Source: a virus. From it: a DNA stretch of 38,517 nt. A program made the translations under genes and the position numbers. This document shows positions 1 to 38,517 of this stretch, piece after piece; within the stretch, counting starts at the first letter, position 1; the number at the start of each line of letters is the position of its first letter. The stretch lies in IMG/VR virus record IMGVR_UViG_3300013093_000113, positions 1 to 38,517 of that record; one strand, 5' to 3'. The notes below the pieces were generated by a model, which was given only the letters and a program-made list of their open reading frames with translations, ran no database searches and was not told the origin of the DNA.

Positions 1-1763
1 CAGTAACAATTAACGGTGTAAGTTTTGATGGTTCAGGAAACATTGTTGTCGCTGCAGCAGCGGGAACTCTTACAGGTAATACTCTTGCATCAAACGTAAC
101 TGCTTCATCGCTTACAAGCGTTGGAACTTTAGCAAACCTAACAGTAACAAATCCAATTTCTGGTTCAGTAACTGGAAATGCGGGAACTGTTACAAATGGA
201 GTTTATACAACTGATACAGCAACGGTAACCAACACTATGCTTGCTGGCTCAATTTCAGATTCTAAGTTGTCTACAATTTCAACAGCTGGAAAGGTTTCAA
301 ATTCAGCTACAACAGCTACTGCTTCAAACACAGCTTCTGCAATCGTAGCAAGAGATAGTTCAGGAAACTTCACAGCTGGGACTATAACAGCAGCACTTTC
401 TGGCAATGCTTCTACAGCAACCAAGCTTGCAGCAACAAAAAATATTAATGGAGTTGCCTTTGATGGCTCCGCCGATATTACAGTAACAGCAGCAGCTGGT
501 ACTTTGACTGGATCAACTCTTAATTCTGGAGTTACCGCATCATCACTTACAAGCGTAGGCACACTTTCAAGCCTTGCAACATCGGGTGATGCAACAATTG
601 GTGGTAATGCAACAATTACTGGTAACTTGACAGTTAACGGTACAACAACAAGTATTAACTCAACAACTCTTAATACAACTGAAAAGAACCTTATAATTTC
701 AAATGTTGCTACTCCAACAGATGTAACTGCAAATGGTGCGGGAATTACAATTAAGGGTGCTACTGATAAAACATTAAACTGGTACTCTTCAACTTCCGCA
801 CTTACTTCATCTGAAAACGTAGATCTTGCTTCAGGTAAAACATATAAAATTTCTGGAACAGATGTACTTACATCAACAAAGGTATTAGGAAAAACTCCAG
901 GCGGTTCAACTGCAGGAGATATTGTAACAATTGATGCATCACAAACATTAACTGGAAAAACAATTTCTGGATCATCAAACACAATTACAAATATTTCAAA
1001 TACATCTTTAACTAACTCAACAATTTCAGGTGTGTCACTGGGCTCTAACTTAAATGCTCTTACAATTGGAACGGGACTTTCAGGAACCTCCTACAACGGT
1101 TCTGGAGCTGTTACTATTGCAATTGATTCTACCGTTGCAACATTAACAGGCACACAAACACTTACAGGTAAAACAATTTCAGGAGCAAACAATACATTAA
1201 CTGTACGACTTGCAAATGACGTAACTGGAACTCTTCCTATTGCAAACGGGGGTACAGGACAAACTACTGCAGCAGCTGCAGCAAATGCTTTGCTTCCATC
1301 ACAAACTTCTAACTCGGGTAAATATTTAACAACAGATGGTGCAGGAAACCTTTCATGGGCTTCAGTATCAGGTTATTCTGCCCCCACACTTGGAACAACT
1401 TCGATTGCATCTGGTTCAACCGTAACAACAATAAATGGTTTGACTTTAGGTGCAAGCACAACAACAACTTTATCTGCAAATACTGCAACTGCAATTGATA
1501 CAGTGGCACTCAGTGCTTTTACAACTGTAAAATATGTTGTATCAATTAAACAAGGAACAAAGATAAGATCTTCTGAAATTCTTGTACACACAGATGGAAC
1601 ATCTGTCAACTACGTTGAATATGGTACAATGACATTAGGAGCAGCTATGACGGGATTTGCAATAGCTGCTGCAGTATCATCTACAAACATGGTGCTTAAC
1701 GTAACTATAACAGATGCTGCAACTACAAATGCGACAATTAAACTACACAAGGTGGTAATGTAA
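1..1763 (+). CDS. Tail fibre protein, 3' part (start lies outside window)
   Basis: The reading frame is open from base 3 and ends at a TAA at 1761-1763, giving 586 visible residues. The first in-frame ATG (237) is internal: similar sequence continues upstream of it, so the gene enters from the left. The protein is Ser/Thr/Gly/Ala-rich and built of short imperfect repeats. A module of the form AAAGTLTGxTL...SLTSVGTL occurs near bases 54-135 and again near 492-570. A second module (GGTGQTT...LLPSQTSNSGKY...GYSAPT) lies at about 1245-1449 and recurs in the next gene. The last ~85 residues form a non-repetitive domain also found at the end of the 720-aa fibre (13634-15796), ending in a shared TDAATTNAT motif. 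By analogy with known fibres this would be a trimeric receptor-binding tip. Function is inferred from composition and repeats, not from a catalytic motif. Confidence 0.8.
   Translation, partial: VTINGVSFDGSGNIVVAAAAGTLTGNTLASNVTASSLTSVGTLANLTVTNPISGSVTGNAGTVTNGVYTTDTATVTNTMLAGSISDSKLSTISTAGKVSNSATTATASNTASAIVARDSSGNFTAGTITAALSGNASTATKLAATKNINGVAFDGSADITVTAAAGTLTGSTLNSGVTASSLTSVGTLSSLATSGDATIGGNATITGNLTVNGTTTSINSTTLNTTEKNLIISNVATPTDVTANGAGITIKGATDKTLNWYSSTSALTSSENVDLASGKTYKISGTDVLTSTKVLGKTPGGSTAGDIVTIDASQTLTGKTISGSSNTITNISNTSLTNSTISGVSLGSNLNALTIGTGLSGTSYNGSGAVTIAIDSTVATLTGTQTLTGKTISGANNTLTVRLANDVTGTLPIANGGTGQTTAAAAANALLPSQTSNSGKYLTTDGAGNLSWASVSGYSAPTLGTTSIASGSTVTTINGLTLGASTTTTLSANTATAIDTVALSAFTTVKYVVSIKQGTKIRSSEILVHTDGTSVNYVEYGTMTLGAAMTGFAIAAAVSSTNMVLNVTITDAATTNATIKLHKVVM
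1245..1449 (+). repeat. Fibre module repeat, copy 1
   Basis: This stretch encodes GGTGQTTAAAAANALLPSQ and continues through SNSGKYLTTDG, LSWASVSGYSAPT and IASGSTVTTI. Almost the same protein sequence occurs at about 2179-2382 in the next gene. DNA similarity is obvious by eye but with scattered synonymous changes. This indicates exchange or duplication between neighbouring fibre genes. Boundaries are approximate. Confidence 0.8.
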
Positions 1764-1764
1764 A

Positions 1765-2838
1765 ATGGCTCAATCAGATTTTGTATTTAATGGTATAGAT
1801 ATATCAGGTACTTCTGGTACTACAATTACACTCCCGTCCTCAACGGGAACATTACCATTAAATAACCAAACATTTTATATTGGTACACAACAAATTGCCA
1901 TTAATGCGGGATCTGGAACAATTACATCTTTACCAGGTGTTACTTCTATTAATGGTGCTACGTTACCATCTTCGGGAACTATTCCGAATACTGGACAAAC
2001 GTTTTATATTGGTACACAAGCCGTAACTATATCCCAAGGATCTGGAACAGTAACAACATTGCCAGGTGTTACATCTGTAAATGGAACAACTATTCCTTCC
2101 TCTTCAACACTAGTTACATCAGGAGCAAACTCAAGCATAACATCTTTAACTGGTTTAACTACCGCACTTTCTATTTCACAAGGCGGAACAGGAGCGACAA
2201 CAGCATCTACTGCTGCAGCAGCATTATTGCCTTCACAAACTTCAAACTCTGGAAAATACCTTACAACAGATGGGTCTGGAAATCTTTCATGGGCCTCTGT
2301 TTCAGGATATTCTGCTCCTACAATTGGCTCAACATCAATTGCATCAGGATCAACTGTAACAACAATTGCGGGACTTACATTAAGTTCTCCTACAATTAAT
2401 ACACCTACCCTTACATTATCAACATCTTCATCTACATCTAATGGTGTAATATCTTGGGATACAACAAATAAAAAACTTCAAGTAGGTAACGGATCAGCAA
2501 CAGTTGATATAAAACCTTATGTAGTTAATCAAACTGCAATTACATCAAGCTATACTCTTGCATTAACAGATGCAAATACATTAATTCAATTAAATGACTT
2601 CGCCGCTGGAGCAGCAACAATAACAGTACCATTAAATTCAAGTGTAGCTTTTCCAATTGGAACGCAAATTGACTTTATTAACTTAAACAATACATATAGA
2701 AATTCATTTGCTTTTGCTTCAGGAATAACGTCTTACTATACTCCTGGATTATATTTTAGAACTGCAGGATCTATGGCCTCTCTTATTAAAATAGGATCAG
2801 ATACCTGGGCATTAACTGGAGATTTGAGTGCAAGCTAA
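1765..2838 (+). CDS. Fibre-like structural protein (357 aa)
   Basis: The gene starts 1 nt after the preceding stop, with GGTGGT as a plausible ribosome site upstream. Residues ~35-115 hold two copies of a ~45-residue repeat (QTFYIGTQ...GSGT...LPGVTS.NG). Residues ~138-206 copy the LLPSQTSNSGKY module of the upstream fibre. The last ~100 residues form a separate domain (TITVPLNSS.AFPIGTQ ... IKIGSDTWALTGDLS) that resembles the C-terminal halves of the two 129-aa proteins at 11928-12706. It is therefore a mosaic of modules shared with both neighbouring adhesin blocks. No enzyme motif is visible. It is most likely a tail fibre or fibre-attached adhesin. The stop overlaps the next start in a TAATG junction, which suggests translational coupling. 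Confidence 0.7.
   Translation: MAQSDFVFNGIDISGTSGTTITLPSSTGTLPLNNQTFYIGTQQIAINAGSGTITSLPGVTSINGATLPSSGTIPNTGQTFYIGTQAVTISQGSGTVTTLPGVTSVNGTTIPSSSTLVTSGANSSITSLTGLTTALSISQGGTGATTASTAAAALLPSQTSNSGKYLTTDGSGNLSWASVSGYSAPTIGSTSIASGSTVTTIAGLTLSSPTINTPTLTLSTSSSTSNGVISWDTTNKKLQVGNGSATVDIKPYVVNQTAITSSYTLALTDANTLIQLNDFAAGAATITVPLNSSVAFPIGTQIDFINLNNTYRNSFAFASGITSYYTPGLYFRTAGSMASLIKIGSDTWALTGDLSAS
2179..2382 (+). repeat. Fibre module repeat, copy 2
   Basis: This is the second copy of the module at about 1245-1449, here inside the 357-aa fibre-like protein. The encoded LLPSQTSNSGKYLTTDG and LSWASVSGYSAPT segments are nearly unchanged. Boundaries are approximate. Confidence 0.8.
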
Positions 2839-3701
2839 TGGCGATAGTTCCTGGAATTAATGCTTCGACTGGTCTTCAAAGTCTACCAACTACATCAATC
2901 GCTGCTATTGCACCTACTTTAAATACATCAGCCGTAACTCCAGGTGTTTATATAAATGTAACTACAACTGGAAATGGAAATGCTGGTATATCAAAAAATA
3001 ATGATTATTATACTGTAAATATAACTCCAACAGCTGGCGGAGCAGCAGTTTTTAATGGAACAGTTTTTAATGGAAACATTAATTATGCTAACAGCAGTTT
3101 TAATTTTTCTTTAGGGCCTTCTAGCGGACAACGAAATGTTTATAGTAGTTTACCAACTTATCCAGCAGGAATTACTTTTACTGCAACTTCAACATCAACT
3201 GCTGTTTTAACAGTAGGAACAGCATATAACGTAACAGTTTCAGGAGTTTCATCAACACTTGGAACTACAAATTCTGCAACTTCTTCGTTTACTGCAAAAA
3301 CAGCACCTCTAGTTCCTACAATAGGATCAGCTTCAACGGGAACATCTTCAATAACTTGGAACTGGACTGCAGTTGCAAATAGTGGAAACAACTGGGGCGG
3401 AGATTCAAGTATAGTTTATGATGTGTATATGTATGTATATCTTCCAACAAGCTTATATACATCATCAACTGGAATTGCTTCATCAACTACTTCCTGGTCT
3501 TTATCAAGTGTACCAAGTAATACATACTATATTGATTTAGGTGCTAGAAACACAGTGGGTATTTCTTCTTATGCACAATCAGGAAACTATAGTGTAAGCA
3601 GTGCGCCTCCTCCAGTTTATATTCCGCCTCCACTTCCTACACCAATTTATCATCCTCCAACAAGACAGGGTGTTACTGCAAAAGATATAGAGTCAATATA
3701 G
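2838..3701 (+). CDS. Fibronectin-like adhesin with Pro-rich C-terminal tail (287 aa)
   Basis: The start codon overlaps the previous stop by 1 nt (TAATG). The protein is rich in Thr, Ser, Val and Tyr. It contains what looks like two fibronectin type III or similar beta-sandwich units: residues ~30-155, and ~156-255 with ITWNWTAV...Y.V.M and SSTTSWSLSSVPSN. Residues ~256-272 are a Pro/Tyr-rich linker (PPPVYIPPPLPTPIYHPP). The protein ends with PTRQGVTAKDIESI. The same order of domains and nearly the same tail occur in the 284-aa protein at 12708-13562, so the two are paralogues on either side of the modification cassette. The conserved tail could be an anchor, a chaperone-recognition tag or a modification site. 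The role as an adhesin is inferred. Confidence 0.65.
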   Translation: MAIVPGINASTGLQSLPTTSIAAIAPTLNTSAVTPGVYINVTTTGNGNAGISKNNDYYTVNITPTAGGAAVFNGTVFNGNINYANSSFNFSLGPSSGQRNVYSSLPTYPAGITFTATSTSTAVLTVGTAYNVTVSGVSSTLGTTNSATSSFTAKTAPLVPTIGSASTGTSSITWNWTAVANSGNNWGGDSSIVYDVYMYVYLPTSLYTSSTGIASSTTSWSLSSVPSNTYYIDLGARNTVGISSYAQSGNYSVSSAPPPVYIPPPLPTPIYHPPTRQGVTAKDIESI

Positions 3702-3723
3702 TTTTTCAATACTATATCACTAA

Positions 3724-3732
3724 TGCTATAAT
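3724..3732 (+). promoter_or_regulatory. Extended -10 promoter for the modification cassette
   Basis: TGC-TATAAT lies 15 nt before the ATG at 3748, in the 46-nt gap after adhesin block A. It matches the TGN-TATNNT motif found before eight other gene blocks here. No convincing -35 box is seen. The expected transcript start (~3739) leaves only a short leader containing GGGG. Confidence 0.6.
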
Positions 3733-3747
3733 ATAAAAAGGGGTTAA

Positions 3748-4320
3748 ATGTTAATTGAAAAGAATAGTTCTTGGAGATTTTATTCTGAACCTATAAATTT
3801 TGATATTTCTGATTTAATAGAAGAGATAATTGCTTATAAAGCAGAATGGGATATAGATACATCAAGACAAAATTTAACAGATATACATAAAGATAGTAAA
3901 ATGTTTCAAATAAAATTTATGTCATATTTTTGGTCTTTAGGAGATAAAGTTTTTGTACAAGATGTTAATTCATTAAAAAATGAAAATTCTAAAAAATGTT
4001 TATATAAACTATTTGATATTTTTGAAAAGCATTATGATGGAAAAGTTGTAAGATGTGAGGTTATAGGATTGTTGCCAGGCGGATCCGTAGCTGTTCATCA
4101 AGATGATGGTGATTTTGCTAAATATGCAAGAAGAATACATGTTCCCATATTAACAAATAATAATGTTTTCTTTACAGTAATGGACGAAACAATTAATATG
4201 AAGTTGGGCAATTGGTATGAAATAAACAATGTTTTAGACCATAGTGTTAAAAATGAAAGTGATGAAAAAAGAATACATATAATAATAGATGTTTTAGAAA
4301 AAAGGTATTTAAATGAATAA
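3748..4320 (+). CDS. Aspartyl/asparaginyl beta-hydroxylase-like 2OG-Fe(II) oxygenase (190 aa)
   Basis: This is a probable Fe(II)- and 2-oxoglutarate-dependent hydroxylase of the aspartyl/asparaginyl beta-hydroxylase type. Iron ligands are visible as H117-x-D119 (in GGSVAVHQDD) and H165 (in VLDHSVKNES). R175 is placed to bind the 2-oxoglutarate carboxylate. The segment RRIHVPILTNNNVFF around residues 128-142 fits the double-stranded beta-helix core of that family. No signal peptide or membrane segment is seen, so it should act in the host cytoplasm. It is the first gene after a promoter-like TGC-TATAAT and overlaps the next gene by 8 nt. The substrate is unknown. Candidates are an adhesin side chain, a sugar intermediate or a lipid. 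The family call rests on motif order and spacing. Confidence 0.75.
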   Translation: MLIEKNSSWRFYSEPINFDISDLIEEIIAYKAEWDIDTSRQNLTDIHKDSKMFQIKFMSYFWSLGDKVFVQDVNSLKNENSKKCLYKLFDIFEKHYDGKVVRCEVIGLLPGGSVAVHQDDGDFAKYARRIHVPILTNNNVFFTVMDETINMKLGNWYEINNVLDHSVKNESDEKRIHIIIDVLEKRYLNE

Positions 4321-4951
4321 AAATGAAATTGCACTAGGAGTTTGGGTTTATAATAATTTTATAAAAGACACAGAAATTTTAATAGAAGATATTAAAAACT
4401 ATTTAGATCCATATTTCTCAGAAGCTTATGGTTTAACAAAAGACGGAGAACCAGTTATAAATAAAATGGGTAGAGATTGTTCTGATTACGCATTTCAAGA
4501 TGAGATGATAGATTCACTTGATGATAATCAAAAATCTATTTTTTTAAGAGTTAAAAATCCAATGGTTGAATGTCTTAAAGATTATAAATTAAAATATTTT
4601 TTGATTGATGATTTGAATGACACTGCTTGGATTTTTTTAAGATATGGAGAAGATCAACAATTTGGAAATCATATGGATGATGGTCCTATTTGTAACAGAA
4701 TGGTTTCTGTTACTGCATATTTAAATGATGATTATGATAATGGAGAAATATTTTTTCAAAACTTTAATGTATCTTATAAACCTAAAAAAGGAGACATCTT
4801 GGTGTTTCCGTCCAACTTTTTGTATGTTCATAGAGTAAATCCAGTAAAAAATGGAATAAGATATGCCGTTGTAAATTGGTTTAGATGGTTTTCTTTGCCA
4901 GAAAATGCAAATGAAATTAAAGAAATCAATAGGAAAGTAAATGCATACTAA
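4313..4951 (+). CDS. 2OG-Fe(II) oxygenase, prolyl 4-hydroxylase-like (212 aa)
   Basis: This is a probable prolyl-4-hydroxylase-type dioxygenase. The C-terminal half carries the full motif set: H120-x-D122 (FGNHMDDG), VTAYLNDDYDNGEIFF (residues 133-148), a KPKKGDILVFPS strand (157-167), H173 (YVHRV) and R183. The phrase YLNDDYxGGEIxF is typical of phage and bacterial P4H homologues. The first ~100 residues are an extension of unknown role. The gene overlaps both neighbours (8 and 11 nt), pointing to coupled translation. The substrate may be a Pro-rich protein such as the adhesin tails encoded nearby, but this is not shown by sequence. Confidence 0.82.
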   Translation: MNKNEIALGVWVYNNFIKDTEILIEDIKNYLDPYFSEAYGLTKDGEPVINKMGRDCSDYAFQDEMIDSLDDNQKSIFLRVKNPMVECLKDYKLKYFLIDDLNDTAWIFLRYGEDQQFGNHMDDGPICNRMVSVTAYLNDDYDNGEIFFQNFNVSYKPKKGDILVFPSNFLYVHRVNPVKNGIRYAVVNWFRWFSLPENANEIKEINRKVNAY

Positions 4952-5507
4952 CATACAAGATCCTAAAATAATAAAAAATTTATTAAATAAAGAAGATTTT
5001 AATTTTATTTTAAATCATCTTAAGGATAGTTTATCTAAACAAACATATTTTGAAAAAGATTTTGGAAGATATATATATACTTCAAAAGAAATAGAAAAAA
5101 TTTCAAAAGACATAACTCCTATAGCAAGAAAAGTTTTTAAAAGTAAAACTTTACTTCCATCTTATAGCTTATTTGCACATTATGAAGGTGAATCTGCAAA
5201 CCTATTTGCACATAAAGACGATAATGCTTGTACATATACATTAGATTTTTGTGTTTATCAAGAAACTCCATGGGGGATTTGTGTTGAGGGTAAAGAATAT
5301 TTTCTTGAAGAAAACGATGCCTTGGCATTTTATGGCATAGATCAAGAGCATTGGAGAAATGATTTTCCAGACCCCAAGAATAATAAAGTTGGTTTTATAT
5401 TTTTTCATTTTGTAGAACCAGATCATTGGTTTTTTACAAAAGGACCTACATACATAGATGTTATAAGAGGTTTAATTTCTGAATCAGATTGGTTATTAAA
5501 AAAATAA
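4941..5507 (+). CDS. Divergent 2OG-Fe(II) oxygenase-like protein (188 aa)
   Basis: This is a putative third oxygenase of the cassette. H91-x-D93 (LFAHKDDNACTYTLDF) and H137 (DQEHWRND) are spaced as in the 2OG-Fe(II) beta-helix fold. A strand with EENDALAFYG (residues 123-132) precedes the distal histidine. The usual distal Arg is not obvious: after H137 the protein runs NNKVGFIFFHFVEPDHWF, so K149 or another residue might replace it. The core lacks the YLNDDY phrase and is more divergent than its neighbours. It overlaps the preceding gene by 11 nt and ends directly against the next ATG (5508). Function is inferred from the iron triad and context. Confidence 0.6.
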   Translation: MHTNIQDPKIIKNLLNKEDFNFILNHLKDSLSKQTYFEKDFGRYIYTSKEIEKISKDITPIARKVFKSKTLLPSYSLFAHYEGESANLFAHKDDNACTYTLDFCVYQETPWGICVEGKEYFLEENDALAFYGIDQEHWRNDFPDPKNNKVGFIFFHFVEPDHWFFTKGPTYIDVIRGLISESDWLLKK

Positions 5508-6464
5508 ATGAAAAAAGCTTTAGTTCTAGGAGCTGGAGGATTTATAGGAAGTCATCTTGTAAAAAGATTAAAAGATGACGGAATCTGGGTTTTAGGCGTT
5601 GATTTAAAATATCCAGAATATTGGGATAGTTTTGCTGATAAATTTATTATTGGAGATTTAAGGAATCAGGATTTTGTAGATCAATTGATTAATGAAAAAT
5701 TTGATGAGGTTTATCAACTTGCAGCAGATATGGGAGGTTCTGGTTATATCAATACTGGAAATAATGATGCTGAAGTTATGAGTAATTCAATATTAATAAA
5801 TGTAAATGTTTTAAAAGCTGCCCATAGAGTAGGTATAAAAAGTGTATTTTTTTCTTCAACAGCATGTGTTTATCCAGAATACAATCAGCTTAATCCTGAA
5901 AATATAAATTGTAAAGAAGATTCTGTATATCCCGCACAACCAGACACGGAGTATGGTTGGGAGAAGCTGTTTAGTGAAAGACTTTATCTTGCATATAATA
6001 AAAATTATGGAATGAAAAATAAAATAGCTAGATATCACAATGTTTATGGACCATACGGAACTTGGCAGGGGGGGAAAGAAAAATTTCCAGCAGCTATATG
6101 TAGAAAGGTAGCACTAGCTAAAGAAAATGTTGAAATATGGGGTGATGGAAATCAAGTAAGATCTTTTTTATATATAGATGAGTGTATAAAAGCTACAGTT
6201 GATTTTTACAGAAATGATAGTTTTTTTCAACCAATAAATATAGGATCAGAAAAAGCTATAACAATAAATGATTTTTTTGATATTGTTTGTAAAATAGCAG
6301 ATAAACAAATAAATAAAATACATATAAAAGGTCCGATAGGCGTAAATGCAAGAACCTCTAACAATGATTTAATAAAACAAGTTTTGGGATATTCTCCAGA
6401 TGAAAATCTTGAATTTGGAATATCAAAAACCTATGATTGGATAAAAAATCAAATAAATGAATGA
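5508..6464 (+). CDS. GDP-mannose 3,5-epimerase family NAD-dependent epimerase (318 aa)
   Basis: This is an extended short-chain dehydrogenase/reductase closely resembling GDP-D-mannose 3,5-epimerase, which converts GDP-mannose to GDP-L-galactose (and GDP-L-gulose). The NAD-binding loop is GAGGFIGSH (residues 8-16). LAADMGGSGYI (71-81) matches the substrate loop of the plant enzyme. The active site appears complete: C120 (STACVYPEY), Y149 and K153 (YGWEK), and K192 in GTWQGGKEKFPAA. These four residues keep the same relative spacing as C145, Y174, K178 and K217 of Arabidopsis GME, as I recall them. RYHNVYGPYG (176-185) is also typical. Its product would feed the glycosyltransferase encoded next, with which it overlaps by 8 nt. 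A related GDP-sugar specificity cannot be excluded. Confidence 0.88.
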   Translation: MKKALVLGAGGFIGSHLVKRLKDDGIWVLGVDLKYPEYWDSFADKFIIGDLRNQDFVDQLINEKFDEVYQLAADMGGSGYINTGNNDAEVMSNSILINVNVLKAAHRVGIKSVFFSSTACVYPEYNQLNPENINCKEDSVYPAQPDTEYGWEKLFSERLYLAYNKNYGMKNKIARYHNVYGPYGTWQGGKEKFPAAICRKVALAKENVEIWGDGNQVRSFLYIDECIKATVDFYRNDSFFQPINIGSEKAITINDFFDIVCKIADKQINKIHIKGPIGVNARTSNNDLIKQVLGYSPDENLEFGISKTYDWIKNQINE

Positions 6465-7503
6465 TTTGATATTTTATAAGATGCATAACCCAACTGGGAT
6501 GATTAATCAACTTATGAGCTTTGAGCTTGCTATTGGCTTGGCGTATGAAACCAAAAGAACTGTTGTAATACACAATATGGTGTGTGGTGATTTTGAAGAA
6601 TTTGGTAAAAGGCTTGCAATATATACGCCATTAAGACATTCAGAGTTTAAAAGAGATGTTCCTTTATTAAATAATGATAATTCTCCACACATAAAAGATT
6701 TAATAGATTGGGATAAATCATTAAATATAGTTTTAATTGATGAAAATATTGAAAAGTTTCCTCAAGAGGATTTTGTTTATGAAGATATTCAATATTGTTA
6801 TTATAGCAATAATGAAAGTACCTATATAGAAAATATTTTTTCAGAAGGTAGAGAAAGACTTAATTTTATAAAAGAAAAAAACTTTCATTTAAAAAATACT
6901 TTAGGTTGGTATAGTAGATTCTTTTTTAATAGAAGCTCGGGTTTAGATAAAGCTTTGTCTTCTGTAAAATTTAAAAAAGAATATTTGAATTTTGCAGAAA
7001 TGGTTGCAAAATCAATAGGTGATTTTAATGGTGTTCATATAAGACTTACAGATCATGCTATAAGAATGTTTGACACAAAAGAAGAAATGATATTAAATGG
7101 ATTAAATTCTTTTGATGATGAATTGCCAATTGTTATTTGTACCGATGATCCAAATAATATTATTTTTAATAAAATAAATAAAAATATAATTATTATTGAT
7201 GATTATATTTTTAAAAACTTTAAAAAAGAATTTTTATCATTACCTTTTACAGATGAAATTGTTTTAGGCTTAGTAAGTAATTTAATAATGCATTATTCAA
7301 AAGATTTTATAGGAACTTCTGGCAGCACCTATACTGCGTATATACATAGAAATATAAATCAAAAAACTAATAATATGAAATGGAAATTTTTTGATAATCC
7401 TAATACAAATAATAATGGCCCGTTTTCTTGGGTTAATTATTCTTTGCCATTAAATGCAAAAATGTGGTGGAGAGAGTGGGATGAGTCTAAAATAAATGTT
7501 TAG
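6457..7503 (+). CDS. O-fucosyltransferase-like GT-B glycosyltransferase (348 aa)
   Basis: This is a probable glycosyltransferase using a GDP-sugar. The N-terminus has NPTGMINQLMSFELAIGLAY (residues 11-30), the equivalent of the G(G)xxNQ loop of the O-fucosyltransferase / alpha-1,2 and alpha-1,6-fucosyltransferase superfamily. Residues 190-200 (FNGVHIRLTDH) match the conserved H-x-R donor-binding motif. IVICTDDPNN (225-234) and DFIGTSGSTYTAYI (283-296) match the two C-terminal donor-binding motifs. No membrane segment is seen. It overlaps the epimerase gene by 8 nt, so a GDP-L-galactose or related donor made by that enzyme is a reasonable guess. The acceptor is unknown: a hydroxylated protein side chain or a glycan. 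Confidence 0.68.
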   Translation: MNDLIFYKMHNPTGMINQLMSFELAIGLAYETKRTVVIHNMVCGDFEEFGKRLAIYTPLRHSEFKRDVPLLNNDNSPHIKDLIDWDKSLNIVLIDENIEKFPQEDFVYEDIQYCYYSNNESTYIENIFSEGRERLNFIKEKNFHLKNTLGWYSRFFFNRSSGLDKALSSVKFKKEYLNFAEMVAKSIGDFNGVHIRLTDHAIRMFDTKEEMILNGLNSFDDELPIVICTDDPNNIIFNKINKNIIIIDDYIFKNFKKEFLSLPFTDEIVLGLVSNLIMHYSKDFIGTSGSTYTAYIHRNINQKTNNMKWKFFDNPNTNNNGPFSWVNYSLPLNAKMWWREWDESKINV

Positions 7504-7582
7504 TTATATAAAAAAAAGAATTTTGTTCTTTAAACAAAAAAGAAAGTATAAAAAATTTAATGGAAATAAATGGATATACTAA
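7496..7582 (+). CDS. Possible 28-aa basic small protein
   Basis: A short frame starts at an ATG overlapping the end of the glycosyltransferase gene by 8 nt. It encodes MFSYIKKRILFFKQKRKYKK and a few further residues, ending in TAA at 7580-7582. That stop forms a TAATG junction with an in-frame ATG (7582) of the next gene. Overlaps at both ends match the habit of this cassette, and the peptide is strongly basic with aromatic residues. The AT-rich DNA makes Lys-rich short frames likely by chance, so it may be only a spacer or a coupling leader. Confidence 0.25.
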   Translation: MFSYIKKRILFFKQKRKYKKFNGNKWIY

Positions 7583-8580
7583 TGAATGAATTTGATAAAT
7601 TTCCTGAATTTATGGAAAAGCATAACAGGCCTTATAATCAAGTTTATCGTTTAAAAGAAAATGTAGATTCCATCAATGCAGAGCATTGTGAAATTCCAAG
7701 GCCAGAGTATAATTATCAATATAATTCAGATGGTTTAAGAACAATAGAGTTTTCTGAAAAACCAAATGTAATTACAATGGGGTGCTCAAATACTTTTGGT
7801 TTAGGATTACCAATTGATAAAATTTGGCCATCATTTTTAGAAAAAAAATTAAAAGAAATAGGAAACTATACAGTAGGAAACATTTCTTATAATGGAAGTT
7901 CACCAATGACAAATATTTCAAATTTTTTTGCATTTATTAAAAAATATAAATATGCTCCAGAATATTTAATTTGTAATTTTTCAAATTTTGAAAGATTAAG
8001 CTTTTTTGCATATGAAAAATATGATTCTCCTATTGTTTTGTTTTTTCATAAAGAAAGATTGTTTAAAGATGAATATCCATATAATTGGGAAAAAACAATT
8101 TTATTGGAAGAGTATTATTATAAAAACTTAGATTATATAAGGATGTTAGAAGTTTTTTGTGAATATACTGGTATAAAATTAATATGGAGTACATGGTCAA
8201 ATGTTATAAAAAATGATTATGAGTCATATTTAAATAAAAATTTTAAATATTATCGTTCTGATTATACTAGAGATTTATTTCCTTCTTTTTTTGAATTTGG
8301 ATCACAAGACCTAAACGAATATAATCCTTTAAACCCAACTGTTGAGTCTTTAACTAATGTTTACAGAATGAAAAATTGGAATATTGAAAAATGTCACATT
8401 GATATTTTTAATGAAAATTTTGAAATTTTTGATTTTGCATATGATATATATCAAAATAAAACATCTTATATAAAAGGCGATATTGTGCCATGTCATCCTC
8501 ATCCAGGCACACACAGACAAATTCATTGGGCTGAATTTTATTTTAATGAAATGGTTAATTATGAACATAATAGGATTTAA
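7570..8580 (+). CDS. SGNH/GDSL-like hydrolase or acyltransferase fold protein (336 aa)
   Basis: This is a putative SGNH-fold enzyme. ITMGCSNTFGLGL (residues 68-80) resembles block I, with S73 as nucleophile (GCSNT in place of GDS). NGSS (~108-111) may be the block II/III oxyanion-hole region. CHPHPGTHRQIHWAEFYF (308-325) resembles block V, with H311 as catalytic base, although the usual Asp three residues before it is Cys here. Such enzymes act as esterases, lipases or O-acetyl-handling enzymes on glycans, which fits the cassette. The start is uncertain: ATG 7570 is listed, while ATG 7582 (M5) sits in a TAATG junction with the preceding tiny frame. The end overlaps the carbamoyltransferase by 20 nt. 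Catalytic activity is uncertain because of the altered block V. Confidence 0.55.
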   Translation: MDILMNEFDKFPEFMEKHNRPYNQVYRLKENVDSINAEHCEIPRPEYNYQYNSDGLRTIEFSEKPNVITMGCSNTFGLGLPIDKIWPSFLEKKLKEIGNYTVGNISYNGSSPMTNISNFFAFIKKYKYAPEYLICNFSNFERLSFFAYEKYDSPIVLFFHKERLFKDEYPYNWEKTILLEEYYYKNLDYIRMLEVFCEYTGIKLIWSTWSNVIKNDYESYLNKNFKYYRSDYTRDLFPSFFEFGSQDLNEYNPLNPTVESLTNVYRMKNWNIEKCHIDIFNENFEIFDFAYDIYQNKTSYIKGDIVPCHPHPGTHRQIHWAEFYFNEMVNYEHNRI

Positions 8581-9985
8581 TGAAACATCTCATGATGCTT
8601 CAATGGCTTTAATTAATGATGAAAAAATACTTTTTGCAGGACATGCAGAAAGATATAGTAAGAAAAAAAATGATTGGTATAATAATAATAAAATATATTA
8701 TAACTTAATTAATTATGGCTATCCAGATAAAATTGCTTATTATGAAAAAACCTTTTTAAAAAGATTAAGAATAAAGTTACGTGGCGGATCATCTGATTGG
8801 AAGCCTATTTATAAAGGAATGAAGCCAAAAGAATTTAAACACCATTATTCGCATGCAGCAGCTGGTTATTATACAAGCACTTTTAATGATGCTGCTATTG
8901 TAGTTTTAGACGCTATTGGAGAATTTAATACTTTAACCGTATGGATTGGTGTTGGTGAAAGTATTAAACTTAAATATAAAAAGAATTATCCATTTAGTTT
9001 TGGATTATTTTATTCAGCTTTTACACAATTAATTGGATTGATTCCTAATCAAGAAGAGTATATTATGATGGGAATGGCTGCTTATGGTAACCCTGACAAA
9101 TATTATGAGAAAGTTAATAAATATTTTCCTAAGTATAATAAACAAAGATATAACTTTCATAAGGGTATCAGAAACTGGAATTTAAATATTGCAGAGCAGG
9201 ATAAATTTGATATAGCTGCAGCTGTTCAAAAAGTTTATGAAGAACGATTAATTGAATTTATGTATAATGTAAGATATATAACTGGAAAAAACAAGCTTGT
9301 ATTTATGGGTGGTTGTGCTTTAAATTGTTCAGCAAATACTAGATTATGGGAAGTTTTTGAAGATATTTGGATTATGCCAAATCCAGGTGACGCTGGATCA
9401 AGTTTAGGTGCTGCACTTGCTTTGCTTGGAAAACATATAAAATGGGAAGGCCCATATTTAGGGTATGATTTAGGAAATGAATATCCCGTTGAAAAAATTA
9501 TTGATTCTTTAATTAAAAATAGAGTAGCACCAGTAGCAGCAGGAAGAGCGGAATATGGTCCAAGAGCATTTGGTAACAGAAGCATATTAGCGGATCCAAG
9601 AAATATTTCTACTAAAGATAAGGTAAATTTAATTAAACAAAGAGAGTTATTTCGACCATTTGCTCCAGTTGTTATGGAAGAATATGCAAATATGTTTTTT
9701 GAGATGCCTAAAGGCAAGCCTAGCCCTTATATGCAGTATACAGTAAAGTGTAAGATCCCATCTTTAATACCAGCTGTGGTTCATGTTGATGGTACATGCC
9801 GAGTACAAACGGTTAATAAAGAACAGCATCCAGGTTTATATCGTGTTTTGGAAAGATGGATGCAAATAACTGGAATTCCAGTTTTATTGAATACTAGTTT
9901 AAATATAAAAGGTCAACCCTTGCTAAATGATGAAAAAGATGTTATGATGTGGGAAGAAGAAAACAATGTTAAAATTATTAGGTGA
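8561..9985 (+). CDS. Carbamoyltransferase, NodU/CmcH/TobZ family (474 aa)
   Basis: This enzyme family transfers a carbamoyl group from carbamoyl phosphate, via carbamoyl-AMP, onto hydroxyls of sugars or antibiotics. The start at 8561 gives MNIIGFNETSHDASMAL, the usual N-terminus of the family. The earlier ATG at 8483 would add 26 unrelated residues inside the upstream gene. The N-terminal Kae1-like domain has HHYSHAAAGYY (H94 and H98, metal/ATP site), EYIMMGMAAYG, GGCALNCSANTRL (from residue 250) and PGDAGSSLGAAL. The C-terminal carbamoyltransferase domain has EYGPRAFGNRSILADPR (from ~331), LFRPFAPVV and GIPVLLNTSLN. All hallmark segments are intact. It ends in a GTGA overlap with the next gene. 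In this context it probably carbamoylates a sugar or a hydroxylated side chain. Confidence 0.92.
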   Translation: MNIIGFNETSHDASMALINDEKILFAGHAERYSKKKNDWYNNNKIYYNLINYGYPDKIAYYEKTFLKRLRIKLRGGSSDWKPIYKGMKPKEFKHHYSHAAAGYYTSTFNDAAIVVLDAIGEFNTLTVWIGVGESIKLKYKKNYPFSFGLFYSAFTQLIGLIPNQEEYIMMGMAAYGNPDKYYEKVNKYFPKYNKQRYNFHKGIRNWNLNIAEQDKFDIAAAVQKVYEERLIEFMYNVRYITGKNKLVFMGGCALNCSANTRLWEVFEDIWIMPNPGDAGSSLGAALALLGKHIKWEGPYLGYDLGNEYPVEKIIDSLIKNRVAPVAAGRAEYGPRAFGNRSILADPRNISTKDKVNLIKQRELFRPFAPVVMEEYANMFFEMPKGKPSPYMQYTVKCKIPSLIPAVVHVDGTCRVQTVNKEQHPGLYRVLERWMQITGIPVLLNTSLNIKGQPLLNDEKDVMMWEEENNVKIIR

Positions 9986-10569
9986 AAGTAGTAATGATGG
10001 TTTTTAAAGCACAAACTGTAAATAATCTATTGTCAGATGAAGAGTGTAAGATAATCTTAGACTTTGCAAAATCAACAGAAGGCTGGACTTCTGGTGGTTC
10101 AGATTTTTGGTCCGATCGTGTCATGAATGATATTGATATTTATAAAAATTATGACAAAGAGGTTGGTGCAATAATTCATGGTGCCAGAGAAAAAATAAAA
10201 AATAAAATTGTTGAGATTTATAGTCTTGACTATAATATATATCCAGATATAATGCAATTAGTTCGCTGGTTTCCTGGTTTAGAACAACCACCACATTGGG
10301 ATGATATGTCAAAGACTGAAGTGCATAAATCTTTTCAACATAGAATTTTTGGTGCAATAGTTTATTTAAATGATGATTATTATGGCGGACAAACATTTTA
10401 TCCAAATTATAACATTTATATAAAGCCAAGGCCAGGTATGCTTGCTGTTCATCCAGGTGACATAAATCATACTCATGGTGTAACAAAAGTAGAGAAAAGC
10501 AATCGCTACACATTGGCTTCTTTTTGGACTTCAGATAAAGGATTTGATAGTGGCTGGCCCTTATATTAA
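9982..10569 (+). CDS. 2OG-Fe(II) oxygenase, prolyl 4-hydroxylase-like (195 aa)
   Basis: This is the fourth oxygenase of the cassette. H105-x-D107 (PPHWDDMS), AIVYLNDDYYGGQTFY (residues 125-140), a KPRPGMLAVHPG strand (148-159), H165 (NHTHGV) and R175 (NRYTLASFW) form a complete P4H-type active site. The GTG at 9982 overlaps the previous stop (GTGA). ATG at 9994 or 9997 are alternative starts that would shorten it by 4-5 residues. No export signal is seen. It shares YLNDDYxGGxxxxPN and a following KP-x(4,5)-L strand with the oxygenases at 4313-4951 and 11301-11870, so these three are more related to each other than to the AspH-like gene. Confidence 0.88.
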   Translation: MKVVMMVFKAQTVNNLLSDEECKIILDFAKSTEGWTSGGSDFWSDRVMNDIDIYKNYDKEVGAIIHGAREKIKNKIVEIYSLDYNIYPDIMQLVRWFPGLEQPPHWDDMSKTEVHKSFQHRIFGAIVYLNDDYYGGQTFYPNYNIYIKPRPGMLAVHPGDINHTHGVTKVEKSNRYTLASFWTSDKGFDSGWPLY

Positions 10570-11308
10570 TGAGCCTGGGTATGAAGTCCCAGAAAATAGT
10601 ATTCTTGCCGTTTATTATGATAAGAATACTAAAGGTTATTTTGATGAAATTATTCAACCACTTATGGGTAATCCCAAGAGAGATTGGTTCACATCACATT
10701 TTTACTACTGCCTACCGCTAGCTATTGGAAATCAATATGGTTTTGTTATAAAATCAATGAGAGATTTTGATATAATTTGGGACGGAACAGAAAAAGATGC
10801 AGTAATTACTTTTTTAAATGAAGATAACTGTAATAAACAATATATTGGTACAGGCTTTAGCCAAGGAATCATAACTGTACAAAATCATTTTCATTTAAAA
10901 ACTCCTCCAGGAATTAATCTTATGACAATACAGCCACCCAATATGTTTATTCCTGGATGCTCTTCTATGACAGGAGTAATAGAGTCTGATCAAATAAGAA
11001 GAGATTTTACTTTTAATTTCAAAGTTACTGTTCCTAATTTTACAATTAAAGTAAGAAAAGGTGACCCGTTAGGAGCATTTATACCTATTCCAAGATATTT
11101 TGTTGATAATTTTAAAATAAAAGATTCTTATGATTTTTTTGATGAGCAAATTATAAAAAATGAAAAAGATGATCTTAATGAATTAAATAGACAAAGAATA
11201 AATGAAGATAAATCTAAACCTCATGAATCAGGTAGAAAGTATTTTAATGGAGTTCATGCTTTCGGAGAAAAATATGTAGATCATCAAAAACGAGTTACAT
11301 ATGAATGA
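10550..11308 (+). CDS. DUF6065-like protein of unknown function (252 aa)
   Basis: The start is set at GTG 10550 because AAAGGA (10537-10542) lies 7 nt upstream. TTG 10544 is possible but too close to that site. The start is nested in the end of the oxygenase gene. The protein resembles the uncharacterised DUF6065 family as I remember it: FYYCLPLAIGNQYGFVI, then GFSQGIITVQNHFHLKTPPG, NLMTIQPPN, GVIESDQIRRDFTFNFKVT and a KGDPLGAFIPIPR strand. These suggest a beta-rich cupin-like or jelly-roll fold. I see no conserved catalytic triad. The last ~50 residues are charged and probably extended. Its place between two oxygenase genes, overlapping both, suggests it works with them or on the same substrate. 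Confidence 0.65.
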   Translation: MAGPYINEPGYEVPENSILAVYYDKNTKGYFDEIIQPLMGNPKRDWFTSHFYYCLPLAIGNQYGFVIKSMRDFDIIWDGTEKDAVITFLNEDNCNKQYIGTGFSQGIITVQNHFHLKTPPGINLMTIQPPNMFIPGCSSMTGVIESDQIRRDFTFNFKVTVPNFTIKVRKGDPLGAFIPIPRYFVDNFKIKDSYDFFDEQIIKNEKDDLNELNRQRINEDKSKPHESGRKYFNGVHAFGEKYVDHQKRVTYE

Positions 11309-11870
11309 GGATTTAGATTTTAAAAAAATTAAATTTATTAAAAATGAAAAAAATAATTTAAGCAAAATTGGAGTTTTAACAAATAAGATAGCTAAATTTG
11401 AAAATTTTATTAATGAAGATATTTCTTTTCAACTTTTAAAAGAATATAATTTAAATAAAAATAAATATGATTTAAAAAACAAATATATATTTGGAAGCAA
11501 AAATAATTTTTATGTTGATTTAAAAAATAAAATTAAAATAATTGCAGAATTTGTTTTTGAAAAAGAGCTTTATTCATCAGCTTCATATTTTCAAGTTTGG
11601 CAAAAAGGAAGTTATGCACCATTACATTCAGATAATTCAGATTTAGAAGGCAATCCAAATGGTTCTAAAAAATTAAAATATGCTAGTGTTTTATATTTAA
11701 ATGATGATTACCAAGGTGGTGAAATATATTTTCCAAATGATAATATATCAATAAAACCAGCAAAAAACTCTTTATATCTTTTTTGTGGTGGCATAGAAAA
11801 TATACACGGGGTAAAAGAAATAATTAATGGAGAAAGAATAACTATGGCTTTTTGGTGGGACCACAAGTGA
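11301..11870 (+). CDS. 2OG-Fe(II) oxygenase, prolyl 4-hydroxylase-like (189 aa)
   Basis: This is the fifth oxygenase-like gene of the cassette. H109-x-D111 (APLHSDNSD), ASVLYLNDDYQGGEIYFPN (residues 128-146), KPAKNSLYLFCGG (152-164), H169 (NIHGV) and R179 (ERITMAFWW) make a complete iron and 2-oxoglutarate site. The first ~85 residues are Lys/Asn-rich and poorly conserved-looking, as expected in this very AT-rich stretch. It overlaps the DUF6065-like gene by 8 nt. It is the last gene of the cassette: after its TGA come 24 nt and then a new promoter-like element for adhesin block B. Confidence 0.87.
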   Translation: MNEDLDFKKIKFIKNEKNNLSKIGVLTNKIAKFENFINEDISFQLLKEYNLNKNKYDLKNKYIFGSKNNFYVDLKNKIKIIAEFVFEKELYSSASYFQVWQKGSYAPLHSDNSDLEGNPNGSKKLKYASVLYLNDDYQGGEIYFPNDNISIKPAKNSLYLFCGGIENIHGVKEIINGERITMAFWWDHK

Positions 11871-11894
11871 TGTGTTTTTATAAGATAAAATTTG

Positions 11895-11903
11895 TGGTAT
11901 ACT
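11895..11903 (+). promoter_or_regulatory. Extended -10 promoter for adhesin block B
   Basis: TGG-TATACT lies 24 nt before the ATG at 11928, followed by GAGGGAGAG as ribosome site. It is the same TGN-TATNNT motif as before the other gene blocks. It marks the boundary between the modification cassette and the second fibre block. Confidence 0.62.
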
Positions 11904-11927
11904 TGTTTTGAGGGAGAGTGAACTCAT

Positions 11928-12317
11928 ATGACAGACAGTAATTTTAAAGTAAAAGATGGCCTATCTGTGGGCGGAAACATAATCTCTTCTGGTGCAGTAA
12001 ATGGTTATTTAAAAATAAGTAATTATAATTCTGATATAAATATGAATACAAATTTTAACGGTTATTTAGTATTTACTAATAATGGTTATGCTCATACTAT
12101 AACACTTACCGATGATTCTCAAACACCAATAGGAACTAATATAACAGCTTTTAGTGTAGATCAGTACATTACTTTTATAGTATATCCAACCAACACAGTT
12201 ACATTGGCTAATGCAAATGATTCAGTAAGTTCTGTGCAAACAAATGGGCCATATTGTATTGCATCAGCAGTAAAAATAGCTTCAAATACTTGGCTAATTT
12301 CGGGAGATTTATCATAA
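11928..12317 (+). CDS. Small fibre-like protein, tandem paralogue 1 (129 aa)
   Basis: This protein and the next gene's product are both exactly 129 residues and begin with the same pattern, MTDxNFKVKxGLxVGGxI, typical of phage fibre or adhesin subunits. The C-terminal half (PIGTNITAF...VKIASNTWLISGDLS) resembles the next gene and the C-terminal domain of the 357-aa protein at 1765-2838. A strong ribosome site GAGGGAGAG precedes the ATG. The stop overlaps the next start (TAATG). No enzymatic motif is present. It is most likely a short adhesin or fibre tip, with the paralogue pair created by tandem duplication and divergence. Confidence 0.65.
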   Translation: MTDSNFKVKDGLSVGGNIISSGAVNGYLKISNYNSDINMNTNFNGYLVFTNNGYAHTITLTDDSQTPIGTNITAFSVDQYITFIVYPTNTVTLANANDSVSSVQTNGPYCIASAVKIASNTWLISGDLS

Positions 12318-12706
12318 TGACAGACAATAATTTTAAAGTAAAAAATGGTTTAACTGTAGGTGGAGACATAAATGTTTCAGGTGCAGTAACAGCTTATGCA
12401 TCTGTTAATAATCAAACTACAAGCTATGAACTTGTATCATCAGATAATGGCAATATTGTTGTAATTACATCAGGTTCAACTACAACTGTTACTCTTCCAA
12501 ATGATTCTGTTTTACCAATAGGATCACAAGTTGTAATAGTTCAGGGTGGAGGAAATTATGTTTCTATAGTTGGAGATACTGGAGTAACAGTAAACTCAAG
12601 CATAAATAATAGTGGGGGTAATTTAAGAACAAGAGTCCAATGGAGTTCAATTACTGCAATAAAATACTCATCAAATGCTTGGGTTTTAGTGGGAGACATT
12701 TACTAA
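12317..12706 (+). CDS. Small fibre-like protein, tandem paralogue 2 (129 aa)
   Basis: The start is placed at ATG 12317, which overlaps the previous stop and restores the MTDNNFKVKNGLTVGGDI N-terminus shared with the upstream paralogue. An in-frame ATG at 12254 would add 21 residues read from inside that gene and is rejected. The body includes TVTLPNDSVLPIGSQVVIV and ends ITAIKYSSNAWVLVGDIY, matching the C-terminal domain family of the 357-aa fibre-like protein. It is probably a structural adhesin component. The stop is 1 nt from the next ATG at 12708. Confidence 0.65.
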   Translation: MTDNNFKVKNGLTVGGDINVSGAVTAYASVNNQTTSYELVSSDNGNIVVITSGSTTTVTLPNDSVLPIGSQVVIVQGGGNYVSIVGDTGVTVNSSINNSGGNLRTRVQWSSITAIKYSSNAWVLVGDIY

Positions 12707-12707
12707 A

Positions 12708-13562
12708 ATGCAGGGAATTACACCATTTATACTTGGCAATCATGGAAATTCTGGTTATTACTTAACTCCAAATCCAACTATGACTGGTATCAGTTGTTAT
12801 AATATTTCCTATGGCGGTTACCCTAGGTTTAAAGCAAACTGGACATGGCCTGTAACAGAATATCCAAAAGGAGATTATGAAGTAATTATTTATGTTAAAA
12901 AATCAAGTGATTCTTCGTATGTTGGAGAAGATTTTTTATCATATGGCAACTATGCTCCAGATTATGGAAATTCTTCTGGTCTTGCAGTATTAAACGCAAC
13001 AAGTGGATCATGGAGTACACTTAACTCAAATTCTAATTTTTATTCACCATCACCATTTGTTGCTGGAACAACGTATGATATAACTATATATGTCAATAAT
13101 AATCCAACTTATAATAGTGGTTTTACATTTAATGGATTATCAAGAGCAGCTGGAACTACATATACAAATCAGCTTGCTATGACATTACCAGCAAATATTT
13201 CTTCAATTACTGCAAGTGGAGGAACTGGATCTGCAAGTGCAAGTTGGACTGCACCTAATTCTGGTGGAAGTACAAACATTTATTATTATTGGGCACTTTT
13301 TACAAGTACTGGTTCAGAAGTTTCAAATGGAAATGCATCCAATACTACAAGTATTGGAACTGGGGGCTTATCAAGCGGTTCATATTATTTTGTTGTTACT
13401 ACAGGAAATGAAACTGGATTTAACACATCTTCTACAACAAGTAATACTTTTACAGTAAGCAGTGTTCCACCTCCAATTTATACGCCAGTTTATATTCCAC
13501 CTCCAGTCCATATACCAACCAGACAGGGTGTTACGGTAAAAGACATACAAGGTTTAAGTTAA
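12708..13562 (+). CDS. Fibronectin-like adhesin with Pro-rich C-terminal tail, paralogue (284 aa)
   Basis: This is a paralogue of the 287-aa protein at 2838-3701. The N-terminal ~160 residues look like a beta-sandwich domain (YPRFKANWTWPVTEYPKGDY ... AGTTYDITIYVN). A second domain at ~165-250 is fibronectin type III-like (SITASGGTGSASASWTAP ... GSYYFVVTTGNETG). The C-terminus is a Pro/Tyr-rich linker (PPPIYTPVYIPPPVHI) followed by PTRQGVTVKDIQGLS. The DNA of the tail is also conserved: 19 of 20 bases match between 3657-3676 and 13515-13534. The tail is thus the best preserved part of the pair. No enzymatic residues are seen. It is likely attached to the tail or capsid, and is a candidate substrate for the cassette's hydroxylases. 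Confidence 0.65.
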   Translation: MQGITPFILGNHGNSGYYLTPNPTMTGISCYNISYGGYPRFKANWTWPVTEYPKGDYEVIIYVKKSSDSSYVGEDFLSYGNYAPDYGNSSGLAVLNATSGSWSTLNSNSNFYSPSPFVAGTTYDITIYVNNNPTYNSGFTFNGLSRAAGTTYTNQLAMTLPANISSITASGGTGSASASWTAPNSGGSTNIYYYWALFTSTGSEVSNGNASNTTSIGTGGLSSGSYYFVVTTGNETGFNTSSTTSNTFTVSSVPPPIYTPVYIPPPVHIPTRQGVTVKDIQGLS

Positions 13563-13597
13563 TTTTCGTCTATTGTATAGATTTAAAGTCTTTATTA

Positions 13598-13625
13598 ATG
13601 CTTTAATTTAATATTTTGGTATACT
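13598..13625 (+). promoter_or_regulatory. Promoter for the 720-aa fibre gene
   Basis: A -35-like ATGCTT (13598-13603) is followed after 16 nt by TATACT (13620-13625) with an extended TGG before it. The same ATGCTT/ACGCTT arrangement is seen before 17815 and 20983. TATACT ends only 8 nt before the ATG at 13634, so the transcript may have almost no leader, and the AGGAG between them may not be transcribed in full. Confidence 0.6.
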
Positions 13626-13633
13626 AGGAGCAT

Positions 13634-15796
13634 ATGAGTACTCAATTTCCAGGAGCAATAGACTCTTTTAGCCAACCGTCACCAAGCAATACCTTGGGCG
13701 ATTCAGGTGTAGTTCATTCTGATCAGCATGACAATATTAATCTTGCAGTGGAAGCATTAGAAACCAAAGTTGGCATAAATAATTCATCTGATACAAACTC
13801 CCTAGATTATAAAGTATCTTTAAATACAACTAATATTTCTTTAAAAGCACCAATCAATAGTCCTACATTTACTGGAACGGTGACTTTCCCTTCTAATACA
13901 TCGGGTGCTAATTTTATCAATATCCCAAACTCAGCACTCACCAATTCATCAATTACAATAAACGGAACTCAAATTTCTTTGGGAGGATCAGTATTTGGTT
14001 TAGCAACATTAGCATCTCCAACTTTTACTGGTACGGTTACAATACCATCAGGTGCAAGCATTTCTGGATATTTGACTACAGCTTCTGCAGCATCTTCTTA
14101 TCAACCTTTAAATTCTAACTTAACTTCAATATCTGGATTGACAGGAACTTCTGGATTTATAAAAACAAATGGATCTGGAACATATAGTGTAGACAATAAC
14201 ACATATTTAACCACATCTTTAGCATCAAGCACATATGCTCCAATTAATAATCCAACTTTTACTGGTACGGTTACAATACCATCGGGTGCAAGCATTTCTG
14301 GTTATTTAACTACATCTTCTGCATCTTCAACATATGCTCCTTTAAATAATCCTACATTTACAGGATCAGTAACTCTTCCTGGAAACCCTACATCTAATTT
14401 GCAAGCAGCAACAAAGCAATATGTTGATGCATTTGCAGCGGGAGTAAATGCTCATGATTCTGTTTATTTAGCAACAACAACAGTACTTCCAAATTCTCCA
14501 GCTTATACTGCTGGAACAACAGATGCTTCAGGAGGAACTGGAATTGGAGCTTATTTACAAGCTACAACAAATGGATTTTTATCTATTGATGGTTATACAT
14601 ATACTTCAACATTGCCATCAAATGTTCGTGTTTTAGTAAAGAATCAAGCAAATCCAATTCAAAATGGAATATATTATATTGCTAATTCTGGAGATCAAGG
14701 ATCCGCATCAACAACTTGGAAATTAACTCGTGCAATAGATTATAATGATAATTTGGCAGGACAAGTAAATTCTGGAGATATAACATTCGTAGTTGCTGGA
14801 GCAACGAATGGAAACCAAGGATGGATAATGAACTCTGTTGGAATTTCAACAAATCCAGCAGGTGCAATTAAAATAGGTACAGATAATATATCTTGGACTC
14901 AGTTTACTGGTGTTGCAGAGATAAGTGCAGGTACTGGATTAACAAAGAGTGGAAATACATTAAGCGTAGATGAAACTTTAATAGCAACATTAGCTTCACC
15001 AACATTTACTGGAACAGTTACATTTCCTTCCAATACATCTGGTGCTAATTTTATTAATATTCCAAATTCAGCTTTAACTAATTCATCAATTACTGTAAAT
15101 GGAACATTAATATCCTTAGGATCTTCTGCCACAGTAACTGCAGCAGCTGGCACTTTAACAGGATCTTCTTTAAATTCAACTGTTACTGGCTCTTCACTCA
15201 CATCTTTAGGAACTGTTACCAATGGTTCATGGAATGCTACAACTATTGGAACTCAATACGGTGGAACAGGATTAACATCTCTTTCAACTGGAGATATTTT
15301 GTATGCATCAGCATCCAACACACTTTCTAAACTTTCTGCAACTACAAATGGTTATGTACTGACACTTTCTTCAGGAGTGCCATCATGGTCTTCTGGCTCT
15401 ATTACAATAAATGGCTCCTCAGTAGCCTTGGGGCAATCAGTTAATACAAATCCATTTGGTTCATATGGAGCACAATCAGCAAATTCAACTTCAATTACAA
15501 CAAATTCTGCAACAACAGTAGATTCTTATGCAGTAACATCTTCTTCTTATAATTCTTCAGAATATTTAGTACAAATAATTCAGGGTTCAAAATATAGAAC
15601 ATCAAAAATAATTGTTTTGTATGATGGGTTTTCTGTTTATGATACCGAATATGCAATTGTAGAAAATGGAACATCAATCAGTGGAGTAAATGTTTCTGCA
15701 TCTTTAAGTAGTTCAAATGTAACTCTTAAAGTTACTATATCTGATGCAGCCACAACAAATGCAACCGTAAAGGTTCTTAGAAGCACTATAGTATAA
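13634..15796 (+). CDS. Long tail fibre protein (720 aa)
   Basis: The N-terminus (residues ~1-60: HSDQHDNINLAVEALETKVG ... SLDYKVS) is a common phage fibre attachment sequence. Repeats follow: SPTFTGTVTxPSGASISGYL in several copies, and FPSNTSGANFINIPNSALTN twice (from about 13890 and 15027). Residues ~255-440 form a conserved unit (ATKQYVDA ... LVKNQANPIQNGIYYI ... ISAGTGLTKSGNTLSVD) found in many phage fibres. The AAAGTLTGSSLNS module near 15139-15213 copies the fibre at the window's left edge. The last ~80 residues (YLVQIIQGSKYRTSKIIVLY ... TISDAATTNATVKV) are homologous to the end of that same fibre. Probable role: receptor-binding fibre of the tail. Confidence 0.82.
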   Translation: MSTQFPGAIDSFSQPSPSNTLGDSGVVHSDQHDNINLAVEALETKVGINNSSDTNSLDYKVSLNTTNISLKAPINSPTFTGTVTFPSNTSGANFINIPNSALTNSSITINGTQISLGGSVFGLATLASPTFTGTVTIPSGASISGYLTTASAASSYQPLNSNLTSISGLTGTSGFIKTNGSGTYSVDNNTYLTTSLASSTYAPINNPTFTGTVTIPSGASISGYLTTSSASSTYAPLNNPTFTGSVTLPGNPTSNLQAATKQYVDAFAAGVNAHDSVYLATTTVLPNSPAYTAGTTDASGGTGIGAYLQATTNGFLSIDGYTYTSTLPSNVRVLVKNQANPIQNGIYYIANSGDQGSASTTWKLTRAIDYNDNLAGQVNSGDITFVVAGATNGNQGWIMNSVGISTNPAGAIKIGTDNISWTQFTGVAEISAGTGLTKSGNTLSVDETLIATLASPTFTGTVTFPSNTSGANFINIPNSALTNSSITVNGTLISLGSSATVTAAAGTLTGSSLNSTVTGSSLTSLGTVTNGSWNATTIGTQYGGTGLTSLSTGDILYASASNTLSKLSATTNGYVLTLSSGVPSWSSGSITINGSSVALGQSVNTNPFGSYGAQSANSTSITTNSATTVDSYAVTSSSYNSSEYLVQIIQGSKYRTSKIIVLYDGFSVYDTEYAIVENGTSISGVNVSASLSSSNVTLKVTISDAATTNATVKVLRSTIV
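13861..13985 (+). repeat. Internal fibre repeat, copy 1
   Basis: This segment encodes PTFTGTVTFPSNTSGANFIN followed by IPNSALTNSSIT and a NGTxISLG strand. It is repeated about 1.1 kb downstream in the same gene (about 14999-15123). Boundaries are approximate. Confidence 0.8.
14999..15123 (+). repeat. Internal fibre repeat, copy 2
   Basis: This is the second copy of the PTFTGTVTFPSNTSGANFIN segment, with synonymous DNA differences from copy 1. The conserved 190-residue unit of the fibre lies between the copies. Boundaries are approximate. Confidence 0.8.
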
Positions 15797-15808
15797 CGAG
15801 GAAATTTT

Positions 15809-17755
15809 ATGTCATATAAGAATAGAATCTTGTCAGACTTACCCTTAGGATACTGGAGATTAAATGAAATTGTTTCGTTTGGCTATGATGATAATAAAAC
15901 AAATTATAATGATATAACTGTTTTATATAACCAAACTGAAAGTAGCAAGATACCAGATGAAACACTTCAATATAATGGTTATGTTTTGGGTGGTTCATTT
16001 GCTTCATTATTAAATGTTGCTCCAATAAATACTTCACTGTCCAACGAATCTTATTTTAATGGTGCAAGAATAACATCAAATACAAAAATGTTTATTGATA
16101 ATAATTATAATTTTTTTAATAAAGGATATGAAAATAAAACTTTTGGAATAGAATTTTGGGCATTAATTGAAGATAATATATCCTCAAAAATCAGTTTGTT
16201 TAAAGGTGTTGATGATAATAACAATAATGTTTGTGAGATTTATTTAATTGAAGACACCATATATTATACTATTTATGGTATTGATTATTTTAAAAGCATA
16301 GATGTAAGCTTTACAACTAAAAAACAACTAACAAGTTTTGATCAAAAATTTCATGTTTTTGCTTTATATCAAGATGGAAATATTAAAATTATGGTTAATG
16401 GAATGTCAGATGAAACAATTACAGTCAGTAATGGTTTTATATTTGGTACTTCAGAAAATATTGAAATTGATTTTAATATAGGTCCAGCCCCATCAGGATT
16501 TAGTTTTCTAATTAGTGACTTAGCTTTTTATTCAAGAGAACTTTCAATAAATGAAATAAGATCTCACATGTCTTGGGCAAGCAGAGATAATGATCCAAAA
16601 AATTATGCACAGCAGGGCAGTGCTTATCAGATTAATATTAATAACCAAGACAACATGTTTGTTTCAAAAAAACAATTTAGTTCTGCAAGTGATTATAATA
16701 AAGGAAAATTTGATGATGGTTTAATTTCAGATGCTTCTGGAATAACTGTATTAAAAACAAATTCAAGTCAACCATTTACTGGTTCCTGGTATTATAATTT
16801 TCCAATTGCACAATTTCAAAACTTCGCTGGTTTAGATATACATTGGGAAACAGCATTACCTCAAAGCTCTGTATCTTCATCTAATTATATATCTGTGTAT
16901 GCATCATATGATAATGGAAATACATTTTATCAAGTAGAAAATAATAAATCTGTTCCATTCTTTTTATCTACTGCCTCAGATCTTGCATCTTCAAATCTTT
17001 TAGTTAAAATTACAATTCACTCAGAAGATTCTTCAATAAACATTCAGCCAAGAATTGATAATCTTTTCATAGGTTTATATAACACTGTAAGTCTTTCTGC
17101 AGATGGCGGGGGATTTATTATGTCTCCATATACAAGTAATACATATATGATAAAAAAAGATGATCTGCCATTTTTAAGTAGATCAAGAAATTTTGGAATA
17201 AATTTTTCAAGCCAAGAGCCTGGGATATTAAATCCAGGAAAAGCTATAATTTCTTCTGAAAGTTTAACTTCATATCAATCAATAGAGTTCTGGTTTAGAT
17301 ATAATGGATCTGGTCAGTCAATTCTTGATTTCTCTGATAATAGTGGCGTTGCATTATATATTGATGGTTTAAGTAATAGTATGATTAGTAATTTAAGCGG
17401 TGGCAAGGTTTATATAAATTCTGTAGATCAATCATCAGGATCATTTACTATTGTAGAAGGTGAAACTTACCATATACTAGTTACATTACCATTATCTCAA
17501 ACAAATTCAATATACATTAATGGAGATCAAAATGATACATACTCTCCTTGTGACGCAACATATGGATTTATTACAATTTTTCCAAACTCTTTAACAAATA
17601 CAGGTGTTCAAAATAGATATTTATCTTATTTATCAACAAAGGTAGCCACAATTAATGACGGTAGCACCTACTTGGGATCTATTTTGGAATATTCTGGTTC
17701 ATCAACAAGCTTAAATGGCGGTCTTGCAGTCATAGCACATGATCATATATTCTAA
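15809..17755 (+). CDS. LamG/concanavalin-like tail adhesin (648 aa)
   Basis: This is a probable structural adhesin with two lectin-like beta-sandwich domains. The first (residues ~1-255) begins ILSDLPLGYWRLNE and includes NKTFGIEFWALIEDN and, at its end, SDLAFYSRELSINEIRSHM, the usual closing motif of LamG/concanavalin domains. The second (residues ~485-600) has SIEFWFRYNGSG and TYHILVTLPLSQTNSIYING. The middle part (residues ~330-430) includes ISVYASYDNGNTFYQV and resembles a sialidase-like or discoidin-like strand set. GAGGAAAT upstream of the ATG is the ribosome site, 12 nt after the long fibre's stop. Glycan binding is inferred from the fold, and no catalytic residues can be assigned. Confidence 0.68.
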   Translation: MSYKNRILSDLPLGYWRLNEIVSFGYDDNKTNYNDITVLYNQTESSKIPDETLQYNGYVLGGSFASLLNVAPINTSLSNESYFNGARITSNTKMFIDNNYNFFNKGYENKTFGIEFWALIEDNISSKISLFKGVDDNNNNVCEIYLIEDTIYYTIYGIDYFKSIDVSFTTKKQLTSFDQKFHVFALYQDGNIKIMVNGMSDETITVSNGFIFGTSENIEIDFNIGPAPSGFSFLISDLAFYSRELSINEIRSHMSWASRDNDPKNYAQQGSAYQININNQDNMFVSKKQFSSASDYNKGKFDDGLISDASGITVLKTNSSQPFTGSWYYNFPIAQFQNFAGLDIHWETALPQSSVSSSNYISVYASYDNGNTFYQVENNKSVPFFLSTASDLASSNLLVKITIHSEDSSINIQPRIDNLFIGLYNTVSLSADGGGFIMSPYTSNTYMIKKDDLPFLSRSRNFGINFSSQEPGILNPGKAIISSESLTSYQSIEFWFRYNGSGQSILDFSDNSGVALYIDGLSNSMISNLSGGKVYINSVDQSSGSFTIVEGETYHILVTLPLSQTNSIYINGDQNDTYSPCDATYGFITIFPNSLTNTGVQNRYLSYLSTKVATINDGSTYLGSILEYSGSSTSLNGGLAVIAHDHIF

Positions 17756-17780
17756 AATGGCATTCATATGTTCAAAAATT

Positions 17781-17808
17781 ACGCTTTAACTTAACCAAAT
17801 GGTATTAT
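17781..17808 (+). promoter_or_regulatory. Promoter for the head gene block; probably leaderless transcript
   Basis: A -35-like ACGCTT (17781-17786) is followed after 16 nt by TATTAT (17803-17808) with an extended TGG. The ATG of the first head-block gene begins at 17815, only 6 nt after the -10 box. A normal start point would fall on or beside the A of the ATG, so the mRNA should be leaderless. No Shine-Dalgarno is present. Confidence 0.65.
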
Positions 17809-17814
17809 ACATAT

Positions 17815-18153
17815 ATGGGTAAAATGAAAGTAACACCAATAGATGAAGTAAATTGGGGCATGTATGCCTGGCAGATGCCAGATGGTTCACTAGTGATGGA
17901 TGATGAAGGTGCTTATTTAAGCATAGCTTCAATGAAAGGCGATATTCGCCAAATTAAAAAATTAAAAAATGAAGCGGTAAGCTATGGTCTAGGTGAAGGA
18001 AAGCCAATTTTTTTTGCAGGTCATAGACCTGTAACAGATGAAGAACTTGAAGAACAAAAGCAAAGAATGACTATGGGGCTTGTTCCAGATGAAAAAGACT
18101 TACCAGCAATGATGGATTACATTAAAGAAATGAGGGACATGAAACTTGGCTAA
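17815..18153 (+). CDS. Small conserved-looking protein upstream of portal (112 aa)
   Basis: I do not recognise this family. The protein is soluble and acidic at its end, with DGSLVMDDEGAYLSIASMKG in the first half and a helical, charged C-terminal half (VTDEELEEQKQRM ... MMDYIKEMRDMKLG). It is the first gene of the head block and overlaps the portal gene by 8 nt, so it may be a packaging or portal-associated factor, but nothing in its sequence proves that. ATG 17815 is chosen because it sits 6 nt after an extended -10 box, as in leaderless genes. A second ATG at 17824 (M4) has no ribosome site. Confidence 0.6.
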   Translation: MGKMKVTPIDEVNWGMYAWQMPDGSLVMDDEGAYLSIASMKGDIRQIKKLKNEAVSYGLGEGKPIFFAGHRPVTDEELEEQKQRMTMGLVPDEKDLPAMMDYIKEMRDMKLG

Positions 18154-19723
18154 TTTAAAAATAGATGACAGCTATGATGATGATGATAATGGAGTAACCG
18201 TTAAAATGGATATTCCTCATACAGTAGAGGCAGATTTTGCAGACCCTTTCAATTCTACTTGGGATGAAATTAAAAAATCAGAAGGACTAAGCCCTAATTT
18301 TAGACGACAAGTATCAAGGCTTCAAAAGTCCTTTACTGGTATAGATGATGCTAAATCAAAAAAGCTTGATCCACTTGATTTAACAGGATATTCTCTTTTT
18401 CAAATTGTACAACCTCCATATAATATTTTATATTTAGCACAGCTTTATGATATTTCTCCTTATCATCACTCTGCAGTAAATGCTAAGGCAGCAAACGTTG
18501 TAGGTTTAGGTTATAAATGGGAAGAAACTTGGGCTACAAAACAAAAGGTTGAACAAGTTATGGATACTCCAAAAAAGCTTGATAAGCTACGTGGTAAATT
18601 AGAGCAAGCAAAAGTTGAACTACGTGAATATTTAGAGTCAATGAATTCAGATGATTCTTTTATTGAAACAATGAAAAAGGTTTTTATTGATTTAGAATCA
18701 ACAGGAAATGCTTATCTTGAAGTTGGAAGAACTGCGACTGGTAAAATTGGATATATCGGGCATGTCCCAACAACAACCATGAGAATTCGTCGTCACCGTG
18801 ACGGATTTGTTCAAGTTGTATATAACAGATACACATTCTTTAGAAATTTTGGAGATACTGATACTCCAGATCAAATTGGTACAGATCCTCAACCAAATGA
18901 GATTATTCATTTTAAAGTCTTTACTCCTTCAAACACATATTATGGGGTTCCAGATGTTTTGTCTGCTAAAAATGCGGTAGCTGGTGATGAGTTTGCACAA
19001 AGATTTAACTTAGATTATTTTGAAAATAAAGCTGTTCCACGTTATATAATTACTGTAAAAGGTGCAAAGCTTACTGCTGATTCAGAGCGTAAATTACTTG
19101 AATTTTTTCAAACAGGTCTTAAGGGCAGAAATCATAGAACACTTTACATTCCTCTACCATCAGATGGTGAGCAGGGTCGTGTTGAGTTTGATATGAAGCC
19201 AATTGAAGCGGGAGTTCAAGATTCTTCATTTAAGAATTATGCTGTAGAAAATAGAGATCGTATTCTTATTGCACACCGTGTTCCTATTTCAAAAATTGGT
19301 ATGCCACAAGGAGTTTCACTGGCAAATGCTAAAGATGCTGATAAAACATTTAAAGAGCAAGTTTGTCGTCCAAGACAAGAAGAACTTGAATTTAAAATTA
19401 ATCTTATTATCAAAGAATTTACAGATGCTTATGTTTTAAGATTTAATGAACTTGCACTTACAGATGAAGAAACTCAATCAAGAATTGATGATCGTTATCT
19501 TAAAGATCAAGTTATTCTTCCTAATGAAGTTCGTGCACGTAAGGGACTTGCTCCAATTTCAAGTGGAGATACAGTTCTTGTTTTAAATCCAAAGCAAGCG
19601 AGTGATTCTATTTCAGATTCAAGTGGAAATAAAACACGTGATCAAAATAGAACTATAAATGCTCCTGATAAAATGGGAACTGGTCGTAATGCTAAGGGTG
19701 ACGGGCCACAAGAAGGTAATTAA
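18146..19723 (+). CDS. Phage portal protein (525 aa)
   Basis: This protein forms the dodecameric ring at one capsid vertex through which DNA is packaged. Matching features are: PPYNILYLAQLYDISPYHHS and KAANVVGLGYKW near residues 90-130; DLESTGNAYLEVGRT (~181-195); PNEIIHFKVFTPSNTYYGVP (~250-269); RFNLDYFENKAVPRYIITV (~288-306); and AHRVPISKIGMPQGVSLANA (~375-394). These are typical of HK97-like/SPP1-like portals of this size. The start is TTG 18146, overlapping the previous gene by 8 nt. The C-terminus (~480-525) is polar and low-complexity. The gene heads the order portal, lysis, protease, capsid. Confidence 0.88.
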   Translation: MANLKIDDSYDDDDNGVTVKMDIPHTVEADFADPFNSTWDEIKKSEGLSPNFRRQVSRLQKSFTGIDDAKSKKLDPLDLTGYSLFQIVQPPYNILYLAQLYDISPYHHSAVNAKAANVVGLGYKWEETWATKQKVEQVMDTPKKLDKLRGKLEQAKVELREYLESMNSDDSFIETMKKVFIDLESTGNAYLEVGRTATGKIGYIGHVPTTTMRIRRHRDGFVQVVYNRYTFFRNFGDTDTPDQIGTDPQPNEIIHFKVFTPSNTYYGVPDVLSAKNAVAGDEFAQRFNLDYFENKAVPRYIITVKGAKLTADSERKLLEFFQTGLKGRNHRTLYIPLPSDGEQGRVEFDMKPIEAGVQDSSFKNYAVENRDRILIAHRVPISKIGMPQGVSLANAKDADKTFKEQVCRPRQEELEFKINLIIKEFTDAYVLRFNELALTDEETQSRIDDRYLKDQVILPNEVRARKGLAPISSGDTVLVLNPKQASDSISDSSGNKTRDQNRTINAPDKMGTGRNAKGDGPQEGN

Positions 19724-19725
19724 AA

Positions 19726-20592
19726 ATGTCTACAGCGTTAGATGTTTTAAATGTTGCTCGTAGTCAAATAGGTTTTACTGAGGGTGCTAATAATGAAAAC
19801 CCATATGGAATTTGGTACGGCATTCCAAATGCAAGTTATTGTGCAATGGGAATCAGTTGGTGTTTTGCACAAGTTGGTTTATCTTCTTTAGTAGCTGCAC
19901 AAACCCCAAAAGGATTTGCATATTGTCCTGCAGGACTTGAGTGGTTTCAACGTCAGGGATTAGTTGTTAATAAATATCAAGCAAAACCTGGCGACCTAGT
20001 ATTTTATTCATGGGGTACGGGTGTAGCTGAACATGTAGAAATTGTAGAAGCAGCAAGTGCTGATGGATTAACAACTATTGGTTTTAACACTGGTGGATCA
20101 AATACTTCTGCTGCAGCAAATGGTCAAGGATGTTATCGTGAACATCGTCCTTACCTTTACGTTATGGCAATTGTAAGACCAAAATACCCAATTCCACTTG
20201 CACCAGTTTCAAAGGGTGTAACTAGTAAAAAGGCAACAGCTGTAGTAGGTGCAACAGGAACTGCTGTAGCGGGTGCTACAGCAGCTATACATGGGTCAGT
20301 AGCAGGAATGCCTGCTGTAACCCCTACTCCAACACCTACACCTACAGCATTTTATGCTCCTCCGTTTCCAACAACAGCAAATTCATTTGCACTAGGTCAA
20401 ACAAATGATGCTGTCTTAACTATTCAAAAAGCTCTTGTAAATAAAGGTCTGCTTTTAGCAAAGTATGCTACTGGAACCATGAATACTCAAACAGAGGCAG
20501 CATTAGTTATTTTTGATAAAAAAGCGGGAATAATAGTAAAAGCAGGAGCAGTTCCTCAAATAGTTTATGATACTTTAAAGGGTTCTTTATGA
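19726..20592 (+). CDS. Endolysin: CHAP-type peptidase plus peptidoglycan-binding domain (288 aa)
   Basis: This is a predicted cell-wall hydrolase. Residues ~1-155 form a CHAP/NlpC-like cysteine peptidase or amidase domain: ARSQIGFTEG, then ASYCAMGISWCFAQ with C39 as likely nucleophile, KPGDLVFYSW (residues 87-96), and H103 (AEHVEIVEA) as likely base. A flexible linker follows, ending in TPTPTPTPTAF (~205). Residues ~217-285 match a PG_binding_1 fold (LGQTNDAVLTIQKALVNKG ... GTMNTQTEAALVIFDKKAG). No signal peptide is seen, so a holin should release it. It ends in an ATGA overlap with a small membrane-protein candidate. A virion-associated lysin role is also possible because it sits inside the head block. 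Confidence 0.82.
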   Translation: MSTALDVLNVARSQIGFTEGANNENPYGIWYGIPNASYCAMGISWCFAQVGLSSLVAAQTPKGFAYCPAGLEWFQRQGLVVNKYQAKPGDLVFYSWGTGVAEHVEIVEAASADGLTTIGFNTGGSNTSAAANGQGCYREHRPYLYVMAIVRPKYPIPLAPVSKGVTSKKATAVVGATGTAVAGATAAIHGSVAGMPAVTPTPTPTPTAFYAPPFPTTANSFALGQTNDAVLTIQKALVNKGLLLAKYATGTMNTQTEAALVIFDKKAGIIVKAGAVPQIVYDTLKGSL

Positions 20593-20930
20593 GCTTAAAA
20601 CATCATTTTAAATTTAATATTCTTGATGCAAAAACATTAGGTATTGCACTTACAAGTTCTTTTTCAACATGGGCAGCCACTGGTTTTCAGCATGATATAT
20701 CACATCTTGCATACGTAGCTGTTGGTTTTATAACTGGAGGTTTGGTTTCACATAACTCTATGGCAAGCCCAAATGTAAACCCAGATTCTCATATAATTAC
20801 TCCCTATGCTTCTAATATAGAAGATAACAATCCTAACCCACCAGAACCTTATGAGGCGGGATTAAAATATAAACCAGAAGGGGCTGATGTCAAAAAAGTC
20901 ATCAAAATAAATAGTAATATTATAAAATAA
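20589..20930 (+). CDS. Holin candidate, small membrane protein (113 aa)
   Basis: The start overlaps the endolysin stop in an ATGA junction. The N-terminal half has two moderately hydrophobic stretches: TLGIALTSSFSTWAATGF (residues ~16-33) and LAYVAVGFITGGLV (~40-53). The rest is polar and Pro-rich, with a basic end (KKVIKINSNIIK). Size, hydrophobic segments and coupling to the endolysin suggest a holin, but the segments are weak and no family is recognised, so it could be another small lysis or membrane-associated protein. Confidence 0.5.
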   Translation: MSLKHHFKFNILDAKTLGIALTSSFSTWAATGFQHDISHLAYVAVGFITGGLVSHNSMASPNVNPDSHIITPYASNIEDNNPNPPEPYEAGLKYKPEGADVKKVIKINSNIIK

Positions 20931-20944
20931 TTTTAGTCAAAATT

Positions 20945-20972
20945 ATGCTTTATTTATAAATATTGCTATTAT
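20945..20972 (+). promoter_or_regulatory. Promoter for the protease/scaffold/capsid genes
   Basis: A -35-like ATGCTT (20945-20950) is followed after 16 nt by TATTAT (20967-20972) with an extended TGC. The ATG at 20983 begins 10 nt after the -10 box, leaving a leader of only a few bases and no Shine-Dalgarno. A perfect AT-only inverted repeat (20928-20935 / 20940-20947) overlaps the -35 box. Confidence 0.6.
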
Positions 20973-20982
20973 TTATTTACAT

Positions 20983-22410
20983 ATGGAAATTCAAAAAACT
21001 TATTGGCAAAACAGTGAATCATCAATGGCTCTTCATTTTCCTATTACAAAGGTTAACAAGGAGAAAAGAACTGTATCTGGTTTTGCATCTTTAGATAATG
21101 TTGATCGTCATGGAGATATTGTGACGGCGGATGCTTCAAAGAAGGCTTTTGATAATTTTAGAGGTAATATCCGTGAAATGCATGGTCCAACAGCAGTTGG
21201 CAAAATGGTTGATTTTAAAGAAGACAGTTTTTTTGATCCAGAAACACAAAAGAAATATAACGGAATTTATGTAACAGCATATATCTCTAAGGGTGCACAG
21301 GATGCATGGGAGAAATGCTTAGATGGAACTTATTCAGGATTCTCAATTGGTGGTAATATCAATGATGCAAAAATGGAAAAAGCTGATGATAACTCTGGTA
21401 AAGACAGAAGAGTTATTCACGATTATGATTTACATGAACTTAGTCTTGTAGATTCACCAGCAAATCAGCTAGCAAACTTTTTTTCTATTGAAAAAAATAC
21501 AGATGGAAGCACCTTTGTTAAAGGTATGGTTGCAGATGTAATTCTTGAAAATGTATTTTGGTGTAAGCAAGATGAAGTTGCTTCAACATCAGAATCTGTT
21601 TCAAAAGATTGTGTAGTTTGTGATGCACCAATGACAAATATTGGTTGGGTTGAACAAAAAGATATTGAAAAGTTTGAAGCAATTGAAAAAGTAATTGATT
21701 CTTATTTTAAAAAAGATGATGCACCAACATCAGCACATGAAGCAACGGAGACAGCAGCTCCAGGTTTGGCAGGTAATGTAATTGATAGCAATGCTACTAT
21801 TAACCTTTATCCTGATCAAAATAGCAATAAAAAAGTCACGTTTGAAGACGGACTTAAAAAGAGTGATGATATTTCGCTCAACGAAGGAGGTAGCAAAATG
21901 GCAGAAGATACAGAAGCAACAATTGAAAAGTCAATTGATGTTGAGGCTCCAGCCGAAGAGGTTACAAGCGTTGAATCTTCATCAGAAACTACAGTTGAAA
22001 AAGCTGCAGAAATTTCTGAAGTTGAAGATACTCTTGATTTTACAAAGATGGTCACTGACCTAAAGACCTTCTTTGGAGAGTCTTTAGAAAAGAACTATGC
22101 TCTACAATCAGCAACCATTGCAGATCTTCAGAAGGTAATTGATGTAACTACCGCTGAACTTGCAAAGGTAAACAATTCATTTGAGGAAATGAAGAAATCG
22201 CATGCAGATTTGTCAGAAAAGCATGAGGCACTACAAAAGTCGGTAACAGATATGTTTGGTAAGATTGAATATGTTGATCATCAGTTAACCAATTTTGAAT
22301 CTGCAACTGCAGTTAAGAAGTCCGTTGGAGTTTCCGCTCCAATCGGAGAAACAAAAACAAAAAGTATATGGCAAGGACACTTCCTCGGTGTTAATACCCT
22401 AACTAATTAA
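20983..22410 (+). CDS. Prohead protease fused to scaffold domain (475 aa)
   Basis: Residues ~15-170 resemble the XkdF/S78-type prohead serine protease: VSGFASLDNVDRHGDIV (31-47), H67 (REMHGPTAVG) as catalytic His, GTYSGFSIGG (115-124) with the nucleophile Ser (S118 or S121), and HELSLVDSPAN (151-161). Residues ~225-305 are a linker. Residues ~310-450 are acidic and then coiled-coil-like (DLQKVIDVTTAELAKVNNSF ... MKKSHADLSEKHEALQKSV), as in scaffolding proteins. A perfect AAGGAGG and in-frame ATG at 21898 inside the gene predict separate synthesis of the scaffold part. The full product would cleave scaffold and capsid during maturation. Its gene directly precedes the major capsid gene. Confidence 0.85.
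   Translation: MEIQKTYWQNSESSMALHFPITKVNKEKRTVSGFASLDNVDRHGDIVTADASKKAFDNFRGNIREMHGPTAVGKMVDFKEDSFFDPETQKKYNGIYVTAYISKGAQDAWEKCLDGTYSGFSIGGNINDAKMEKADDNSGKDRRVIHDYDLHELSLVDSPANQLANFFSIEKNTDGSTFVKGMVADVILENVFWCKQDEVASTSESVSKDCVVCDAPMTNIGWVEQKDIEKFEAIEKVIDSYFKKDDAPTSAHEATETAAPGLAGNVIDSNATINLYPDQNSNKKVTFEDGLKKSDDISLNEGGSKMAEDTEATIEKSIDVEAPAEEVTSVESSSETTVEKAAEISEVEDTLDFTKMVTDLKTFFGESLEKNYALQSATIADLQKVIDVTTAELAKVNNSFEEMKKSHADLSEKHEALQKSVTDMFGKIEYVDHQLTNFESATAVKKSVGVSAPIGETKTKSIWQGHFLGVNTLTN
21898..22410 (+). CDS. Nested in-frame scaffold protein (170 aa)
   Basis: This is an internal, same-frame start within the protease-scaffold gene. AAGGAGG (21884-21890) is a perfect Shine-Dalgarno 7 nt before ATG 21898, which is codon 306 of the longer frame. 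It would produce MAEDTEATIEKSIDVEAPAE onward: an acidic N-terminus, then a helical coiled-coil region to the shared stop. This matches the lambda C/Nu3 layout, where scaffold is made in excess over protease from a nested start. The strong site in the middle of a gene whose own start has no Shine-Dalgarno is the main evidence. Expression is not proven. Confidence 0.7.
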   Translation: MAEDTEATIEKSIDVEAPAEEVTSVESSSETTVEKAAEISEVEDTLDFTKMVTDLKTFFGESLEKNYALQSATIADLQKVIDVTTAELAKVNNSFEEMKKSHADLSEKHEALQKSVTDMFGKIEYVDHQLTNFESATAVKKSVGVSAPIGETKTKSIWQGHFLGVNTLTN

Positions 22411-22441
22411 TCTAAAAAAAATAAGGTGGTGAAATAAATAA
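22411..22441 (+). promoter_or_regulatory. Strong translation leader of the major capsid gene
   Basis: The leader contains AAGGTGGTGAAATAAATAA directly before ATG 22442. From base 22411 through the ATG it is identical, except for one base, to the leader of the major tail gene (26794-26827). AAGGTGGTG is a long Shine-Dalgarno match with one mismatch. Confidence 0.75.
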
Positions 22442-23587
22442 ATGAGTAATGAACTTCTACAAAAAGTAATTGATACTACGGACCTCGGTTCTTCAGCAGT
22501 CAATGCATCTTCAGATTCCTCTACCCTTTCAGGTAATGGTCTTCTATATCCAGATCAAGCTAATCGCTTCTTGGATTATATGTGGGATGCAACAATTCTT
22601 GCTAAGGCAGCTCGTACAATCCGTATGCGTTCAAATACAACCGAAATTGATCGTGTTGCAGTTGGACAACGTATCATGACTGTTGCACAGGAAGATAACC
22701 CACGTAATTTCGTGGCTAGTGGAGATAGCTATACAAATGCTAATGAAACAACTTTCTCTGCACAAAATGCAACATTTAACAAGGTTTCGCTTACTACTCG
22801 TAAGCTACGTCTTGACTGGGAACTTTCAGCAGAGTCTCTTGAAGACAATATTGAAGGTCCAGATCTAGAAGACCACATTGCAAGACTTATGGCTACCCAG
22901 GCAGGTAACGATATTGAGGATACCCTTATTAACGGTACAGGCACAGGGTCTGGTCTTATGTCAGCATTCGCAGGTTTCCGCACATTGGCTCTTAACAACG
23001 CTCACGTTGTTGACGCACAGGGTGTCGGACTTGACAAGGCGGTTTTCAACTTGGCAATTAAGACATTGCCTCGTAAGTACAAGCAACGCCGTAATCAACT
23101 TCGCTTCTTCACAGGATCGAATTTGGTTCAGGACTATCTATACAATCTAACAGCTGAGACCTCTTCAGGTTTCACACCATTTGATATCGCTTCAGGTATC
23201 CTACGTGGTGATGTTGCTGCTAACGATGGTGGTCCAGGTACAGTAACTCCATTTGCTTTTGGTATTCCAGTTATCAACGTTCCGTTGATGGTTGAAACCC
23301 AAACAGGAGATTACAGCGGTGCATCAGGCCTTCATGGTGATGTACACTTGACGTTCCCACAGAACTTCATCATTGGTATCAAGCGTGACGTAACTGTTTA
23401 TCGTCTATTCCAGCCAAAGAAAGACACAATTGAGTACACACTCTTCATTCGTGTCGGTTGCGTAATGGAAAACTACGATGCACACGTTATCGTTAAGAAT
23501 ATCAAGGTTGCAGGATCTGTTGCTTCAGGTGCTTTTGGATCTGTTACAAACAATCCAGGAATCACAGGAAACGGTAATACATACTAA
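22442..23587 (+). CDS. Major capsid protein, HK97 fold (381 aa)
   Basis: This is the shell-forming protein. Its position right after the protease/scaffold gene, its length and its features fit an HK97-fold capsid protein: DYMWDATILAKAARTIRM (residues ~45-62), a KLRLDWELSAESLEDN region (~122-137) leading into the long spine helix with LEDHIARLMATQAGNDIEDT, and a C-terminal PKKDTIEYTLFIRVGCVMEN strand. The scaffold function is encoded separately, so no long N-terminal delta domain is seen. Codon use differs visibly from neighbours, with many C-ending and CGT/CGC codons, as expected of a very highly expressed gene. A strong leader precedes it and a hairpin terminator follows. Confidence 0.88.
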   Translation: MSNELLQKVIDTTDLGSSAVNASSDSSTLSGNGLLYPDQANRFLDYMWDATILAKAARTIRMRSNTTEIDRVAVGQRIMTVAQEDNPRNFVASGDSYTNANETTFSAQNATFNKVSLTTRKLRLDWELSAESLEDNIEGPDLEDHIARLMATQAGNDIEDTLINGTGTGSGLMSAFAGFRTLALNNAHVVDAQGVGLDKAVFNLAIKTLPRKYKQRRNQLRFFTGSNLVQDYLYNLTAETSSGFTPFDIASGILRGDVAANDGGPGTVTPFAFGIPVINVPLMVETQTGDYSGASGLHGDVHLTFPQNFIIGIKRDVTVYRLFQPKKDTIEYTLFIRVGCVMENYDAHVIVKNIKVAGSVASGAFGSVTNNPGITGNGNTY

Positions 23588-23603
23588 TATTTATTAGTTG
23601 CAA

Positions 23604-23640
23604 GGCGGGGGATTACTTATGTAGTCCCCTTAGCCATTTT
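23604..23640 (+). terminator. Hairpin terminator after the capsid gene
   Basis: GGGGATTAC (23608-23616) pairs with GTAGTCCCC (23621-23629) around a 4-nt TTAT loop, with one G-U pair. GGC (23604-23606) and GCC (23633-23635) can extend the stem. A short T-rich run (ATTTT) follows. The weak T tract suggests partial termination, lowering expression downstream of the capsid gene. Confidence 0.68.
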
Positions 23641-23641
23641 C

Positions 23642-23650
23642 TGATATAAT
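23642..23650 (+). promoter_or_regulatory. Extended -10 promoter for head-tail joining genes
   Basis: TGA-TATAAT directly follows the capsid terminator. The expected start (~23657) leaves a short leader carrying AGAGGAAG (23662-23669) before ATG 23674. No clear -35 is seen. Confidence 0.6.
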
Positions 23651-23673
23651 TAACAATGACGAGAGGAAGTCAA

Positions 23674-24072
23674 ATGTCTTTTACAGAATTAAAAATTACA
23701 GAACTAAGAAAAGTTGCAGATACATTTGGAGTGGATGTCCAAGGATCTAAAACTAAACAGGAAATCATTGCTAATCTTGAAGAAGAAGGCATCAGTTATC
23801 AAATGTATGCAAAGTTTACAGATGCTGAAAAACAAGAAGTAAAGGTTCCCGAACTTGAAAGAAAGAAGAGAGAGCAAAAAATAATGAAGGTTACAGATAC
23901 AGTTCTGGTTAGAATGGAAAGAAATAACCATTCTTATCAAACACAAGGTTATGAGTTCACAGCAGAACATCCTTTTGTTGCTATGCCAGAATCAGACGCT
24001 CAAAGAATTTTTGATACACAAGCAGGATTCCGCCTTGCGACTCCCCGAGAGGCTCAAGAGTACTACGCATAA
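23674..24072 (+). CDS. Head-associated protein with HeH/SAP-like N-terminus (132 aa)
   Basis: The start is ATG 23674, 4 nt after AGAGGAAG. The in-frame ATG at 23656 lies at or before the predicted transcript start and is rejected. Residues ~3-40 (LKITELRKVADTFGVDVQGS.TKQEIIANLEE) resemble a small helix-extended-loop-helix (HeH/SAP/LEM-like) DNA-binding fold. A charged helix follows (ERKKREQK). The C-terminal ~60 residues (TDTVLVRMERNNHSYQTQGY ... FVAMPESDAQRIFD) look like a small beta domain with a helix, as in small capsid-adjacent proteins. Position between capsid and connector genes suggests a head completion role, which is not proven. Confidence 0.6.
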   Translation: MSFTELKITELRKVADTFGVDVQGSKTKQEIIANLEEEGISYQMYAKFTDAEKQEVKVPELERKKREQKIMKVTDTVLVRMERNNHSYQTQGYEFTAEHPFVAMPESDAQRIFDTQAGFRLATPREAQEYYA

Positions 24073-24088
24073 ATAGGAGGTGTTTTGA

Positions 24089-25039
24089 TTGCAAACAATC
24101 AACACTAACAGTCAAGAAAAAATAAAGCTAGAGGTTTATAGCAATGGAGTTCTGTCTCAAGCAGATTCTCTTCCAACACTATCAATCTATGATGCAGATA
24201 ATGATGCAACGGCAATAAGTGGGTTTTCTAATCTAAATTCTTATGATGAAAATCCAGCGGGAATTTATTCTTTTCTGTTAACGCCTGCTATTACAAATTT
24301 AAACCGTATGTTAGAGGTAAGATGGTCTTATACCATAAATGGCATAGCCGTGACTCAAACAGATTTTTATGCAGTTGAAACACCATACTGCACTGTTTCA
24401 GAAGTTGTTGATTTCTTTCAATTTGGCTCAGAGCCATCTTATCCTAATTATGTTGATGCCAAGTCCATAGTCAGTGCAGAAAAGGTCGCTAGAACCATTA
24501 TAGAAGGCTATACAGGCATAAAATTTTATATTTATTATGGAAGTCAAGAAGTCTATGCAATTGGTGCAAATACAATTCAGTTGACAGAAAAAATGTTGAG
24601 CATTGATCAGATGTATGAGAATCAAATTTTAGTATTTGATGGAACTCAAGATCCAGTCTATGATACTTTTGGCTATGAGACTGAAATCAGCCCAACAGGA
24701 TATCAGTTAAGAATATGGTATCCAGCATGGCCAGATGGCTGGAATAATGAAATGGATCCAGAAATTTATGAATATGGTCGCTTTAGAGATGGGTATCTTT
24801 ATAAATTTGTTGGGCAAATTGGATATAAATATGTGCCAGAAGATATAAAGTTAGCATCAATGCTTTTGGTTAATGATATCCTTTCAAACGATTACAATTG
24901 GAGAAATAAATATTTGTCACAGGTCGAACTTAGCGAAATTTCGTTTAAGATGGCTGGTGGAGCATTTAATGGTACTGGAAATATTACAGTAGATAATATT
25001 CTTGATCAATACCGTAAAGCAAATATTGTGATAATCTAA
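24089..25039 (+). CDS. Head-tail connector (adaptor) protein (316 aa)
   Basis: The start is TTG 24089, 8 nt after a perfect AGGAGG (24075-24080). The first ~100 residues form an Ig-like beta domain (LPTLSIYDADNDATAI ... MLEVRWSYTINGIAVTQTDFYAV). The rest resembles the helical connector fold that docks under the portal: CTVSEVVDFFQFGSEP, SIVSAEKVARTIIEGYTGI, and near the end KLASMLLVNDILSNDYNWRN. The gene's place, first of four small genes between capsid and major tail, is standard for the adaptor. It overlaps the next ATG by 1 nt. The assignment is from gene order and helix pattern. Confidence 0.62.
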   Translation: MQTINTNSQEKIKLEVYSNGVLSQADSLPTLSIYDADNDATAISGFSNLNSYDENPAGIYSFLLTPAITNLNRMLEVRWSYTINGIAVTQTDFYAVETPYCTVSEVVDFFQFGSEPSYPNYVDAKSIVSAEKVARTIIEGYTGIKFYIYYGSQEVYAIGANTIQLTEKMLSIDQMYENQILVFDGTQDPVYDTFGYETEISPTGYQLRIWYPAWPDGWNNEMDPEIYEYGRFRDGYLYKFVGQIGYKYVPEDIKLASMLLVNDILSNDYNWRNKYLSQVELSEISFKMAGGAFNGTGNITVDNILDQYRKANIVII

Positions 25040-25497
25040 TGTTTAATAAAAATGTTGCAAATTCATTTATTGGTTCAGTTATGAATATGTCTGCTGATGT
25101 ATATACTCAGCAAAATGTTCAAGATCCAAATACTGGTGCTATTAAACGTCAATGGGTTTATGATCATACAATTCAATGTAAAATAGAACCAGTAAAAATG
25201 AAAGGTGCTTCAACAAAAACAGATAATAAAACTTTTGCAAAAACATCTGATATGAATTATGATGAAAAGATGCAGCTTAAAATGTATTGTTTTGAATTGA
25301 TGAGTAAGCGTTGGCGTATTGAAAATATAAGGTCAAGTGATAATAAATCAATATTTGTTGAAATAGATAAAATTGATTCACCAGATACAAAGTTTGAAGT
25401 GACTGCCTCTCACGTAATTTTAGATCCATTTGGAAGAGTTGCTTATTATGAAGCAGTTCTTCTAAGAACTGAGCTACAAGATGACAATCAAGCTTGA
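25039..25497 (+). CDS. Head closure (stopper-like) protein (152 aa)
   Basis: This is probably the second ring of the head-tail neck. The protein has a beta-rich pattern (ADVYTQQNVQDPNTGAIKRQ, TIQCKIEPVKMKG, KRWRIENIRSSDNKSIFVEI) expected for stopper/head-closure proteins, which are typically 100-150 residues and lie after the adaptor. It starts in a TAATG junction with the adaptor and overlaps the next gene by 17 nt. No catalytic motif is seen. The call rests mainly on order and size. Confidence 0.55.
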   Translation: MFNKNVANSFIGSVMNMSADVYTQQNVQDPNTGAIKRQWVYDHTIQCKIEPVKMKGASTKTDNKTFAKTSDMNYDEKMQLKMYCFELMSKRWRIENIRSSDNKSIFVEIDKIDSPDTKFEVTASHVILDPFGRVAYYEAVLLRTELQDDNQA

Positions 25498-26200
25498 AAT
25501 TGATACAAATCAATTAGTAAAAAGTTTAGATGATTTTACCTCGAGTATAGAAGAACTTACTCAACCAGAAGTTTTGGATCAAATATCTCGTGCAGTATTT
25601 TCTATTACTGGCGAAAGATTTATGATTGATGTTGATAATTATGCAAGAATGAATAAAAAAGCTATGCATCACGTTTATGAGTGGGGAAAAGTTGGAGACA
25701 AAACGGCTAGACTTTTTGTATTAGAAAGATCTGCAATACTTGAAGGAACCTTAATAATATCAGCAAATTTTCTTCAATCAAGAATGCCAGTACCAATTAA
25801 TCCAGAATTATTAGTACCAGGAAAAACTGGTAAATTTGTTTCAAAACAAAGTATTTTTGCAAATAAAGCAGAGGTTATGGAAGCAGGAACGCCAGTTTCT
25901 TTTATGGCTAAAAAAGTTATTGCCATGACAGGAACAGATGGAGTTGTTTTTGTAGCTCCAAGCACTAAAATAAATATTTTGCATCCAGGCGGTTTACAAA
26001 CAAAAAATTCTTTTTCTAAATATTTACTTGAATGGTATACAAAAAATGGAAATGTAATTTTGGATTCATCTGGGTTATATGAGAGAATAGCTAATGATGT
26101 GGCATTAGTCTTAAGCTCAAATAATTCTGGTGTTGCACAAATTAGGCAGGCAGTTACAGCAATTGCCGATCAAATAGATACGGGGGTTATTATAAAGTGA
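25481..26200 (+). CDS. Neck/tail completion protein, HK97 gp10-like position (239 aa)
   Basis: The protein starts MTIKLEIDTNQLVKSLDDFT, a short strand plus long amphipathic helix common to gp10-like tail-completion proteins. It continues with predicted helices and a beta segment (TLIISANFLQSRMPVPINP ... TPVSFMAKKVIAMTGTDGVVF). It is longer than typical gp10 homologues (about 110-160 residues), so an extra domain may be present. It overlaps the preceding gene by 17 nt and the next by 4 nt (GTGA). Role in joining head and tail is inferred from context. Confidence 0.52.
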   Translation: MTIKLEIDTNQLVKSLDDFTSSIEELTQPEVLDQISRAVFSITGERFMIDVDNYARMNKKAMHHVYEWGKVGDKTARLFVLERSAILEGTLIISANFLQSRMPVPINPELLVPGKTGKFVSKQSIFANKAEVMEAGTPVSFMAKKVIAMTGTDGVVFVAPSTKINILHPGGLQTKNSFSKYLLEWYTKNGNVILDSSGLYERIANDVALVLSSNNSGVAQIRQAVTAIADQIDTGVIIK

Positions 26201-26727
26201 CAGTTGATTATACAAGAATTGCAGCTTTTGACATCAGGGATTTTATGTGGAGCCAACTTCAAGAAGCTGGACTTTTTGATCCAAATGATTATAATGCTGA
26301 TGGTTTTGATACCTTACTCGTACCTATTATTCCTTCACAACAAGTTCCAGAATTTAATAATCTTTTGCCAGGAAAAACTTATATAACTTATGACATAATT
26401 CAAAAGAACTATGGAGTTCAATGGTGGATATCAGATGAAAATATGGTTTTGCAAATTATATCAAGGGATAACGGACAAATTATTGCTATTTCTAATTTTT
26501 TAACAGACCTTTTTAGAAGATATGAATTTTCAGCAGGAGATATAAATTTTGCTGCCGAGTCGTCTGGTAGCCCATTTAAATTTTTATATTGTAGGCTTGA
26601 ATCTGCAAATCCAGTACAGCCATTTATAGATGAGGGTGGCTTTATGAGTGGTGATTTTTCAATTAATTATACATATACCAGATCAGTTGATGAAGGAACT
26701 GTAGCCAATTCAGGCAGATATATTTAA
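26197..26727 (+). CDS. Tail terminator protein (176 aa)
   Basis: The gene starts with GTG in a GTGA overlap. It is the last small gene before the major tail protein, where the tail terminator is normally found. IRDFMWSQLQEAGLFD (residues ~13-28), TYITYDIIQKNYGVQWWIS (~61-79) and ISNFLTDLFRRYEF (~97-110) follow the helix-strand-helix pattern of tail terminators that cap the tail tube and join it to the head. Near the end, GDFSINYTYTRSVDEG (~152-167) is a strand. The assignment is by position and secondary-structure pattern. Confidence 0.58.
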   Translation: MTVDYTRIAAFDIRDFMWSQLQEAGLFDPNDYNADGFDTLLVPIIPSQQVPEFNNLLPGKTYITYDIIQKNYGVQWWISDENMVLQIISRDNGQIIAISNFLTDLFRRYEFSAGDINFAAESSGSPFKFLYCRLESANPVQPFIDEGGFMSGDFSINYTYTRSVDEGTVANSGRYI

Positions 26728-26730
26728 AGT

Positions 26731-26758
26731 TTGAATTATATCAAAGAAGTGCTATGAT
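26731..26758 (+). promoter_or_regulatory. Promoter for the major tail gene
   Basis: TTGAAT (26731-26736) and TATGAT (26753-26758) are 16 nt apart, with an extended TGC before the -10. This gives a leader of about 60 nt before ATG 26825, longer than at the other promoters, ending in the strong AAGGTGGTG ribosome site. Confidence 0.55.
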
Positions 26759-26793
26759 TTTCTATGAGGAAGTAAGTTGTCATCTCTTTTTAT

Positions 26794-26824
26794 TCTAAAT
26801 AAAATAAGGTGGTGAAATAAATAA
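26794..26824 (+). promoter_or_regulatory. Strong translation leader of the major tail gene
   Basis: This is a near-identical copy (one mismatch in 34 bases through the ATG) of the leader before the major capsid gene. It contains AAGGTGGTG followed by an A/T-only spacer to ATG 26825. It probably gives both abundant virion proteins the same high translation rate. Confidence 0.75.
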
Positions 26825-27634
26825 ATGGCTCTAAATACTAAAAATGTAATCGTCGGTGCAGCATCATTGTTCGTTAGCGTTGGTAACAACTCTAACACTT
26901 TTGGTCGTCCAGCAACAGACGCAACAACACTCGGTAATCTTTTTCCAACAGGCACACCAGCTCGTCAAGGTCTTCTTGCTTCAGCAGGTGCTTCAAACGG
27001 TGGATATCGTGAAGTAGGTTTTACAAATACAGGACTCGAAGTTTCATACGAACCAACATATGGTGAAGTAATGGTTGATCAGCTTTTGGATGCAGCTCGT
27101 ATTTTCAAGCAAACTCTTAAGGTTATGCTTAAGACAGAACTTACAGAAGCAACTCTTGAGAATTTAACATTCTCATGGGGTCAAATGGATTCTTACTATG
27201 TTGCAGACTCTGCAAGCACAGTAACATCAAAGCCTTCTTTGATCAATAATGACAGCTCTCTAGGAAATTCAGATAGCCCAGCAGCAACATTAAACATGGC
27301 TGCAGGTGCTCTTGGAGATAATCCAGTAGAGCGTGTACTTATTGCAGTTGGACAAGCTCCACAGCAAATTGGTACATCTGCTCAGTTTGCAGATTTTTCT
27401 GGTCCTTCAGGATCAACAGTGATTGCAGCTGGAACAAATACTACTGCTCAACGTAGCAAGGAACGTGTATACGTTGCTCGCCGTGTTGTTTCTATTGATA
27501 CAACAATGCATGCTCTTAAGCGTGATGCAGCAACAGTATTTCCAGTGAACTTCCGTTGTCTACCAGATTCTTCTTATGCTTATGCAGGTTCAGAATATGG
27601 TGTAGTTATTGACCGTGTATACGGCACAAACTAA
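26825..27634 (+). CDS. Major tail (tube) protein (269 aa)
   Basis: This is the tail tube subunit by position, after the terminator gene and before the chaperone and tape measure genes, and by expression signals: its own promoter, the capsid-type leader, and codon use rich in GTT/CGT/CTC-type codons. Residues ~1-75 (KNVIVGAASLFVSVGN ... GYREVGFTNTGLEVSYEPTY) and the following EVMVDQLLDAARIFKQTLKV are typical of tube proteins, as are the later VERVLIAVGQAPQQIG and YVARRVVSIDTTMHALKRDA segments. A strong hairpin terminator follows. It is probably the second most abundant virion protein. Confidence 0.82.
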   Translation: MALNTKNVIVGAASLFVSVGNNSNTFGRPATDATTLGNLFPTGTPARQGLLASAGASNGGYREVGFTNTGLEVSYEPTYGEVMVDQLLDAARIFKQTLKVMLKTELTEATLENLTFSWGQMDSYYVADSASTVTSKPSLINNDSSLGNSDSPAATLNMAAGALGDNPVERVLIAVGQAPQQIGTSAQFADFSGPSGSTVIAAGTNTTAQRSKERVYVARRVVSIDTTMHALKRDAATVFPVNFRCLPDSSYAYAGSEYGVVIDRVYGTN

Positions 27635-27661
27635 TCTGTAAAATACAACTTAATATAGAAT

Positions 27662-27702
27662 TTCAAGCCCCGTCAGAAATGGCGGGGTCTTGAATTTGTT
27701 TT
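27662..27702 (+). terminator. Rho-independent terminator after the major tail gene
   Basis: TTCAAG and CCCCGTC (27662-27674) pair with GGCGGGG and CTTGAA (27681-27694), with a single bulged T (27688), one G-U pair and a 6-nt AGAAAT loop. A T-rich tract (TTTGTTTT) follows. It is the most convincing terminator in the window. Confidence 0.85.
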
Positions 27703-27723
27703 GACTAATAATATTGGTATAAT
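27696..27723 (+). promoter_or_regulatory. Promoter for tail assembly genes
   Basis: TTGTTT (27696-27701) and TATAAT (27718-27723) are 16 nt apart, with extended TGG before the -10. It begins inside the T tract of the preceding terminator. AAAGGAG (27738-27744) then sits 7 nt before the TTG start at 27752. Confidence 0.66.
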
Positions 27724-27751
27724 TTAACTAACTAAACAAAGGAGCTATAAA

Positions 27752-28087
27752 TTGGCAACAGCAGTATATGATATTGTAGATATTGAGTTGAGTGATGGAA
27801 CAACTATCACATTAAAACCTTTGCCTATAAAACAACATCGCAAGTTTATGGATATAATTAATAGTATGCAAGAGGCTGAAGATCAGTCAGAACAAGCTGC
27901 AATGGATGTTTTTATTCAAGCAGCTATGGAATGTTTAAAAGTATCACGACCAGATCTTGGAACAAATAGAGATAAATTTGAGGATGTAATTGAAATTCCT
28001 ACAATGATGAAAATTCTTGAAGTTTCAGGTGGTTTAAAGTTGACAGACCCAAACCTAATGGGAGCGGCTCTAGTTGGGACGAACTAG
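27752..28087 (+). CDS. Tail assembly chaperone, short form (gpG-like, 111 aa)
   Basis: The start is TTG 27752 with AAAGGAG 7 nt upstream. It is a small acidic, mostly helical protein (IKQHRKFMDIINSMQEAEDQ, DQSEQAAMDVFIQAAMECLK) in the gpG position between major tail and tape measure genes. It should bind the tape measure during tail assembly. Before its stop, the heptamer CCCAAAC (28048-28054) lets a fraction of ribosomes slip by -1 into the overlapping frame to make the longer form. Zero-frame termination is at TAG 28085-28087. Confidence 0.82.
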   Translation: MATAVYDIVDIELSDGTTITLKPLPIKQHRKFMDIINSMQEAEDQSEQAAMDVFIQAAMECLKVSRPDLGTNRDKFEDVIEIPTMMKILEVSGGLKLTDPNLMGAALVGTN

Positions 28088-28365
28088 ATCTAAGCTCCCT
28101 AGAGTCCGAAGTATTTCTTCTAGGTCACTGGAAGAATTTTGATGAACTAGAGTCTAGTCTTTCTATTAATGAATTACTAGCAGTATTAGAAGCATCAAGA
28201 GAAAAAGAAAAAAGAGATAGAACTTTCTTTGCAGCATTGAATGGAATTGATCTTGAAGAACAGAGTAAAGAACCAGAAGATGTTTCCGCTCTTATGAATT
28301 CAAGAACTGCTAGTAACGAAGGTTTTGGAGTAGGTGAAGGGCTTGGCTTTATGTCACAAGAATAA
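27752..28365 (+). CDS. Tail assembly chaperone, -1 frameshift fusion (gpGT-like, ~204 aa)
   Basis: The fusion is predicted from the frameshift at 28048-28054. Codons 1-101 are read in the first frame. After the AAC codon ribosomes move back one base and read on to TAA 28363-28365, adding ~103 residues: SSWDELDLSSLESEVFLLGH, then KNFDELESSLSINELLAVLE, then a charged EKEKRDRTFFAALNGID. The second frame has no start codon of its own with a ribosome site and opens only after a stop at 28018-28020, just upstream of the slip site. This matches lambda gpG/gpGT, where the T part recruits the tail tube protein. It also accounts for the otherwise empty 28088-28365. Confidence 0.85.
28048..28099 (+). 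promoter_or_regulatory. -1 programmed ribosomal frameshift signal
   Basis: CCCAAAC (28048-28054) is in the correct phase (C CCA AAC). Five nt later a structured region begins: GGGAGC (28060-28065) can pair with GCTCCC (28094-28099), and inside it CTAGTT (28070-28075) pairs perfectly with AACTAG (28082-28087) around a 6-nt loop. The zero-frame stop TAG lies within the inner stem. Confidence 0.85.
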
Positions 28366-28380
28366 TGGGGGTGAGTACTA

Positions 28381-31300
28381 ATGGCAAAAATAGAACTTAA
28401 TATAGTTGCTCTTGGCGACTTTTCTTCAATTAATTCGCAGATAAAAGCATTACAATCACAAGTAGCTTTATTAAATCAGAGCATGGGAAATGTTTCCTTA
28501 AGCTCTAATATTTCAAATCAATTAAAAAGCGTTACAAGTGAGTTTAGTCAAGCTTTGACTGCTGCAGGGCAATTTAAATTAACAACTGTTCAAGCGTCTA
28601 CAGAGCTTGAAAATTTTGGCACAAACCTTCAAAAAGGATCCTTAGGTTTAAAAAATTATTTTCAAATTGTAACAAATCAAACTGGATCTGCTACAAACTC
28701 TGTAAAACAACTTGCTGTAGAACAAACAAAATTACAAAACTCTGTAATAATGGCAGACCCAACAAAACAGGGTTTTTATTCTGTATTTACCCCAACAAGT
28801 ATTGATGAGGTGGCAAATGCAACCAAGATTGCTGCTAATGAAGCAAATATTTATGCAATTGCAGTTAACAAAGGTTCACAAGCATTAATTAACTGGGGCA
28901 AAAATACACAATGGGCGGGACGACAGCTAACAGTTGGTATGTCTATACCTTTAATGTTATTTGGATCACAAGCAGTTTCTGCATTTGATAGTGTAAACGC
29001 TGCCCTTACACAATTGCAAAAGGTATATGGTGAAGGATTAAATCCACCAAGTCAAAATTCTATTAATCAAATTTCACAACAAGTCCTAGACTTAGGTAGA
29101 AGTATGGCTTCAACACTAGGAATATCTCAAGAATTTACTGTGCAGGTTGCAACACAGTTTGCTGCTATGGGTAAGCAAGGAAATGATCTTATAAATCTTA
29201 CACAGCAAACTGACAGGCTAGCAAAACTTGGAAATCTTGATCAGCAAACTGCTACAAATGCAATGATTGCTCTTCAAAATGTTTACAAGTTAAATACTGA
29301 ACAAACTGCGGATGCCGTTAACTATTTTGGTTCAATTCAAAAGCAAACATCTCTTTCAATGACAGATCTTGTTTCTGCAGAAAGTAAAGTTGGACCAGTT
29401 ATTGACCAGCTTGGTGGAAGCTATAAAGATACATCAATCATGCTTCTTGCAATGAAAGAAGCTGGTGTTCCAGCAGCACAAGCAGCTAACGCATTAAAGT
29501 CTGCTTTTGCATCTATTATTTCTCCAACAAAAGCAGCAACAACAGAGTTTGCTGCCTTTGGTATAAATCTTGCCAACATTAAAAATGCAGGCGGTCCAGT
29601 TCAAATGATTGAAGCTTTGCAAGCAGGACTTTTGAAGCTGCAACCCTTAGCAAGAGAACAACTTATTGAAAAACTTTTTGGTAAATATCAATTCTCAAGA
29701 ATGTCAGCACTTATTGATAATTTTAATCAAGGTACAAGCCAAACTGTAAATGCTATTAAAGTTGCAAATGCTTCAAGTCAGCAATTGCAAACTCTTGCAA
29801 ATCAAGAATTAACTCAAGCAACATCTTCTCCATCTGCACAATGGCAAAAAGCTATGGCTACTATCAAAGCAGATTTATATCCAGTAGGACAAAAAATTAT
29901 TGAATTGGGAACTAAGTTACTCAATTTTGGTAATAGTATTGCAAAACTTTTCAGCGGATTACCAGGACCACTTAAAAGCGTTATGGGTGCACTTGCAGTA
30001 GGTGTAGCTTTATCAGGACCAATTATCATGTTAACTGGTTTGATGGGCAACTTTATTGGTTATTTAGTAAGAGGTGTTTTTAATATAAAGCAGCTTGCAA
30101 CTGGTGGAAAAACTTTAGGACAGCTCTTAACTCCAGAGTTATTAGCAGCACAAAATGCAAATAGTCTTTTTAACAAAGGTTTAGTATCTAGCGTTGATGA
30201 AGTAGATTTATTAACTGCAGCAATTAAACAATTAACTGAGAGCCTTAGTGGTTTAGTAGACACAATGAATGTTGGTGCAGGAGTTAGTGATTTAACATCA
30301 GCAGTAGGTGCAGTTGCAACAGCAGAAACAAGAATTTATGAACAAATGTCAATCCCAGGATTTGCAACAGGCGGTATTGTTCCTGGATCTGGAAATAGCG
30401 ATACAGTACCAATTATGGCTACGCCAGGAGAAGTTGTTTTATCAAAACCAACTGTTGCAAAGTATGGTGCATTTGTTAATGCAATGCTCAACAATAGTTT
30501 GCCAGGTTATGAAGAAGGTGGTCTTGTTTCAGGACATGCTTCAATGCCATTTGGACCAGAAACAATGCAATATCAAACCATGATGACTAAGTATCCAAGC
30601 TTGATTAGTCTGCAAAAAGATTTGCCAGGTTCTGTAAAAGTTTTGTCTAATTTGGTTGCAGATATTCCTCAAAAACTAAATACTGATTTAAGAAGTGGTG
30701 TTGCTACTCCAGAAGCTTTTGCAGCTGGTTGGGAAAAAGGCGGAGGATCTAAGTTTGCTAAGGCTGCTGCATTAGGCGGTTTATCTTCAGAAGATGCCTC
30801 AAATCCAGAAATATCAAAAGCTCTTGCAGATTTTGAAACAGAATTAAAGAAAAGAGTTCTTTCTTTAAATAAAGCAACACTTTCAGATCAGGATTTAGCT
30901 GATGAAACAAGAAGGTTAATTGATGAACAAAAAAATGCAACAGGAGCTACAGGAAAAGTAGCAAGGGCATTAGATAATGCATCTCAACAAGTTGGTCAAG
31001 TAAGAGTAAATGCTGGAGCAGACTATGTTCGTTCAGGATTAAAATCGGGTCAACTTACTAAAAGCGGAACTCTTGCATATCTTAATGAAGTTCCAGTTGG
31101 TCAAGTAAGAAATAAAGATAATAAAGTTACTGATTATGCTTTAAATCAAGGGTCTAACTATCAAAAATTAAGTGTTTCAGCTAAATCAGTAGTTGATAAA
31201 ATTAAATCAACAATGAAACAAGCAGCTGGTATTGCAAGTCCAGCACAAGAATTTAATGAACAAGTTGGAAAGCCAATTGCACAAGGTGTACAAGAAGGTA

Positions 31301-33381
31301 TTCAAGAAACTCTTCCAGGGATGGAAGCAATAATTGGTGATTCATTAAATGCTTCTGCTAAAGAATTAGCAGCAAGTACTCAAGCAGATTGGAACCTGCT
31401 TGGAAAAGATATGTCTTCTGCTGTTGCTAAAGGAATAACTCAAGGAACTCCAGAAGTTGTTGCTGCTACTGAAGCACAAGCAGATGAAGTTTTGGCTGCA
31501 CAAAGTGGTTCTAACGGAATGATTGGTAAAGTTAAAGGCATGTTCACCAAAGAAGGCGGTGGCATGAACATGGGTGCAAAGATGATGGGATCTATGGCAC
31601 TTATGACTGCAGGACCTATGCTTGCAAACATGTTACCTAAGGGAAGTAATATTCAAGGTATGACCTCAGAAGCATCTTCAATGGCTGGAATGGGCATGAT
31701 GTTTGGACCAGAAGGTGCTGCAGCTGGGGCTGCTTTAGGTGTTGTTATATCTGGCTTTGGCGATTTGATGAAAGCAGAAAAAGAACATCAAGCTACAGTT
31801 AAAGCAACATTCTCTGAATCAGATGCTGCAATTAAAATGTTTGGTGGTACTGTAACATCAACAACAATTCCAATTATTCATTTTGCACAACAAGTTGAAG
31901 CTGCGGGAATTACCAGCAAAACAGCATTAACTCAAATTCAACAAATGTCTAATGCAATTGGACAATTAAGTTCTTCTGATCCAATGAAGAAAACAGCAGA
32001 TTCAATTAAGGGTTATGGAGATAATATTAAAGCAGTTGTAGGAACACTTAAACAATTTGCAGCAGCACAGGTAGCTTCTGGTATGGATCCAAAGGGTGTT
32101 CAGAATATGGTTGCAGCAATGCTTCAATATAGTGGACAAACACAATTTTTAGGTGCTGCATTAAAAGAAATTATTCCAGCAACACAAAATGTAGCAACAG
32201 CACAATCAACACTTATTAGTAAATTAGTTTCAGCAGAAGGAGCAACAAATGCTGAATATGAAGCAAATATGCTTTTGGGTGGGTCGTATAAAGATTTAGA
32301 TGCAGGAAGTAGAAATCTTGCAGATGGATTATCAACAGTTGCAATGGGCACGTTTAGCACTACTGCAAATGCAACAGTATTGACTGCTACTGTAAAGAAT
32401 TTAAATAATACTCAGGTTGATGCATATACAAGTGGAACATTGCTTGCTGCAAAACTTAAAGATATAGGACAAACAGATCTTTCAAGTAGACTTTTGCAAA
32501 TAAATGGATATGTTAAAAATGTTGGTATATCATGGTTATTGGCAACTGCACAAGCAGATGGGTTTGCAGCAAGTATTGATAAAATTAAAGATGCAGCAAG
32601 CAACCCGCATACACTTGCTGAATTAACAGATCAAGCAACTAAGTTTGTAGCAGCATTTAATGCTGCAGCATTAAAATCAGCAACAGATGCAGCTATTGCT
32701 TCAGAAAAAGCAATGCAAAAAGCACTTGGTTCAGCTGCATCAGGTACAGATGCTGTTTCAACATTAACAGCAGCATATAAGAGTATTATTGATCCTGCTA
32801 CAAAATATACTAATGAATTAGATAAGCAGCAGACATTACTAAACGCACAAAATACTGCTGCTAAAGATGCCCTAGATTATGCAACAAAACAAGCAGATTT
32901 GCAAAATCAAATTACACAAAAGATGGCAACTGGAGATTATCTTGGTGCAAACCTAATAAAGCAGAATATGCTTTCTAATACCAATGATTATCAAATGCAA
33001 ACTGCACAAAATGCAAATCAGCAAATTATAGACACTGGAAAGCAAGCTATTTCAGATGCACAAGCTGCTATTGCTTCAGGTATTGCTCCAGATAAAGATA
33101 CAATTGCTTTATTGAAACAGTATACTCAAGCAAATGGACCTAAACTTAATCAGTATAGTTATGGTACAATTAATGTGCCAGGTTCTGCAAGTTATGGAAC
33201 AAATGCACAAATGGGTGTAAATAATTCTGCAGTGCCTCCTATACAAGTAGTAGTAAATGGTTCTAATTTAACACAAGAGCAATTGCAAGCAGCAGCAACA
33301 ACTGCAGCTTTAAATGCTTATAAGACAATTCAGCAAAGATCTGGAATGTCTAGTTCAACAACTAAGGTGGGTAACGGATAA
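28381..33381 (+). CDS. Tail tape measure protein (1666 aa)
   Basis: This is the longest gene. It sets tail length and enters the host during DNA ejection. GGGGGTGAG precedes the ATG. The N-terminus is helical (SSINSQIKALQSQVALLNQS). Residues ~180-480 match the TP901-type tape measure core, including EAGVPAAQAANALKSAFASI and KAATTEFAAFGINLANIKNA. Hydrophobic segments occur at ~531-562 (LAVGVALSGPIIMLTGLMG), ~1064-1087 and ~1101-1130. ATGGIVPGSGNSDTVPIMAT and GEVVLSKPTVAKYG (~661-695) form a motif common in such proteins. The C-terminal ~300 residues are Ala/Gln-rich helices. At roughly 1.5 angstrom per residue the tail would be about 250 nm long. No lytic domain is recognised. Confidence 0.92.
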   Translation: MAKIELNIVALGDFSSINSQIKALQSQVALLNQSMGNVSLSSNISNQLKSVTSEFSQALTAAGQFKLTTVQASTELENFGTNLQKGSLGLKNYFQIVTNQTGSATNSVKQLAVEQTKLQNSVIMADPTKQGFYSVFTPTSIDEVANATKIAANEANIYAIAVNKGSQALINWGKNTQWAGRQLTVGMSIPLMLFGSQAVSAFDSVNAALTQLQKVYGEGLNPPSQNSINQISQQVLDLGRSMASTLGISQEFTVQVATQFAAMGKQGNDLINLTQQTDRLAKLGNLDQQTATNAMIALQNVYKLNTEQTADAVNYFGSIQKQTSLSMTDLVSAESKVGPVIDQLGGSYKDTSIMLLAMKEAGVPAAQAANALKSAFASIISPTKAATTEFAAFGINLANIKNAGGPVQMIEALQAGLLKLQPLAREQLIEKLFGKYQFSRMSALIDNFNQGTSQTVNAIKVANASSQQLQTLANQELTQATSSPSAQWQKAMATIKADLYPVGQKIIELGTKLLNFGNSIAKLFSGLPGPLKSVMGALAVGVALSGPIIMLTGLMGNFIGYLVRGVFNIKQLATGGKTLGQLLTPELLAAQNANSLFNKGLVSSVDEVDLLTAAIKQLTESLSGLVDTMNVGAGVSDLTSAVGAVATAETRIYEQMSIPGFATGGIVPGSGNSDTVPIMATPGEVVLSKPTVAKYGAFVNAMLNNSLPGYEEGGLVSGHASMPFGPETMQYQTMMTKYPSLISLQKDLPGSVKVLSNLVADIPQKLNTDLRSGVATPEAFAAGWEKGGGSKFAKAAALGGLSSEDASNPEISKALADFETELKKRVLSLNKATLSDQDLADETRRLIDEQKNATGATGKVARALDNASQQVGQVRVNAGADYVRSGLKSGQLTKSGTLAYLNEVPVGQVRNKDNKVTDYALNQGSNYQKLSVSAKSVVDKIKSTMKQAAGIASPAQEFNEQVGKPIAQGVQEGIQETLPGMEAIIGDSLNASAKELAASTQADWNLLGKDMSSAVAKGITQGTPEVVAATEAQADEVLAAQSGSNGMIGKVKGMFTKEGGGMNMGAKMMGSMALMTAGPMLANMLPKGSNIQGMTSEASSMAGMGMMFGPEGAAAGAALGVVISGFGDLMKAEKEHQATVKATFSESDAAIKMFGGTVTSTTIPIIHFAQQVEAAGITSKTALTQIQQMSNAIGQLSSSDPMKKTADSIKGYGDNIKAVVGTLKQFAAAQVASGMDPKGVQNMVAAMLQYSGQTQFLGAALKEIIPATQNVATAQSTLISKLVSAEGATNAEYEANMLLGGSYKDLDAGSRNLADGLSTVAMGTFSTTANATVLTATVKNLNNTQVDAYTSGTLLAAKLKDIGQTDLSSRLLQINGYVKNVGISWLLATAQADGFAASIDKIKDAASNPHTLAELTDQATKFVAAFNAAALKSATDAAIASEKAMQKALGSAASGTDAVSTLTAAYKSIIDPATKYTNELDKQQTLLNAQNTAAKDALDYATKQADLQNQITQKMATGDYLGANLIKQNMLSNTNDYQMQTAQNANQQIIDTGKQAISDAQAAIASGIAPDKDTIALLKQYTQANGPKLNQYSYGTINVPGSASYGTNAQMGVNNSAVPPIQVVVNGSNLTQEQLQAAATTAALNAYKTIQQRSGMSSSTTKVGNG

Positions 33382-33896
33382 TGTCATACGCTATTAATGC
33401 TGGACTTTCAGTATCTTTAGATAATAATACATGGTATCAGTTAACAGATGATAACCGTTCACCAATAAAAATTGCCTATGAAATAATTGATAAAACAAAC
33501 AGAATGGCAGATGGAACATTACGTCGTTATGTTATTGCTAATAAGCATAAAATAACAACTGATTGGAAGGAAACTTGGAGTAGAACTTTGGCAAATGAAA
33601 GCTTTGCTGGTACTTCTGATGGAGCAAAAGGTGGTTCTTGGCTAAAATCTTTTTATGAAATTAATGTTTTTAATCCAGTATATGTAAAGCTTTCGATAGC
33701 TGGAAACTACGAATCAATTGGTGGAGTAATAACACCAGTTGCTGATGATACATATTATTCTTCTTCATATGATGTTTCAACGGGAAGTTCAAATTTTGTA
33801 TATGCAACCTATATAACATCTTTTGATTATACTGTAAATAAAAGAAATATAAATTTTGATTTAGTTGATATTACAATAGAATTTACGGAGATATAA
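33381..33896 (+). CDS. Minor tail protein, distal-tail position (171 aa)
   Basis: The gene joins the tape measure by a TAATG overlap and the next gene by another. The protein starts SYAINAGLSVSLDNNTWYQL and contains RMADGTLRRYVIANKHKITT (residues ~46-65) and W.ETWSRTLANESF, followed by a beta-rich C-terminal half. It lacks similarity that I can name, but small beta-rich proteins directly after the tape measure are usually distal tail or baseplate ring subunits. There are no enzymatic motifs. Confidence 0.58.
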   Translation: MSYAINAGLSVSLDNNTWYQLTDDNRSPIKIAYEIIDKTNRMADGTLRRYVIANKHKITTDWKETWSRTLANESFAGTSDGAKGGSWLKSFYEINVFNPVYVKLSIAGNYESIGGVITPVADDTYYSSSYDVSTGSSNFVYATYITSFDYTVNKRNINFDLVDITIEFTEI

Positions 33897-36800
33897 TGTT
33901 AGGTACAGCACCAATAAGACAATATTTCTCATCAGGAACAAATCACTTTTTAAATATTGCACTTTCTACGGAATGGAATTATAATTTATTTTATCCAGCC
34001 TATGCAACTTTTTCAGGGGACGGTACAGATTATTCTTCAGGTATTGGGACTTGGTCAAATGGTACAGTTGCATCTGGCTTAGGTAAATATGGCGATGATT
34101 GCCTAGAGATATATTCTGAAGGTCAAACTGGAACAACATCTACTACTGTATCAGTCCCTTCAGGAACTAATACTTACAAAGTAGTTTTTTATGCCAAAGT
34201 TTTAGAAAATCAAACAGTAACTCTTTCGTGCTTAAATTATTTAGATATTCATAGATCAAGCTCAACAACACAACAAATTGATAGTACACAATGGGTAAGG
34301 TTTGTTACATATATTAGCTCAAGACCACTTGATACCCCTTATAATAATTTTACAATTACGCTTGATTATACGTCTAAAGATGATATTACTCCATACCACA
34401 TACTTATTGATATGATACAAATTTATGAAACTACTGAATTTGATTATCAGTATGATAATTTGTGGCCTACTGATAGTCCTTTTACATTTTTTAGGCCAGG
34501 AGAAAGTTATGTAAATTCTGGAAATTATTTAACTCCACTTCCAAGTAATTTTAGAAAAATAAATACTAAAATAAATTCTCCATTAACATGGAGTAATCAA
34601 ATGCCATGTAGTCCAATGGTTTATAATCCACAATTATTAAATCTAGCTGCATCAAATCCACTATATAAAAATGGACTTTTGTCAGATTACACAAAATATA
34701 AATATTTTGTTTCAGATTTAAATACAAAACAAATAGGTGGATTTTATGAACAAGAAGTCGGTGCTAATAAAATAGTTTTAAAGTTTAATGTTGCATACGC
34801 TAAACCTTCTATAAACTTAAATTTATATGATACTAAAACGGGCTATTCTTCAGGAAATATAAATATTTCATATACAGAAATACCAGATTCTGGTGTTGTA
34901 ATAATATATAGACAATCAAACGGCTCCTGGAGCCTAAGTCCTTGGACAACTATGCCAACATTTAATTTACAAGGTCAGATTACAAATTATCAATATATTA
35001 ATAAGATCGTTGTAACTCAAACTGAATCTTATCTTAATCCAAATTATAATAGTTCTTCAGAAGTTGCTAAAGCAGATATGCAAAGATTGCATGTTATTGA
35101 AATTTCTCCAAGACTTGAAATTGATATAACTAATTTTTTGATGGACATTGATGTTATAACTGAACTTGATAATAAACAAAGTCCTCTTCCAATATCTGCG
35201 ATATCTGCTAACACCGCCACAATTCATCTTGCAAACATTCCTTTGCTTGTAAGTAATCAGGTATTAAGTCTTTTTTCTAACAACTCAGACATTTCTCCAC
35301 TTAAAGGATTATTTAAAAAGTATGTTAAATTTTATATTAATTATATAGTAAAAGATTCAGTAGCTGGAACTTCAACTGAAGATAGGGTAATTAATGGTGG
35401 AGTTTACTATGCAGATAGCTGGGATAGCCAAGATATTGATAAGACTCAAGTAACATGCTATGACGCAGCAAAACAATTACAATTAAGATCTCCAACTGAT
35501 TATGTTGCAGAATATCAAAATGTATTTAATATGATATCAAATATATTAGATTCTTCTGGTTTTACAGATTATGATTATGATAGTCTTAAAAAAGTAACTA
35601 TGGAAACTGTTACTTTATCAGATGGAACCGTAGAGCAAAATAGTCATCCAGTAGTATGTCAATATTTTTATGCTGATGGAAGTCAACAAAAAATATTTGA
35701 TGTACTCAGAGAAATTTTAGAAGTATATCAAATAGGTGCTTATTTTGACTCTTATGGTGTTATGAAATTTTTAAATCTTAATTCTATTCTTAATAATACT
35801 ACTGAAAATTTAATTGTTCATGATTCTACAACACCATTAACAATGGTTGATCCAGATACAAATCAAATATTAATTGTTTCTCCAAACATTGTAACTGATA
35901 CTTACAATGAAACTATTAAAACAAAAATTGGTCAAGCAACATTTAAATACAAAACTCCACAAATAAGTAAAACTTTATCTCCAAGCTCAAATGGAGCAGG
36001 CACTCCATTGACAACAGCTATAATTGATAAAAATGATGCATTATGGGCATTAACAGATGATGACATGACAACATTTAATTATCTTGATCAATCAATAACA
36101 AGCGTTTCTCAAGATTACTTCTATTTAAATCAAAATGATTTATTAAGTACGTTTAATTCTTTTGATATTAATCACAATGGATATGCAATCATTGAAGGAG
36201 AAATCGTAAGTTTCAGTGATAAAGAGTATTTGTTTAGTGTCACACCTGGCGATTCTGTTCCAGTCACATATCAATATTCTGGAAACTACACTGCAATTAT
36301 TTCAAATGCTACGGATATGACTGAATCTATTTCAGAATTTGCTAATAAATCTGGTTATGGTGGACAAGTTACATATACTCCAACAGGTAAAATAGCAAAT
36401 GTTCAAAGAGGAATGTTTAATACGCCAGTCAGAAAACATTTAATTGTAAATGATTCATCTTCTTTAAATTCTAGACTTCAACTAGTAGAAGGAACATCCC
36501 CAACGGTTTATTTAAATCAAATAATGATGCCAGTAACTACAGATGGTCAAAAAACTATTATGAAGCCAATAGATGATACAAATAGTTCAAATATTGGTTA
36601 TACAACATTTTCTACAAAAATGGTTATTGGACCAAATTCAAATAATGCATTTATTGATGGTGCAGGCGGTGGCTTGGTTATTAATATTGGCGGGAATCCG
36701 ATTTATGTAGAAATAAGACAAGATCTATCGTCAAGCACTACTACTAATAAAAAGGGTATTAAGGTTCCAGGATATAGACTATATTGTTATCAAGGAAATA

Positions 36801-37852
36801 CTTCTTTGTTTGGACCAGATACTCCTTATTATGATATATCTGGAACACTTCTTAATGATACAAATTCATATCCACCAGGGTCACCATTTGAAGAATTTGG
36901 AAGAGTTGTAAATCTTAAATTTGTTCAAACATCAACATCTTCGTTTGAATTGTTTTTAAATAAAAACAGAATATCTGTGTCTAATGCAGATGGTTTAAAT
37001 TTAGATGTATTTGGAGACTATGGAATTTTTTCTCACGGTACAACTGGAGCGACAGGAGGAGTTGCTTCTGGAAGCATAGCTTTTATAGAGCTGTATGCAA
37101 CACAAACTCCACTTAATATTTCTGATATAAATTATCATTATGAATTGCCAAGTTTTGCTAATTCCATAGTGGCTGGACATAAAACCTTTGAAATTAATTA
37201 TATGCTTCAAACAAGACCTCAAGTAGTAGGAATTCAATACTATGATGTCCAGTATAGTTTAGCACCTTCAATAAATGCATATCCATTAAAAGTTCAATAT
37301 AGTTGGTGGTACTTTTCAGACCCAGTAAATAATACAACAAAGCTTAATTTTGTTACAGTTAATGAAGATGCATTAAATTATTCTTTGGTATATAATTCGG
37401 GTTTCAGGGGAAGAATTGCTATTGTAAATAGTTCACCTTCGGCAGTATGGCTTAAAAAAACTCCTGATACAGTAAATCCTATTGATATTATATTTTCAAT
37501 AAATTCAGATAATATAATAACGTTAGGTGATCAGCAATCAATTACAAAGGTTTTTGATCAATCTGGACTATCAGATAGTATTGAAATTCAAAGCAACTGG
37601 GTTCAATCAAGAAGTGCTGCAGATGCAATCCTTAGTACAATATTTAAAGCTATTGACGGTTTTAGTAGAGATACTCAGATTTCTATATATGGAAATCCGC
37701 TTATAGAGATAGGTGATGTAGTTCATATTAAATATAGCCTTAAAAATATTGGAATAAATGAATCTGTTTCAAACAAATATTTTGTAGAATCAGTAGAACA
37801 AAAATTTGATACTGGACTTGAAACTATCATAACTTTAAACCAAATTGTGTGA
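33896..37852 (+). CDS. Large tail-tip / baseplate hub protein with lectin-like domain (1318 aa)
   Basis: This is a multidomain tail protein. Residues ~35-180 (SGLGKYGDDCLEIYSEGQTG ... NTYKVVFYAKVLENQTVTLS) look like a carbohydrate-binding galactose-binding fold. Residues ~400-640 include RLEIDITNFLMDIDVITELD, VTCYDAAKQLQL and QKIFDVLREILEVYQIGAYF, a pattern of baseplate hub proteins. Residues ~900-1080 (TFSTKMVIGPNSNNAFIDGA ... SGSIAFIELYATQTPLNISD) resemble a LamG/concanavalin lectin. The C-terminus (~1230-1318: RSAADAILSTIFKAIDGFSR, LIEIGDVVHIKYSL) returns to a hub-like fold, so the lectin appears inserted in the hub. It starts in a TAATG junction. It is likely the central tip that contacts the cell surface. 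Confidence 0.72.
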   Translation: MLGTAPIRQYFSSGTNHFLNIALSTEWNYNLFYPAYATFSGDGTDYSSGIGTWSNGTVASGLGKYGDDCLEIYSEGQTGTTSTTVSVPSGTNTYKVVFYAKVLENQTVTLSCLNYLDIHRSSSTTQQIDSTQWVRFVTYISSRPLDTPYNNFTITLDYTSKDDITPYHILIDMIQIYETTEFDYQYDNLWPTDSPFTFFRPGESYVNSGNYLTPLPSNFRKINTKINSPLTWSNQMPCSPMVYNPQLLNLAASNPLYKNGLLSDYTKYKYFVSDLNTKQIGGFYEQEVGANKIVLKFNVAYAKPSINLNLYDTKTGYSSGNINISYTEIPDSGVVIIYRQSNGSWSLSPWTTMPTFNLQGQITNYQYINKIVVTQTESYLNPNYNSSSEVAKADMQRLHVIEISPRLEIDITNFLMDIDVITELDNKQSPLPISAISANTATIHLANIPLLVSNQVLSLFSNNSDISPLKGLFKKYVKFYINYIVKDSVAGTSTEDRVINGGVYYADSWDSQDIDKTQVTCYDAAKQLQLRSPTDYVAEYQNVFNMISNILDSSGFTDYDYDSLKKVTMETVTLSDGTVEQNSHPVVCQYFYADGSQQKIFDVLREILEVYQIGAYFDSYGVMKFLNLNSILNNTTENLIVHDSTTPLTMVDPDTNQILIVSPNIVTDTYNETIKTKIGQATFKYKTPQISKTLSPSSNGAGTPLTTAIIDKNDALWALTDDDMTTFNYLDQSITSVSQDYFYLNQNDLLSTFNSFDINHNGYAIIEGEIVSFSDKEYLFSVTPGDSVPVTYQYSGNYTAIISNATDMTESISEFANKSGYGGQVTYTPTGKIANVQRGMFNTPVRKHLIVNDSSSLNSRLQLVEGTSPTVYLNQIMMPVTTDGQKTIMKPIDDTNSSNIGYTTFSTKMVIGPNSNNAFIDGAGGGLVINIGGNPIYVEIRQDLSSSTTTNKKGIKVPGYRLYCYQGNTSLFGPDTPYYDISGTLLNDTNSYPPGSPFEEFGRVVNLKFVQTSTSSFELFLNKNRISVSNADGLNLDVFGDYGIFSHGTTGATGGVASGSIAFIELYATQTPLNISDINYHYELPSFANSIVAGHKTFEINYMLQTRPQVVGIQYYDVQYSLAPSINAYPLKVQYSWWYFSDPVNNTTKLNFVTVNEDALNYSLVYNSGFRGRIAIVNSSPSAVWLKKTPDTVNPIDIIFSINSDNIITLGDQQSITKVFDQSGLSDSIEIQSNWVQSRSAADAILSTIFKAIDGFSRDTQISIYGNPLIEIGDVVHIKYSLKNIGINESVSNKYFVESVEQKFDTGLETIITLNQIV

Positions 37853-37865
37853 TGAAAGTGCAAAA

Positions 37866-37874
37866 TGCTATAAT
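37866..37874 (+). promoter_or_regulatory. Extended -10 promoter for the last tail gene
   Basis: TGC-TATAAT lies 14 nt before ATG 37889. AAGGGTGGTG follows as ribosome site, similar to the AAGGTGGTG of the capsid and major tail leaders. A clear -35 is not seen. Confidence 0.6.
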
Positions 37875-37888
37875 AAGGGTGGTGAAAA

Positions 37889-38517
37889 ATGACAAATGTA
37901 ACGTATAGTACTAAGCCTACTACAAATATTGCAACTTCTACTCAGAAGCGTAGAACCCTATATTTGTCAGAGTCTGACCCAAGAGTAACAAGTTCAGATA
38001 CCGTTAGTAAATATCAAAATGATTATTATGCTGAAATAGTTATACTTTCTGATGCACAGTATGCTAATCTTATAGCAAAGCAGGTGGGCGTAACAGTAAA
38101 TGCTGATGGAACTACTAATGTAATATTAGATGATACTTTACCTTCAGAATCTGTAATTGATGCAAGTGCCACTGTTTCAACACTTCACCCACCAACTAAT
38201 CTGTATTGGGATTATTCAGGAGATCCTGGGGCAACAAATTTTAATGAAAATAATGGTTCTGTTACAGTTGATATAGTAATAACTTTTGATCCGTCTGTTG
38301 ATGATATTTTAACAGACGGCACAGTAATGTACGATGTACAAGCATTAAGTGTAAATAGTTCTTCAACAAGTGCAGCAGCCACCACACCTGGAACAATAAC
38401 TTCTTCTGGCTCTACTTCATCTGGAAGCACATCTTCTTCTTCAGTTAAATTTGCAAATGTAACAGGGATTACTAAAATTACTGCAACTTCAAGTTCAATA
38501 GAATTAAGATGGAAATA
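37889..38517 (+). CDS. Tail protein, N-terminal part (runs off right edge)
   Basis: The frame is open from ATG 37889, with AAGGGTGGTG upstream, to the end of the window, 209 codons without a stop. The N-terminus is MTNVTYSTKPTTNIATSTQK. Residues ~45-165 are mixed alpha/beta with YYAEIVILSDAQYANLIAKQ and TVDIVITFDPSVDDILTDGT. A Ser/Thr/Gly linker (ITSSGSTSSGSTSSSS) follows at ~172-187. The visible end, VTGITKITATSSSIELRWK, looks like the first strands of a fibronectin type III domain. It is probably another tail-tip or fibre-attached adhesin continuing outside the window. Family not recognised. Confidence 0.75.
   Translation, partial: MTNVTYSTKPTTNIATSTQKRRTLYLSESDPRVTSSDTVSKYQNDYYAEIVILSDAQYANLIAKQVGVTVNADGTTNVILDDTLPSESVIDASATVSTLHPPTNLYWDYSGDPGATNFNENNGSVTVDIVITFDPSVDDILTDGTVMYDVQALSVNSSSTSAAATTPGTITSSGSTSSGSTSSSSVKFANVTGITKITATSSSIELRWK

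Follow-up and report, generated by a model that had tools for sequence, protein, structure and literature searches.

A mosaic enzyme cassette that probably modifies proline-rich segments of phage fibres

The window analysed here, a 38,517-nt stretch of DNA from a lake phage (IMG/VR record IMGVR_UViG_3300013093_000113), carries a cassette of ten same-strand open reading frames (ORFs; g1–g10, 3748–11870, +) in which two recurring modules, A and B, are combined as a mosaic. The cassette probably encodes a pathway by which the phage modifies proline-rich segments of its own fibres after translation; on the best reading of the sequences, prolines of the fibres would be hydroxylated and then given a decorated sugar, probably of the L-galactose type. 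The chances are evenly balanced for the broader proposal that freshwater phages make plant-like, hydroxyproline-linked fibre glycoproteins, with modules A and B reading X-P-X-P and PPP codes, respectively, and the window combining the two.

Adjacent genes of the cassette overlap by 4–26 bp, abut, or are separated by 66 bp (g5/g6). The first-pass annotation had described ten tightly packed enzyme genes beside fibre genes, encoding five oxygenase-like proteins, a GDP-mannose 3,5-epimerase (GME) homologue, an O-fucosyltransferase-like glycosyltransferase (GT), an SGNH-like protein, a carbamoyltransferase and a DUF6065 protein; the ORF list and the Pfam and PHROG matches confirm the arrangement, and the families are borne out. 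The single promoter-like element that it placed at the cassette head does exist as a TG-extended TATAAT (TTTTCA-18-TGCTATAAT, 3703–3732, +; a consensus match only, in the 46-bp gap before g1), but the region shows no excess of such sites (57 versus 65 ± 8 in shuffles). The cassette is AT-richer than its flanks (24–32% versus about 32–39% GC) and G-skewed. A sibling contig of 98% identity has all ten genes; the set is not unique to the window, and sub-sets of it recur widely. No DNA near-match to the window was found among cultured phages.

All five oxygenases retain an HxD motif and a distal His. They comprise an Asp/Asn beta-hydroxylase-like 2OG oxygenase (g1, 3748–4320, +; Asp_Arg_Hydrox PF05118, 1.3e-10; H117, D119, H165), two 2OG-Fe(II) oxygenases matching 2OG-FeII_Oxy_3 PF13640 (g2, 4313–4951, +, 7.7e-15, with H120, D122, H173 and R183; g10, 11301–11870, +, 1e-10, with H109, D111, H169 and R179), a divergent 2OG-like oxygenase (g3, 4941–5507, +; phrog_2954) that has no match in Pfam and whose HxD...H triad (H91, D93, H137) is invariant across its family, and g8 (9982–10569, +; 2OG-FeII_Oxy_3, 5e-8), in which the 2OG-FeII_Oxy domain with HxD...H (H105, D107, then H163 or H165) and the distal Arg are present. 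The solved structures nearest to g8 are prolyl 4-hydroxylases (P4Hs; 3itq/5hv0, 1.5e-8), and g8 is classed by similarity as a P4H-like oxygenase. The PHROG names "ferrochelatase" (the label of phrog_2954) and "DNA endonuclease" for cassette oxygenases were rejected, since g8 is clearly P4H-similar and none of the oxygenases has lost the HxD...H site.

The epimerase homologue g4 (5508–6464, +; Pfam Epimerase, 8e-47) is similar over its full length to GME 2c59 (5e-89), well above other SDR epimerases (next family 2e-26; 302 versus 96 bits), and its C120, Y149, K153 and K192 align with the conserved active-site stretch of plant GME. The adjoining GT, g5 (6457–7503, +), was recognized through its relatives and a fold match: g5 by itself has no match in Pfam, PF10250 included; PF10250 (O-FucT) is matched by 20 of 23 g5 relatives (best 3.5e-5), g5 matches POFUT2 by sequence at 4e-4, and its AF2 model (pLDDT 83.8) matches POFUT2, POFUT1, NodZ and FUT8 structures (best 3.5e-7). 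The fucosyltransferase fold with an HxRxxD-type GDP-binding motif is present, and R196, D199, S290 and T291 are invariant. Because TM-scores are low (about 0.4–0.5), this likeness is at the fold level only, and g5 is called POFUT/NodZ-like rather than assigned as a family member. The fold neighbours listed all use GDP-fucose, whose sugar is the 6-deoxy form of the L-galactose in the GME product. No g5 relative was found in cultured phages at the limits used, nor in 84,980 prokaryote species genomes, which leaves no bacterial context to draw on.

The SGNH-hydrolase-like protein g6 (7570–8580, +; GCSxTxG motif) has the block I Ser and block V Asp/His, and S73, D292 and H311 are invariant; g6 alone has no match in Pfam, and together with its relatives it gives weak GDSL/SGNH scores, with SGNH/TesA structures at 7.5e-4 to 5e-3 and a best score of 0.013 in a second comparison. 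The NodU/CmcH-type O-carbamoyltransferase g7 (8561–9985, +; Carbam_trans C/N, 1.5e-50/7e-39), whose start is corrected here from TTG 8483 to ATG 8561, has both Carbam_trans domains and the metal ligands HxxxH and Asp, retains the HHYSH and DAGSS motifs, and matches novobiocin carbamoyltransferase (6e-52), GdmN and TobZ. The DUF6065 protein g9 (10544–11308, +; PF19541, 1.3e-33) has a predicted dUTPase-like fold (AF2 model pLDDT 87.5; Foldseek to dUTPases, 1.6e-4, prob 1.00); it matches no dUTPase family by sequence and is therefore not assigned as one. A regex search found no dUTPase-like ORFs to compare with DUF6065, and no DUF6065 relatives were found in cultured phages at the limits used.

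When hundreds of other phage sequences are compared, the ten genes do not hold up as a single conserved pathway and resolve into two modules plus the extra oxygenases g1 and g10. Module A (g2–g6 in the window) is oxygenases-epimerase-GT-SGNH, sometimes with a carbamoyltransferase, and its gene order is conserved; module B (g8 and g9) is a P4H-like oxygenase and a DUF6065 protein. Sought in other phage fibre loci, the genes recur together as modules, contrary to the possibility raised in the first-pass annotation that related phages never have them together: within 4 kb of the GT, 76 of 80 loci have the epimerase, 75 a g3-type oxygenase and 63 the SGNH protein. The carbamoyltransferase is optional (11/80 GT loci), and its pairing with the SGNH protein also occurs in other contexts (54/79 carbamoyltransferase loci).

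Both modules are associated with proline-rich fibre tracts, defined in the survey by a threshold of 12 prolines in 40 residues. In a forward test for a same-strand proline-rich ORF at most 5 kb upstream (antisense ones were left out by gene calling), module A lay just downstream of a proline-tract fibre gene at 58/59 GT loci and module B at 26/44 DUF6065 loci; controls gave 2/25, 7/60 and 2/58. When GTs were clustered at 85% identity, 19 of 20 clusters had such a fibre, the window being the sole testable failure; 7 of 21 DUF6065 clusters were negative. The association is two-way: in contigs fetched by tract DNA alone and then scanned, cassette enzymes lay downstream of (PTPVA)2 in 66/75 and upstream in 0/44, and for (TPPV)n the counts were 24/62 and 0/62; by 3-kb DNA clusters, the downstream counts were 27/33 for (PTPVA)2 and 20/50 for (TPPV)n. 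At (TPPV)n loci the outcome followed tract length, with 24/34 positive at six or more units and 0/28 at fewer (p = 1e-9). Tract type divides by module without overlap, isolated prolines (X-P-X-P) going with module A and contiguous prolines (PPP) with module B (median contiguous 1.8% versus 91%, U = 0, 48 versus 28 tracts). Several module A tracts are almost free of Ser/Thr (1% in L340 and L290, 3% in L321), and proline is therefore the main residue able to take a sugar there. The pattern repeats inside phages: where another fibre bears a PPFF tract, a 2OG gene comes next in all three loci with at least 1 kb downstream, and in the window's phage group the two proline-tract fibres found at the same locus (L248, L256) precede 2OG genes. 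Oxygenase or DUF6065 genes without proline tracts also occur in that group (L249, L258, L262, L269) and in cultured cyanophages, e.g., P-RSM4; these families therefore have other substrates as well, and co-location alone is not proof of enzyme-substrate pairing. Among the carbamoyltransferase controls, the ORFs rich in proline (e.g., L102 and L128) resemble an unrelated protein of 530–700 aa; they were kept as counts against the hypothesis.

In the window, the cassette is flanked by f1 (1765–2838, +), a fibre protein whose C-terminal domain is of the WALTGDL type, which in other phages is followed by the proline tract; f2 (2838–3701, +), a fibre-like protein with the proline-rich C-terminal tail PPPVYIPPPLPTPIYHPPTRQGVTAKDI; f3 and f4 (11928–12706, +), short fibre proteins that share the WxLxGDx domain of f1; and f5 (12708–13562, +), an f2 paralogue (34% identity over 157 residues, 3e-11) with the tail PPPIYTPVYIPPPVHIPTRQGVTVKDI. 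The f2 tail has 10 prolines in 40 residues, a density of at least 10 being reached by 1.0% of 1811 background genes, and in the sibling contig it has one extra PPPVFI unit (13 in 40); the f5 tail has 8 in 40. In the modules at large, a proline-rich candidate substrate is encoded with P4H and GT genes; the link is weaker in the window itself because both tails fall below the tract threshold. The window yielded no X-P-X-P tract, the type paired with module A elsewhere, so the target of module A there may be a different residue; the short PPP-tailed f2 and f5 are the candidate substrates. The earlier suggestion named two possible targets, adhesins of the virion or a surface glycan; the comparative evidence favours the virion fibres, and within them the proline-rich tracts, which that suggestion did not mention.

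We infer the chemical steps, the sugar, the acceptor residue and the roles of individual genes, g1, g6, g9 and g10 included; the proposed order is as follows. The P4H-like g8, and also g2, g3 and g10, would act first, adding hydroxyl groups to prolines of the f2 and f5 PPP tails; g4 would turn host GDP-mannose into GDP-L-galactose (or GDP-L-gulose); g5 would move the L-sugar onto the hydroxylated tail; and the sugar would be carbamoylated by g7 and acylated or de-acylated by g6. The DUF6065 protein may help on contiguous-proline tails, perhaps as a non-catalytic binding partner. Fibres so modified could be stiffened, protease-resistant or otherwise altered; the sequential chemistry proposed earlier, and any effect on how hosts are recognized or defences evaded, are likewise putative.

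Glycosylation through hydroxyproline is a linkage type of plants and algae, and in plant extensins and arabinogalactan proteins contiguous and isolated prolines get different glycans. On contiguous hydroxyproline, PMC4132260 cites Shpak (2001). As in plant hydroxyproline-rich glycoproteins, the phage route would use prolyl hydroxylases and then O-glycosylation of hydroxyproline; the phage GT, by contrast, is POFUT/NodZ-like rather than a plant arabinosyl- or galactosyltransferase, and the modification in phages is a predicted one. For the P4H of chlorovirus PBCV-1 there is evidence of hydroxyproline in viral proteins (Eriksson et al., 1999, cited in PMC9301287). Here too the P4H is virus-encoded, but PBCV-1 is a eukaryotic virus. 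To our knowledge it has no linked epimerase, GT, SGNH and carbamoyltransferase module. Viral P4H genes are abundant in aquatic viromes; the Baltic Sea P4HA auxiliary genes are called cryptic in use, and the parts of that account consulted mention neither proline-rich fibres nor glycosylation genes beside them (PMC9301287). The two-way tract association names a candidate substrate for such genes and places DUF6065 and a POFUT-like family of phage GTs in a working context. No described phage system of this kind was found in the literature searched, which takes in few subscription journals and preprints. If the proposal is true, phages own a protein glycosylation route via hydroxyproline, part of the fibre in many lake phages is a decorated proline rod, and adsorption, host range and protease resistance would be affected.

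An unlikely alternative is that the target is a glycan of the host surface or capsule, altered in the course of infection to exclude superinfection or mask receptors, and that the enzymes sit beside fibre genes because genes for host interaction are gathered in one hypervariable locus. In its favour, glycan tailoring is a common task of GME-like epimerases, SGNH proteins and carbamoyltransferases; the locus is indeed hypervariable, the carbamoyltransferase being absent from 34 of 35 related records; and NodZ, which neighbours g5 in fold, decorates Nod factors together with NodU-type (NodU/NolO) carbamoyltransferases. The acceptor in that case is a chitin oligosaccharide, whereas a protein tract is proposed for the cassette; the main substrates of P4H-like and AspH-like oxygenases are proteins or amino acids, and a host-glycan role predicts neither the tract-type rule nor that long proline tracts should find enzymes in 66/75 contigs, always downstream.

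DNA hypermodification, with a base hydroxylated by an oxygenase and then decorated by the GT and carbamoyltransferase, is very improbable. 2OG oxygenases and GTs do serve in such pathways, and a phage-type carbamoyltransferase of the same superfamily as g7 is proven on 5hmC (MetaGPA, PMC8670742); the two enzymes, however, share only 24% identity and differ in neighbours, the 5hmC enzyme acting on nucleic acid and co-occurring with thymidylate-synthase-family genes. No linked gene of that (hydroxymethylase) family was found in 19 records, five of them >110 kb and several partial, and the cassette has P4H/AspH-like rather than TET/JBP oxygenases, a POFUT-like GT and an association with fibres. 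A recombination hotspot by fibre genes that gathers unrelated enzymes, the proline tracts being passive linkers inherited along with certain fibre families, is improbable: mosaic composition, low GC and hypervariability fit it, as do oxygenases near fibres without proline tracts, but the gene order that module A loci have in common, the tract-length dose effect, the strictly downstream position and the cluster-level counts speak against it.

Ten same-strand genes lie nearly gapless at 3748–11870 (+ strand), between the gene for a fibre-like protein, f2, which ends at 3701, and that for a short fibre protein, f3, which starts at 11928. The first-pass annotation had claimed that this run encodes five 2-oxoglutarate (2OG) oxygenase-like proteins (g1, g2, g3, g8, and g10), a GDP-mannose 3,5-epimerase (GME) homologue (g4), an O-fucosyltransferase-like glycosyltransferase (GT; g5), an SGNH-like protein (g6), a carbamoyltransferase (g7), and a DUF6065 protein (g9), and these families are backed by Pfam, PHROGs, solved structures, and two AlphaFold models searched with Foldseek. 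HxD and the distal His are retained in all five oxygenases, and among solved structures g8 is closest to a bacterial prolyl 4-hydroxylase (P4H); the ferrochelatase and DNA endonuclease names carried by PHROGs of such oxygenases (phrog_2954, phrog_3531, phrog_2297, and phrog_274), also in cyanophage records, are probably misannotations. As a GME homologue, g4 scores far higher (302 bits) than against the next family (96 bits). On its AlphaFold model, g5 is a predicted POFUT/NodZ-like GT, a likeness at the level of the fold only because its listed Foldseek neighbors, GDP-fucose fucosyltransferases, have TM-scores of only about 0.4–0.5. For DUF6065, represented by g9 (10544–11308) and 31 relatives, a dUTPase-like fold is predicted, with no detectable sequence match to dUTPases.

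The 38,517-base IMG/VR virus record behind the window falls, by its portal, protease, and tape-measure genes, within a large group of phage contigs from metagenomes; its nearest cultured relatives are Streptomyces-phage proteases (about 42% identity), and because identical sample sets keep recurring we infer that the group is freshwater. In this group, the region that separates fibre from portal genes is hypervariable and the carbamoyltransferase is absent from all 34 same-group records (excluding a 98%-identical sibling contig with all ten genes), thus the cassette is lineage-specific cargo.

Judged by sequence comparison with relatives, the cassette is a mosaic of modules. Module A, in which a proline-rich fibre and a small Cys protein (DUF6171-like) are followed by one or more oxygenases and then by epimerase, GT, SGNH, and in some cases carbamoyltransferase genes, recurs in 80 loci identified by way of g5. 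In 76 of these an epimerase lies no more than 4 kb from the GT; the corresponding counts are 75 for a g3-type oxygenase, 63 for SGNH, and 11 for the carbamoyltransferase. Module B has a 2OG gene no more than 600 bp upstream of DUF6065 (59 of 72 loci). In the window, g2–g7 represent module A and g8–g9 module B, with g1 and g10 as additional oxygenases; the g2–g7 order is also found in different surroundings in contig L092, downstream of a fibre with a (PT)n tract. SGNH adjoins the carbamoyltransferase in 54 of 79 carbamoyltransferase loci, and this pair (L086–L164) is also seen outside module A, in contigs of T4-like appearance. The small Cys-rich protein (TPWQxYKxxLGxTRPWD; weak DUF6171), encoded at L092:3787–4032 and in relatives, usually directly after the fibre gene, is within 4 kb of a g5-type GT in 72 of 80 loci and is perhaps part of module A; none was seen in the window.

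Upstream of the modules, the fibre genes encode long proline-rich tracts of the (PTPVA)n, (PAPVA)n, (PT)n, (PPPIIAT)n, (TPPV)n, or poly-P type. The survey threshold of 12 or more prolines per 40 residues was reached by an ORF no more than 5 kb upstream of the module gene in 58 of 59 GT loci (19/20 clusters) and 26 of 44 DUF6065 loci (14/21 clusters). In controls lacking both GT and DUF6065, such an ORF was present at any position in 2 of 25 fibre loci from the same phage group, 7 of 60 carbamoyltransferase loci, and 2 of 58 protease loci. L248 and L256, the positives of the first set, are the same as L009 and L039 among the protease loci, and oxygenases follow in both.

The association was also approached in reverse, with contigs fetched by tract-encoding DNA alone, without enzyme selection, and enzymes sought within 6 kb using profiles built from the forward loci (a few contigs are common to both sets). 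Among the matches listed (120 stretches per scan; rates may move with a full scan), 66 of 75 (PTPVA)2 contigs had a cassette enzyme downstream and 0 of 44 had one upstream, whereas (TPPV)n contigs gave 24 of 62 downstream and 0 of 62 upstream; by 3-kb DNA clusters, the downstream counts among the listed matches were 27/33 for (PTPVA)2 and 20/50 for (TPPV)n. The rate also rose with tract length among the listed (TPPV)n matches, with 24 of 34 loci of at least six units positive vs. 0 of 28 with fewer. The two modules' tracts separate completely by proline contiguity (median fraction of prolines touching another proline, 1.8% for module A, n = 48, vs. 91% for module B, n = 28), although these tracts, deduplicated by sequence, are kin by descent, so that a p-value overstates their independence; a module and its fibre family may partly be inherited together.

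The window's own candidate fibre substrates, on sequence grounds, are f2 (2838–3701) and f5 (12708–13562), paralogues (34% identity) with short PPP tails. The f2 tail has 10 prolines in 40 residues and that of f5 has 8, values reached or exceeded in 1.0 and 3.0%, respectively, of 1811 background genes. By eye, 8/10 and 6/8 of these prolines are contiguous, as in module B, with a motif similar to the PPPVFT tracts present in L200, L212, and L216. The sibling's f2 has one additional PPPVFI unit, thus repeat number differs between near-identical phages. The f2 and f5 tails are short and the window yielded no X-P-X-P tract, so the case for a proline link is better for the modules as a family than for this phage.

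In the proposed pathway, the oxygenases would, by family, convert fibre prolines to hydroxyproline. GME produces GDP-L-galactose or GDP-L-gulose and, since fucose is 6-deoxy-L-galactose, the fucosyltransferase-like GT would be a sensible user of GDP-L-galactose; the carbamoyltransferase and SGNH protein would subsequently tailor the sugar. Several module A tracts are nearly devoid of Ser/Thr (L340, 1%; L290, 1%; L321, 3%), therefore hydroxyproline is the likely acceptor there, if any glycosylation occurs. By way of benefit, the modification might stiffen a polyproline-II stalk, confer protease resistance, or serve in adsorption or masking.

Neither modification of a host glycan nor chance cargo predicts the reverse, dose, or tract-type results. 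A DNA hypermodification system is disfavored because the carbamoyltransferase shares just 24% identity with the enzyme proven to act on 5hmC, and because none of 19 records, several of them fragments, yielded a linked gene of the thymidylate-synthase family. Counting against fibre modification itself, oxygenases occur without proline tracts in the window's phage group and in cultured cyanophages, thus proline specificity is not a property of the oxygenase families in general.

Chloroviruses are known to encode a P4H, and what the abundant P4H genes of viruses are used for has been termed cryptic (PMC9301287). In the literature covered, the search returned no phage pathway that connects P4H, GT, and carbamoyltransferase with proline tracts of fibres. 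All the enzyme classes, and the plant-like logic, have precedents; the system's phage setting and two-module tract rule appear to be new.

In some phages (L284, L299, and L348, near 18.5–20 kb), a further fibre gene encodes a PPFF repeat tract and has a 2OG oxygenase gene of its own behind it. Proline-tract fibres at L248:10576–12417 and L348:18751–20019 end in an apparent intein/Hint-type domain (...NILVHNK or ...GILVHNK), which suggests, from sequence, self-cleavage at the tract end. Many fibre tracts in L166–L244 and L092 are followed by a short Cys-rich C-terminus (e.g., CGDGSPQCPGDFGQCVPGPCAA), possibly a disulfide knob.
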